Of a DNA stretch of 42,695 bases, positions 1-42,695 are shown in pieces. The stretch's first letter is position 1. Each line of letters opens with the position of its first letter. The notes beneath the pieces were generated by a model. It was not told the DNA's origin. It made no database searches and saw nothing but the letters and a program-made list of their open reading frames with translations. The position numbers and the translations under genes are program-made. Source of the DNA: Verrucomicrobiota bacterium (GTDB lineage Bacteria; Verrucomicrobiota; Verrucomicrobiia; Chthoniobacterales; UBA10450); assembly GCA_003217875.1 (NCBI GenBank), contig QHMR01000009.1, positions 1 to 42,695 of the forward strand. The letters run 5' to 3'.

Positions 1-283
1 GATTCCCGGTGTAACGACAGACGCGATCGAAGCGCAAAGAGTAATGCGCGAAAAACTCGCCGACGTGACGCACGCCTTGCTGCTGGCGACCGTTCAACAT
101 TCGCTCGCAGTGGCGAGCATGCTTGCGCCTAGCGTGAAAACCGTCTGCGTCGATATCGATCCCTCGGCGGTGCAAAGAGCGGTCGAACACCAGCCGTTGC
201 AATCAATCGGCCTCGTCACAGATGTGGAACCATTTCTTCGCGAACTGGCCGATTGTCTCACTGAATCCCACGCGCGCGACTAG
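1..283 (+). CDS. Ornithine cyclodeaminase / LOR-SDH domain protein (TIGR00300 type), C-terminal end
   Basis: Only the last ~93 codons are in the window; frame 2 is open from the first base, so the gene starts upstream and the ATG at 44 is internal. The segment has ALLLATVQHSLAVASML, then VKTVCVDIDPSAV and IGLVTDVEPFLREL. As I recall the family, these resemble the C-terminus of TIGR00300 proteins and of cyanobacterial AgrE/ArgZ, where this domain turns ornithine into proline. The stop lies 12 bp before the next gene, an arginine dihydrolase-like enzyme, so the two are probably cotranscribed and act in sequence (arginine to ornithine to proline). The assignment rests on pattern memory over a short fragment. 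Confidence 0.65.
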   Translation, partial: IPGVTTDAIEAQRVMREKLADVTHALLLATVQHSLAVASMLAPSVKTVCVDIDPSAVQRAVEHQPLQSIGLVTDVEPFLRELADCLTESHARD

Positions 284-295
284 ATTGACGATCCG

Positions 296-1132
296 ATGCG
301 CGAGCTGCTTCTTTGTCCGCCGGATTACTACGGCATCGAGTACGAGATTAATCCCTGGATGAGTCGCGCCCGGGGCGCGGAGGCAGTGCTCGCGCAAAAG
401 CAATGGAAACAATTGCAGGCGACGCTCTCAAACTTGGATTGCAAAGTTCATCTAATTGCGCCGCAGCGGGGATTGCCCGACATGGTTTTCACGGCCAATG
501 CCGGACTGACCGTTGGCCACAAATTCATCCCCAGCAATTTCCGCCACAAAGAACGCGCGGGTGAGCAGCCGTTCTTTGCTGAATGGATGAAACAACGCGG
601 CTACGAGGTCCGCTGGTTGCCGGAGAATCTTTATTTCGAGGGGGAAGGCGATGCGCTCTTTGGCGGAGACGTGCTCTTTTGTGGCTACAAGTTTCGCTCC
701 GACATTCAATCGCATCGCGCCGTGGCAGACATGCTTGGATGCCTGGTTGTCTCGGTGGAACTGGTTGATCCGCGCTTTTACCACCTGGATACCTGCTTTT
801 GCCCGCTGCCCGACGGCGACGCGTTTTGGTTTCCCAGGGCCTTCGACGAGTACGGTCAGCGCGCTATCCGGGAGCATGTGACCGATTTGATCGACGTCTC
901 CCCTGAGGAAGCCACGCACTTCTCGTGTAATGCTGTCGTTATTGAGCGCGACATCGTCTTGCCTGAAGGCGCACCGCAGCTCGTGACCAGGCTACAAGAT
1001 CGCGGTTACCGCTGCCACGAATTGCCGATGACCGAATTCATCAAAGCCGGTGGCGCCTGCAAATGCCTCACCATGTTTATGCCGCAAAGAGAAGGAGTTG
1101 ATGATGCGGACGGAACTCCGGGCCGTCCGTGA
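296..1132 (+). CDS. Arginine dihydrolase-like / DDAH-family amidinohydrolase
   Basis: A 278-residue guanidino-group-modifying enzyme. The N-terminus has the YYGIEYEINPWM signature seen in the arginine dihydrolase domain of AgrE/ArgZ. It is followed by DMVFTANAG (residues 62-70), FEGEGDALF (114-122), FYHLDTCFCPL with the probable catalytic His163, and GGACKCLTM near the C-terminus with the probable nucleophile Cys257. Family members act on arginine or methylarginines through a covalent Cys adduct; dihydrolase versus dimethylargininase cannot be decided from motifs alone. The ATG at 296 lies 12 bp after the upstream cyclodeaminase stop, so the pair probably forms an operon for arginine breakdown to proline. 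The last ~15 residues look like a non-conserved tail. It is convergent with polX, 25 bp away. Confidence 0.8.
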   Translation: MRELLLCPPDYYGIEYEINPWMSRARGAEAVLAQKQWKQLQATLSNLDCKVHLIAPQRGLPDMVFTANAGLTVGHKFIPSNFRHKERAGEQPFFAEWMKQRGYEVRWLPENLYFEGEGDALFGGDVLFCGYKFRSDIQSHRAVADMLGCLVVSVELVDPRFYHLDTCFCPLPDGDAFWFPRAFDEYGQRAIREHVTDLIDVSPEEATHFSCNAVVIERDIVLPEGAPQLVTRLQDRGYRCHELPMTEFIKAGGACKCLTMFMPQREGVDDADGTPGRP

Positions 1133-1157
1133 ACTTCGACGCGCTCGGCGGTTGCGC

Positions 1158-2921
1158 CTATCGTTCGCGCTTAGTTCGCAACGCGATCTCGATCTTGCCA
1201 AGTGGCAAGCAATTCATCACATCGTCTTTGGTAAGCCAGCCTTTGCGCGCGATGCCAATGCCGAACCACAAATCCTGCAATCGCTCCGTGCGATGAGCGT
1301 CAGGGTTGATTACACATTTAACACCTTTTTGTTTGGCCAACGGCCACCAACGCCAGTCCAGATCCAGCCGCTTTGGCGCGGCGTTGAGCTCAATCCATGT
1401 GCCGGTCCGTGCTGCCGCGTGCAGGATTGCGGGAATGTCGATCTGGTACGGTTCGCGTTTCAGGAGCAGACGGCCCGTCGGATGCGCCAGCATCGTAACG
1501 AAGGGATTCTCGATCGCGCGGATCACGCGCGCTGTCATTTCCGCTTTGTTCAAATTAAAGACGGAATGCACGGATGCGATGACGTAATCAAGCTGTGACA
1601 GCACTTCATCGGGCAGATCAAGCGATCCATCCCGTAGAACATCGCATTCAACCCCCGCGAAAACACGAAAGCCATGCAGCTTCTCGTTGAATTTTCGAAT
1701 CTCTGCGATCTGCGAAGACAGTTTTGCTTCATCGATGCCATGTGCCTGGATTGAGCTACGGCTGTGATCGGCGATCCCGAGATACTCCAGCCCCAGCGCC
1801 TGCGCAGCTTCTGCCATCTCTTCGATGGAGTTGTGTCCGTCACTCGCAGTCGTATGACAATGAAATGTTCCGCGCAAGTTTTCCTTCTCAATCAACCTCG
1901 GGAGAGAGTGCTTCTCTGCAGCTTCGAATTCGCCCCAATCTTCTCGTAGTTCTGGCGGGATAAAATCCAGATTGACAGCCCGATAAAGTCCGGCTTCATC
2001 GTGCACCTTTGGAATCTTCTTCACGGGCTTTTTCTTTTTCGCTTTGGAATCGACTGGAACCGGGGCAAGCCGATATTCGTTGAGCGTCCAGCCTCGCTGA
2101 AGCGCGCGGCTGCGCAATTCGATGTTGTGCTCCTTGTTCCCGGTGAAATAACCGAGCGCAAATGGGTATTCTGCAGTCGTCACGACTCGCAGATCACACT
2201 GCACTCCGGAACCGAGTCGCACACTCGACTTTGTCGGTCCTTGCAGGATGACTGATTCGACCAGCGGATGAGAAACGAAGAATTTCATGACCTCTTCGGG
2301 TTCTTTTGTCGCCACCAACAGATCCAGATCATGCACAATCTCCTTTCGGCGCCGATAGCTGCCGGCGATATCAACCTGTAAAGCACCGGGATGCGCCGCC
2401 AGATCGGCGCGCAATGTTTCTGCGTCAGCCGCGACTTGTCCGAACTGGAACGAGCCGGCGTGAGCCGCGCGATTCGTAATTGAGTCGCTCAGCTTTTGCT
2501 GCGTGGTCTGCCCAAAACCCGGCAATTCAGCGACACGCCCCTCCTCACACGCCTTCTGCAACTGCTCGATCGAGCTAACGCCGAGTTGATCGTAAAGAGC
2601 TTTTATTTTCTTTGCGCCAAGACCGGACAACGAGAACAACTCCATGATCCCAGTCGGAAATCCCGCGCTCAACTCTTCCAGGTATTTGAGTGATCCGGTT
2701 GCGGCCAGTTCCTTAATCTTAAGCGCAATGCTTTTTCCGATTCCTGGAATCTTCGCGACTGCTTCGTCATCCTGAAAATCCGAGAGGTTGCCGCCAAAGG
2801 TTTCAATCGCGCGCGCTGCGTTGGTGTACGCGCGGATCTTGAACGGATTCTCGGCCTTTAATTCCAGCAGCAGCGCGATCCGCTCCAGAACGCCCGCGAT
2901 TTGCTCCTTGGTCATCACCAA
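1158..2921 (-). CDS. polX: DNA polymerase/3'-5' exonuclease PolX
   Basis: 587 residues, the usual size for bacterial family X polymerase fused to a PHP domain. Helix-hairpin-helix segments occupy the first ~150 residues (IPGIGKSIALKIK near 58-70; LSGLGAKKIKALY near 98-110; LPGFGQTTQQKL near 133-144). The polymerase palm has GSYRRRKEIVHDLDLLV with metal-binding Asp198 and Asp200, and a third Asp243 in VQCDLRVV. After a lysine-rich linker (~293-305), the PHP domain starts at FHCHTTASDGH (His354, His356) and continues through GIADHS, GVECDV, SVHS, AHPTGR and NPDAHR. The family does gap-filling repair synthesis with metal-dependent exonuclease activity. The start may be the first or third codon (MVM). 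It follows the transglycosylase gene on the same strand, with a strong palindrome between them. Confidence 0.95.
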   Translation of the reverse strand: MVMTKEQIAGVLERIALLLELKAENPFKIRAYTNAARAIETFGGNLSDFQDDEAVAKIPGIGKSIALKIKELAATGSLKYLEELSAGFPTGIMELFSLSGLGAKKIKALYDQLGVSSIEQLQKACEEGRVAELPGFGQTTQQKLSDSITNRAAHAGSFQFGQVAADAETLRADLAAHPGALQVDIAGSYRRRKEIVHDLDLLVATKEPEEVMKFFVSHPLVESVILQGPTKSSVRLGSGVQCDLRVVTTAEYPFALGYFTGNKEHNIELRSRALQRGWTLNEYRLAPVPVDSKAKKKKPVKKIPKVHDEAGLYRAVNLDFIPPELREDWGEFEAAEKHSLPRLIEKENLRGTFHCHTTASDGHNSIEEMAEAAQALGLEYLGIADHSRSSIQAHGIDEAKLSSQIAEIRKFNEKLHGFRVFAGVECDVLRDGSLDLPDEVLSQLDYVIASVHSVFNLNKAEMTARVIRAIENPFVTMLAHPTGRLLLKREPYQIDIPAILHAAARTGTWIELNAAPKRLDLDWRWWPLAKQKGVKCVINPDAHRTERLQDLWFGIGIARKGWLTKDDVMNCLPLGKIEIALRTKRER

Positions 2922-2936
2922 AGACCGTTAACCTGA

Positions 2937-2964
2937 ATTGCTTCGCCGTCGACGGCGAAGCGAT
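2937..2964. repeat. Perfect 22-bp palindrome with GTCGAC core between slt and polX
   Basis: The sequence GCTTCGCCGTCGACGGCGAAGC at 2940-2961 is perfectly self-complementary; three more bases on each side also pair, one as a G-T wobble. On the minus strand it lies between the transglycosylase stop and the polX start. There is no T-tract, so it is not a canonical Rho-independent terminator. Its core resembles palindromes after priA and beside the heptosyltransferase gene. Confidence 0.7.
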
Positions 2965-2990
2965 GCGCGAGCGCCGCGCACAATTGTTCC

Positions 2991-3590
2991 TCACATCCTG
3001 CCGCGCCGCTGGTAGAATTTGTAGCGGTCGATAATCGACTCGACGTATTTTCGGGTCGCGGGAAAATCGATGTTTTGGACGAACTTTTTCACTGGTATAT
3101 CAGTGGCGCCATTTCCGCTCCACCGCTGGACGCGACTGGCGCCGGCATTGTACTCTGCCAATGCGAATGGGAGCGGGTCGGGCTCATGTTTCCAGTGTTC
3201 GACCGCGCGATGCAAATACCATGTCCCAGCCTCCAGGTTCGTTTTCGGATCGAAAAGCTGGTCGATATAAAAAGCGGCGATCTTGTTTTCGCGTGCCCAT
3301 TCGTTGGCCGCTTTCTCGCTTACTTGCATGAGGCCACGCTCTCCATGGCTGCCATACTTTTTGGGATCGAATCGGCTTTCGCGCCAAACGACCGCTTTCA
3401 CCAGCATGGGATCGAGCTGATGTTCGACGGCAACGGCGCGAATGAGACGGTCGTATTGTTGAAATCGCGCCGGGCTCATCCATTCGTAAAAAGTGTAAAT
3501 CGGATCTCCTGATAACAGTACGAAGTAAGCAAACGCTGCCGCCAGCGCCAGCATTACGCAGAGGACTAGTTTTAAGAAGAATCGTATCAC
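2991..3590 (-). CDS. Lytic transglycosylase (SLT family), membrane-anchored
   Basis: A peptidoglycan-cleaving enzyme. An N-terminal hydrophobic segment (FFLKLVLCVMLALAAAFAYF) acts as signal or anchor. The Slt catalytic core follows: LVKAVVWRESRFDPKKYG, whose Glu in WRESRF is the expected catalytic acid, then GERGLMQV, the FDPKTNLEAG segment and FALAEYNAG. These are the conserved blocks of Slt70/MltC-like domains. The ORF can be extended to an ATG at 3656, but that would overlap the divergent priA start by 7 bp and add a non-hydrophobic leader. I therefore prefer the GTG at 3588-3590 (VIRFFLKL), giving 199 residues. It probably acts in the periplasm on glycan strands during wall turnover. Confidence 0.88.
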   Translation of the reverse strand: MIRFFLKLVLCVMLALAAAFAYFVLLSGDPIYTFYEWMSPARFQQYDRLIRAVAVEHQLDPMLVKAVVWRESRFDPKKYGSHGERGLMQVSEKAANEWARENKIAAFYIDQLFDPKTNLEAGTWYLHRAVEHWKHEPDPLPFALAEYNAGASRVQRWSGNGATDIPVKKFVQNIDFPATRKYVESIIDRYKFYQRRGRM

Positions 3591-3649
3591 TTCGCCATCA
3601 AATCTCGTGCTCCTGCTCGCGTGGGCAATTAAATTACCGGCAAGTTTCC

Positions 3650-5890
3650 ATGGCAAAAGCCAATTACGTTCGTGTCATCATTGATCGGGCGATCCACCGC
3701 GAGCTCGATTATGCCGTGCCCGATAGCCTGACGGGCCGGATAGGAATCGGTTCGCGCGTACGCGTGCCATTTCGCGACAAATCCGCCCTCGCGACAGTTG
3801 TAGCCGTTCCAGAACACAGTGAAGCCAAAGGCATTCGGTCAATCGAAGCAATCGTCGGCGAAGCGCCGGTCTTAAGCGAGCAATTGCTCGAACTGGCGCG
3901 CTGGATCGGCACCTACTATTGCTGCCCGGTCGAAACGGTGATGCGCAGCATGCTGCCGCAGGTGATTCGCCGCGCCGAAATCGGATGGAAGAAGCAGTTC
4001 TTCGTTCAGCCCGGGCGTAAAGTCGACCGCGAAGAGGTCGAGAAATTGCGGAGGCGCGCGCCGCGTCAGGCGGAACTGCTAGACGCGATCTCGAAGCTGG
4101 AAACTCCAATACGTGCGGCGGACCTCCTGCGCCAGACAGCCCTCGATAACCAAACATTGCGCGCGCTGGTCAAACGCGGCCTCGCGGAGCTGCGCGAGCA
4201 AGCAGTGGTGCGCGACCCGCACGCCGACGAACAATTCATTGCGACGTCGAACCTCGTTCTGAACGAGGAGCAATCGCGGGCATTGAAGCAAATCACGCAA
4301 GCGCTCGATTCACCTGAAAATGCGCAGCCAATTTTGCTCCACGGCGTCACCGGCTCCGGTAAAACCGAAATCTATTTGCAAGCGATCCGGGCAACGCTTG
4401 ATCGCGGACGAACGGCAATCGTTCTTGTCCCCGAGATTTCACTGACGCCGCAGACAGTCGAACGTTTTAAGGGCCGTTTTGCCAACATGCCGGATGCCGT
4501 CGCGGTGCTGCATAGTCATTTGTCAGAGGGCGAACGCCACGATGAATGGCATAAAATTCATTCCGGCCGGGCCCGGATCGTGATCGGAGCACGCAGTGCG
4601 GTGTTCGCGCCGCTAAAAGACCTCGGGCTCATCGTGGTCGATGAAGAACATGAGACGACCTACAAGCAGGAGGAAGCGCCCCGGTATCATGCCCGCGATG
4701 TGGCAGTGGTCCGGGCAAAGATGGAGAAGTGCGTGGCGGTTTTGGGAAGCGCCACGCCGTCGCTTGAGAGTTATCACAACGCTGCCATCGGCAAATATCG
4801 GCTGCTTACGCTCACCCAGCGCGTGGACCAAAAGCAGATGCCTCTTATGCGCATCGTCGATCTTCGCCAGGAACGGCGGAAGGAAAAAAAAGCTGCCATT
4901 TTGTCAGAAAAATTGTCGCAAGCCATCGCCGATCGCTTGGAAAAGCGAGAGCAGACAATCTTGTTCCTGAATCGCCGCGGTTTTTCTACTTCGCTGCTGT
5001 GCAGCAATTGCGGGGAAGCGCGCAACTGTCCAAATTGCAGTGTCGCGCTCACGTTTCACCGGCATCCCGCCGTCCCCGGACGCCTCAGTTGTCATTTGTG
5101 CGGGCATACCGCTGCCGTGCCGAAGAAGTGTCCGGCGTGCGGCCAGGACGCACTGATATATTACGGTTTCGGCACGGAGAAAGTCGAATCGACGGTCGCC
5201 CAGATTTTTCCGAAAGCAGTGGTGCGGCGGATGGACGCTGATTCGATGACGCGCAAGGAAGCATATCGCGAGACGCTAAGAAATTTTCGAACCGGCAAGA
5301 TCGATATCCTCGTTGGCACACAGATGATCGCGAAAGGTCTGCATTTCCCAAACGTAACGCTCGTCGGAATCATCAACGCCGATCTTGCTTTGCACCTGCC
5401 CGATTTCCGCGCTGGCGAACGCACGTTCCAACTTCTCACCCAAGTCGCCGGCCGCGCCGGTCGCGGGGAGACGTCAGGCGAAGTTTTTGTGCAGACTTAC
5501 ACGCCGTTTAGTCCGTCGATTCAGTTTGCGCGCCACCACGATTTTGCCGGCTATTTCCAACAGGAGCTTGAATTTCGCGACCGTTGCGATTTCCCGCCAT
5601 TTAAACACGCGATTCTGATCACCGTCCGTTCCGCACATGAAGGTCGCGCGAAATTGTCAGCCGAAACATTAAAGCGCCGTTTGAAAGAAGCGCTTCCCGA
5701 AGAATTCATCTTGGGCGACGCAGCCGCCGCGCCTTTGGAAAAATTACAAGGCCAATTCCGATTTCATATCCTGATCCGCGGTGCAGCCATCATGCGTCTC
5801 AGCCGCCTCGTCCGCGAAACGCTCGACAAACTGCCATTCCCAGAAGACGTCACCGTCACTGTCGATGTCGACCCTCATCAGTTGTTGTAA
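3650..5890 (+). CDS. priA: Primosomal protein N' (replication restart helicase PriA)
   Basis: 746 residues, full length for PriA. The N-terminal DNA-binding domain starts with YVRVIIDRAIHRELDYAVP. The helicase core has Walker A GVTGSGKTE (232-240), motif Ia PEISLTPQ and the DEEH box (331-334). The two-zinc cysteine cluster reads CSNCGEARNCPNC and CHLCG...CPACG. Motifs V and VI follow with GTQMIAKGLHFPNVTLVG and QVAGRAGRG. PriA reloads the replisome at stalled forks. It is transcribed away from the transglycosylase gene; the two 5' ends lie ~60 bp apart if the GTG start of that gene is used. The ATG at 3650 begins MAKANYVRV, a normal PriA start. Confidence 0.97.
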   Translation: MAKANYVRVIIDRAIHRELDYAVPDSLTGRIGIGSRVRVPFRDKSALATVVAVPEHSEAKGIRSIEAIVGEAPVLSEQLLELARWIGTYYCCPVETVMRSMLPQVIRRAEIGWKKQFFVQPGRKVDREEVEKLRRRAPRQAELLDAISKLETPIRAADLLRQTALDNQTLRALVKRGLAELREQAVVRDPHADEQFIATSNLVLNEEQSRALKQITQALDSPENAQPILLHGVTGSGKTEIYLQAIRATLDRGRTAIVLVPEISLTPQTVERFKGRFANMPDAVAVLHSHLSEGERHDEWHKIHSGRARIVIGARSAVFAPLKDLGLIVVDEEHETTYKQEEAPRYHARDVAVVRAKMEKCVAVLGSATPSLESYHNAAIGKYRLLTLTQRVDQKQMPLMRIVDLRQERRKEKKAAILSEKLSQAIADRLEKREQTILFLNRRGFSTSLLCSNCGEARNCPNCSVALTFHRHPAVPGRLSCHLCGHTAAVPKKCPACGQDALIYYGFGTEKVESTVAQIFPKAVVRRMDADSMTRKEAYRETLRNFRTGKIDILVGTQMIAKGLHFPNVTLVGIINADLALHLPDFRAGERTFQLLTQVAGRAGRGETSGEVFVQTYTPFSPSIQFARHHDFAGYFQQELEFRDRCDFPPFKHAILITVRSAHEGRAKLSAETLKRRLKEALPEEFILGDAAAAPLEKLQGQFRFHILIRGAAIMRLSRLVRETLDKLPFPEDVTVTVDVDPHQLL

Positions 5891-5899
5891 TACTGGAAG

Positions 5900-5916
5900 C
5901 GCCAGTCGACGTGGCG
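5900..5916. repeat. Short GTCGAC-centred inverted repeat after priA
   Basis: CGCCA and TGGCG flank a GTCGAC(G) centre just 9 bp after the priA stop. It is a weaker relative of the palindromes at 2937-2964 and 18429-18444 and may mark the 3' end of the transcript. No T-tract follows. Confidence 0.4.
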
Positions 5917-6686
5917 ATCCCGTCAGCGCGTGTGTGAACGGCGACCATAGATGGAATAGCCGCGATTACGCGCTCGACGCAGCAAGACTAGGTGAAACCA
6001 AGCTCACGCGAATCTCTTGATCGCGTTTGTTTGAAGAAACCCAAGGGCTTTCCGGAGAGCGAAAGAAAACCTCCTTTGAGCTCTAAGCAGAGCTCGGAGG
6101 ACGGAGTAAGCGTTGCCCATCGGGCTCTTTTTCGTCGCTCTCTATCGTCATCAGCCTGCGCCCTTAGCCAGCGTTTCACAGAGAGGTTTCGTTCGCGCCG
6201 CGCATTCGCGCGCAGCCAATGCCCCTGATGAATCCAGACCTTTGCCGTGGGGTCCAATAACGACTTCTCCATCCACGACCAAGAACAGCCGCGCTTCGCC
6301 TTTCCTCTAAGCAACTCACCCTCCCGCGGCACCAGAACCGCCAACGCGAATCGATTTGCCTGTTCGCCGCCAGCAACTGACGAGTAGTACTGAGCTCGAT
6401 ATCCAGATCTACTGCTGTGGAACAACGAAATCGTCTCAGCACGGCATTTCAGTTTCACATACGCTCGAAAGCAATTCGGCTTGTGCTTAGCGCGTTCCCG
6501 GTGATGGGCAACTGTGTCGGCTTCGCTGGCGATGCGCCGAATGATTCGCTCGTATCCAACGCTCGGTAGCTGGGACATATCGCCCGTAAGTTGCCATACG
6601 CGTGGTGAAATATTAACAAAGCGAGTCATATCTACGTGCGCGATGAAGCTAATGGAAGCAAAAGTCGTTACTCCGTCTTTTTCAGC
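5917..6686. other. Gene-poor interval with decayed coding sequence and a strong hairpin
   Basis: About 770 bp between priA and the serine hydrolase holds no convincing intact gene. The longest minus-strand ORF (5988-6629) has an arginine-rich, low-quality C-terminus. Near 6300 the plausible reading shifts frame: one frame gives ANRFALAVLVPREGELL, and another continues RLFLVVDGEVVIGPHGKG and LDSSGALAAREC before its stop near 6158. This suggests a frameshifted remnant. A 12-bp hairpin lies at 6072-6101 (GAGCTC arms). I recognise no family and cannot exclude a small RNA. Confidence 0.4.
6072..6101 (-). terminator. Possible intrinsic terminator, minus strand
   Basis: The plus-strand arms TCCTTTGAGCTC and GAGCTCGGAGGA pair over 12 positions, with two G-T wobbles, around a 6-base loop. 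Read on the minus strand the stem is followed by GGTTTTCTTTC, a modest T-rich tail. It could end the decayed minus-strand ORF or the serine hydrolase transcript. Confidence 0.35.
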
Positions 6687-7724
6687 CTATGGGTTTTCGG
6701 CCGATGGCAAGATGCGGCCGTATTCGGACGTTTTGCCGCGCATCTCGAAGTATTGATACGCTTCAAGAGCAACGTCGCTAATGGCGCGCTCGGCCGCTTT
6801 CTCATCGCGGTCGTAAGCGGTCATGACACTTATCCCAAACGGCCGGTGTGCCGCAAAAACAATACCTGAATCGTTTCGCACGCCTTCCAATTCTCCAGGC
6901 TTGTTCGCTATCTGAACGTCATCCGGTAGAAGGCGCGGAATGTAACTGTCCTTCTTGGTCGATAACTGTTTGATAAGCCCCGCGGTCGATTCTTTGTCTA
7001 CCGCCTTCTCCTTAAAGATAGCTTCCAATAGCCGGACCATTTCCTGCGGAGTGGCGACGTTTTCGTCGCCGCGCCGTGCGGCTGCGATGTCCATCATCTT
7101 CCGGCGCAACACTGTCTTTGAAAGCCCAAGGCTGCGCAGCATTGCGTTTACGTTATCTCTGCCCACACGATCGATGAGAACGTTGGCGGCGGCGTTATCA
7201 CTCACAGCAACCATGAATTGAGCCAAGTCGCGGTTTGTCACGCGCGTCACACCCGGAGTCAGGCCAGCCATGATCCGGCTGTCTTCGACCAAATCTTTGG
7301 GATCGAAGCTGTAAATGTCGTCTAACCTAGCTTTCCCTTTAGCTCCGGCGCGGGCTTCCTGATCCTGACGATATAATTCGAGCAAGATCGCCAGCTTGAT
7401 TGAGCTGGCAGCGGCAAAGACGCGATCAGCATTGCGCAAAAGGACCCGTCCATCGGTAAGATCGAGAACAGCCACGCCCATCACGCCATCGAGTCGTGCG
7501 GCGATTTCTTCAACGCGGGTCTCGAGTTTCTTCCAAAGCAAATCGCTGCCCGTGTCGCGTGGAATCGCCTCCGGTTTTTGTTGTCCAAAAGCACTCGTGT
7601 TGACTGCCAACGCGATGCCAGAAATGATCAAGCTCACAAATGTGAGGTCAAAACGACTCTGCAGACAGGCTTGACGGCGATTCCGGAAATTCGACAATGC
7701 CGAGCTTCTCATTCCGCAATTCAT
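6687..7724 (-). CDS. Class A beta-lactamase-fold serine hydrolase (PF13354-like)
   Basis: 345 residues with an N-terminal signal (FVSLIISGIALAVNTSAFG). The nucleophile motif is SSIK (Ser107, Lys110), the second motif is SDN (175-177), and the third is KPG (275-277) instead of KTG. The omega-loop equivalent reads RRKMMDIAAARRG, so the general-base Glu166 and Asn170 of true class A beta-lactamases are missing. The family includes uncharacterised periplasmic hydrolases and D,D-peptidase-like proteins, so antibiotic hydrolysis should not be assumed. The first ATG (7722-7724) lies 3 bp from the start of the divergent protease gene. An internal start, for example the ATG at 7712 or a later TTG, would leave more room for control signals. 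Confidence 0.85.
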   Translation of the reverse strand: MNCGMRSSALSNFRNRRQACLQSRFDLTFVSLIISGIALAVNTSAFGQQKPEAIPRDTGSDLLWKKLETRVEEIAARLDGVMGVAVLDLTDGRVLLRNADRVFAAASSIKLAILLELYRQDQEARAGAKGKARLDDIYSFDPKDLVEDSRIMAGLTPGVTRVTNRDLAQFMVAVSDNAAANVLIDRVGRDNVNAMLRSLGLSKTVLRRKMMDIAAARRGDENVATPQEMVRLLEAIFKEKAVDKESTAGLIKQLSTKKDSYIPRLLPDDVQIANKPGELEGVRNDSGIVFAAHRPFGISVMTAYDRDEKAAERAISDVALEAYQYFEMRGKTSEYGRILPSAENP

Positions 7725-7727
7725 CTC

Positions 7728-8744
7728 ATGAAAAAACTCTTCCTCGCAATTGTTTTGCTACCGGCGCTGACGCCGTTGCCTGCGCAATCACAGCAAAACA
7801 GCGGCACGCTCGCGGGCTTTCTTTCAAAGCAAGGTCTCGCCGGCGCGAAGCTGGAGCGGCGCTTCGGAAATCATCTGTTTGTTCCGGTCCTCATCAACAA
7901 CCGACGGGCTGCGCTCATGATCGACACGGGTTCGCCTGTCACGGTCATCGATCTCAACAGCGTAAGTACATTCGGTCTAACGGTAGAAAAAACCGGCTCA
8001 AGTGTCGGTGGTTTGTTTGGCCGGAGCTGGGAACGCTTTGGCACTAGCAAAGTAAAAGCCATCGCCATGGGTAACTGCACGGTGACAAATGTGCCGGTGG
8101 CGATCGCAGATTTCTCCGATTTCAACCGGGACCGCAGCGGTCCCGCTACGGGCTCGCATATCGCCGATTCGAAGGCCCTGGCGCATATTAACGGTCTTCT
8201 CGGCGCCAACGAAATGGTGAAGTTCGGGATGATTGTGGATTGCACCCGGCAGATGCTTTACGTAAATCCGAACGGACGCAGTCCCGCAGTTAGTCAGAGC
8301 CTCGCAGGTTTTCTAGCCGGTCGCGGGTTTACGCGAATCCCGATACGCCTCAACACTAATAATCACTTCGACGTGGAAGGAGCGCTCAACGGACATGCGA
8401 CTCGATTTATCGTAGATACTGGCTCAGCGAATACGCTCATCGACACACAAGTCGCAGTGCGATCTGGCACTGGTGTAACCGCTCTAGCTGGCGTCGGTGC
8501 AGGCGGGGCCGGCGGCTTGGTTGAAGGAGTAAATCGCACAGGCGTGAAAGACTTGGCAATCGGCACCTTCAAAATCGCGAACGCCGAGGTGGTAGTAGCT
8601 CACTTGTCTGGCGACATCCTGCTCTCGAAATCTGCGGCCGAATCAAACGCGGGCGTTCTGGGCCAGGAGTATCTCTCGTCGCATTTTGCCATTCTCGACA
8701 TGGGCGGCATGGCGTTGTATTTGCGCCACCCCGATTCCCGGTAA
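7728..8744 (+). CDS. Retropepsin-like aspartyl protease, secreted, two DTG lobes
   Basis: 338 residues from the ATG at 7728, which gives a clean signal peptide (MKKLFLAIVLLPALTPLPAQS); the longer upstream ORF would bury it. There are two aspartyl-protease active-site motifs: LMIDTGSPVTVID (DTG at 66-68) and FIVDTGSANTLID (DTG at 230-232). Each sits in a repeat that ends in GLLGANEM or GVLGQEYL, the usual flap and C-terminal pattern of retropepsin-like domains. The protein therefore resembles a pepsin-like single chain made of two retropepsin halves. It is probably periplasmic or extracytoplasmic; the substrate is unknown. It is convergent with the LysR gene (6 bp between stops). Confidence 0.85.
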   Translation: MKKLFLAIVLLPALTPLPAQSQQNSGTLAGFLSKQGLAGAKLERRFGNHLFVPVLINNRRAALMIDTGSPVTVIDLNSVSTFGLTVEKTGSSVGGLFGRSWERFGTSKVKAIAMGNCTVTNVPVAIADFSDFNRDRSGPATGSHIADSKALAHINGLLGANEMVKFGMIVDCTRQMLYVNPNGRSPAVSQSLAGFLAGRGFTRIPIRLNTNNHFDVEGALNGHATRFIVDTGSANTLIDTQVAVRSGTGVTALAGVGAGGAGGLVEGVNRTGVKDLAIGTFKIANAEVVVAHLSGDILLSKSAAESNAGVLGQEYLSSHFAILDMGGMALYLRHPDSR

Positions 8745-8750
8745 GAACGT

Positions 8751-9659
8751 TTAGGGTTTGATCATTCTCGGAACAGTCGCCTTGGCGAGGCTTGTGAATG
8801 CGGCGACCGCGCTGTTTGCTGCAGAATCGCTTAGTCGCAACAGACCAATATCGACTCCCAGATTTTTGCCGCGCAAACGAATCGCCCGTAATTTCAGATT
8901 CTCCCGGCCGCGCAATGCGATCTTTGGCATCAATGCGGCGGCTTTCAATGGCCCAAGCGAGCGAAGAAGGGTTTCAATAGCGTTGATCTCGGCGACCATA
9001 TGGGGACGGACCTGATGCTTTCGACAAATTTCGTCCGTCATTCTGCGCATTACAAAGGTGTCCGGCAATTGGAGCAGGCGTTGCTGGTGTAATTCTGAAA
9101 AATGAACCGCCCGCCGGTTCGCCCATGGATGATTCTGCGCCGCAATGAGGGCGAATTCATCCGTGCAAAGACGCTCGTAACGCAAATTTGGAGAGTGGCG
9201 GGTCAGAAAACCCAGGCCAACGTCCATCCGGCCTTCTTCGAGTGCCGTCTCGATCTCGGTGGAAGAAATTTCTTCAACCGTTATGCTGATCGCTGGATGA
9301 TCGTCGGTAAAAGAGCCAAGGAGTTGCGGCACGAGCGGCACATTCAGCACCGGGATAACACCCAAATGCAATGCGCCGCGTAATTCCCCGGGTTCACTGT
9401 TCAGTTCCTGGAGAAAATTCTCCAGCTGATGAAGGAGCGCCCGGGCGTGCTCCTGAAAAATCAGACCGCGTGGAGTAAGCAGAATCCGCTTCCCTCGACG
9501 CTGAAACAGAGGCACGCGAAGACCCGCTTCCAAATCCCGCATTTGCTGCGAAACACTCGGTTGCGAAATTCCCAGACGATCAGCCGCGCGGCTAAAGCTT
9601 CCCGCCTCGGCGACCGCGAGAAAATAGCGGAGGTGGCGAATGTCCAAAGGCTCCGGCAT
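8751..9659 (-). CDS. LysR-family transcriptional regulator
   Basis: 302 residues, standard LysR size. The N-terminal winged helix-turn-helix reads HLRYFLAVAEAGSFSRAADRLGISQPSVSQQMRDLE, followed by the linker helix and a periplasmic-binding-type effector domain. It is divergent from the ABC importer at 9804, with a 144-bp shared intergenic region. It therefore probably controls that importer, with the transported compound or a product as co-inducer; this is inferred from position only. Confidence 0.93.
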   Translation of the reverse strand: MPEPLDIRHLRYFLAVAEAGSFSRAADRLGISQPSVSQQMRDLEAGLRVPLFQRRGKRILLTPRGLIFQEHARALLHQLENFLQELNSEPGELRGALHLGVIPVLNVPLVPQLLGSFTDDHPAISITVEEISSTEIETALEEGRMDVGLGFLTRHSPNLRYERLCTDEFALIAAQNHPWANRRAVHFSELHQQRLLQLPDTFVMRRMTDEICRKHQVRPHMVAEINAIETLLRSLGPLKAAALMPKIALRGRENLKLRAIRLRGKNLGVDIGLLRLSDSAANSAVAAFTSLAKATVPRMIKP

Positions 9660-9712
9660 GGGAAAAGGAATATTCTTCGGCTGGGCGGGCTAAATGCAAC
9701 CGGGAGCTTGAT

Positions 9713-9779
9713 CCCGCAAGCGTTCGGGGTTGATTGCGGGCTAGAATTCTGCTTCCATAGTCAAAACTTATCTGGCTAT
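9713..9779. promoter_or_regulatory. Inverted repeats in the LysR / ABC importer intergenic region
   Basis: Two dyads lie between the divergent genes: CCCGCAA-N14-TTGCGGG (9713-9740) and ATAG-N15-CTAT (9757-9779). LysR proteins bind dyads of this general kind beside their own gene, so these are candidate operators. TAGAAT at 9742 could serve as a -10 box, but no good -35 box is seen. Confidence 0.35.
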
Positions 9780-9803
9780 TTGCAAAACCTTTGAGAGGCA
9801 CAA

Positions 9804-10994
9804 ATGAAATCGAAGCTGATCACGGCCGTTTCGCTGAGTGTTCTGCTAGTGGCAGGCTGCAATAAGAACCCCAGTTCCACAGCTCGGAATTCAAACAAGG
9901 TCCGCGTCGGTTATGTCGGTCTGACCTGCGAGGCGCCAATTTACGTCGCTTACGAGAAGGGCTTTTTCAAGGAGGAGGGACTCGAGCCTGAACTAGTGAA
10001 GTGCAATTGGGCGACTTATAAGGACGCACTGGCGCTTGGCAGCTACGACATCACTCATCATCTGGTGATGTACTTCCTCAAGCCGATCGAACAGGGTTTG
10101 GATGTAAGATTCCTCGCCGGAATCCACCGCGGATGTCTGCGTGTCCAGGCGGGCGCGAAAACGAATATTCACACGATTGAGGATCTGAAAGGAAAGCGAA
10201 TTGGTGTGCCGGGAATGGGCACGCCGCCCTTCGTGTTCGCAAATCGTGTCTTCGGAACGCACGGAATCGACGCTGGGAAAGATATCACTTGGAAAGTTTA
10301 TCCGGCGGGTGAATTAGGTCTGGCTATCGACAAAGGCGAAGTGGACGCCGTTTGCAACGCAGAACCAATCGGAAGCCTGCTGATCGCGGAGGGAAAGGTG
10401 CGAAACATTGCCGACCAGATAATGGATGCACCTTACAAAGACGAGTATTGCTGCGAGGTGATCGCGAACGGCAAATGGGTGGATGCCAATCCCTACACCG
10501 CAGCCAGAGCAACGCGTGCGCTGTTGAAAGGCGCCAAGTGGGTCGAGACCAACCCGAGGGCTGCGGCGATCATGGCAGTAGAGAAAAAATATCTCGCCTC
10601 AACCCCAGAATTGAACACCGCCGCCCTGGCGCGTTTGCGCTACATACCAAGTGTCCACCTGGCTGAGGAGTCGGTCTATACTGCCGGCCGGGAGATGAAG
10701 GTCGCCAAGATGCTCTCTGCCGAGACCGATACCGAAGCGCTCGCCAAACGTGCGTTCATGCATCTTGACGGCGTTACGGACGAGTGGATCAAAACTCTGG
10801 AAGTGGAAAAAATTGCCGGAGCCCAGGTCTCGCCCGACGACGATATCCGGCTAATCGCGGAGTTGGTCCAAAAAGACAGAGGAGATTCGTGCTGCCGAAG
10901 AAAAATGTTTGATCAACCGGATCAGGATCCTCCGAATCTGGCCGACCCTGATGCCCCTTGCCTCGAGAAAAATGCGATGGCTGCTAAGCAGTGA
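9804..10994 (+). CDS. ABC transporter substrate-binding lipoprotein (NitT/TauT, SsuA-like)
   Basis: 396 residues. The lipobox LLVAGC puts the lipidated Cys at residue 19. The mature protein starts with the family pattern KVRVGYVGLTCEAPIYVAYEKGFFKEEGLEPELVK, then DLKGKRIGVPGMGTPP and the KGEVDAV segment, as in nitrate/sulfonate/taurine/thiamine-precursor binding proteins. It is unusually Cys-rich around GLTCEAP and DEYCCEV. A ~45-residue C-terminal tail (DRGDSCCRRKMFDQPDQD and onward) exceeds the usual end of the family. The permease GTG start overlaps its stop (GTGA), so the genes are coupled. The ligand cannot be read from sequence. Confidence 0.88.
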   Translation: MKSKLITAVSLSVLLVAGCNKNPSSTARNSNKVRVGYVGLTCEAPIYVAYEKGFFKEEGLEPELVKCNWATYKDALALGSYDITHHLVMYFLKPIEQGLDVRFLAGIHRGCLRVQAGAKTNIHTIEDLKGKRIGVPGMGTPPFVFANRVFGTHGIDAGKDITWKVYPAGELGLAIDKGEVDAVCNAEPIGSLLIAEGKVRNIADQIMDAPYKDEYCCEVIANGKWVDANPYTAARATRALLKGAKWVETNPRAAAIMAVEKKYLASTPELNTAALARLRYIPSVHLAEESVYTAGREMKVAKMLSAETDTEALAKRAFMHLDGVTDEWIKTLEVEKIAGAQVSPDDDIRLIAELVQKDRGDSCCRRKMFDQPDQDPPNLADPDAPCLEKNAMAAKQ

Positions 10995-12022
10995 GGCCGG
11001 CTGCCGCGCGAACGCAGTTAACTTTCGTGCGAACACAGCTGAAGAATAACACCGCGGACCGGCTTGAGAGCAGATCGGCGTTGCCTTGGCCGATACAGCT
11101 GGCTGTTCCGGTCGCAAGTTTAATTACATTCGGAATTCACTTGCTCTTTTCAAAAAAGTGGCCGCCGCTCGAGACACGTTCTTACGTGCTGCTGTTTTGG
11201 GAAATTCTTGGCGTCTCAATTGTTCTCTCAATCGCGCAAAGTTTCTGGGCGGGGTTGCGCCAATGGATGCGGCACATGTGGCCGATTTTTACGGCTGCAA
11301 TTCTGTTACTCGGCCTTTGGGACGTAATTACGTCGGGCTTCCACTTGCTTCCGCTGCCGTACTTTCCCGGACCCGCAACGGTTTTACGGAGTTTGATTAG
11401 CGATCGCGCCCTTTTGCTCGATAGCACCTGGCACTCGCTGGTTTTACTCTTAAGTGGCTATACACTTGGCGTGATCGTGGGACTTGTTAGCGGTGTGTGC
11501 ATCGGGTGGTCGACTTCAGTGCGTTATTGGGGAATGCCGCTGCTCAAAGTCGTGGGGCCGATTCCAGCCACCGCATGGATCCCTCTTGCGATGGTCGTGT
11601 CGCCTTCGGCGATTGTGTCCGCAGCGGGATTAATCGCGCTAGCGGTGTGGTTCCCGGTCACAATGTTGACTGCATCCGGGGTTTCCAATACCCGGGCGTC
11701 GTACCTTGACGTGGCTCGAACGCTCGGCGCCGGACGCGCGTATCTCATCTTTCGGATCGCGATTCCAGCTGCGGTTCCGAATATTTTCATCGGGCTGTTC
11801 ATGGGCCTCGGTGCATCGTTTCTAACTCTGGTGGTCGCCGAGTCTGTCGGAGTTAAATCTGGTCTCGGTTGGTATGTCAGTTGGGCGCAAGGCTGGGCCG
11901 AATACGGCAAAGTCTACGCGGCTCTCATCATAATGGCGGCCTTCTTCTCCACCGTCATGACTTTGCTCTTCAAACTGCGCGATCGGGTGCTGGTTTGGCA
12001 GAAGGGAATGATCAAATGGTAA
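10991..12022 (+). CDS. ABC transporter permease (SsuC/TauC type)
   Basis: 343 residues with six or more hydrophobic segments. The binding-protein-dependent permease signature is present: ARTLGAGRAYLIFRIAIPAAVPNIFIG (EAA-like loop, here DVARTLGAG). Earlier segments PAVL-type GPIPATAWIPLAMVV and VWFPVTML match aliphatic-sulfonate/nitrate-type permeases. It starts with GTG overlapping the upstream lipoprotein stop and overlaps the ATPase start by 7 bp. The first ~40 residues are polar and of uncertain translation. Confidence 0.88.
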   Translation: MRPAAARTQLTFVRTQLKNNTADRLESRSALPWPIQLAVPVASLITFGIHLLFSKKWPPLETRSYVLLFWEILGVSIVLSIAQSFWAGLRQWMRHMWPIFTAAILLLGLWDVITSGFHLLPLPYFPGPATVLRSLISDRALLLDSTWHSLVLLLSGYTLGVIVGLVSGVCIGWSTSVRYWGMPLLKVVGPIPATAWIPLAMVVSPSAIVSAAGLIALAVWFPVTMLTASGVSNTRASYLDVARTLGAGRAYLIFRIAIPAAVPNIFIGLFMGLGASFLTLVVAESVGVKSGLGWYVSWAQGWAEYGKVYAALIIMAAFFSTVMTLLFKLRDRVLVWQKGMIKW

Positions 12023-12810
12023 TGACGAATGTCGCGGCCGGATCAGCGCTTCGCGTTGACGAAGTCCGCAAAAGTTTTGCGGTCCCAGACGCGCCAGGCA
12101 CAAGGCGCCTCGTCCTGGACGGCATTTCGTTTTCGATGGCCGCTGGCGAGCTCGTGTCGCTAGTCGGCCCAAGCGGTTGCGGGAAATCCACATTGCTTCG
12201 ACTTATCGCTGGTCTCGATCTTCCTGATGCTGGCGACCTGCTTGTCGGTGAGGAAGAAATTCTGGGGCCGAGCGCTGAGCGCGGTCTCGTTTTTCAAGAT
12301 CCAAACCTGTTCCCGTGGTTGACCGTGCGTCGGAACATCGAAGCAGGCCTGGTCGCGCGCGGCGTTCTCCACGAAAAGCGCCACGAAGTGGACGAGTTCA
12401 CGCGCCTGGTCGGCTTGGGAGCGTTCGGCAGCGCTTATCCTCATCACTTGTCCGGCGGCATGTCGCAGCGCGTCGCACTCGCACGCGCACTCATTAATCA
12501 TCCCAAAGTGCTCTTACTCGATGAGCCACTTGGCGCGCTCGACGCCTTCACTCGCATGCGCATGCAGGACGAAGTACTGCGCCTGTGGGAAAATCGCCGC
12601 ACGACGATGCTGCTCGTCACCCACGACATCGATGAAGCCATCTACATGAGTGATCGTATCCTTGTCATGACCCGGGCACCCGGGCGCATCGACCGCACGA
12701 TCGACATTAAGCTTCTGCGCCCGCGCGATCGCACTAGCGATTCATTCCTCCGCCTGCGCAGCCAGATTCTCGAACATCTCCACTTCGCCGGCAAAGCCGC
12801 CGACGTTTGA
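12016..12810 (+). CDS. ABC transporter ATP-binding protein (SsuB/TauB type)
   Basis: 264 residues from the ATG at 12016, with AGGGA about ten bases upstream; an ATG at 12022 is also possible. The longer ORF from 11869 only runs back through the permease gene. Walker A GPSGCGKST (51-59), Q-loop VFQDPNLFPW, signature LSGGMSQR (145-152), Walker B VLLLDEP and the switch histidine in LLVTHDIDEA are all present. The LFPWLTV and APGR segments are typical of nitrate/sulfonate/taurine importer ATPases. It powers the importer of the two upstream genes. Confidence 0.93.
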   Translation: MVMTNVAAGSALRVDEVRKSFAVPDAPGTRRLVLDGISFSMAAGELVSLVGPSGCGKSTLLRLIAGLDLPDAGDLLVGEEEILGPSAERGLVFQDPNLFPWLTVRRNIEAGLVARGVLHEKRHEVDEFTRLVGLGAFGSAYPHHLSGGMSQRVALARALINHPKVLLLDEPLGALDAFTRMRMQDEVLRLWENRRTTMLLVTHDIDEAIYMSDRILVMTRAPGRIDRTIDIKLLRPRDRTSDSFLRLRSQILEHLHFAGKAADV

Positions 12811-12882
12811 GGCAGTAAAACCGTGTCTCTTTTTCGAGATTGCCCGGCCCACACACGTAATCCACAACCGACAATTGAGGTG

Positions 12883-12955
12883 AGCCGGCAGTCGGATTCG
12901 AACCGACGACCTGCTGATTACAAATCAGCTGCTCTACCCGCTGAGCTATGCCGGC
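12883..12955 (-). tRNA. tRNA-Thr (anticodon UGU)
   Basis: The minus strand folds as a complete cloverleaf: acceptor arms GCCGGCA and TGCCGGC, D-arm AGCTCAGCGGGTAGAGC, anticodon loop TTTGTAA with TGT at positions 34-36, and T-arm GGTTCGAATCC. The discriminator is T and CCA is not encoded; CCA would be added by the nucleotidyltransferase. It stands alone between the ABC operon and a GNAT gene. Confidence 0.95.
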
Positions 12956-13042
12956 GAAAAAAGGCCTAGAAAGCTACAAGAGCGACAACGGTAAAGCAGA
13001 AACAGCAGAAAGGCCATTGTAACTTTGAGCCTCTGAACCGTG

Positions 13043-13648
13043 TTATTCGCGAACACGCATCTCCGCCCGATTCAACACCTTAAACCCGTAGCGCTCGAAC
13101 ATTTTCTCTCCGCGCCGGCTCTCGAATGTGATGATCTGGCCGTAAACACGTTTTTCGCCGGATCGATAAAGATAACTTAAATACGCGCTCATGAGCGCGC
13201 GTGTCGTCGAGACTTTGCGAGCGTCGGGCAACAAATTGACGTGGAAATGCGGCGTGCGCCGCGGTGCTGCGGGGACTTCGCGCCAGCCATGCACAAGAAG
13301 CCAGCGGATAAACCGGCGCGATCGCGCATTGTAGCGGAAGTAGCGTGTTAGCGCGCGGAAGAAGAGCCAGACGTTTTGGTAAAGGGCGTAGAGTTGGTTT
13401 CGTAGCGGCTTACGCGAGCCGAGTAGATAACCGCGTATTTCGCCGTCCACTTCCAGGAGAAAACAGGATTCGGGTTCGTGATCGGTGTAGTAGGTGGTGA
13501 GAAAATCAGCGAACAATTCTCGATCCTCGTACACGGGATCAATAGGGTCGCCAAGAAAGCCAGTGTCGCAGCAGAGCTTTCGGACCGCTTCGCGGTCTGA
13601 TCTGCGATAGCCGCGAATGAGGAACGCCTGGTGATCGTCGTTCGCCAT
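13043..13648 (-). CDS. GNAT-family N-acetyltransferase
   Basis: 201 residues. The N-terminus IRGYRRSDREAVRKLCCDTGF and the mid-region SCFLLEVDGEIRGYLLGSRK are typical of the beta-strands of GNAT folds. HFHVNLLPDARKVSTTRALMSAYL fits the acyl-CoA binding strand and helix, though the Q/RxxGxG/A loop is degenerate. The end GEKMFERYGFKVLNR is the usual GNAT C-terminal strand. Its ATG directly follows the TAA of the glycosyltransferase gene, so the two are translationally linked. The acceptor substrate is unknown; it may modify a glycan or sugar made by its partner. Confidence 0.78.
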   Translation of the reverse strand: MANDDHQAFLIRGYRRSDREAVRKLCCDTGFLGDPIDPVYEDRELFADFLTTYYTDHEPESCFLLEVDGEIRGYLLGSRKPLRNQLYALYQNVWLFFRALTRYFRYNARSRRFIRWLLVHGWREVPAAPRRTPHFHVNLLPDARKVSTTRALMSAYLSYLYRSGEKRVYGQIITFESRRGEKMFERYGFKVLNRAEMRVRE

Positions 13649-14824
13649 TTAAAATTGGCGGTAGTTTGCGCGAACCTCGCGATAAATGCAAAACAGTTCG
13701 TCAAACACCCGCTCCCAGCTATAGAGGCTCCGAGCCCTCTTTGCCGCATTTCTGCCGACGGTTAACAATTTTTTTGTCGCGCAACTGACAATCGCACCCG
13801 CGAGCGCATCCGCGCTGTTCTCTCGCGCCCATGATTTCTGCTCATGACAAATAATATTGTCCATGCAGCTGCCACGAATTCCCACCACGGGCGTCCCGCA
13901 CGCCTGACTCTCCAACGTCGCTAGGCCAAAAGTTTCCTGAACACCGGGATGAACGAAGAGATCGGCGGCGCGGTAGTAGCGGGCGAGGTCGCGCGGATCA
14001 CCGCAATAACGAACCCACGAAATGTTTTTGGTTCGCGCTTGGAGTTTCCGAAGCTGAGTTCGCTCGGGACCATCGCCAATGACGAGCAAATGAAACTCAT
14101 TCGGACGGCGTTGCTGCAGAATTTTGAATGCCGCAAACAGAGTTGCCGTGTTCTTCTCTTTCGCCAGACGGCCGACGTAAAGAAGGAGTTTTTTTTGTGA
14201 ATTGAGACCAAGCGAGCGGCGCGTTGTTTCCTTCTCCGAGGCGTCGGGACGAAAGATATCAGGATTAACACCGAGACTCAGGACCCGCACGTTATGCACT
14301 CCCCAATCGCGCAGCACGCTCGCAAGCCGCTCTGATGCTACCAACGTTGCCGCGTGCTCATTGTAAAGTTTACGCACGTAAGCCCGGGAAAGCTTCATCA
14401 CCCGGCGCGTCGCAATTTTTCCGAGGACTTTTGCGCTGTTACGCAGATATGCTTCCGGAAAATGCGAATGATAAAATCCGATCACGGGGGCGCGCAGGGC
14501 ACGGCCAAGCTTCACCGCTTTCCACCCGAGTTGATAAGGATCGGCGGACTCAATCAGGTCCGGCCGTTCCTCTTCCAAAATTTCCTCCACTGCGCGCAAA
14601 TTCAGTAGAGCGCGATATTGGCCCGTACGTGACACAAGAGGCGAACGAATCGAGTAGACACGCGAGCGCCCATTTGCCTTCACGTTCGCCTTCGGGCCGG
14701 GAACAATCAGAACGTGCTCGTCGCGCGGCGCGTGCTTCTCGATATAGTGGATCTTTTCGTGAAGATAACGTTTCACCCCGCCGCTGACCGGAGAGTAGAA
14801 CTGTGTCAGGTCACAGATCTTCAC
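13649..14824 (-). CDS. Glycosyltransferase family 4 (GT-B fold)
   Basis: 391 residues. The N-terminal acceptor domain has FYSPVSGGVKRYLHEK, and the C-terminal donor domain has LLLYVGRLAKEKN, VIGDGPERTQL, FVHPGVQETFGLATLESQACGTPVVG. The E-x7-E pair in ETFGLATLE is the GT4 nucleotide-sugar site. It starts with GTG (MKICDLTQFY), 14 bp inside the 3' end of the four-helix-bundle gene. The GNAT gene follows with no spacer. It probably transfers a hexose to a lipid or surface glycan. Confidence 0.9.
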   Translation of the reverse strand: MKICDLTQFYSPVSGGVKRYLHEKIHYIEKHAPRDEHVLIVPGPKANVKANGRSRVYSIRSPLVSRTGQYRALLNLRAVEEILEEERPDLIESADPYQLGWKAVKLGRALRAPVIGFYHSHFPEAYLRNSAKVLGKIATRRVMKLSRAYVRKLYNEHAATLVASERLASVLRDWGVHNVRVLSLGVNPDIFRPDASEKETTRRSLGLNSQKKLLLYVGRLAKEKNTATLFAAFKILQQRRPNEFHLLVIGDGPERTQLRKLQARTKNISWVRYCGDPRDLARYYRAADLFVHPGVQETFGLATLESQACGTPVVGIRGSCMDNIICHEQKSWARENSADALAGAIVSCATKKLLTVGRNAAKRARSLYSWERVFDELFCIYREVRANYRQF

Positions 14825-15194
14825 AGCATTTTCGATTTTCGATTTGCGATTTTGCCGCGGTTTTCTTCGACGATGCCATGATGGCGGCGATCTCGCCCGC
14901 CTCAGTTAGCAAAGGCCTCACTTTCACTGCACTGAGCAAGCCCGTGTCAATTATAAACTCGAGCCAAAACGCGCTTTCATCTGCTTCGTCTTCGACCACA
15001 CCGAGTTTAGCAATGAAGTCCGGTTTCGAACGCGCTCGGCATGCTGCGCAGTAATTTGCTGCTACAGATGTCCCGCTCCTTATGAGTTGCGAAGCTACCG
15101 CTCGTCCCTGAATCGTTTGGGGCAGAGCGGCAACAAGTTTAAAGATTCGCAATCCAAACTGCTTGGTTCGATCAAGGAGCTCGCGTTCAGTCAT
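14811..15194 (-). CDS. Four-helix-bundle protein (23S rRNA-IVS / S23 type)
   Basis: 127 residues from the ATG at 15192-15194 (MTERELLDRTKQFGLRIFKL). The longer ORF runs back into trxB. Motifs fit the 23S rRNA intervening-sequence protein family: LPQTIQGRAVASQLIRSGTSVAANYCAACRARS, then FIAKLGVVEDEADESAFWLEFI. The structure is four helices; its biochemical role is unknown in any family member. It sits within 30 bp of the trxB stop and runs 14 bp into the glycosyltransferase gene. Both ends of the unit carry blocks of 7-bp repeats in inverted orientation (see the repeat entries), and the C-terminal residues (AKSQIENRK) are encoded by one of these blocks. Confidence 0.88.
   Translation of the reverse strand: MTERELLDRTKQFGLRIFKLVAALPQTIQGRAVASQLIRSGTSVAANYCAACRARSKPDFIAKLGVVEDEADESAFWLEFIIDTGLLSAVKVRPLLTEAGEIAAIMASSKKTAAKSQIENRKCCEDL
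14829..14856 (+). repeat. Left block of four TTTGCGA-type heptads
   Basis: The plus strand reads TTTTCGA, TTTTCGA, TTTGCGA, TTTTGCC in tandem. The block lies inside the last codons of the four-helix-bundle gene and mirrors the right block at 15196-15223. Confidence 0.8.
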
Positions 15195-15195
15195 T

Positions 15196-15223
15196 GAGCA
15201 AATCGCAAATCGCAAATTGCAAA
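15196..15223 (-). repeat. Right block of four TTTGCGA-type heptads
   Basis: The minus strand reads TTTGCAA, TTTGCGA, TTTGCGA, TTTGCTC in tandem. It exactly fills the space between the trxB stop and the two bases before the four-helix-bundle ATG. Orientation is inverted relative to the left block, so both read inward like terminal inverted repeats of a ~395-bp unit. Confidence 0.8.
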
Positions 15224-16147
15224 TCAAGATTCCAGCTCGCTTAGGTACTTCTCCGCATCCATCGCCGCCGCACAACCAGAACCGGCTGCGGTTACCGCCT
15301 GCTTGTAAATCCGATCTGCAACGTCGCCCGCCACGAATACACCGGGATACTTGCTCTCCACGAGATTTTTCGTGACCAAATAGCCATCGGTGTCCATGTC
15401 GAGCTTGCCTCGATACGCTCGCGTGTTCGGGTCATGACCAATTGCCATGAAAACACACGCCACTGCGAGTTCGCGTTCTTCTCCTGTCTTCACATTGCGC
15501 AAACTAACGGCGCGCATCTCGCCCTTTTCATCGGCAATGTATTCTGTCACGACGGTGTTCCAGATGGGCTCGATCTTCTTGTTCGCAAATACACGCTCCT
15601 GCATAATCACCGACGCGCGCATCTTGTCGCGACGATGAATCAGATAGATCTTCGAAGCAAACCGGGCGAGAAACAGCGATTCCTCCGCGGCTGAATCTCC
15701 GCCGCCAACGACGCAGACCGGCACATTTTTGTAAAACGCGCCGTCGCACGTTGCGCACGAAGTCAGCCCATGACCGATCAACTTCTCTTCGTTTTCGAGT
15801 CCGAGATAGCGAGCTGACGCTCCGCTGGCAATAATGAGCGCCTGCGTCTCGAGCCACTCGTCATCGGCTTTGATCCGGACATGCTTATTGTTTCCGTCAA
15901 AATCACTCACTTCTGCGTAGGAGAAACGGGCACCGAATTTTTCGGCCTGCCTGTGCATGTAGAGGATGAGCTCCGGTCCATCGATTCCATCAGGAAAGCC
16001 GGGATAATTTTCCACCAACGTCGTGGTCGAGAGTTGTCCACCCGGCTGCCGACCTTCAAGCACCAAGGGGCTCAGGTTAGCCCGAGCCGCGTAAATCGCC
16101 GCCGTCAATCCGGCGCAGCCGCTTCCGACGATGATCACTTTCTCCAT
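15224..16147 (-). CDS. trxB: Thioredoxin-disulfide reductase
   Basis: 307 residues from the ATG at 16147; the ORF track starts two TTG/CTG-type codons earlier. The FAD site is GSGCAGLTAAIYAARA, followed by QPGGQL. The redox-active pair is CATC in TSCATCDGAF. The NADPH site is GGGDSAAEESLFL, and the C-terminal FAD motif is GVFVAGDVAD followed by QAVTAAGSGCAAA. The enzyme transfers electrons from NADPH through FAD to thioredoxin in the cytoplasm. Its stop is immediately followed by the heptad block of the four-helix-bundle unit. Confidence 0.97.
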   Translation of the reverse strand: MEKVIIVGSGCAGLTAAIYAARANLSPLVLEGRQPGGQLSTTTLVENYPGFPDGIDGPELILYMHRQAEKFGARFSYAEVSDFDGNNKHVRIKADDEWLETQALIIASGASARYLGLENEEKLIGHGLTSCATCDGAFYKNVPVCVVGGGDSAAEESLFLARFASKIYLIHRRDKMRASVIMQERVFANKKIEPIWNTVVTEYIADEKGEMRAVSLRNVKTGEERELAVACVFMAIGHDPNTRAYRGKLDMDTDGYLVTKNLVESKYPGVFVAGDVADRIYKQAVTAAGSGCAAAMDAEKYLSELES

Positions 16148-16226
16148 CAACAAAACTTAGCACACAGCGCAAGTTGCAACGATCGGTCGCACGGCTTAAC
16201 CGCCTAGACTGCGCGGCACCGGATTC

Positions 16227-16779
16227 CTAAGGTGTTTGAGCCACAAGGTCGGGGCGGACATGCTGAAGCCACCAAACGGCTTCCGAATTCCGATTCGGCG
16301 ACGGAACCTTCGTTAGAACTGTCCGCCAGACTTTCCAAAAGCGAGTCAGTTCCGTCCGCTTATGCGTAGCCTTCTCGTCGGTTGGCCAGACAAACTCGAC
16401 CCGGTGCGTTCAGCCGACCATCGTAATTTTTAGGACACAGCCGGCGAAGTGATCAAATTCGCTATTGGAAATCTTATTTGGAAGACCAAAGAAATTCGCT
16501 TGCTCAACGACTGCCGCGAGACCACGCATGTCTTCTTCGGACAAGACGAAGGATTTCGAAGTTCGCCGCACGCCGGCTCCAGCTCCGATAATCGAAATCT
16601 CCTGAATCGCTTTTCCCTCCCGGGTAATTCGTAGGCGCCACGGCTTCGAAGCCTTGTAGTCCGTCAACCCTGCTCCCGGAAAAAGGCAGCCCCCACAGAA
16701 AAGTCTGCTGGCACAGACACAGTTGAGCCGTCACACAGGGAAGCAATCGCAAGCAAAACAAGATAGAGCGATCTCGCAC
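16227..16779 (-). pseudogene. Broken small secreted-protein gene (in-frame stop plus N-terminal frameshift)
   Basis: One minus-strand frame carries a coherent protein: KPWRLRITREGKAIQEIS, FVLSEEDMRGLAAVVEQANFF, ending KITMVG at a TGA (16410-16412). Past the TGA the same frame stays open for 61 codons and still looks coding (HRVEFVWPTDEKATHK, TRFWKVWRTVLTKVPSPN), ending at TAG (16227-16229). Upstream, the signal-peptide-like start (ILFCLRLLPCVTAQLCLC) is in another frame, and the coding frame hits a TGA before any good start codon. So there are at least two lesions. I do not recognise the family. The alternative is a short 85-residue protein from a TTG at 16667. Confidence 0.6.
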
Positions 16780-16812
16780 CGGCTCGACATAATCGTCTAG
16801 GTGCTATCGAAC

Positions 16813-18372
16813 TCATGTAGTCACGTGCACGACAATTTTATGAAACCCGGTCACGCCCGAGAAGAAGCTGCGATCTTCTTCCCATTCCTGCACGTCGCCT
16901 TCGCCGTCGGTGGCGCGGACGACGAAGACGTGATCAGCTGCTGCATCTGGTGTCCATTCGGCCTTCCAAAGCGACCACGCCAGATCGCCGCCAGCGTAAT
17001 AAATCTCCGCATCACGCCATGATTTGCCGTCATCGAAGCTGAGCTCGACTCGCGTAATGCCGCGGTCGCCACCATAGGCCATGCCTTTCACCTCGATTGG
17101 CTGCTGTAATTCGCTAATCGAGAATCGCGATTCATGATCGGGCGCATCGATCCGAGATCGGGTTGGCGTGATGAAATCCGGCCCCCAGCCTTGGGTTTCG
17201 TAAAAGCCTTTCACTTTGGCATCAGTCAATTCGATGCGGGTGAGCCATTTCACATGCTTTTCGCCGAAGTAGCCCGGCACAATGACGCGTACCGGATAAC
17301 CGTGCCGGTGCGGCAATCGGACACCATTCATATTGTAGGCGAGTAAAGTTGTTGGCTCCATCGCCTTTTCCAATGGAATGGTGTCGGTGTAATTATCAAC
17401 GCCGTGGAAGCGGACCCGTGCGGCGTTCGGAAGCGGGACTGCTCGTTCGAGCAAATCGCGTAAGGGAATACCTTTCCAGATCGCATTGCTGATCAAGCCC
17501 GCGTCCAGCCCATTGCTGATGCACATAAGCGTCGTTTGCTGCTCATGCGCTGGGAGCCCGAGGAGATCCTGGATTCGCCACGTGGCACTATTTTGCACGA
17601 GTCCGTTCAGTTCGAGGTGCCACAGGTCGGCATTCACCTTGGGATCGACCACGTTCTTCGTCACGCAATAAAATAATTCGTTAGGCGTAATCGGCTGGAC
17701 GATGCGGCCTTTATATTGCGTGCCGTCGTAACTGAATGTTGCCACGCGATAAAGTCTTCGAGCCAGCGCGAAGCCGCCACCGGCTACGGCGACTCCGATT
17801 GCGCTCAAGACAAACGCACGCCGGCCAATCGCCGGACTAAATTCGTAACGGTGCTTCCCGATTTTTCGCGTCGCCAAAAATTGGAAACTGGCGACAAGGA
17901 TTCGTTCGAACAAAAAAACGCACAGCACAAAGCCTACGAGCGTGACTAGGCGCGCGGCATCGATAGGCAGGCCAACATAGCTTGTGCCCAGGACTCGCCA
18001 CAACGCGATTGCGAACGCAACGATCGGTAGCATGACAAACGTCGCTATTGTCCAGATCGCCGGGACGCGCGTGGGGTTGCGTCGAGCGAACAAACCGAAA
18101 ATCGCACCTGCAATCGCAGCAACCAGGAGTTGGCCAGCAATTGTCGATCCAACGCCAAGTTGTTTGAGGTGATTGTATCCGCCCACTTTGCCCATCAGTG
18201 AAAGGAACGGACCGGGCGGTATAAAAACCGAAAGGCGATCACCGATGATCACGAGCGGTGTTGCCACACCAAGCGCGGCAAGCAATAACATCCCCGCCGT
18301 CATAACAATTCCGCCGACCAAACCGGCGAGTAATCCAGTAAAAATCGCCTTTGTTCTACTCATGCGCCGCAA
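16813..18372 (-). CDS. Membrane-anchored molybdopterin-dependent oxidoreductase (sulfite-oxidase/YedY type)
   Basis: 519 residues. The N-terminal ~165 residues hold about four hydrophobic segments (near 8-36, 78-95, 106-128, 140-162). A further GRRAFVLSAIGVAVAGGG stretch at 183-200 looks like a twin-arginine-type anchor. The molybdopterin domain follows with TLMCISN, where Cys284 is the expected Mo ligand, then WKGIPLRDLL, the HGVDNYTD segment and LPHRHGYPVRVIVPGYFGEKHVKWL. The C-terminus (GDRGITRVELSFDDGKSW and DLAWSLWKAEW) is a Mo-co dimerisation domain. The substrate is unknown: sulfite, methionine sulfoxide or other. No heme ligands are evident in the membrane part. The next gene on the strand starts after the pseudogene. 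Confidence 0.88.
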   Translation of the reverse strand: MRRMSRTKAIFTGLLAGLVGGIVMTAGMLLLAALGVATPLVIIGDRLSVFIPPGPFLSLMGKVGGYNHLKQLGVGSTIAGQLLVAAIAGAIFGLFARRNPTRVPAIWTIATFVMLPIVAFAIALWRVLGTSYVGLPIDAARLVTLVGFVLCVFLFERILVASFQFLATRKIGKHRYEFSPAIGRRAFVLSAIGVAVAGGGFALARRLYRVATFSYDGTQYKGRIVQPITPNELFYCVTKNVVDPKVNADLWHLELNGLVQNSATWRIQDLLGLPAHEQQTTLMCISNGLDAGLISNAIWKGIPLRDLLERAVPLPNAARVRFHGVDNYTDTIPLEKAMEPTTLLAYNMNGVRLPHRHGYPVRVIVPGYFGEKHVKWLTRIELTDAKVKGFYETQGWGPDFITPTRSRIDAPDHESRFSISELQQPIEVKGMAYGGDRGITRVELSFDDGKSWRDAEIYYAGGDLAWSLWKAEWTPDAAADHVFVVRATDGEGDVQEWEEDRSFFSGVTGFHKIVVHVTT

Positions 18373-18380
18373 ATATGAGT

Positions 18381-18452
18381 TGTAGAGGCGCTTGTGCCAA
18401 GCGCCGTGATGATTCGACCGAGGGCTTTCGCCGCGTCGACGGCGCTACCTCA
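18381..18452. repeat. Palindromic repeat with two hairpins at the 3' end of the heptosyltransferase gene
   Basis: A perfect 8-bp stem with a 3-base loop, GGCGCTTG-TGC-CAAGCGCC, lies at 18387-18405. A second hairpin, CGCCG-CGTCGA-CGGCG, lies at 18429-18444. The outer ends TGTAGAGGCGC and GGCGCTACCTC are roughly complementary. It fills the gap between the molybdoenzyme start and the GT9 stop. Confidence 0.6.
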
Positions 18453-18454
18453 AT

Positions 18455-19675
18455 TCACTTTGTAGTCGCGAGGATCTTTTCGACCCGCTCTACGACCATC
18501 GCAGATGTAACCTGGTTCATGCATGCGTGGTCAAACGGGCATTGGCTCAGCCGACGATAGTTGCATGGCGAACATGGCAAATCCACGCGCACGACCGATT
18601 CTGGCCGTTCGTAAGGTCCGATGTGAACGGGATTGGTTGGTCCGAAGACGCTTACCATGGGCTTGCCGAGGGATGCTGCGACGTGCATCGAACCTGAGTC
18701 GTTTGTCACCGCCACCTCGGCACGGCGAATAAGCGCCGCCAATTCGGCTGGCGTGGTTTTGCCTGAAAAATCACATGCGCCGGGCGCGGCAGCTGCGATC
18801 TGCCGGCAGCGCTCCTGGTCGCGTTTTGTGCCCGCGAGAGCCACGGCAAATCCATCGCGAAGAAATTCGCGCGCAACACCCGCAAATCCTTCGATCGTCC
18901 AGTGCTTCGTCTCCCAAATGGTCCCGGGCACCAGAACAACAAGCGGCGTATCAGCGGACACGCGGTGCTCCTCAAGCAATCGCTGCACCTTAGATATCGC
19001 TTCCGGTGGAAGATGAATTGTTAGGTCTGGTGGATCGGCGTCGAATCCGAGCAGTTCTCCGACCCAAAGATATCGATCGATTGCGTGAACATCGAGCGTC
19101 GGAATCGCGATGCGGTGCGTGTACGCCAGCCATGAGCCTTCGCGCGCGCCGCGCCAGCCATGGCTCGGTACGTTCTTCAGAGCGTGCTCCGCAGAAACTG
19201 TCAGTGTGCGTTTGACTGGTCGATCAAATCCGATCCGCACGCGGGCGCCGCTGATGAGAGCGAAAAAAGCCGAACGCACCTGACCATGCATGTCGATGAT
19301 CAAATCATATTTCGCGCGGCGGATTTGCTTGAGCAGATCAAAGAACGCCACCAGCGCGCGCCATTTATGGCCGGGCTTCGAGAAATCGCGACGCGCAAAA
19401 AGAACAACATTGGTGAGCGCCGGATGGCAGCGCACGACTTCGGCGTTCTCCGGGGTGATCAGCCAGTCAATCCGCGCGTGCGGGTATCGCGCGCGCAGCT
19501 TTACCAGCACCGGTATCGTGTGGACGACGTCGCCGAGCGCTGACGGTTTGATGAGCAAAATCCGCGAGAATTCTGCCGATTGCAGTTCCAATGCATCGCG
19601 GCTTTTTGTGTGCGCGCTTTCGATCCGGCCGTTCAATTGCCCAAGGTAAATTGCGCTAGGCCGCCTGCCTCTCAC
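18455..19675 (-). CDS. Glycosyltransferase family 9 (ADP-heptose:LPS heptosyltransferase-like)
   Basis: 406 residues in the ORF. The GT9 N-terminal pattern ILLIKPSALGDVVHTIPVLVKLRARYPHARIDWL begins near residue 35. The C-terminal donor site has VVLVPGTIWETKHW, AVTNDSGSMHVAASLGKPMVSVFGPTNP and a final cysteine-containing segment (PCSPCNYRRLSQCPFDHACM). Family members add heptose to lipid A-core. The GTG start at 19675 overlaps the 2OG oxygenase gene by 20 bp; internal TTG codons closer to the conserved start are also possible. An rfaE2 gene at 31381 would supply ADP-heptose. Confidence 0.87.
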   Translation of the reverse strand: MRGRRPSAIYLGQLNGRIESAHTKSRDALELQSAEFSRILLIKPSALGDVVHTIPVLVKLRARYPHARIDWLITPENAEVVRCHPALTNVVLFARRDFSKPGHKWRALVAFFDLLKQIRRAKYDLIIDMHGQVRSAFFALISGARVRIGFDRPVKRTLTVSAEHALKNVPSHGWRGAREGSWLAYTHRIAIPTLDVHAIDRYLWVGELLGFDADPPDLTIHLPPEAISKVQRLLEEHRVSADTPLVVLVPGTIWETKHWTIEGFAGVAREFLRDGFAVALAGTKRDQERCRQIAAAAPGACDFSGKTTPAELAALIRRAEVAVTNDSGSMHVAASLGKPMVSVFGPTNPVHIGPYERPESVVRVDLPCSPCNYRRLSQCPFDHACMNQVTSAMVVERVEKILATTK

Positions 19676-20303
19676 CCGAGAATGCGCCGCGAATTTTTTT
19701 CATCCAAGCGGATAAGCGATGCCGGTTCTGCTCGCGTCGCACTACTGCTGCGCTCGTGACCCAATTAAATTGAATCGCGCGGCGCGGACCAGAGAACGGC
19801 TTGTGGCCGTGCCACGAGTTACTGCTGCGACGGAACGCTAGCAGCGTGCCTTCGGTCGGTGGCACTTCCTGGATCACGTCATCGAGATTCGTCCCGGAAC
19901 GCAGCAACCGCAGGCGTCCGCCGGACGATTCCCAAGCCGGGTTCATGTAAATGAGGATCGTGATGATTTTCGTCTCAGAATCTGTGTGGATCTTCCCGTC
20001 CTTTTCGCTGCAGCGGCCGCGCACCGTGATCATGTCCGGCCGATTCGTAAGATCCACGTTAAATTTCTCCTCAAAGGCCTGGCGAAACTCGTCGCTTCGC
20101 ATCTCCTCGATCAGCTTCGCAAACGCGGGGCCGTAGGTTACCTCGCGCAGCGGAAAGCTGCCGGGCCGGCTGACCCCTGGATAGTCTTTCTCGATCGCAG
20201 AGCGCGCTTCGGCCTTGACGAACTCTGGAACAATCAAAAAATCGAATGGTTGACGCGTAAGCGGCGTGTTCCGAAATCTCTCCAAATCGAGCATCGAAAG
20301 CAT
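19656..20303 (-). CDS. Fe(II)/2-oxoglutarate-dependent oxygenase
   Basis: 215 residues. The iron facial triad is visible as HxD in KIHTDSETKIIT (His106, Asp108) and the distal His165 in SNSWHGHKPF. The Arg in SGPRRAIQFNW (174-175) fits the 2-oxoglutarate site. ILIYMNPAW and GGRLRLLRSG are the jelly-roll strands seen in prolyl-4-hydroxylase-like members. The gene lies between a GT2 and a GT9 in a glycan cluster and overlaps the GT9 start by 20 bp, so a sugar or lipid-linked substrate is more likely than a protein. That is an inference. Confidence 0.85.
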   Translation of the reverse strand: MLSMLDLERFRNTPLTRQPFDFLIVPEFVKAEARSAIEKDYPGVSRPGSFPLREVTYGPAFAKLIEEMRSDEFRQAFEEKFNVDLTNRPDMITVRGRCSEKDGKIHTDSETKIITILIYMNPAWESSGGRLRLLRSGTNLDDVIQEVPPTEGTLLAFRRSSNSWHGHKPFSGPRRAIQFNWVTSAAVVRREQNRHRLSAWMKKIRGAFSGERQAA

Positions 20304-20365
20304 TGGCCGACGCTACACGAAGAGGCCGGAATTTCCAGCGCTCTCCCTCTCGACGAGTCGCCTTA

Positions 20366-21052
20366 TTATTCGAGCGCCACACGCACGAGAGTCGCAATGA
20401 TGCGACTGCCAGCGACAAATGTGCCGCGCAACGTGCCTGAAACTTTCGATTCTCCACCAACCCGCCGGCGATGGTCTACCGGAATCTCCAGAACACGCAG
20501 ACCACAGCGGGCGGCTTTCATCTGCATCTCCAGATTCCAGCCGTAAGTTTCCTCGCGCATGTTGAGTTTCGCGAGAGCCTCGCGACGGATCGCTCGAAAG
20601 GGGCACATGTCAGTGTAACGAACTCCGTAAAGCAGGCGCAGAATCATTCCCGCAATTCGTCCTGACAAAATTTGCTGGAAGTTCATGCTGCCTGATTCGC
20701 GCTGCCCCCGCGTGCGCGAGCCGATCACGAAATCATGTGTGCCGCGCGCAATTGGATCGACAAGTTGATTCATGAACGCGGGCACATCGCTGCCGTCGCC
20801 GTCCAGAAACATCACGATGTCGCATGTGGGCGAGAGCGCGCGAACACCTGCTGCGCAGGCGCGCCCGTAACCCCGGGGCGCAGTCACCACGCGCGCGCCA
20901 GCTTCACGTGAGCGCGCGGCTGTGCGATCCGTGCTGCCGTTGTCGACCACGATTACCTCGTCAGGCAGACCGGTCGTGAGGCATTCGCGAACGACGCCAG
21001 CGATAGGTTCCTGTTCGTTCAGCGCCGGGATAATGACGGAGATGTTACTCAT
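20366..21052 (-). CDS. Glycosyltransferase family 2 (DPM1-like GT-A)
   Basis: 228 residues from the ATG at 21050-21052 (MSNISVIIPALNEQEPI). The longer ORF overlaps the transporter gene. GT2 motifs: EVIVVDNGSTDRTA, GYGRACAAGV, VMFLDGDGSD with the metal-binding DxD-like pair, and ETYGWNLEMQMKA followed by VDHRRRVGGESKVSG. These resemble dolichyl/polyprenyl-phosphate sugar synthases, which charge a lipid carrier with a hexose. The ATG overlaps the MgtE-like stop (ATGA), a strong sign of translational coupling. Confidence 0.9.
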   Translation of the reverse strand: MSNISVIIPALNEQEPIAGVVRECLTTGLPDEVIVVDNGSTDRTAARSREAGARVVTAPRGYGRACAAGVRALSPTCDIVMFLDGDGSDVPAFMNQLVDPIARGTHDFVIGSRTRGQRESGSMNFQQILSGRIAGMILRLLYGVRYTDMCPFRAIRREALAKLNMREETYGWNLEMQMKAARCGLRVLEIPVDHRRRVGGESKVSGTLRGTFVAGSRIIATLVRVALE

Positions 21053-22065
21053 CGCAAAGCCAGCCACGCAGTCGTGAAGTAAATCACCAGCGCAACGAAA
21101 TCGGCCAGAGCGAGGGTAACTGGGCCCGCTGCAATTTTCGGATCGAGCTTGAGCCGATGCAGAAGCGATGGCACGCCAAGGCCGAGCGCACACGCTGTAA
21201 CGAGCGAGAGCGCGATGCTACCGCCAATAACAAACGCAGCGCGGATGTCATGGCGCCAGACCCAGGCGATGATGCCGACAATTAAGCCGCACGCAACGCC
21301 TAGAAGGATTGCAGTCGCCACTTCGCGACGAAACGCAGTCGAGAGCCAGCGCCAGCTCACGGTGGCTGAACGCAAGGCATGAATCGTCACGCTCATGGAT
21401 TGCGCGCTAACGCTCTCGTTCAGCCCGAGCACCATCGTGAGAAAAAACGCCAGCACCAGACTACGGGTGAGGGTCGCTTCAAAAAAGCCTGCGAGAATTG
21501 CCGAGACCGTTCCGCCTGTCACCGTGACGAGCAGCCACGGAAAACGAAACCGAAACACGCGCCACGGCGATGCGCCTCGAATTTCTTCAATGCGAAACCC
21601 GAGCGCCTCAAAAAATTCGGCGCTCACCGGCGCAGCCGAGCGATGTCGATCCTCGCTATCCCCCGCCTCTAAGATTTCTTCCGCGAAAAGATTCGCATCT
21701 ATGATCCCGATGACGCGGCGTTGTTCGTCCACCACGGGAAACGCAAGAAATTTGTAGAGCACGAAAAATTCGCATGCGTCGAGTACGGTGGCGGTCGCGG
21801 GAATAGCCACGACGCGCGGCACCATGATCCGGCACAACGGTGTTTCCAGCGCCGCCGTCAACAAACGACGGGTGGGAACTACGCCAACGAGCCGTTTCTG
21901 CTCGTCAACCGCGTAAAAGTAAATGACGCGTTCGCCCACGCCTTCGCGTCGGATGCGCTCGAGCGCTTCGCTTACCGTCATGTCCGCATCCAGCAGCGGA
22001 AAATCCTTGCGCGCATGTTCGACAACAGACGCGTCGAAATCCGGGATGCCCGTAGCGACATTCAT
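21049..22065 (-). CDS. CBS-domain MgtE-type magnesium transporter lacking the N domain
   Basis: 338 residues. Two CBS domains come first (roughly 20-75 and 80-135; MTVSEALERIRREGV, VPTRRLLTAA, FLAFPVVDEQRRVIGIID). A five-helix MgtE-type membrane domain follows, with the conserved SILAGFFEATL, FLTMVLGLNESVSAQSMSV and PKIAAGPVTLALADF segments; the last contains the Asp of the Mg2+ site. MgtE is usually ~450 residues, with an N-terminal superhelical regulatory domain that is missing here. The start overlaps the epimerase stop and the end overlaps the GT2 start, both by 4 bp. It may supply Mg2+ for the GT-A enzymes encoded beside it. Confidence 0.85.
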   Translation of the reverse strand: MNVATGIPDFDASVVEHARKDFPLLDADMTVSEALERIRREGVGERVIYFYAVDEQKRLVGVVPTRRLLTAALETPLCRIMVPRVVAIPATATVLDACEFFVLYKFLAFPVVDEQRRVIGIIDANLFAEEILEAGDSEDRHRSAAPVSAEFFEALGFRIEEIRGASPWRVFRFRFPWLLVTVTGGTVSAILAGFFEATLTRSLVLAFFLTMVLGLNESVSAQSMSVTIHALRSATVSWRWLSTAFRREVATAILLGVACGLIVGIIAWVWRHDIRAAFVIGGSIALSLVTACALGLGVPSLLHRLKLDPKIAAGPVTLALADFVALVIYFTTAWLALR

Positions 22066-23183
22066 CTCGCTACACGGTGAACGATACCTTTGTTCTTCAA
22101 AATTTCGCTCGCTTCACTGAAATAATCGCGAATGTCTGATTGGGCACGGATCCAATCGATGTAGCGTGCAATGCCGTCGCTCAGATCGACGGTCGGTTCG
22201 TAGCCGGCGGATCGCGCAAGTCTGGTGTCGCTGGTAAGATGACGCATTTCGCCAGGACGAAATTCGCCATTGATCTCGGGCGCGATATTGATTTTCAGAA
22301 TATCGGAAAGTTGTTCAGCGATTTCGCGAATCGGTACACCATGTCCGCTGCCGATATTCACGGCTAATCCGTCGAGCTTGTACGTTTCGGCAGCGAGTTG
22401 ATTGGCACGCGCGATATCTTCAACGAATGAAAAGTCACGCGTCTGCTCGCCGTCCTCGTAAAGCACCGGCGGCAAATTATTCAGCAAGCGCGTGCAAAAA
22501 ATCGCGATCACCCCCGTATAAGGATTAAATATGGACTGGCGGGGGCCGTAGGTGCAGGAGTAACGCAGCGCGACCGTGGGGACGCCGACCTGTTTTCCCC
22601 AGAGCAGCACAAGCCGCTCTTGGTCGACTTTGGTAAGGCCGTAAACGGTTTCGCCGCCGACGGGTGCGGTCTCGGGAGTAGGAGCGCTTTTGCTGATTGC
22701 CCCGCAAACTGGGCAATGGACTTGCCAGTCGCCCTTACGTAGTTGATCGATCGGACGCACGCTCGGAAAGACCAAACCGTGTTTCGGACAGTTGCCGGCG
22801 CCTTCGCTGTAAACGGCTTGCGAGCTCGCGACGACGATTTTTTGAATCGGCAACTTTTTCTCGCGAATAACTTCGAGCATTTGCGCCGTGCCGAATGAAT
22901 TCACATGGACGAATTTCGTGATCTCCGGCATGTATCCGCCATAGGCGGCCTGGTGAAAGACGACGTCGACGTTATCGAGCGCGGCCGTTATTGTGCCGCG
23001 ATCGCGCAAGTCACCTTCAATGAATTCCACCTTCTCATTAATCCACGGCGGCCTTCCGCGACGGTGGGTTTGCGGTTCAAAGTTGTCGAGGCCGCGCACT
23101 TGCCAACCCTCGTGGACGAGAAGATCGACAATGTGCGAGCCGATCAGGCCCGCAGCACCAGTGACTAACGCGCGTCTCGTCAT
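22062..23183 (-). CDS. NAD-dependent epimerase/dehydratase with zinc-ribbon insertion
   Basis: 373 residues of extended SDR type. The Rossmann motif is VTGAAGLIGSHIVD. SSQAVYSEG is the active-site strand, and YGLTK (Tyr181, Lys185) is the YxxxK catalytic pair. Between these lies an insertion with Cys132, His135, Cys157 and Cys160 (NCPKHG and HCPVCG), which looks like a zinc ribbon. The C-terminal substrate domain has RYSCTYGPRQS and DFSFVEDIARA. Proteins with this insertion have been annotated as dTDP-rhamnose 4-epimerase-like, but the substrate is not settled by sequence. It is the second gene of the glycan cluster; its stop overlaps the transporter start. Confidence 0.88.
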   Translation of the reverse strand: MTRRALVTGAAGLIGSHIVDLLVHEGWQVRGLDNFEPQTHRRGRPPWINEKVEFIEGDLRDRGTITAALDNVDVVFHQAAYGGYMPEITKFVHVNSFGTAQMLEVIREKKLPIQKIVVASSQAVYSEGAGNCPKHGLVFPSVRPIDQLRKGDWQVHCPVCGAISKSAPTPETAPVGGETVYGLTKVDQERLVLLWGKQVGVPTVALRYSCTYGPRQSIFNPYTGVIAIFCTRLLNNLPPVLYEDGEQTRDFSFVEDIARANQLAAETYKLDGLAVNIGSGHGVPIREIAEQLSDILKINIAPEINGEFRPGEMRHLTSDTRLARSAGYEPTVDLSDGIARYIDWIRAQSDIRDYFSEASEILKNKGIVHRVAR

Positions 23184-23190
23184 GGGTGTT

Positions 23191-23249
23191 TGTAGCGGCG
23201 GTCTCGAACCGTCGCAAATGCAGATCGGCGCTTGGACAGGGCGGTTACA
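23191..23249. repeat. Palindromic repeat with TGTAG-type ends
   Basis: Ends TGTAGCGGC and GCGGTTACA are near-complementary. An inner 8-bp hairpin, GCGGCGGT-CTCGA-ACCGTCGC, sits at 23195-23215. The right end supplies the TAA stop of the DUF2064 gene. It resembles the element at 18381-18452 in layout. Confidence 0.55.
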
Positions 23250-23991
23250 GCTTCTTCCGCGCCGTCAGCTTCCGCAAAAATTCTCGAGTATGCGGTGCGA
23301 TATCTGCTGATGCTGCCTCGGCCAGCAGTTCCTTGCACAATCGGCATAAACTCGCCCCGTCATCGACGTCGTATCCGGGCGGCAACAGTTTGACTTCCAG
23401 CCCGATTTCGCGCGCACGTTGCCTTGTCTGATCCAGTACCCGTCTTGTGCTCCAATCGATTTGTTCGAAGAGTTCCCGGTGCGGTTTCTTGAGTCCAATT
23501 AGGTAATAGCCGCCGTCGTCACACGGGCCGAGCACAACGCGATCGCCAAGTTTCGTCAGTTCAGCGACAGCGTGAGAAAAACTCTTCGCCGGAACAGTTG
23601 GGCTATCGGAATCAATCAGGCACACCGATTCAAAACCACACTTAAACAAATCTTCCGCGGCAAAATAGAGACGTTCGCCAAAGGTTTCACCCCGCTGCGG
23701 AAGCAATTTGAAATCGACTGCCAGAATATCAGTGTAGGCTGCCTCGCAGCCGACCGGCGTGTAAACGGCGATTGCACAGGCATTGTTGTCGCAAGCCGCG
23801 CTGGAAATCGAGGCTGCCGTGTCGCGCAAAAAACATTTGTTCAACTCCGCGGCTTCGCTAGGCGTAAGTGGCGGCACTAGGCGCGTTTTTACATGCCCTG
23901 CCTGTGGCACTTTGGTCATTACGGCCAAGGCACAGAGCCGACGTGTATTCTGATTCGTAATAATAGGATCAAGAACACAAAACGAATTCAT
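23245..23991 (-). CDS. DUF2064 / TIGR04282-type glycosyltransferase-like protein
   Basis: 248 residues with a GT-A/CofC-like nucleotide-binding fold. Family motifs: ALAVMTKVPQAGHVKTRLVPPLTPSEAAEL at the start, GETFGERLYFAAEDLF, VCLIDSDSPTVPAKSF with the metal-binding DSDSP, and RVVLGPCDDGGYYLIGLK. The family is named in TIGR04282 as arsenosugar-biosynthesis glycosyltransferase, but many members lie in clusters with no arsenic genes, as here. It is the first gene of the minus-strand glycan cluster. The conserved part begins near residue 19, so the start could be later than 23991. Confidence 0.85.
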   Translation of the reverse strand: MNSFCVLDPIITNQNTRRLCALAVMTKVPQAGHVKTRLVPPLTPSEAAELNKCFLRDTAASISSAACDNNACAIAVYTPVGCEAAYTDILAVDFKLLPQRGETFGERLYFAAEDLFKCGFESVCLIDSDSPTVPAKSFSHAVAELTKLGDRVVLGPCDDGGYYLIGLKKPHRELFEQIDWSTRRVLDQTRQRAREIGLEVKLLPPGYDVDDGASLCRLCKELLAEAASADIAPHTREFLRKLTARKKL

Positions 23992-24354
23992 CTTTTGACG
24001 GAAAAGTTTTTCACAGCCTGCGAAGATGATTTTGCGGTTCTAGTTCCGAATTCTCTTCTTCTAAATCGCGTGAACAACATGCACGATTATTCTCGCCAAT
24101 CCCAGGCACGAGGCAGCTGTTGATAACATCTGTGCGCCGCGCCGACAAATGCTCCCTTTTCAAAAAAACGGCAAGTTATTCGACGTTATTCAAACTTGTT
24201 GCCGCATAGTTGGGAGATGCTTAAACAAGGTAAAATGCAACAAATGAAGCGAAATCAACGAAATGCTTTAACACGGCGCGAGCTTGCGGATGTACGCCAC
24301 GCCGTTAGCAAAAGAAATTGCACGTGGCTCCATTTCGAGAAATGCACTTGGAGG
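23992..24354. other. Intergenic region upstream of the cyclase gene, no gene seen
   Basis: About 360 bp between divergent genes. It is more AT-rich than its surroundings and holds short plus-strand ORFs without coding character. The cyclase frame is open back to 24196, so part of it may be a longer N-terminus of that protein. Promoters for both flanking genes should lie here, but I see no clear boxes. Confidence 0.4.
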
Positions 24355-25167
24355 ATGCGATGCGTCTTGGTATCGCTTTTTTTCTTTGTAGTCACCATAG
24401 TCTCCCCTGCAGACGATCTCTCGCTTTGGAAAATCCAAAAACTGCTGGCTTCCAAAAAATACGTAGATCTTACGCACGACTTTGCGCCTGGAATTCCGCG
24501 TTGGCCCGGTTTTCCGGATGAAACGCGAAAGACAATCTACTGGTACGACAAGCGCCCAGACACGATGGGGGTGGGCTTTTTCTCGGAATTGTTTACGCAT
24601 GTCGGCCAATGGGGAACGCACGTTGATCCGCCGGCGCATTTCATCAAAGGCCTGCGCACGGTTGACCGGATCGATCCGAAAGAAATGGTCCTGCCGCTAG
24701 TGGTGAATGATGTGCACCGCGAGGCGGCGGCTGATCCTGATTACACGTTGTCGCTCGAGCGGGTTAAGAAATGGGAAAAAGATCACGGCCAAATTCCGGG
24801 CGGTGCATTTGTGGCGATGCGCACGGATTGGTCCAAACGCTGGCCCGACGCAACGAAAATGGAAAATAAAGACGGAAAAGGAGCTGCCCATTATCCCGGA
24901 TGGAGTCTGCCAGCGCTGAAATTTCTTTACGAAGAACGAAGGATCACCGCTTCAGGCCACGAAACAACCGACACCGATCCGGGAATAGCCGCGAGCAAAG
25001 ATGATTACTCACTCGAGACTTACATTTTGAGCACCAATCACTATCAGATCGAGCTCCTCACTAATCTCGACCAAGTGCCCGAAGCTGGCGCAATTGTCGT
25101 GGCCACTTTCCCAAAACCAAAGGACGGCTCGGGTTTTCCAGCCCGCGTCTTTGCAATTGTCCCATGA
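24355..25167 (+). CDS. Cyclase-family metal-dependent hydrolase (PF04199), secreted
   Basis: 270 residues from the ATG at 24355, which opens with a signal-like MRCVLVSLFFFVVTIVSPADD. VDLTHDFAPGIPRWPGFPD is the family N-terminus. The metal motif HxGxxGTHxDxPxHF appears as HVGQWGTHVDPPAHF, and later conserved parts include RTDWSKRW, GHETTDTD and NHYQIELLTNLDQVPEAGAIVV. The family includes kynurenine formamidase and other cyclic-amide or ester hydrolases; the substrate is not clear. The start is uncertain: GGAGG lies directly against this ATG with no spacing, while an ATG at 24235 would give a 40-residue longer cytoplasmic leader. Confidence 0.85.
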   Translation: MRCVLVSLFFFVVTIVSPADDLSLWKIQKLLASKKYVDLTHDFAPGIPRWPGFPDETRKTIYWYDKRPDTMGVGFFSELFTHVGQWGTHVDPPAHFIKGLRTVDRIDPKEMVLPLVVNDVHREAAADPDYTLSLERVKKWEKDHGQIPGGAFVAMRTDWSKRWPDATKMENKDGKGAAHYPGWSLPALKFLYEERRITASGHETTDTDPGIAASKDDYSLETYILSTNHYQIELLTNLDQVPEAGAIVVATFPKPKDGSGFPARVFAIVP

Positions 25168-25293
25168 GTTGACCCACGCGTCAGGCAAGGGTAATCGCAT
25201 CTCCTATGGGTTTGCTTGAGCGAGTCGAAGTAGCTTCACATGGTTCATGGCGAACGCGTGGTCGCAAATCTTCTTTGTGTGATTTGACCGAAA

Positions 25294-25323
25294 CTCGCGC
25301 CAGGAACGAAGGTAGGCGCTGAG
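25294..25323 (+). promoter_or_regulatory. Hairpin holding the Shine-Dalgarno region just before metF
   Basis: CTCGCGCC and GGCGCTGAG pair with one bulged base around a 13-base loop that carries AGGAACGAAGG. The ATG of metF follows two bases after the stem. The arrangement could present or mask the ribosome site. It matches no SAM or SAH riboswitch consensus that I can recall. Confidence 0.35.
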
Positions 25324-25325
25324 TC

Positions 25326-26249
25326 ATGCATATTACCGACATTATGCGGGAGAATTCTCCCACATTTTCGTTCGAGTTCTTTCCTCCGAAAACTCCCGAG
25401 GCGGCGGAGATGCTCTACCAAACGATTCGCGATCTCGAATCGTACATGCCGCATTTTGTCAGCGTGACTTATGGTGCCGGCGGGTCAACGCGTGATTTAA
25501 CTCACGATCTTGTCGAGCGGATTCAGCGCACAACAAAGCTGGACCCGATCCCTCATCTAACTTGTGTCTGCCACAACGAACGGGAGGTCGAAGGAATTCT
25601 GCTTCGATATGCCAAGTCGGCGATTGGAAACATTCTCGCGCTGGGCGGCGATAGACCGGCTGGAATCGCTTATGATAAATCGCGCGACTCGTTCCAACAT
25701 GCGATCGATTTGGTCAAGTTCATTCGGCGATTCAACGAGTCTGGCGCACATCGAGACCGCCGCGGCTTCGGCATCGGGGTGGCCGGTTTCCCTGAAGGAC
25801 ATCCTGCCACGCCGAATCGATTAGTCGAAATGGATTATTTCAAAGCCAAAGTGGACGCTGGCGCCAACTACATTGTCACACAGCTATTTTTTGATAATCG
25901 AGACTTCATCGATTTCCGCGAACGCTGTACGCTTAACGACATTCACGTCCCCATTATCGCCGGCATAATGCCGATTACCTCCATCAGCGGATGCAAGCGC
26001 ATCGCCGAGTTGGCGGGCGGCGCACGCTTCCCCGCCAAGCTTATGCGCGCGCTACAGAGTTGCCAAAATGATCCTGAAATGGTGAGACGCGTCGGCGTTC
26101 AGTACGCGTTGGAACAATGTCACGATCTTCTAGATAACGACGTCGCCGGTATTCACTTCTACACGTTGAATCGCTCGGACGCCACGCGAGTAATTTTTGA
26201 CAGTCTCGGCTTTCCACATCATCGGAACGCCCGAGCTTTGAGCGTCTAG
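25326..26249 (+). CDS. metF: Methylenetetrahydrofolate reductase
   Basis: 307 residues, close to the ~296 of E. coli MetF. FSFEFFPPKTPEA near the N-terminus holds the catalytic Glu. VSVTYGAGGSTRD, HLTCVCHNE, NILALGGDRP (FAD site), GVAGFPEGHP, KVDAGANYIVTQLFFD and PIIAGIMPI are the family blocks. The enzyme reduces 5,10-methylene-THF to 5-methyl-THF for methionine synthesis. Starts at ATG 25326 after a small hairpin. TVP38-like and mnmG genes follow on the same strand. Confidence 0.96.
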   Translation: MHITDIMRENSPTFSFEFFPPKTPEAAEMLYQTIRDLESYMPHFVSVTYGAGGSTRDLTHDLVERIQRTTKLDPIPHLTCVCHNEREVEGILLRYAKSAIGNILALGGDRPAGIAYDKSRDSFQHAIDLVKFIRRFNESGAHRDRRGFGIGVAGFPEGHPATPNRLVEMDYFKAKVDAGANYIVTQLFFDNRDFIDFRERCTLNDIHVPIIAGIMPITSISGCKRIAELAGGARFPAKLMRALQSCQNDPEMVRRVGVQYALEQCHDLLDNDVAGIHFYTLNRSDATRVIFDSLGFPHHRNARALSV

Positions 26250-26279
26250 CTGAACGATGCAATTCCCGGAATGTTGAGG

Positions 26280-26355
26280 TGCTTGCGCCTGCTCGCGTAT
26301 TTTCAGGCGTTTAAGTCGAGCCCGAGAAATTTGCACGAAGTCAGTGGCGCAAGCA
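26280..26355 (+). repeat. 10-bp inverted repeat in the leader of the TVP38-like gene
   Basis: TGCTTGCGCC at 26280 and GGCGCAAGCA ending at 26355 are perfect complements about 56 bases apart. The second arm lies ten bases before the ATG at 26366, so a long stem-loop could form in the leader RNA. Confidence 0.4.
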
Positions 26356-26365
26356 AAATCTCGAA

Positions 26366-27127
26366 ATGCTAAAGGTCCGCCACTCGCTTTACTGGCAGGC
26401 TGGAGCGTTAGGGATAGCCATTGCTCTGGTCTTTGCGCTCTCGCGTTTTTTCCCAGTTATCGAGTTCATCGATGCGCTGCAACGGCGTGTGATGAGCTTG
26501 GGTGCGTGGGCTGCGGTTTGCTATCCATTGCTTTTCGCAGCTTGTAATATTCTTTTGCTTCCAGGCGGGATCCTCGCTGTCGGCGCCGGTTTTTTCTTCG
26601 GTTTGTGGTGGGGATTTTTGATCGTATTTGCGGGGAACCTCATCGCTACAGCAGTTTCGTTTGCATTGAGTCGGTCCATAGCCCAGCGATGGTTTCGGCA
26701 AAGACTCTCAGATAACCCAACGCTGCGCGCTTTGAGACCTGCGGTCGAACGTGAAAGCTGGAAAATTATTCTTTTGAGTCAATTACATCCCCTTTTTCCC
26801 ACCAGCCTGCTAAATTACTTTTACGGTCTAACGCGAATTCGATTTAGTACGTACATGTTGTGGGCTTCAATCGGCAGGATACCCGGGCTTTTTTTGTACG
26901 CTTACGTCGGGACACTGGGGCAACTTGCAGTGCGCATCATGCAGCACAAGAATTACCCACGCATGATAGAGTACTGGATCTGGGGAGGAGTCTTTGTAAC
27001 GACCATGCTGCTCTTGATTGTGCTGGGCCGCGTCGCGTATCGGGCAATCCAGACATCACACGCTTCGGCAACGCTGGGTGGCGAAACAGAAGAAAATGGC
27101 GTTCGGCGCGGAGTATTACTAAGGTAA
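26366..27127 (+). CDS. TVP38/TMEM64 (DedA-like, VTT domain) membrane protein
   Basis: 253 residues with about six hydrophobic segments. The VTT/SNARE-associated domain is clear: LLLPGGILAVGAGFFFGLWWGFLIVFAGNLIATAVSF, then FPTSLLNYFYGLTRIRFSTYMLWASIGRIPGLFLYAYVG, which contains the re-entrant loop pattern (family GxxR/P..NYxxG). DedA/TVP38 relatives act in lipid scrambling or membrane homeostasis. It lies 21 bp before mnmG and is probably cotranscribed with it. Confidence 0.9.
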   Translation: MLKVRHSLYWQAGALGIAIALVFALSRFFPVIEFIDALQRRVMSLGAWAAVCYPLLFAACNILLLPGGILAVGAGFFFGLWWGFLIVFAGNLIATAVSFALSRSIAQRWFRQRLSDNPTLRALRPAVERESWKIILLSQLHPLFPTSLLNYFYGLTRIRFSTYMLWASIGRIPGLFLYAYVGTLGQLAVRIMQHKNYPRMIEYWIWGGVFVTTMLLLIVLGRVAYRAIQTSHASATLGGETEENGVRRGVLLR

Positions 27128-27148
27128 ATAACTTGTGAGTAGCTACTT

Positions 27149-29065
27149 ATGTCAAAAACGCTTAAGCTTCCAACAGAATATGACGTAGTTGTCGTCGGCA
27201 GCGGGCATGCGGGGATCGAAGCAGCATTGGCCGCTGCTCGAATCGGTTGTCGCACGCTGATGTTGACCCAAAACCTGGACACGATTGGCCAGATGTCCTG
27301 TAACCCTGCGATCGGGGGGTTGGCGAAGGGGCACATTGTCCGCGAGATCGACGCCGCTGGCGGTGCTATGGGCCTGAATGCCGACGCAACGGGAATCCAG
27401 TTCCGAGTGCTTAACCGGACAAGAGGTCCGTCCGTTCGTGCGCCGCGGGTGCAATGCGACAAAAAAGCATATCAGTTCCGAATGAAAGCCGTTTTAGAGC
27501 GAGCGGACAATCTAGATACGAAGCAAGCGACCGTCTCACGTATTCTCGTGGAGGGCGGGAAGGTTGTGGGAGTTGAAACTGATTTCGGATTGAAGGTTAT
27601 GACGCACAGTGTCGTAATCACTGCTGGGACATTTTTGCGCGGTCTGCTGCATGTGGGTCAGAGCAGGAAAGCAGGAGGCCGTATGGCGGATGCAAGCTCA
27701 GCACTAAGCGAGGACCTCCGGCAGATTGGATTCCAAGCAGGCCGGTTCAAAACCGGCACGCCTTGCAGATTGAACGGTCGATCTATCGATCTTTCTAGCT
27801 GTACGATTCAACTGGGCGATGAGCCTCCTCCGACTTTCGCCTTCGAGCATGAAGAACTCAACAACGGCGCAGATGAGATCTTCACGTTAAACTCGATTCG
27901 CGGGGGCCAGTTCCACGTGGAACAACTTCCCTGCTGGATAACTGGCACTACCCCAAGAACGCACGACATAATCCGCGCAAATCTTGATCGATCTCCCCTG
28001 TATGCGGGAAGGATAAAAGGCACCGGTCCACGTTATTGCCCCTCAATAGAGGATAAGGTGGTAAAGTTTGCAGACAAGAATTCGCATCAGATCTTTTTGG
28101 AGCCAGAAGGGCGGCATACGCACGAGTACTATGTCAATGGAATCTCCACTAGTCTGCCCTACGATGTTCAACTCGAATTGGTTCAGAGCATTCCCGGATT
28201 AGCCCAAGCCGAGATCATGCGGCCAGGCTATGCCGTCGAATATGATTATTTCCCGCCGACCCAGCTCTTTCCTACCTTGGAAACCAAGCTGGTCAGCGGG
28301 CTCTATTTTGCCGGCCAAGTAAATGGCACCTCGGGATATGAAGAGGCCGCGGCCCAAGGTCTCATCGCTGGGGCCAACGCGGCTTTGAAAGTTCAGGAGC
28401 GTCCGCCGTTTGTTTTGAATAGGAGAGAAGCATACATCGGCGTCCTTATTAGCGACCTCGTCGTGAAAGGAACGGAAGAGCCTTATCGCATGTTTACGAG
28501 TCGAGCTGAGGATCGACTCTTCTTGCGACACGACAATGCTGATCAACGCTTAACCGACCGCGCGTTTGCCGCAGGCCTGGTCACCAAAAAGCGCTATGCT
28601 CGTTTTCAGGAGAAAATCCGTCTTCTTGAGCAAACTCGGTTTACATGTACTGAGACGAAGCTCGGAGGCATTCCAATATCCCAATTGTTCAAGAGACCGG
28701 ATTTCGGTGTCCGGGATTTGCCTCCTGAAATTCTTTCATGTGTGCCAGTCGCGATCTGGGAGCTGGTGGAGACCGATTTCAAGTACGAGGGCTATGCTGC
28801 CCGACAATCGGAGCAAAATCGCAAGCTTGAATACCGGCAGGAGCAAACCATCCCGGACGAGCTGGATTATAGCAAGATCAGCGGACTTCGTTCTGAGACG
28901 AGAGAGAAGCTAAGAAGGTTGCGTCCAACTTCACTTGGCCAGGTTGCGCGCATAAGCGGGATCACTCCGGTGGATGTGGCCATCATATCTATTTGGTTGT
29001 CGAAGAACAACCTACAGCATAATCGATTGCAGCAAGAGCAGCCACAATTCGTCGAAAAGGCTTGA
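27149..29065 (+). CDS. mnmG: tRNA uridine-5-carboxymethylaminomethyl(34) synthesis enzyme MnmG
   Basis: 638 residues, full length for MnmG/GidA. The FAD site [26 protein letters not shown] opens the protein. [25 protein letters not shown], the [10 protein letters not shown] block with a conserved catalytic Cys, [12 protein letters not shown], and [25 protein letters not shown] are diagnostic. The C-terminal helical domain interacts with MnmE and tRNA. With MnmE it modifies U34 of several tRNAs. The stop overlaps the plsY ATG (TGATG). Confidence 0.97.
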
Positions 29066-29691
29066 TGCTCACCCTGGCACTGGTATTGGTCGGAAGCTAT
29101 CTATTGGGATCGATTCCTTTCGGCTACTTCGCCGGTCGGATCAGAGGCATCGACATCCGGAAAGCAGGCAGCGGTAACATTGGGGCAACAAACGTTGTGC
29201 GGGTCCTTGGGAAAGCATACGGCTATCCAGTGTTTGTTTTGGACTTCTTGAAAGGCTTAGGCGCGGTTAGGATTTCGATCGCAATCGCAACGAGCGTGCG
29301 ACCGGAATCGACTTCACCCGAAGTTGTCGGGATTCTTGCGGCAGTATCTGCTGTGATCGGACATTCCTTCCCGCTGTGGTTGAAATTCCGGGGCGGAAAA
29401 GGCGTTGCTACTTCTGCCGGCGCGCTTTTCGGGTTGATGCCGCTGGCGACACTGATTGGTGTCGGCATTTGGATATTAACCTTCTTCCTAACGCGCTATG
29501 TCTCCGTGGCCTCGGTAACAACTGCAGTCGCGCTGCCGCTCGTGATTGCAATTATGACTTGGCTAAATCAAACCTATGGGAAAGCGCTGTTTTACTCGTC
29601 GCTTTGTATCGCGACGGTTGTCATTTGGCGGCACCATTCAAATCTTTCCCGTCTCATACGTGGTACGGAACCGCGCTTTACCCGCAAGTGA
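29065..29691 (+). CDS. plsY: Glycerol-3-phosphate acyltransferase PlsY
   Basis: 208 residues from the ATG at 29065, which overlaps the mnmG stop. The three PlsY motifs are present: GSIPFGYFAGRIRGIDIRKAGSGNIGATNV, KFRGGKGVATSAGAL, and a late RHHSNLSRLIRGTEPRF. It is an integral membrane enzyme that transfers an acyl group from acyl phosphate to glycerol-3-phosphate, the first step of phospholipid synthesis. The next gene, gpsA, makes its substrate, and the two overlap (GTGA). Confidence 0.96.
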   Translation: MLTLALVLVGSYLLGSIPFGYFAGRIRGIDIRKAGSGNIGATNVVRVLGKAYGYPVFVLDFLKGLGAVRISIAIATSVRPESTSPEVVGILAAVSAVIGHSFPLWLKFRGGKGVATSAGALFGLMPLATLIGVGIWILTFFLTRYVSVASVTTAVALPLVIAIMTWLNQTYGKALFYSSLCIATVVIWRHHSNLSRLIRGTEPRFTRK

Positions 29692-30689
29692 AGATCAAGA
29701 CGACAGCAATCTTGGGTGCGGGTGCCTGGGGCACGGCATTAGCCTGGCTCTGGGGAAACAACGGGCGACAAATTTCTCTTTGGGGTCACAACAGCGCTCG
29801 TGTCGCGCATATCAAAAAGACGCGTGAAAACGGCGATTATCTTCCTGGAATCAAATTGCGTCGATCAGTAGATGTCACATCCGAGTTGGGCGATTGCGCT
29901 AGAGCAGATCTGATCGTTTTTGTTACGCCATCAATTGTGTTACGGCAGATCGCGAACCGTCTGCAAAAATTCATCGATAAGCCGCACGCCCTCTTCCTGA
30001 GTTGCACGAAAGGGATCGAGTACCGGACTGGCATGCGGATGAGCCAAATCCTGCGCGAAGTTTTCCCGGCCCACAGGGTTGCAGCCTTATCCGGCCCAAA
30101 CCTCGCCGTTGAAATTGCGCAGAACCTTCCGACGGCAACGGTGATTGGCTGCGACGACGTTGATTGCGCGACGAGTTTGCAAAGCGTGCTAGGAAGTTCG
30201 CGGTTTCGCATTTACACCAGTCAAGAGATCGTTTCTATCGAGCTGGGCGGCGCGTTAAAAAATGTCTTCGCCCTGGCGGCAGGGATCAGCGACGGTTTGA
30301 AACTGGGCGATAATTCGAAAGCGGCATTGGTCACTCGATCGTTGGCCGAGCTCGTTCGGCTTGGGGTTGCCATGGGTGGGAACGCGAATGCCTTTTATGG
30401 ATTGAGCGGCGCAGGCGATCTGATCGTGACCTGCTACAGTGATCGCAGCCGAAATCACACGGTGGGCGAACGTCTGGGGCGCGGCGAGCCACTGGCTCAA
30501 ATTACGGCGTCGATGAAAGCGGTGGCTGAAGGGATACCGACTACGCAAAGCGCATGGGAATGCGCGCGGCGATTGAAGATCGCCACGCCTATTATCGATC
30601 AGGTCTACGCCGTGCTGTACCAGCAGACAAAACCGACGGTCGCTCTGGAAGAACTACTGAGGCGCGAACAAAAACCGGAACAACTGTAG
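29688..30689 (+). CDS. gpsA: Glycerol-3-phosphate dehydrogenase [NAD(P)+]
   Basis: 333 residues from the GTG at 29688, which overlaps the plsY stop; the ORF-track start at 29376 runs through plsY. The dinucleotide site is AILGAGAWGTALAWLWGNNG. LSCTKGIEYRTG, LSGPNLAVEIAQNLPTA, ELGGALKNVFALAAGISDGL with the catalytic Lys, and YGLSGAGDLIVTCYSDRSRNH are characteristic. The enzyme reduces dihydroxyacetone phosphate to sn-glycerol-3-phosphate, the substrate of PlsY. Confidence 0.97.
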   Translation: MKIKTTAILGAGAWGTALAWLWGNNGRQISLWGHNSARVAHIKKTRENGDYLPGIKLRRSVDVTSELGDCARADLIVFVTPSIVLRQIANRLQKFIDKPHALFLSCTKGIEYRTGMRMSQILREVFPAHRVAALSGPNLAVEIAQNLPTATVIGCDDVDCATSLQSVLGSSRFRIYTSQEIVSIELGGALKNVFALAAGISDGLKLGDNSKAALVTRSLAELVRLGVAMGGNANAFYGLSGAGDLIVTCYSDRSRNHTVGERLGRGEPLAQITASMKAVAEGIPTTQSAWECARRLKIATPIIDQVYAVLYQQTKPTVALEELLRREQKPEQL

Positions 30690-30731
30690 CGGAGTAATTT
30701 TGCAACGCTCGATTGTCTGCCGTTTCTCGAA

Positions 30732-31328
30732 TTACACATTCGATGCCGGGTATTTTTCACAGAATTTGGCGATTGCTGCCGGATACAATTCGCGCTCAGC
30801 GATTTGAATCCGGGCATGCAGAGTTTCCGGCGTATCGTTAGGCAAGATGGCTACTTCTTGTCGAGCGATGATCTGGCCGTGATCGATTTTCTCATCGATA
30901 AAATGCACCGTGCAGCCCGTCACACTTTCGCCTGCTGCGAGAGCTTGTTTCCACGCTTCGAGCCCCGGAAATCTCGGCAGAAGCGACGGATGGATGTTAA
31001 TGATACGCTGGGGGAATGCCTGAAGCATGGGCGCGTGCAACACGCGCATAAAGCCAGCGAGAACCACAAGTTGAACGCCGGCTTCGCGTAACATTTCCAC
31101 AAGCTGACCTTCTGCTGCCGGCGTTAGACGGGTGCGAAATTGACCGGGTGCCAAATATGCATTCGGAATGGAAAACTCTCGCGCGATATCAAGGATTGGC
31201 GCGTCGAACACATCCGAAATCACCACGCGCGCTTCGGCGGCAAGGTCGCCCGAGCGAATGCGCTCGAGAATCGCGCGGCAGTTGCTTCCTTTTCCTGATC
31301 CGAGAATTCCAATTGGTAGCCGTTTCAC
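30732..31328 (-). CDS. purN: Phosphoribosylglycinamide formyltransferase
   Basis: 198 residues. IGILGSGKGSNCRAIL is the phosphate-binding start. LVVLAGFMRVLHAPML and IINIHPSLLPRFPGLEAWKQAL carry the Asn-His catalytic pair, and HFIDEKIDHGQIIARQEV carries the catalytic Asp. PurN formylates GAR in the third step of purine synthesis using 10-formyl-THF. It lies convergent with gpsA, and rfaE2 is 52 bp upstream on the same strand. Confidence 0.96.
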   Translation of the reverse strand: MKRLPIGILGSGKGSNCRAILERIRSGDLAAEARVVISDVFDAPILDIAREFSIPNAYLAPGQFRTRLTPAAEGQLVEMLREAGVQLVVLAGFMRVLHAPMLQAFPQRIINIHPSLLPRFPGLEAWKQALAAGESVTGCTVHFIDEKIDHGQIIARQEVAILPNDTPETLHARIQIAERELYPAAIAKFCEKYPASNV

Positions 31329-31380
31329 CTATTGGTTATGCCCTTATTCACTAACGGACACGAATGGGGAGTCAGAAATT

Positions 31381-31866
31381 TCAACGCGTGCCTTTACATA
31401 TTTGTTCGATTAAGCGCGAAGTCGAATAACCCGCTTCAAATGGAATGAGGCGAATCTCCGCCCCAATTTCCTTTAATACTGCGCGCTCCTCTTCGTCCAA
31501 CGTTTCGGCTCTGTAATCGCCACCTTTGACGTAAATGGCGGGCCTGACTGCGGCAATAAATTGCGTCGCCCGGATCTGTGGAAAAACCGTGACCAGATCT
31601 ACACACTGCAACGCCGCAAGAAGCTCCGCGCGATCATTCTCCGATGTAATAGGACGCCCGATTCCTTTCAGCTCGCGAACCGAGTCGTCGCTATTCAATC
31701 CAACTGCCAAAAAATCACCGAGCGCCCGCGCAGCTTGTAAATACCGAACATGACCGACGTGCAACAGATCGAAGCAGCCATTCGTAGCAACTACCTTTTT
31801 GCCACCAGCACGGAGCTCCTCGCAGCGTTTAGGAACATCCATAAGATCGATCACCTTTAGGCTCAT
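31381..31866 (-). CDS. rfaE2: D-glycero-beta-D-manno-heptose 1-phosphate adenylyltransferase
   Basis: 161 residues, the stand-alone form of the C-terminal half of HldE. VVATNGCFDLLHVGHVRYLQAAR has the HxGH nucleotidyltransferase motif; LNSDDSVRELKGIGRPI, YVKGGDYRAETL and the GYSTSRLIEQI end are diagnostic. It makes ADP-heptose for LPS core, which fits the GT9 heptosyltransferase in this window. The kinase half (RfaE1) is not in the window. A 6-bp hairpin (31917-31934) lies in the divergent region to the DUF4912 gene. Confidence 0.93.
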   Translation of the reverse strand: MSLKVIDLMDVPKRCEELRAGGKKVVATNGCFDLLHVGHVRYLQAARALGDFLAVGLNSDDSVRELKGIGRPITSENDRAELLAALQCVDLVTVFPQIRATQFIAAVRPAIYVKGGDYRAETLDEEERAVLKEIGAEIRLIPFEAGYSTSRLIEQICKGTR

Positions 31867-32000
31867 GCGCTTCGAATTTTGTTACATGCTATGCAGGCCG
31901 CGAAAAGTTCAAAAATCGAAGTGCGAAAACTTCGAGGAAATTGCCTTTGTGCGGCAACATCACACTTGGCGTTTCAGCAAATTGCACGACTATGTGAAAA

Positions 32001-32786
32001 ATGGCGGAAACAAAAGGAAATCGCAACGCGCAAGAATTGAAGACTAGTGGGGGATTCCGAATTTCTGGGAAGCCGTTGGTGCACATTACCGCCGCCGAGG
32101 AGCGACAGGACTCTCCTGACACAATTGGCCTACCGCGTAAACATGGCGCGCGAATCCTGTTCGCCATTGCAAGGGATCCGCGCACGATCTTTGCCAGCTG
32201 GAATATCGATTGGCCGGCTTTGTTTGAAAAAGTGGTGCCAGTGGATCGACAGGTCCATCTTCGCCTGCATCGCGCAGATGGTCTCGAAGAAAAAACCGTG
32301 GCTGTCGAGCCTTTGGCCGCGATGCATTATCTCACGACATCGGGAACGCCTGCCTCGTATCGGGTTGAGATCGGATATTACGAGCCGGCAGACGTGTGGC
32401 ATTCGGTTGCGATGTCGCATGAGATCGTGACGCCGCCCGACGATATCGCCGAAACCGCAGACGTCGATCTTGCGACAATTCCGTTTCACATCGGTTTCCA
32501 ACAGCTTCTCGATTTCTTCGGAGCATCGAATGGGACTGCGTTGGCGACCGTCATGTCTCAATTTCAAAAGCGCGTATTGAGCGAGCAGCCAAAAGCGCTG
32601 AGCGGAGAGGAAAAAAAAATTCTTCGCAAGCTACGCTCTTCGGTATCGGAGATCGCAGCGGCGCGGCGTGCTTTTAATAAGATCGCTCGCGAAAAGCTCG
32701 CGAGGCGCACCCGCGCGCTCCTCGATTTCACTTCGACCAGCCCATCGCGCGGATTCGAAGGGGATTGGGTTTCAGTCGGCTCCTGA
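32001..32786 (+). CDS. DUF4912 domain-containing protein
   Basis: 261 residues, no signal peptide or membrane segment. The DUF4912 pattern is seen in ARDPRTIFASWNIDW near residue 58 and VEIGYYEPADVWHSVAMSHEIVTPPD near 121-146. A lysine/arginine-rich helical tail (EEKKILRKLRSSVSEIAAARRAFNKIAREKLARR) follows, possibly nucleic-acid- or protein-binding. The function of the family is unknown. It is divergent from rfaE2 with a ~134-bp gap. Confidence 0.75.
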   Translation: MAETKGNRNAQELKTSGGFRISGKPLVHITAAEERQDSPDTIGLPRKHGARILFAIARDPRTIFASWNIDWPALFEKVVPVDRQVHLRLHRADGLEEKTVAVEPLAAMHYLTTSGTPASYRVEIGYYEPADVWHSVAMSHEIVTPPDDIAETADVDLATIPFHIGFQQLLDFFGASNGTALATVMSQFQKRVLSEQPKALSGEEKKILRKLRSSVSEIAAARRAFNKIAREKLARRTRALLDFTSTSPSRGFEGDWVSVGS

Positions 32787-32841
32787 GCGGTTGTGCGGTT
32801 AGTCGGCGCAGTGTCGTTGCTTGCTCGCCGGTTTTGTCCGT

Positions 32842-34284
32842 CTAAACGCGCTGCTTAGCGAGATTACTGCGGCGGACGCCGTAGAAGAAGTAAACGACCA
32901 TGCCGATGACGAACCAAATGATGAGCCGTTCCCACGTTCGCCACGGCAGCGAGATCATCAGATACAGCGCGGACAGCGCACCCATGGGCGCAACGAACCA
33001 AACTATCGGCGCCTTAAATTTGCGCGGCAATTCCGGCTCGCGCACGCGCAGCACAAGCACTCCGATCGAAACGATGACAAAAGCGAGCAGCGTGCCAATA
33101 GACACAAGACTCGCGGCATCGCGGATCGGCAAGATCGCTGCGAAGAATGCCACCACCACACCGGTTAAGATTGTCGTGATCCATGGTGTGCGAAATTTTG
33201 GGTGAACCTTGCTCACAAATTTCGGCATCAAACCATCGTCAGCCATGGTCCAAAGAATCCGGGACTGGCCCAGCAACATCACCAGGATGACTGAACTGAG
33301 GCCTGCGATGGCACCTAGCTTTATGAGCGACGACATCCAACCGAGCCCGGCGTGATCCGCTGCGACCGCGATCGGATCCGGCACGTTCAAATCGTGGTAT
33401 GACATTATGCCAGTCGCGACGCCGGAAACCAGAATGTAAAGGACCGTGCAGATCAACAACGAGCCGATGATGCCAATCGGCATGTCGCGCTGCGGATTTT
33501 TGGCTTCCTGCGCGGCCGTGCTAACCGCATCAAAACCGATATACGCAAAAAAAACAATTCCAGCGCCTTGCATGACCCCGCTCCAGCCGAACTGTCCGCG
33601 TACACCGGTGCTCGGCGGCATAAACGGATGCCAGTTAGCGGGGTTGACTGCGTGCGCCGCGCCGACAATGAACAACAGTACGACTGCCACCTTGATGATT
33701 ACGATCACGTTGTTTGCGTTCGCAGATTCCTTAATGCCAATCACAAGCAGGAGCGTGACGATACCGATGATGATTACAGCTGGTAGATTGAAGATCGCCG
33801 CGACTTGCGTTCCGTCGGCCAGCGTAATCAACGTGCCGCGTGCCGCCGACAGCTGGGCCGGGATATCAATGCCTATATCGTGCAAGAACGAGACGACGTA
33901 GCCCGACCAGCCAATAGACACTGTCACTGCCCCGAGGGCATATTCCAAAATCAAGTCCCATCCGATGATCCACGCAAAAACTTCGCCGAGCGTGGCGTAG
34001 CCGTAGGTATACGCACTGCCGGCCATCGGCACCAGGGAGGCGAACTCGCTATAGCAGAGTGCCGCGAAGATCGACGCCACTCCGGCCAAAACGAACGATA
34101 AAACCACGGCTGGGCCCGCATTCTGCGCTGCGACGGTGCCCGTCAGCACGAAAATGCCCGTTCCGATGATGGCGCCGATGCCGAGCGCCGTCAGGTTCGT
34201 CGCTCCGAGCGCGCGTTTCAGCCGATGATCCGTCAGCGCATCAGACTGAAGCTGCGTGACGCTTTTTCGTCGAAGTAAGTTCAT
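32842..34284 (-). CDS. APC-family amino acid permease (cationic amino acid transporter type)
   Basis: 480 residues from the ATG at 34282-34284 (MNLLRRKSVTQL); the longer ORF overlaps the upstream permease end. RALGATNLTALGIGAIIGTGIFVLTG is the TM1 APC signature; CYSEFASLVPMAGSAYTYGYATLGEVFAWIIGWDLILEYALG follows. About 12 membrane segments are present. FVSKVHPKFRTPW is the conserved cytoplasmic loop before TM9. This is the CAT/YfnA subgroup; the substrate cannot be named. A second APC permease gene lies immediately upstream on the same strand. Confidence 0.92.
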   Translation of the reverse strand: MNLLRRKSVTQLQSDALTDHRLKRALGATNLTALGIGAIIGTGIFVLTGTVAAQNAGPAVVLSFVLAGVASIFAALCYSEFASLVPMAGSAYTYGYATLGEVFAWIIGWDLILEYALGAVTVSIGWSGYVVSFLHDIGIDIPAQLSAARGTLITLADGTQVAAIFNLPAVIIIGIVTLLLVIGIKESANANNVIVIIKVAVVLLFIVGAAHAVNPANWHPFMPPSTGVRGQFGWSGVMQGAGIVFFAYIGFDAVSTAAQEAKNPQRDMPIGIIGSLLICTVLYILVSGVATGIMSYHDLNVPDPIAVAADHAGLGWMSSLIKLGAIAGLSSVILVMLLGQSRILWTMADDGLMPKFVSKVHPKFRTPWITTILTGVVVAFFAAILPIRDAASLVSIGTLLAFVIVSIGVLVLRVREPELPRKFKAPIVWFVAPMGALSALYLMISLPWRTWERLIIWFVIGMVVYFFYGVRRSNLAKQRV

Positions 34285-34330
34285 TAACGAAGTTTGTTTT
34301 GGTTGTGCTAGTCGGGATGGGCCGAGCAAG

Positions 34331-35872
34331 TCAAGCCAGCGGTGATCTTTTACTCCGAAATTTCCACAGAAAATACACGGGCACACCACTCAGCACGATA
34401 ATCAACCCCGGCCAGGTGGTCGCCGTCTGATATGCGAACAGGACCACAAGAATGACGGTCGCGCCGACGACGTATAGAGCGGGCACGATTGGATAGCCGA
34501 ATGCCCGGTAAGGTCGTTCCACGTCTGGCTGTTTTCGACGCAGCAAAAAGATGCCGATGATCGTCAGGATGTAAAAAATGAGCGCGGCCGAAATGACATA
34601 GTCGAGCAGATTGCCGTACAGGTTGCCGTAGCCGCTCACGGCGCCGGTGGCGTCGGTCTTGACCGTGCGCGGCAGGACGAGCGCGCCGGCCCAGATGCCT
34701 TGAATGACCAAACCCCAGGCCGGCACATGAAATTTGTTCAGCTCGCTGACCGATCGAAAGAACAAGCCGTCGCGCGCCATAGCGTAATAGGCGCGCGCTC
34801 CTGCAAGAATAAGTCCGTTATTGCATCCGAAGGTTGAGACCATGATCGCCACAGCCATGATCGCCGCACCGGCACCGGGAAAAATTACGTTGGCTGTTTC
34901 CGACGCGACGCGATCGCTTGGCGCATTTTGGATAGACGCAAACGGAAGCGTCGCCAAATAAGCAACGTTCGCGAGCAGATAAAGTCCGATCACCAGAAAC
35001 GTGCCAAACGCTAGCGAGAGCGGCACGTTTCGCCGCGGGTTGACAACCTCGCCTGCTGTGAACGTAATATTGTTCCAAGCGTCCGCCGAGAAAAGTGAAT
35101 TCGTCTGCGCCACGCAGATGCCGACAAAGAGGCCGAACGCAGTCGCAGCGGTCAAGCCCGCGCCGACATCCTGCAAATTTCCGCGCAGCGTCCAGAAGTG
35201 CTGAAAGTTTTCCGCGCCAGCGCCCGATCTCAACCCGACGATGATGCCGAGCACGATTAGCCCGATTAGCGCGCCAGTCTTCGCTGTAGTGAAGACATTT
35301 TGGATCAGCTTGCCTACTTCCAAGCCACGCGTGTTCGTATATGTTAGAAAACCGATCAGCGCTAATCCGACGAACTGCGCAGTGGAAAGCGACACCGCAT
35401 ACCCACCGAAACGGATCGGCGCGATCAAATAATTGCTCTCGGAAACCCAGGGAACAAGCACGCCCATGTAGCGTGCGAATCCAACTGCGACCGCCGCGAT
35501 CGTGCCAGTCTGAATGACAAGGAAAAGCGTCCAGCCGTAAAGAAATCCCCACAATGGCGAAAAAGCTTCACGGAGATAGACATACTGCCCGCCAGCTTTT
35601 GGCATCATCGCCGCCAATTCGCCGTACGACAGCGCTGCCGTCAGCGTCAGCAACCCGGTGACGATCCACACTACGAGGAGCCATCCCGGCGAGCCGACCT
35701 GCCGGGCAATGATCGACGAGACAATGAAAATTCCCGAGCCGATCATCGAGCCAGCCACCAGCATGGTTGAGTCGAGCAAGCCGAGTCCTCTAACCAATTT
35801 CTGGTTAGCGACAGGGGTTTCAGTAATCGCGCTGGTCATTTGAGCCGCTTGGATTGGCGGAGAGTTAATCAT
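34331..35872 (-). CDS. APC-family amino acid permease (LAT-like)
   Basis: 513 residues from the ATG at 35872; the ORF track begins one GTG codon earlier, and ATG 35839 (MTSAITETPVANQK) is also possible. LGLLDSTMLVAGSMIGSGIFIVSS is TM1, followed by ALSYGELAAMMPKAGGQYVYLREAFSPLWGFLYGW. About 12 membrane helices. AGARAYYAMARDGLFF is typical of LAT/amino acid-polyamine exchangers. It is the first gene of a two-permease pair, about 46 bp before the second. Confidence 0.92.
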   Translation of the reverse strand: MINSPPIQAAQMTSAITETPVANQKLVRGLGLLDSTMLVAGSMIGSGIFIVSSIIARQVGSPGWLLVVWIVTGLLTLTAALSYGELAAMMPKAGGQYVYLREAFSPLWGFLYGWTLFLVIQTGTIAAVAVGFARYMGVLVPWVSESNYLIAPIRFGGYAVSLSTAQFVGLALIGFLTYTNTRGLEVGKLIQNVFTTAKTGALIGLIVLGIIVGLRSGAGAENFQHFWTLRGNLQDVGAGLTAATAFGLFVGICVAQTNSLFSADAWNNITFTAGEVVNPRRNVPLSLAFGTFLVIGLYLLANVAYLATLPFASIQNAPSDRVASETANVIFPGAGAAIMAVAIMVSTFGCNNGLILAGARAYYAMARDGLFFRSVSELNKFHVPAWGLVIQGIWAGALVLPRTVKTDATGAVSGYGNLYGNLLDYVISAALIFYILTIIGIFLLRRKQPDVERPYRAFGYPIVPALYVVGATVILVVLFAYQTATTWPGLIIVLSGVPVYFLWKFRSKRSPLA

Positions 35873-35875
35873 CAC

Positions 35876-36158
35876 TCGAGTGGGTCGTGCAATGCCAAAA
35901 AACAGCGGCTCTCAGGTTTTACAAAGACCCAGGCACTCGGACATCAAGACTTAAAAGCATTGCCGCTCCAGCCGAAGGGACCGATATCATCAAAGCTATC
36001 ATCGCTGTCTCATTGCGAGACGCGATTAGGCTCAGCGTGCGGAGATCACTGCAAGGCGGCACATCTGGGGACGCCAGTGCTGCGGAAAGAGCGCGCGATC
36101 GACGGGGCTAAAGCATTCGCAAATCTGTCGATCCGACGTATGTTTGTTGTTCGCTTTT
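35876..36158. other. Intergenic region before sufC, no gene seen
   Basis: The space between the divergent permease and suf genes carries short ORFs (35887-36111, 35840-36247) with no family resemblance. No regulator gene such as sufR or iscR is present next to this operon. A promoter for suf should lie here, but no clear boxes are visible. Confidence 0.4.
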
Positions 36159-36923
36159 ATGAAGGAACTGAACATAGAGAACCTGCGTATCGCCGTGGAT
36201 GGTCAGGAGATTGTTCGCGGATTGACGCTCCGCGTGCCGCGGGGTGAGGTGCACGCGCTTATGGGCCCAAATGGCTCAGGAAAAAGCACACTGGCCAAAG
36301 TGTTGGCTGGTCACCCCGATTATCATGTGACCGCTGGCAAGGTGTTGATGGACGGAGAGAATCTCCTCGAACTTGAGCCGGATGAACGGGCGCGGCGCGG
36401 CCTGTTCATGGCCTTCCAGTATCCGAGCGAAATTCCAGGCGTGACGATCGCCAACTTTCTTCGTGCCGCGATGCAATCGCGTCTGCCGGAAGGCGAAGAA
36501 CTCGAGGCCACCGATTATTACGCAAAGCTTTACGAAAAGATCGAGTTGCTCGGGATGGATCGTTCGTTCACTTCGCGTGCGGTCAACGAAGGTTTTTCCG
36601 GCGGCGAAAAGAAGCGCACCGAGATTCTGCAATTGGCGATGCTCGAGCCGAAATATGCCGTTCTCGATGAGACCGACAGCGGCTTGGACATTGACGCGCT
36701 CAAGACCGTGGCGCATGGAGTAAACTCATTGCGCGGCCCTGATCTTGGCATATTGTTAATTACGCACTATCAGCGCCTCCTGAACTACATCATTCCCGAC
36801 CACGTCCATGTGATGGTGGCGGGGCGAATCGTTAGGAGCGGGCGGAAAGAACTCGCTCTCGAGCTCGAAGAGAGAGGTTACGATTGGGCGCGCGACGGGG
36901 CGATTGAACCAGCGTTTAGGTAA
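36159..36923 (+). CDS. sufC: Fe-S cluster assembly ATPase SufC
   Basis: 254 residues from the ATG at 36159 (MKELNIENL). Walker [32 protein letters not shown] in the Q-loop region, the signature FSGGEKKR, and Walker [11 protein letters not shown], the SufC-specific form, are clear. SufC is a cytoplasmic ABC-type ATPase that drives the SufBCD scaffold. It is first in a C-B-D order; sufB begins 17 bp later. Confidence 0.97.
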
Positions 36924-36940
36924 ACAGGGTAAAATTTACA

Positions 36941-38350
36941 ATGAAAACCGAAACTTCAGCAGTCAATATTGATCGAAGCAAAGGAGACTTCTTTTATCCG
37001 GAAGCTCACGTGCGCGATGCTGGCGCCGGCCTGAGCGAACGAACCGTTCGCTACATTTCGGACGTCAAAGAGGATCCGGATTGGGTGCGCGAATTCCGGC
37101 TCAGAGGGCTCAAGACGTTTTTGGAAAAGCCGCTCCCCACTCACTGGGCGAGCAAGGATCTCGAAGCAATCGACTTCGACAAAATCCGTTACTATCTTTC
37201 TCCCGGGACCGAGGCGAAACGCAGCTGGGATGAAGTGCCGGACGACATCAAGCGTACATTCGAGCGTCTTGGCATTCCCGAGCAGGAACGCAAATTTCTT
37301 GCCGGCGTAGAAGCGCAGTTCGACAGCGAGGCCGTCTATTCGAACATCAAGAAAGCGGTCGGCGAACAGGGCGTCATTTTCGTTGGCTCGACCGAAGGAC
37401 TGAAGAATTATCCGGAAATTTTCCGGAAATGGTTCGGCAAAGTCATCCCGATCGCCGACAACAAATTCAGCGCGCTGAATTCCGCAGTGTTCAGCGGCGG
37501 CTCATTCATTTACGTCCCGCCCGGAGTGAAAGTGAAACACCCGCTGCAGGCTTACTTCCGCATAAACGCCGAAAACTTCGGACAGTTCGAGCGGACCCTG
37601 ATCATTGCCGATGAAGGCTCGGAAGTGACTTACATGGAAGGCTGCACGGCGCCGAAATTCAACACTCCAACACTCCACAGCGCTGTCGTCGAACTCGTCG
37701 CTCTGAAAGGCGCAAAGATTCAGTACATCACGGTGCAGAACTGGGCTTCCAACGTTTTCAACCTCGTGACGAAACGCGGTCTGGCGCAGGAGAACGCTGA
37801 AGTAAAATGGATCGATTGCAACATCGGCTCGCGGCTCACGATGAAGTATCCCAGCGTCATCATGAAGGGTCGAAAAGCGCGAGGTGAAGTTCTTTCGATC
37901 GCCCTCGCCAATGACGGTCAGCATCAGGATACCGGTGCGAAAATGATTCACGCCGCCGATGAAACGACGAGCAACATTATCTCTAAATCAATTTCCATCG
38001 GCAAAGGTCGCGCTACTTACCGCGGCTTGGTCCACGTGCCGAAGCATCTGAAGCATTGCAAAAACAACACCGAATGCGACGCGCTTCTCATCAACGCGAC
38101 GTCGCGAACCGACACATATCCGGCTATTACCGTGCGCGGCACCGGCAATGCCGTCCAACACGAAGCCAGTGTCAGCCAAGTGAGCGCGGAGCAAATTTTC
38201 TACATGCAACAGCGCGGTCTCAGTGAGGCGCAGGCGATGAGTTTGAGCGTTAACGGTTTCGTCAACGATCTCGTCCGCCAATTCCCCATGGAATACAGCG
38301 TCGAGCTGAAGCGGCTGATCGAGCTGGAGATGGAAGGCTCGGTCGGATAA
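36941..38350 (+). CDS. sufB: Fe-S cluster assembly scaffold SufB
   Basis: 469 residues, normal for Suf[93 protein letters not shown] and [28 protein letters not shown] are hallmark segments of the beta-helix core. [12 protein letters not shown] and the late HEASVS block carry conserved residues used in cluster assembly. It works with SufC and SufD in the cytoplasm. Confidence 0.98.
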
Positions 38351-38416
38351 CTTTCGCGCTTGGCGAATTGTTTCTGTAAGCGCGGTTTACGGCCGTCGCT
38401 TGGCTAGAAGGTCAAC

Positions 38417-39730
38417 ATGTCCTTAGTCATACATCAAGAAGAGGCGGCACCGATTCTCTCCGGGCTGGCCGAGTTACGCGAACTTCCCGAATGGTTTCGC
38501 GATCGGCAACGCGCGGCTTGGAAACAATTCGAGTCATTGCCGAACCCCACACGAAAAGATCAGACCTGGCGATTTTCCAACGTTGGTCTTCTCGATCTGG
38601 CGAAGTTCAAAGTCGGCGGGACATTAACTGAAGAAGAGCGCGACGCGATTCTGGAGCGATCTCGTGGGTTGGATGAAGTTGCGGGCCGCATGGTCTTTGC
38701 CGGCGACCAGCTCATAGAGCGCGATGTCATTTCGGATCAACTGAAAAAGCGCGGTGTGATCTTTCAATCGCTCGAGCGCGCTATGGTCGAGCACGCCGAT
38801 TTGTTCCGGAAACACTTCATGTCACAACCGGCAACTCTAGGCTCAGCCAGGTTCGCCGCGCTGCATCAAGCGCTGGTTTCGTCAGGAACGTTTCTTTATG
38901 TGCCACACGGCGTCGAGATCGAGTTGCCAGTCGAAATTTTCCATTGGCTCAATGGCGAGAACGCTTCGGTGTTTCCACACTTGCTCCTGGTCACGGACGA
39001 ACTCGCGAAAGTGACCGTGATCGAGCATTTCTGCTCGCTGGATCCACAATCGCCGGGCTTTGCTTGTGGCGTGAACGATCTGGTCGCTGGCCCCGGCGCG
39101 AAAGTGACCTACGTGTGTGCGCAAAATTGGGCAGAGAATGTCGTGGCGTTGCAAATGAACACAACCACGGTTGATCACGATGCGTCGGCCATGAGTCTGA
39201 ATTTGCATATTGGTTCGCGATATTCGCGCTTCGAAAGTCTGAGCCGGCTCAGCGGCGAAGGCGGACGCAGCGATTTGCTTGCTGTCGCTGTGGCCAAACA
39301 CCAGCAGGAATTCGATGCGCGCACATTGCAGGATCACATCTCGCCTCACACCGCCAGCGATCTCCTTTACAAAAATGCGCTCGACGACCGCGCTCGTACC
39401 ATTTTCGGCGGTCTGATCCGGGTGGAACCGCACGCCCACTTCACTGACGCGTATCAAAAAGTTCGCAACCTCCTCCTGAGCGATGACGCAGAAGCGAACT
39501 CAATGCCCGGACTGGAAATTCTCGCCGACAACGTGCGTTGCACCCACGGCGCAACGTCCGGTCAGATCGATGAGGACGAACTATTCTATTTGCACGCGCG
39601 CGGCATTCCCACAAAAATCGCCCAGCGCCTCATCGTCACCGGCTTTTTGGACGAAGCAATACAGCGTCTCAATCATCCGGCGATCTCATCGCATTTGCAG
39701 CGACTGATCGAAGAAAAATTCGCTGCTTGA
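38417..39730 (+). CDS. sufD: Fe-S cluster assembly protein SufD
   Basis: 437 residues. RKDQTWRFSNVGLLDLAKF opens the protein as in other SufD. The beta-helix has SGTFLYVPHGVEIELPVEIFHW, LLVTDELAKVTVIEHF and HIGSRYSRFES. The end has LLSDDAEANSMPGLEILADNVRCTHGATSGQIDEDELFYLHARGI, where the His in CTHGA is conserved. It partners SufB on the scaffold. The operon ends here without sufS or sufE in view. Confidence 0.96.
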   Translation: MSLVIHQEEAAPILSGLAELRELPEWFRDRQRAAWKQFESLPNPTRKDQTWRFSNVGLLDLAKFKVGGTLTEEERDAILERSRGLDEVAGRMVFAGDQLIERDVISDQLKKRGVIFQSLERAMVEHADLFRKHFMSQPATLGSARFAALHQALVSSGTFLYVPHGVEIELPVEIFHWLNGENASVFPHLLLVTDELAKVTVIEHFCSLDPQSPGFACGVNDLVAGPGAKVTYVCAQNWAENVVALQMNTTTVDHDASAMSLNLHIGSRYSRFESLSRLSGEGGRSDLLAVAVAKHQQEFDARTLQDHISPHTASDLLYKNALDDRARTIFGGLIRVEPHAHFTDAYQKVRNLLLSDDAEANSMPGLEILADNVRCTHGATSGQIDEDELFYLHARGIPTKIAQRLIVTGFLDEAIQRLNHPAISSHLQRLIEEKFAA

Positions 39731-39739
39731 TGTGCGAAT

Positions 39740-39757
39740 CTGTCAGCTTTTCGACAG
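39740..39757. terminator. Weak hairpin between convergent sufD and the hydrolase pseudogene
   Basis: CTGTC and GACAG pair around an 8-base loop in the 35-bp gap between the convergent genes. No T-tract follows on either strand, so a terminator role is only possible. Confidence 0.25.
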
Positions 39758-39765
39758 CCAGCCGA

Positions 39766-40748
39766 TTATTTCTCCGTTTCCTGTAGCAGCTTCACCAACT
39801 CATCTTTCCACAAGCTAGCGATGGTGTGGCTGCCGTGGCCGCGCGTTTTGTCGCTCAACGGAATTACCATAGCGCGGCCATGCGGGACGCGCTTGATCTC
39901 GTGCTCGAGGATCCCGAGCTCTGGCGGGTTGATTAGATCATCGGCAGAATTGATTGCCAAAAGCGGAGCGCGGATTTTTTCAAGACCGGGACCGGGATCG
40001 TAATCATGTGAAGCTTCGACCGCGTAAAGCACATCGTTCGCGTCGTCGGCTTTCACGATCCCGTCAACAAACTTGTCGAGAACCTCATCCGTTTTCGCGA
40101 GTGTGGGCGCGTCTTTCTGTCGCAAGACCGGATTGCTGCTCATGAACCAGAGCATTTCCGCTGCGGCGCGCAGACTCGGTGGCTGGGTTTTGTACTCGCC
40201 ACCGTTCCATGCTGGATCGTTGCGGATCGCGTCGATGACGATGCGACGCCATCCGCGGTTGCGCCCGGAAATCTGAGTCGGCAAAGACGCCAGCGGCATA
40301 AGTGCGTCCATAAAATCGGGATATAGCTCGCCCCACAGCCACGTATGCATTCCGCCCATCGATGTTCCCATCACAAGGCGCGCGTGATTGACGCCGAGCC
40401 CTTCCGTGAGCAGCCGATACTGCGCTTCGATCATGTCGCGATAACCGTAGCGCGGGAATTTCGCGTGCATGCCGTCGCTGGGCTTGCTCGATTTGCCGTG
40501 GCCAATTCCATCTGGCAGCACGATGAAAAATTTCGTTGTATCGAGGGGCTGATCTTTGCCGAATAGTTCGCCGGCGAATTCCGGGCGAATGAATTGCGCG
40601 CCGCTGCCGGTCGTCCCGTGCAAGATGAAAATTTGAAATCGCGAATCGTGTAATCGCCTTCAGTCGGTGTCGGGTAATCCGCCGCGGACACGAACCCCGC
40701 GACCAAGACAGACGAAAAGAATGTGAAGATTCGGATTATTGGCTTCAT
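39766..40748 (-). pseudogene. MetX-like alpha/beta hydrolase with internal deletion and frameshift
   Basis: The intact C-terminal part (from HGTTGSGAQFI) has the oxyanion and nucleophile blocks ILPDGIGHGKSSKPSDG, VMGTSMGGMHTWLWGE (Ser nucleophile), the AINSADD acid region and TRGHGSH with the His. The N-terminus lies in another frame: a signal (MKPIIRIFTFFSSVLVAGFVSA) and YPTPTEGDYTIRDFKF. In family members these two parts are joined by roughly 25-30 residues (an LPELRLHY-type strand segment) that are missing here, and the join is out of frame. So an ~80-100-bp deletion with a frame change has removed the link. It is related to homoserine O-acetyltransferases but belongs to a secreted branch of unknown substrate. 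Translation from a TTG at 40623 could still give a truncated protein. Confidence 0.78.
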
Positions 40749-40774
40749 GTTAGACCTCATCTTTAGACGACCGT

Positions 40775-40865
40775 GTCATGTTGAGCGAAGCGAAACATCT
40801 CTGATTTAGCTCCATGAGGAGCGGTCCAGAAATGATCTGAGATTCTTCGCTTGGCTCAGAATGAC
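40775..40865. repeat. Inverted-repeat element with ~24-bp arms (REP/MITE-like)
   Basis: The left end GTCATGTTGAGCGAAGCG and the right end CGCTTGGCTCAGAATGAC are complementary with a few mismatches. A smaller hairpin (GCTCC-ATGA-GGAGC) lies in the centre. It is non-coding and sits between the hydrolase pseudogene and the small membrane protein gene. The form matches a widespread bacterial palindromic repeat style. Confidence 0.7.
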
Positions 40866-40881
40866 ATGATGACGGGGCGTG

Positions 40882-41511
40882 TTAGCGGTTTCGCTGGCGC
40901 TCGGCTTGTATTCGTTTGAGCAGCTCGGTGTGGGTTCGTTCAAGCTCGTTAGCAAATTTCACGGTTGCTTGTAGAGCGTCCGGATATATCTCGAATCGCT
41001 TTCGCAATTTCTTCGTGGCCGGATCGTAAAAGAACGAAATGTCCTGGTCGAGATTCGGCACGATCAGCTCATCGCTCAATTTTTGGTACCAAGCCATGCG
41101 GCCCAGTCCCCAGCGGATGACGGATTCGTCGTTGCGCACCGCCATGAGCGTCTGCACGTCAAGCAGCTGGACGCCTCCGGATTGCAGCACCGTAGCCCAG
41201 TCAGTTGGGCTGTAGTCGGTCGTAAAAACAAACGGACGCAGCGGCGGCATCTCTCCAGCATCGAGCGCGTGCTGAAACTCCGCGGCTGTCCGTTCCTCGT
41301 TCGCGCGGTTAGTTTTTCCGCTCGCGATGCCTTCGCGCAATTGCTGCTCGAGCGAAGCCAGGATCTGATCGCGCCGTTCTGCGTCCTGCAGGTGCTGCTG
41401 ATAACTATTGAGCCAAAACGCGGCATAAACGCCAACGAACACCAAAATCAATTCGGCGATCCAACGGCCAAAGCGCGAGAAACGCGAACGTTTTTCAGTT
41501 GTTTGACTCAT
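40882..41511 (-). CDS. Small membrane-anchored protein of unknown function (DUF6090-like)
   Basis: 209 residues. A basic N-terminus precedes one membrane helix (IAELILVFVGVYAAFWLNSY), then a coiled, charged region and a mostly helical exported or cytoplasmic domain. The helix pattern with LVFVGVYAAFWLNSY resembles DUF6090-type proteins, but I am not certain. Its start is 23 bp from the divergent 2OG oxygenase gene, so they may share a control region. No function can be proposed. Confidence 0.7.
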   Translation of the reverse strand: MSQTTEKRSRFSRFGRWIAELILVFVGVYAAFWLNSYQQHLQDAERRDQILASLEQQLREGIASGKTNRANEERTAAEFQHALDAGEMPPLRPFVFTTDYSPTDWATVLQSGGVQLLDVQTLMAVRNDESVIRWGLGRMAWYQKLSDELIVPNLDQDISFFYDPATKKLRKRFEIYPDALQATVKFANELERTHTELLKRIQAERQRNR

Positions 41512-41534
41512 GATTTACGGGGAAAATTGAATCA

Positions 41535-42320
41535 ATGAGACAATCGTGGGCAGTCAACGATTTGATCGGGTTCGTGGTGAATTCCGTGCGAACGGCGCCT
41601 GCGGATGATGCGCCTTTCCATCACTTGAGATTCGAGCGCGTGTTTCCCGACGATTTTTACGGGGAGATGTTGGAAGCCATGCCTGTCGCGGAGGATTACC
41701 GGGCGATGTCTGGAAAAAGTAAGATGGGCAGCAGCAGACCTGATGGAAAACCCACTCGCGCCAAGATCGATCTTTTTCCCGAATACATTCGTCATTTGCC
41801 TCCCCGGAAGCGCGCAGTGTGGGATGTCGCCAGTCGCGTCCTTCGCTCGAAAGAAGTGGAGTCAGCGTTCGTGCAGCGGCTCGCTCCGGGCTTGCAGCGC
41901 CGGTTCGGAGGGAACTTTCAGAAGGTGCAAATGTATCCAGTGCCGATCCTGACTCGCGACATTCCGGGCTACCGCATCTTCAAACACACCGACAGCCTGT
42001 GGAAAGGCATCACAGTGCAATTTTATCTACCGCCAGACAACTCGACGCCGCATATCGGGACGATTTTTCACGAGGTACTTCCCACCGGCAGAAAACCGAA
42101 GAAAGCACAGATGCCATTCTCTCCGAACACCGGCTATGCATTCGCGGTTGCTGATAATACATGGCATTCGGCAGATCCGGTCGGACCGGAAGTGAAAACG
42201 CGGGACAGCATTCTGCTAACCTATTTCGTCGATGCGGGGTCTTGGCGGTTTTTGCGCAATCGCGGCCGCCGAATTGGAAACCTGCTGCTCAACGAGTTGC
42301 GCAATTTGAAGCACAACTGA
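41535..42320 (+). CDS. Fe(II)/2-oxoglutarate oxygenase-like protein
   Basis: 261 residues. The iron triad is seen in FKHTDSLWKGIT (His151, Asp153) and NTWHSADPV (His211); the Arg in TRDSILLTYF (223) fits the 2-oxoglutarate site. FYLPPDN and GYAFAVADN are the jelly-roll strands. The N-terminal part (PFHHLRFERVFPDDFYGEML) matches 2OG oxygenases that act on sugar- or peptide-linked substrates, similar in style to the enzyme at 19656. The substrate is unknown. Confidence 0.8.
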   Translation: MRQSWAVNDLIGFVVNSVRTAPADDAPFHHLRFERVFPDDFYGEMLEAMPVAEDYRAMSGKSKMGSSRPDGKPTRAKIDLFPEYIRHLPPRKRAVWDVASRVLRSKEVESAFVQRLAPGLQRRFGGNFQKVQMYPVPILTRDIPGYRIFKHTDSLWKGITVQFYLPPDNSTPHIGTIFHEVLPTGRKPKKAQMPFSPNTGYAFAVADNTWHSADPVGPEVKTRDSILLTYFVDAGSWRFLRNRGRRIGNLLLNELRNLKHN

Positions 42321-42343
42321 TCCAGCAGTAGACCGCTTCGTCG

Positions 42344-42695
42344 TCAACGCGGCAATGGTTGCTCCATATTCGCAAGCGCATACGCGACGACTGCGATAAC
42401 AGCGGAATTTTCCGCAAGTTCCTTCGGAGCGATCTTGTCCAGCGTGTCGGCAGCAGTGTGGTGATAATTGAAATAAAAGCGGCTGTCTTGAATTGGGCTG
42501 AAAGCTGGTACGCCGGCTTTTTCCAACGGCTCGATGTCAGCGCCGCAATGTTCAACGAGATTCAGCATGCCGGCGCCTGATTGCTGCAGAATTGCTGCGA
42601 CAGGCGCGAGCATCTTTTTCACCTCAGCCTTCCCCTTGATATTAAGGCCAAGCGGGTGCCCGGCGCCACCATCCGTTTCCATGGCTGCGAAATGA
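42344..42695 (-). CDS. M28-family zinc peptidase, C-terminal part
   Basis: The gene runs off the right edge of the window; the frame is open to the last base, and the ATG at 42682 is internal (HFAAMETDGGAG precedes it). HFAAMETDGGAGHPLG and DSRFYFNYHHTAADTLDKI, with a zinc-binding His, are the end of an M28 carboxypeptidase Q-like domain. The remainder, ELAENSAVIAVVAYALANM, is the usual C-terminal helix. The catalytic domain proper is outside the window. Confidence 0.85.
   Translation of the reverse strand, partial: HFAAMETDGGAGHPLGLNIKGKAEVKKMLAPVAAILQQSGAGMLNLVEHCGADIEPLEKAGVPAFSPIQDSRFYFNYHHTAADTLDKIAPKELAENSAVIAVVAYALANMEQPLPR

Follow-up and report, generated by a model that had tools for sequence, protein, structure and literature searches.

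Between trxB and a glycosyltransferase gene in a Verrucomicrobiota genome lies a small gene whose two ends are formed by arrays of 7-bp repeats facing each other. What kind of genetic unit does this represent, and is it confined to this locus? The window, by which we mean the whole 42.7-kb stretch of DNA analyzed, is part of a 2.45-Mb draft genome (contig C119) whose nearest named relative is the uncultured Candidatus Udaeobacter, Verrucomicrobiota. Our reading, to which we give a probability of about 0.7, is that the feature belongs to a widespread class of intercistronic cassettes of approximately 450 bp, composed of a tandem-repeat arm, a small ORF and an inverted arm, and that the encoded protein would recognize the arms.

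The element between trxB and the glycosyltransferase gene

The element and its host genes are summarized in Table 1. trxB, the IVP ORF, and the GT4 gene share one direction. The IVP matched PF05635 at 54.6 bits (cut-off 33.8) and TIGR02436 at 78.6 bits (cut-off 24), and PDB 2rld was found by alignment over nearly its full length (E = 1e-25). An IVS-type gene of 127 residues at this position, as given in a preliminary description of this DNA, was thereby confirmed. We know of no function for PF05635/TIGR02436 proteins, which are widespread.

Table 1 Features of the window element and its host genes.
Feature	Position	Strand	Remarks
IVP / four-helix-bundle ORF	15194-14811	-	ATG start, 127 aa plus stop; PF05635, TIGR02436, PDB 2rld
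5' arm (left arm in element orientation)	15198-15225	-	Four GATTTGC-type heptads; overlaps trxB stop codon
3' arm	14828-14853	-	Inverted heptad array; codes for C-terminal tail of IVP, adjoins GT4 start codon
trxB	15224-16153	-	Upstream host gene; TGA stop common to 5' arm
GT4-type glycosyltransferase gene	13649-14824	-	Downstream host gene; GTG start just past 3' arm, within end of IVP ORF

Tandem Repeats Finder detected a period of 7 in both arms, with 4.0 copies of GCAAATC in the 5' arm and 3.7 copies of ATTTTCG in the 3' arm, and these were the highest-scoring period-7 arrays in the window. Among the inverted repeats listed within 1.5 kb, the pair 14828-14852 and 15200-15224, 25 nt long and 88% complementary, ranked first; the inward-reading heptad blocks described earlier were thus recovered at both ends. 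The 5' arm covers the last two bases of the trxB TGA (15224-15226) and spans the interval up to the IVP ATG. The IVP ORF overlaps by 14 nt with the GT4 gene, including its GTG start (14824-14822). These coordinates agree with the earlier observation that the right block fills the trxB-to-ATG gap and the left block encodes the tail of the protein. Judging from the sequence, the cassette is so placed that its translation could be coupled to that of the GT4 gene. The PF05635 gene is the sole ORF between the arms, and no transposase was found in the element.

Inverted arrays around PF05635 genes

PF05635/TIGR02436 matches were present in 80 of the 83 genomes of the bacterial family to which the window belongs, with 0 to 18 IVP copies per genome. 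The window's own genome has seven PF05635 matches, and the complete copies each lie within inverted arrays, with differing units. A scan of named bacterial genomes yielded 80 loci of the window subfamily (type A), 76 of which were testable for arms. An arm score of at least 15 was obtained for 89.5% of these 76 IVP loci, whereas the controls gave 0.6% (1007 random positions) and 3.3% (304 other ORFs from the same loci); a score of at least 18 was obtained for 76% of the IVP loci and for 0 of 1007 random positions. Among 148 distinct (deduplicated) PF05635 elements, comprising type A and other subfamilies from the same bacterial family, 125 had arms, with a period of 7 in 73 elements and of 14 (two heptads) in 33. 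Arms were also found at 23 of 29 IVP genes and 2 of 139 random positions in a phylum-wide sample. The suggestion that heptad blocks flank other copies of this ORF was thus strongly borne out. Type-A elements with arms represented 15 phyla, which were intermixed in the type-A tree, and type A has spread horizontally across phyla. A search of phage records with a type-B query gave no IVPs, and few viral contigs (3) contained one.

The preliminary description had emphasized exactly four heptads in each block, but this is not a rule. The arms of type-A relatives have one to six units, apart from one right arm with nine, and five units are the commonest number, followed by four. The solved structure of a related IVP is a pentameric ring (PMC4990558), and the match of five subunits with the commonest unit number is suggestive only.

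It is extremely improbable that the arrays are chance or slippage microsatellites adjoining a gene. Arrays do gain and lose whole units, and array copy number differs by whole heptads between near-identical Planktothrix plasmids, but slippage alone does not explain why, in 15 phyla, genes of one family lie between an array and its matched inverted partner approximately 385 nt away. Such an origin is refuted by the random and other-ORF controls, which were near zero, and by 0.8 Mb from two related genomes, in which 15 arrays and zero inverted pairs were found.

Correspondence between repeat units and protein subfamilies

The arm unit was GATTNNN in type A, GTTGANA in type B1, GTGACNA in type B2, a CTCGTG hexamer in type C, and GGTCANA in type D. 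The inverted arms are matched inside an element, their motif is common to one protein subfamily only, and their sequence varies from copy to copy. Protein distance correlated with array-motif distance, as calculated from clustered proteins and arm k-mers (Mantel r = 0.67, permutation maximum 0.12, n = 123), and part of this signal may be due to shared descent of whole cassettes rather than to recognition. Joint descent of the gene and its arms in itself means that the arms travel with the gene. Within a subfamily, the two arms of an element matched each other better than they matched the arms of other elements (Wilcoxon p = 1e-12 and 7e-9), indicating that the variable positions are copy-specific and common to both arms.

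We propose that the IVP recognizes its own repeat arrays, either as DNA or as the RNA hairpin formed by the arms, and that this recognition would spread or maintain the cassette. The IVP ORF has no catalytic domain and no enzyme for movement was identified; catalysis would be supplied in trans by some host or element enzyme. For the PF05635/TIGR02436 proteins, the subfamily-specific arms provide a testable hypothesis of a protein with a cognate array.

Position and orientation of the cassettes

The median length of the cassettes was 454 bp. Between co-directional genes, 95 were in the sense and 4 in the antisense orientation. Interquartile ranges of the distance to the nearer arm were -7 to +2 nt for the upstream stop codon (first arm) and -2 to +7 nt for the downstream start codon (second arm). 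Because the stop and start codons hug the ends of the arms, the cassette fills the stop-to-start gap, and its sense orientation there makes it likely that the cassette is read as part of the operon. Where copies at different sites were compared, similarity mostly ended at the arms; in one pair (L189 and L191), homology runs on into a common downstream gene.

Arms at translation stop and start sites would also be expected of an immobile autoregulatory gene, whose product binds the flanking arrays and controls the operon, so that the arrays are selected operators and not the ends of an element. We regard this as unlikely, since IVP genes occur at many unrelated insertion sites and in variable copy number, homology between sites is limited by the arms, and the tree is phylum-mixed.

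Action of the arms as DNA or RNA

The borders of the window element are complementary and could pair as a stem around the ORF, as in the intervening sequences (IVS) of rRNA. The IVS of Coxiella rRNA is 428 nt long, contains an S23p ORF, has complementary borders and is excised by RNase III (PMC4990558). The 23S rRNA IVSs of Coxiella and Leptospira resemble the cassettes in their PF05635 ORF, size of approximately 430-450 bp, complementary borders and sporadic distribution (PMC4990558). Unlike them, the window element lies at the trxB/GT4 gene junction, outside any rRNA gene, and the cassettes generally occupy protein-gene junctions, are present in many copies per genome and have short tandem arrays with a subfamily-specific unit as borders, a feature not mentioned for the IVS ends in the literature consulted. 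The rRNA IVSs with S23p ORFs could belong to the class too, as cassettes that inserted into a stem of ribosomal RNA.

A rival account makes the cassette an intervening element that acts at the RNA level. The arms would pair once the operon is transcribed, and RNase III would cleave the stem; the excised RNA would be bound by the protein, and the element would spread via RNA with a reverse transcriptase in trans, as Avd does for the reverse transcriptases of DGRs. We consider this possible, at clearly less than even odds. The protein family and size agree with those of the Coxiella IVS (PMC4990558), the predicted fold of the window element's RNA pairs the arms (z = -2.4), and folding of arm-only forms is very strong (z = -5.7 and -6.5). 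The IVP belongs to the same fold class as Avd, the DGR accessory protein, and type-B IVPs match NF033474 weakly (E = 3e-5), while the window IVP (type A) gave no match to this Avd model at the threshold used. The strong sense bias also fits, but a need for co-transcription predicts it equally. Mismatches in the arms showed no excess of G-U over A-C (64 vs 51), so that action at the DNA and RNA levels is indistinguishable despite the arm-paired folds.

The trxB|GT4 junction in relatives

Intact IVP genes were present at trxB|GT4 in same-genus genomes (L046, L048, L050, L056, L061, L077, and L076, the G082 copy), and remnants were found in four further cases (L049, L055, L070 and L075). The junction had no ORF but an inverted array in L047 and a solo array in L066. 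The gap was only 34 bp in L063, L067 and L071, and other hairpins occupied it in further relatives. All IVPs at trxB|GT4 formed one clade (support 96/87), which places the element at trxB|GT4 early in the history of the genus and means that the window copy was inherited. Descent of this cassette within the genus has been vertical, with patchy loss, decay or replacement in most relatives.

A recent insertion at trxB|GT4 was rejected by this tree. The preliminary description had proposed a mobile or formerly mobile insert. A discrete cassette with inverted ends lying outside rRNA, together with arm-limited homology, supports the proposal, but the insertion is not a fresh one and no transposase-like gene accompanies it. 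Relatives without the insert do exist, but none of the genomes compared gave a strictly clean empty site, and the anticipated target duplications were not found.

The trxB|GT4 clade splits into two subclades with GATTTGC and GATTGCC as array units, differing in both arms. This joint change of both arms may have happened just once and carries no statistical weight. Together with the vertical inheritance, it is what an autoregulatory gene would show, but the frequent decay and the replacement of one element by another at the same junction argue against that explanation.

A dispersed hairpin (TTGTCATGCTGAGCGGAGTCGAAGCATCTC...GAGATTCCTCGACTTCGCTCGGAATGACAA) fills the trxB|GT4 gap in L053, L054, L057, L059 and L062, and the same hairpin was observed at this junction in L065, L068, L069, L072 and L073.

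Arm-only forms and turnover

Forms consisting of arms alone carry the same motifs as the cassettes with an ORF. At nuoH|nuoI (L225-L254), a hairpin of inverted arrays fills the gap in the great majority of 30 genomes from this bacterial family. The hairpins, whose types were assigned by eye from the sequences, comprise type-C IVP cassettes, ORF-less CTCGTG arms, ORF-less AATGACGA arms and others. One site has an IVP cassette in genome G021 and arms only in G022; direct heptads surround the ORF, and either deletion or duplication would account for the difference. Two different IVP elements were found at one junction in another genus, where the flanks are 91% and 87% identical. The empty site of another element (L328) was not found in 400 kb each of genomes G114 and G102.

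Solo GATTNNN arrays of approximately four units, with no IVP nearby, were found in 17 regions of the window's own genome (L208-L224), and only one further region, that of the window, adjoins a recognized IVP. The reversed GATTNNN pattern, used as a control, was absent from this genome. One of the solo arrays (L224) adjoins a sequence resembling the start of a tRNA.

ORF-less hairpins that are common at the same junctions, and solo arrays dispersed in the own genome, recall REP/RAYT systems (REPINs), which likewise combine a small ORF between inverted repeats with dispersed ORF-less hairpins in intergenic gaps. The arm-only hairpins could then be mobile through a Y1/HUH transposase in trans, with IVP or GxxExxY as an accessory or passenger, and Y1_Tnp genes do exist in the own genome. 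This account is improbable in our view. There is no Y1 ORF between the window arms, the cassettes in general lack a Y1 transposase, and the REP-like repeats of the own genome are of another kind: three of its four Y1_Tnp loci (L164, L166 and L167) are flanked by long inverted REP-like blocks and not by short tandem arrays. A role for the IVP is also implied, since the arm motif follows the IVP subfamily. The arm-only forms are also short, hairpin-forming and non-coding like bacterial MITEs; unlike in MITEs, the arms are tandem arrays of 6- to 10-bp units, and the parent cassettes encode a four-helix-bundle or PD-(D/E)XK protein and not a transposase.

A second ORF family and the proposed class

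Inverted arrays of approximately 8-10-bp units were found around 32 of 35 GxxExxY genes (PF13366, PD-(D/E)XK type; L038-L043, L265-L293) and at 1 of 181 random positions, and some of the arm-only hairpins at nuoH|nuoI match the GxxExxY arms. The architecture is thus not tied to one ORF, and GxxExxY, an unrelated nuclease-like family, seems to share the cassette strategy. DUF559, considered as a further ORF type, was absent from the own genome.

Returning to the cassette reading, we think that the elements are likely mobile and that the class is largely undescribed. Somewhat short of even odds, in our estimate, is the broader proposal that the mobile cassettes form a categorically new class, in which each copy has its own inverted tandem arrays as ends and a small cognate protein reads them. 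This class would include at least two unrelated ORF families, in different cassettes, and arm-only derivatives, and would be targeted to operon stop-start junctions in many phyla. No description of arms around IVP or GxxExxY genes was found in the literature searched, which was covered in part. Comparable arrays there are described as direct repeats: TAACTGA heptamer arrays of Beggiatoaceae and Cyanobacteria occupy stop-to-start gaps, just upstream of start codons, and a mobile repeat-binding protein has been speculated for them (PMC4679880); unlike the window arms, they have been neither tied to an ORF family nor identified as paired inverted arms. The cassettes offer an origin for rRNA intervening sequences and orphan heptamer arrays, and if the new-class proposal is true, many orphan heptamer arrays of bacterial genomes would be explained.

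Two minor observations concern the setting of individual copies. On Planktothrix plasmids (L156-L158), an IVP cassette is located between drmD (DISARM) and an MmeI-type or PglX-type methyltransferase gene. PF05635 domains also occur within very long open frames of 568 codons (L178, G025:C12) and 683 codons (L302, G158:C3), which are possibly fusions or read-through.
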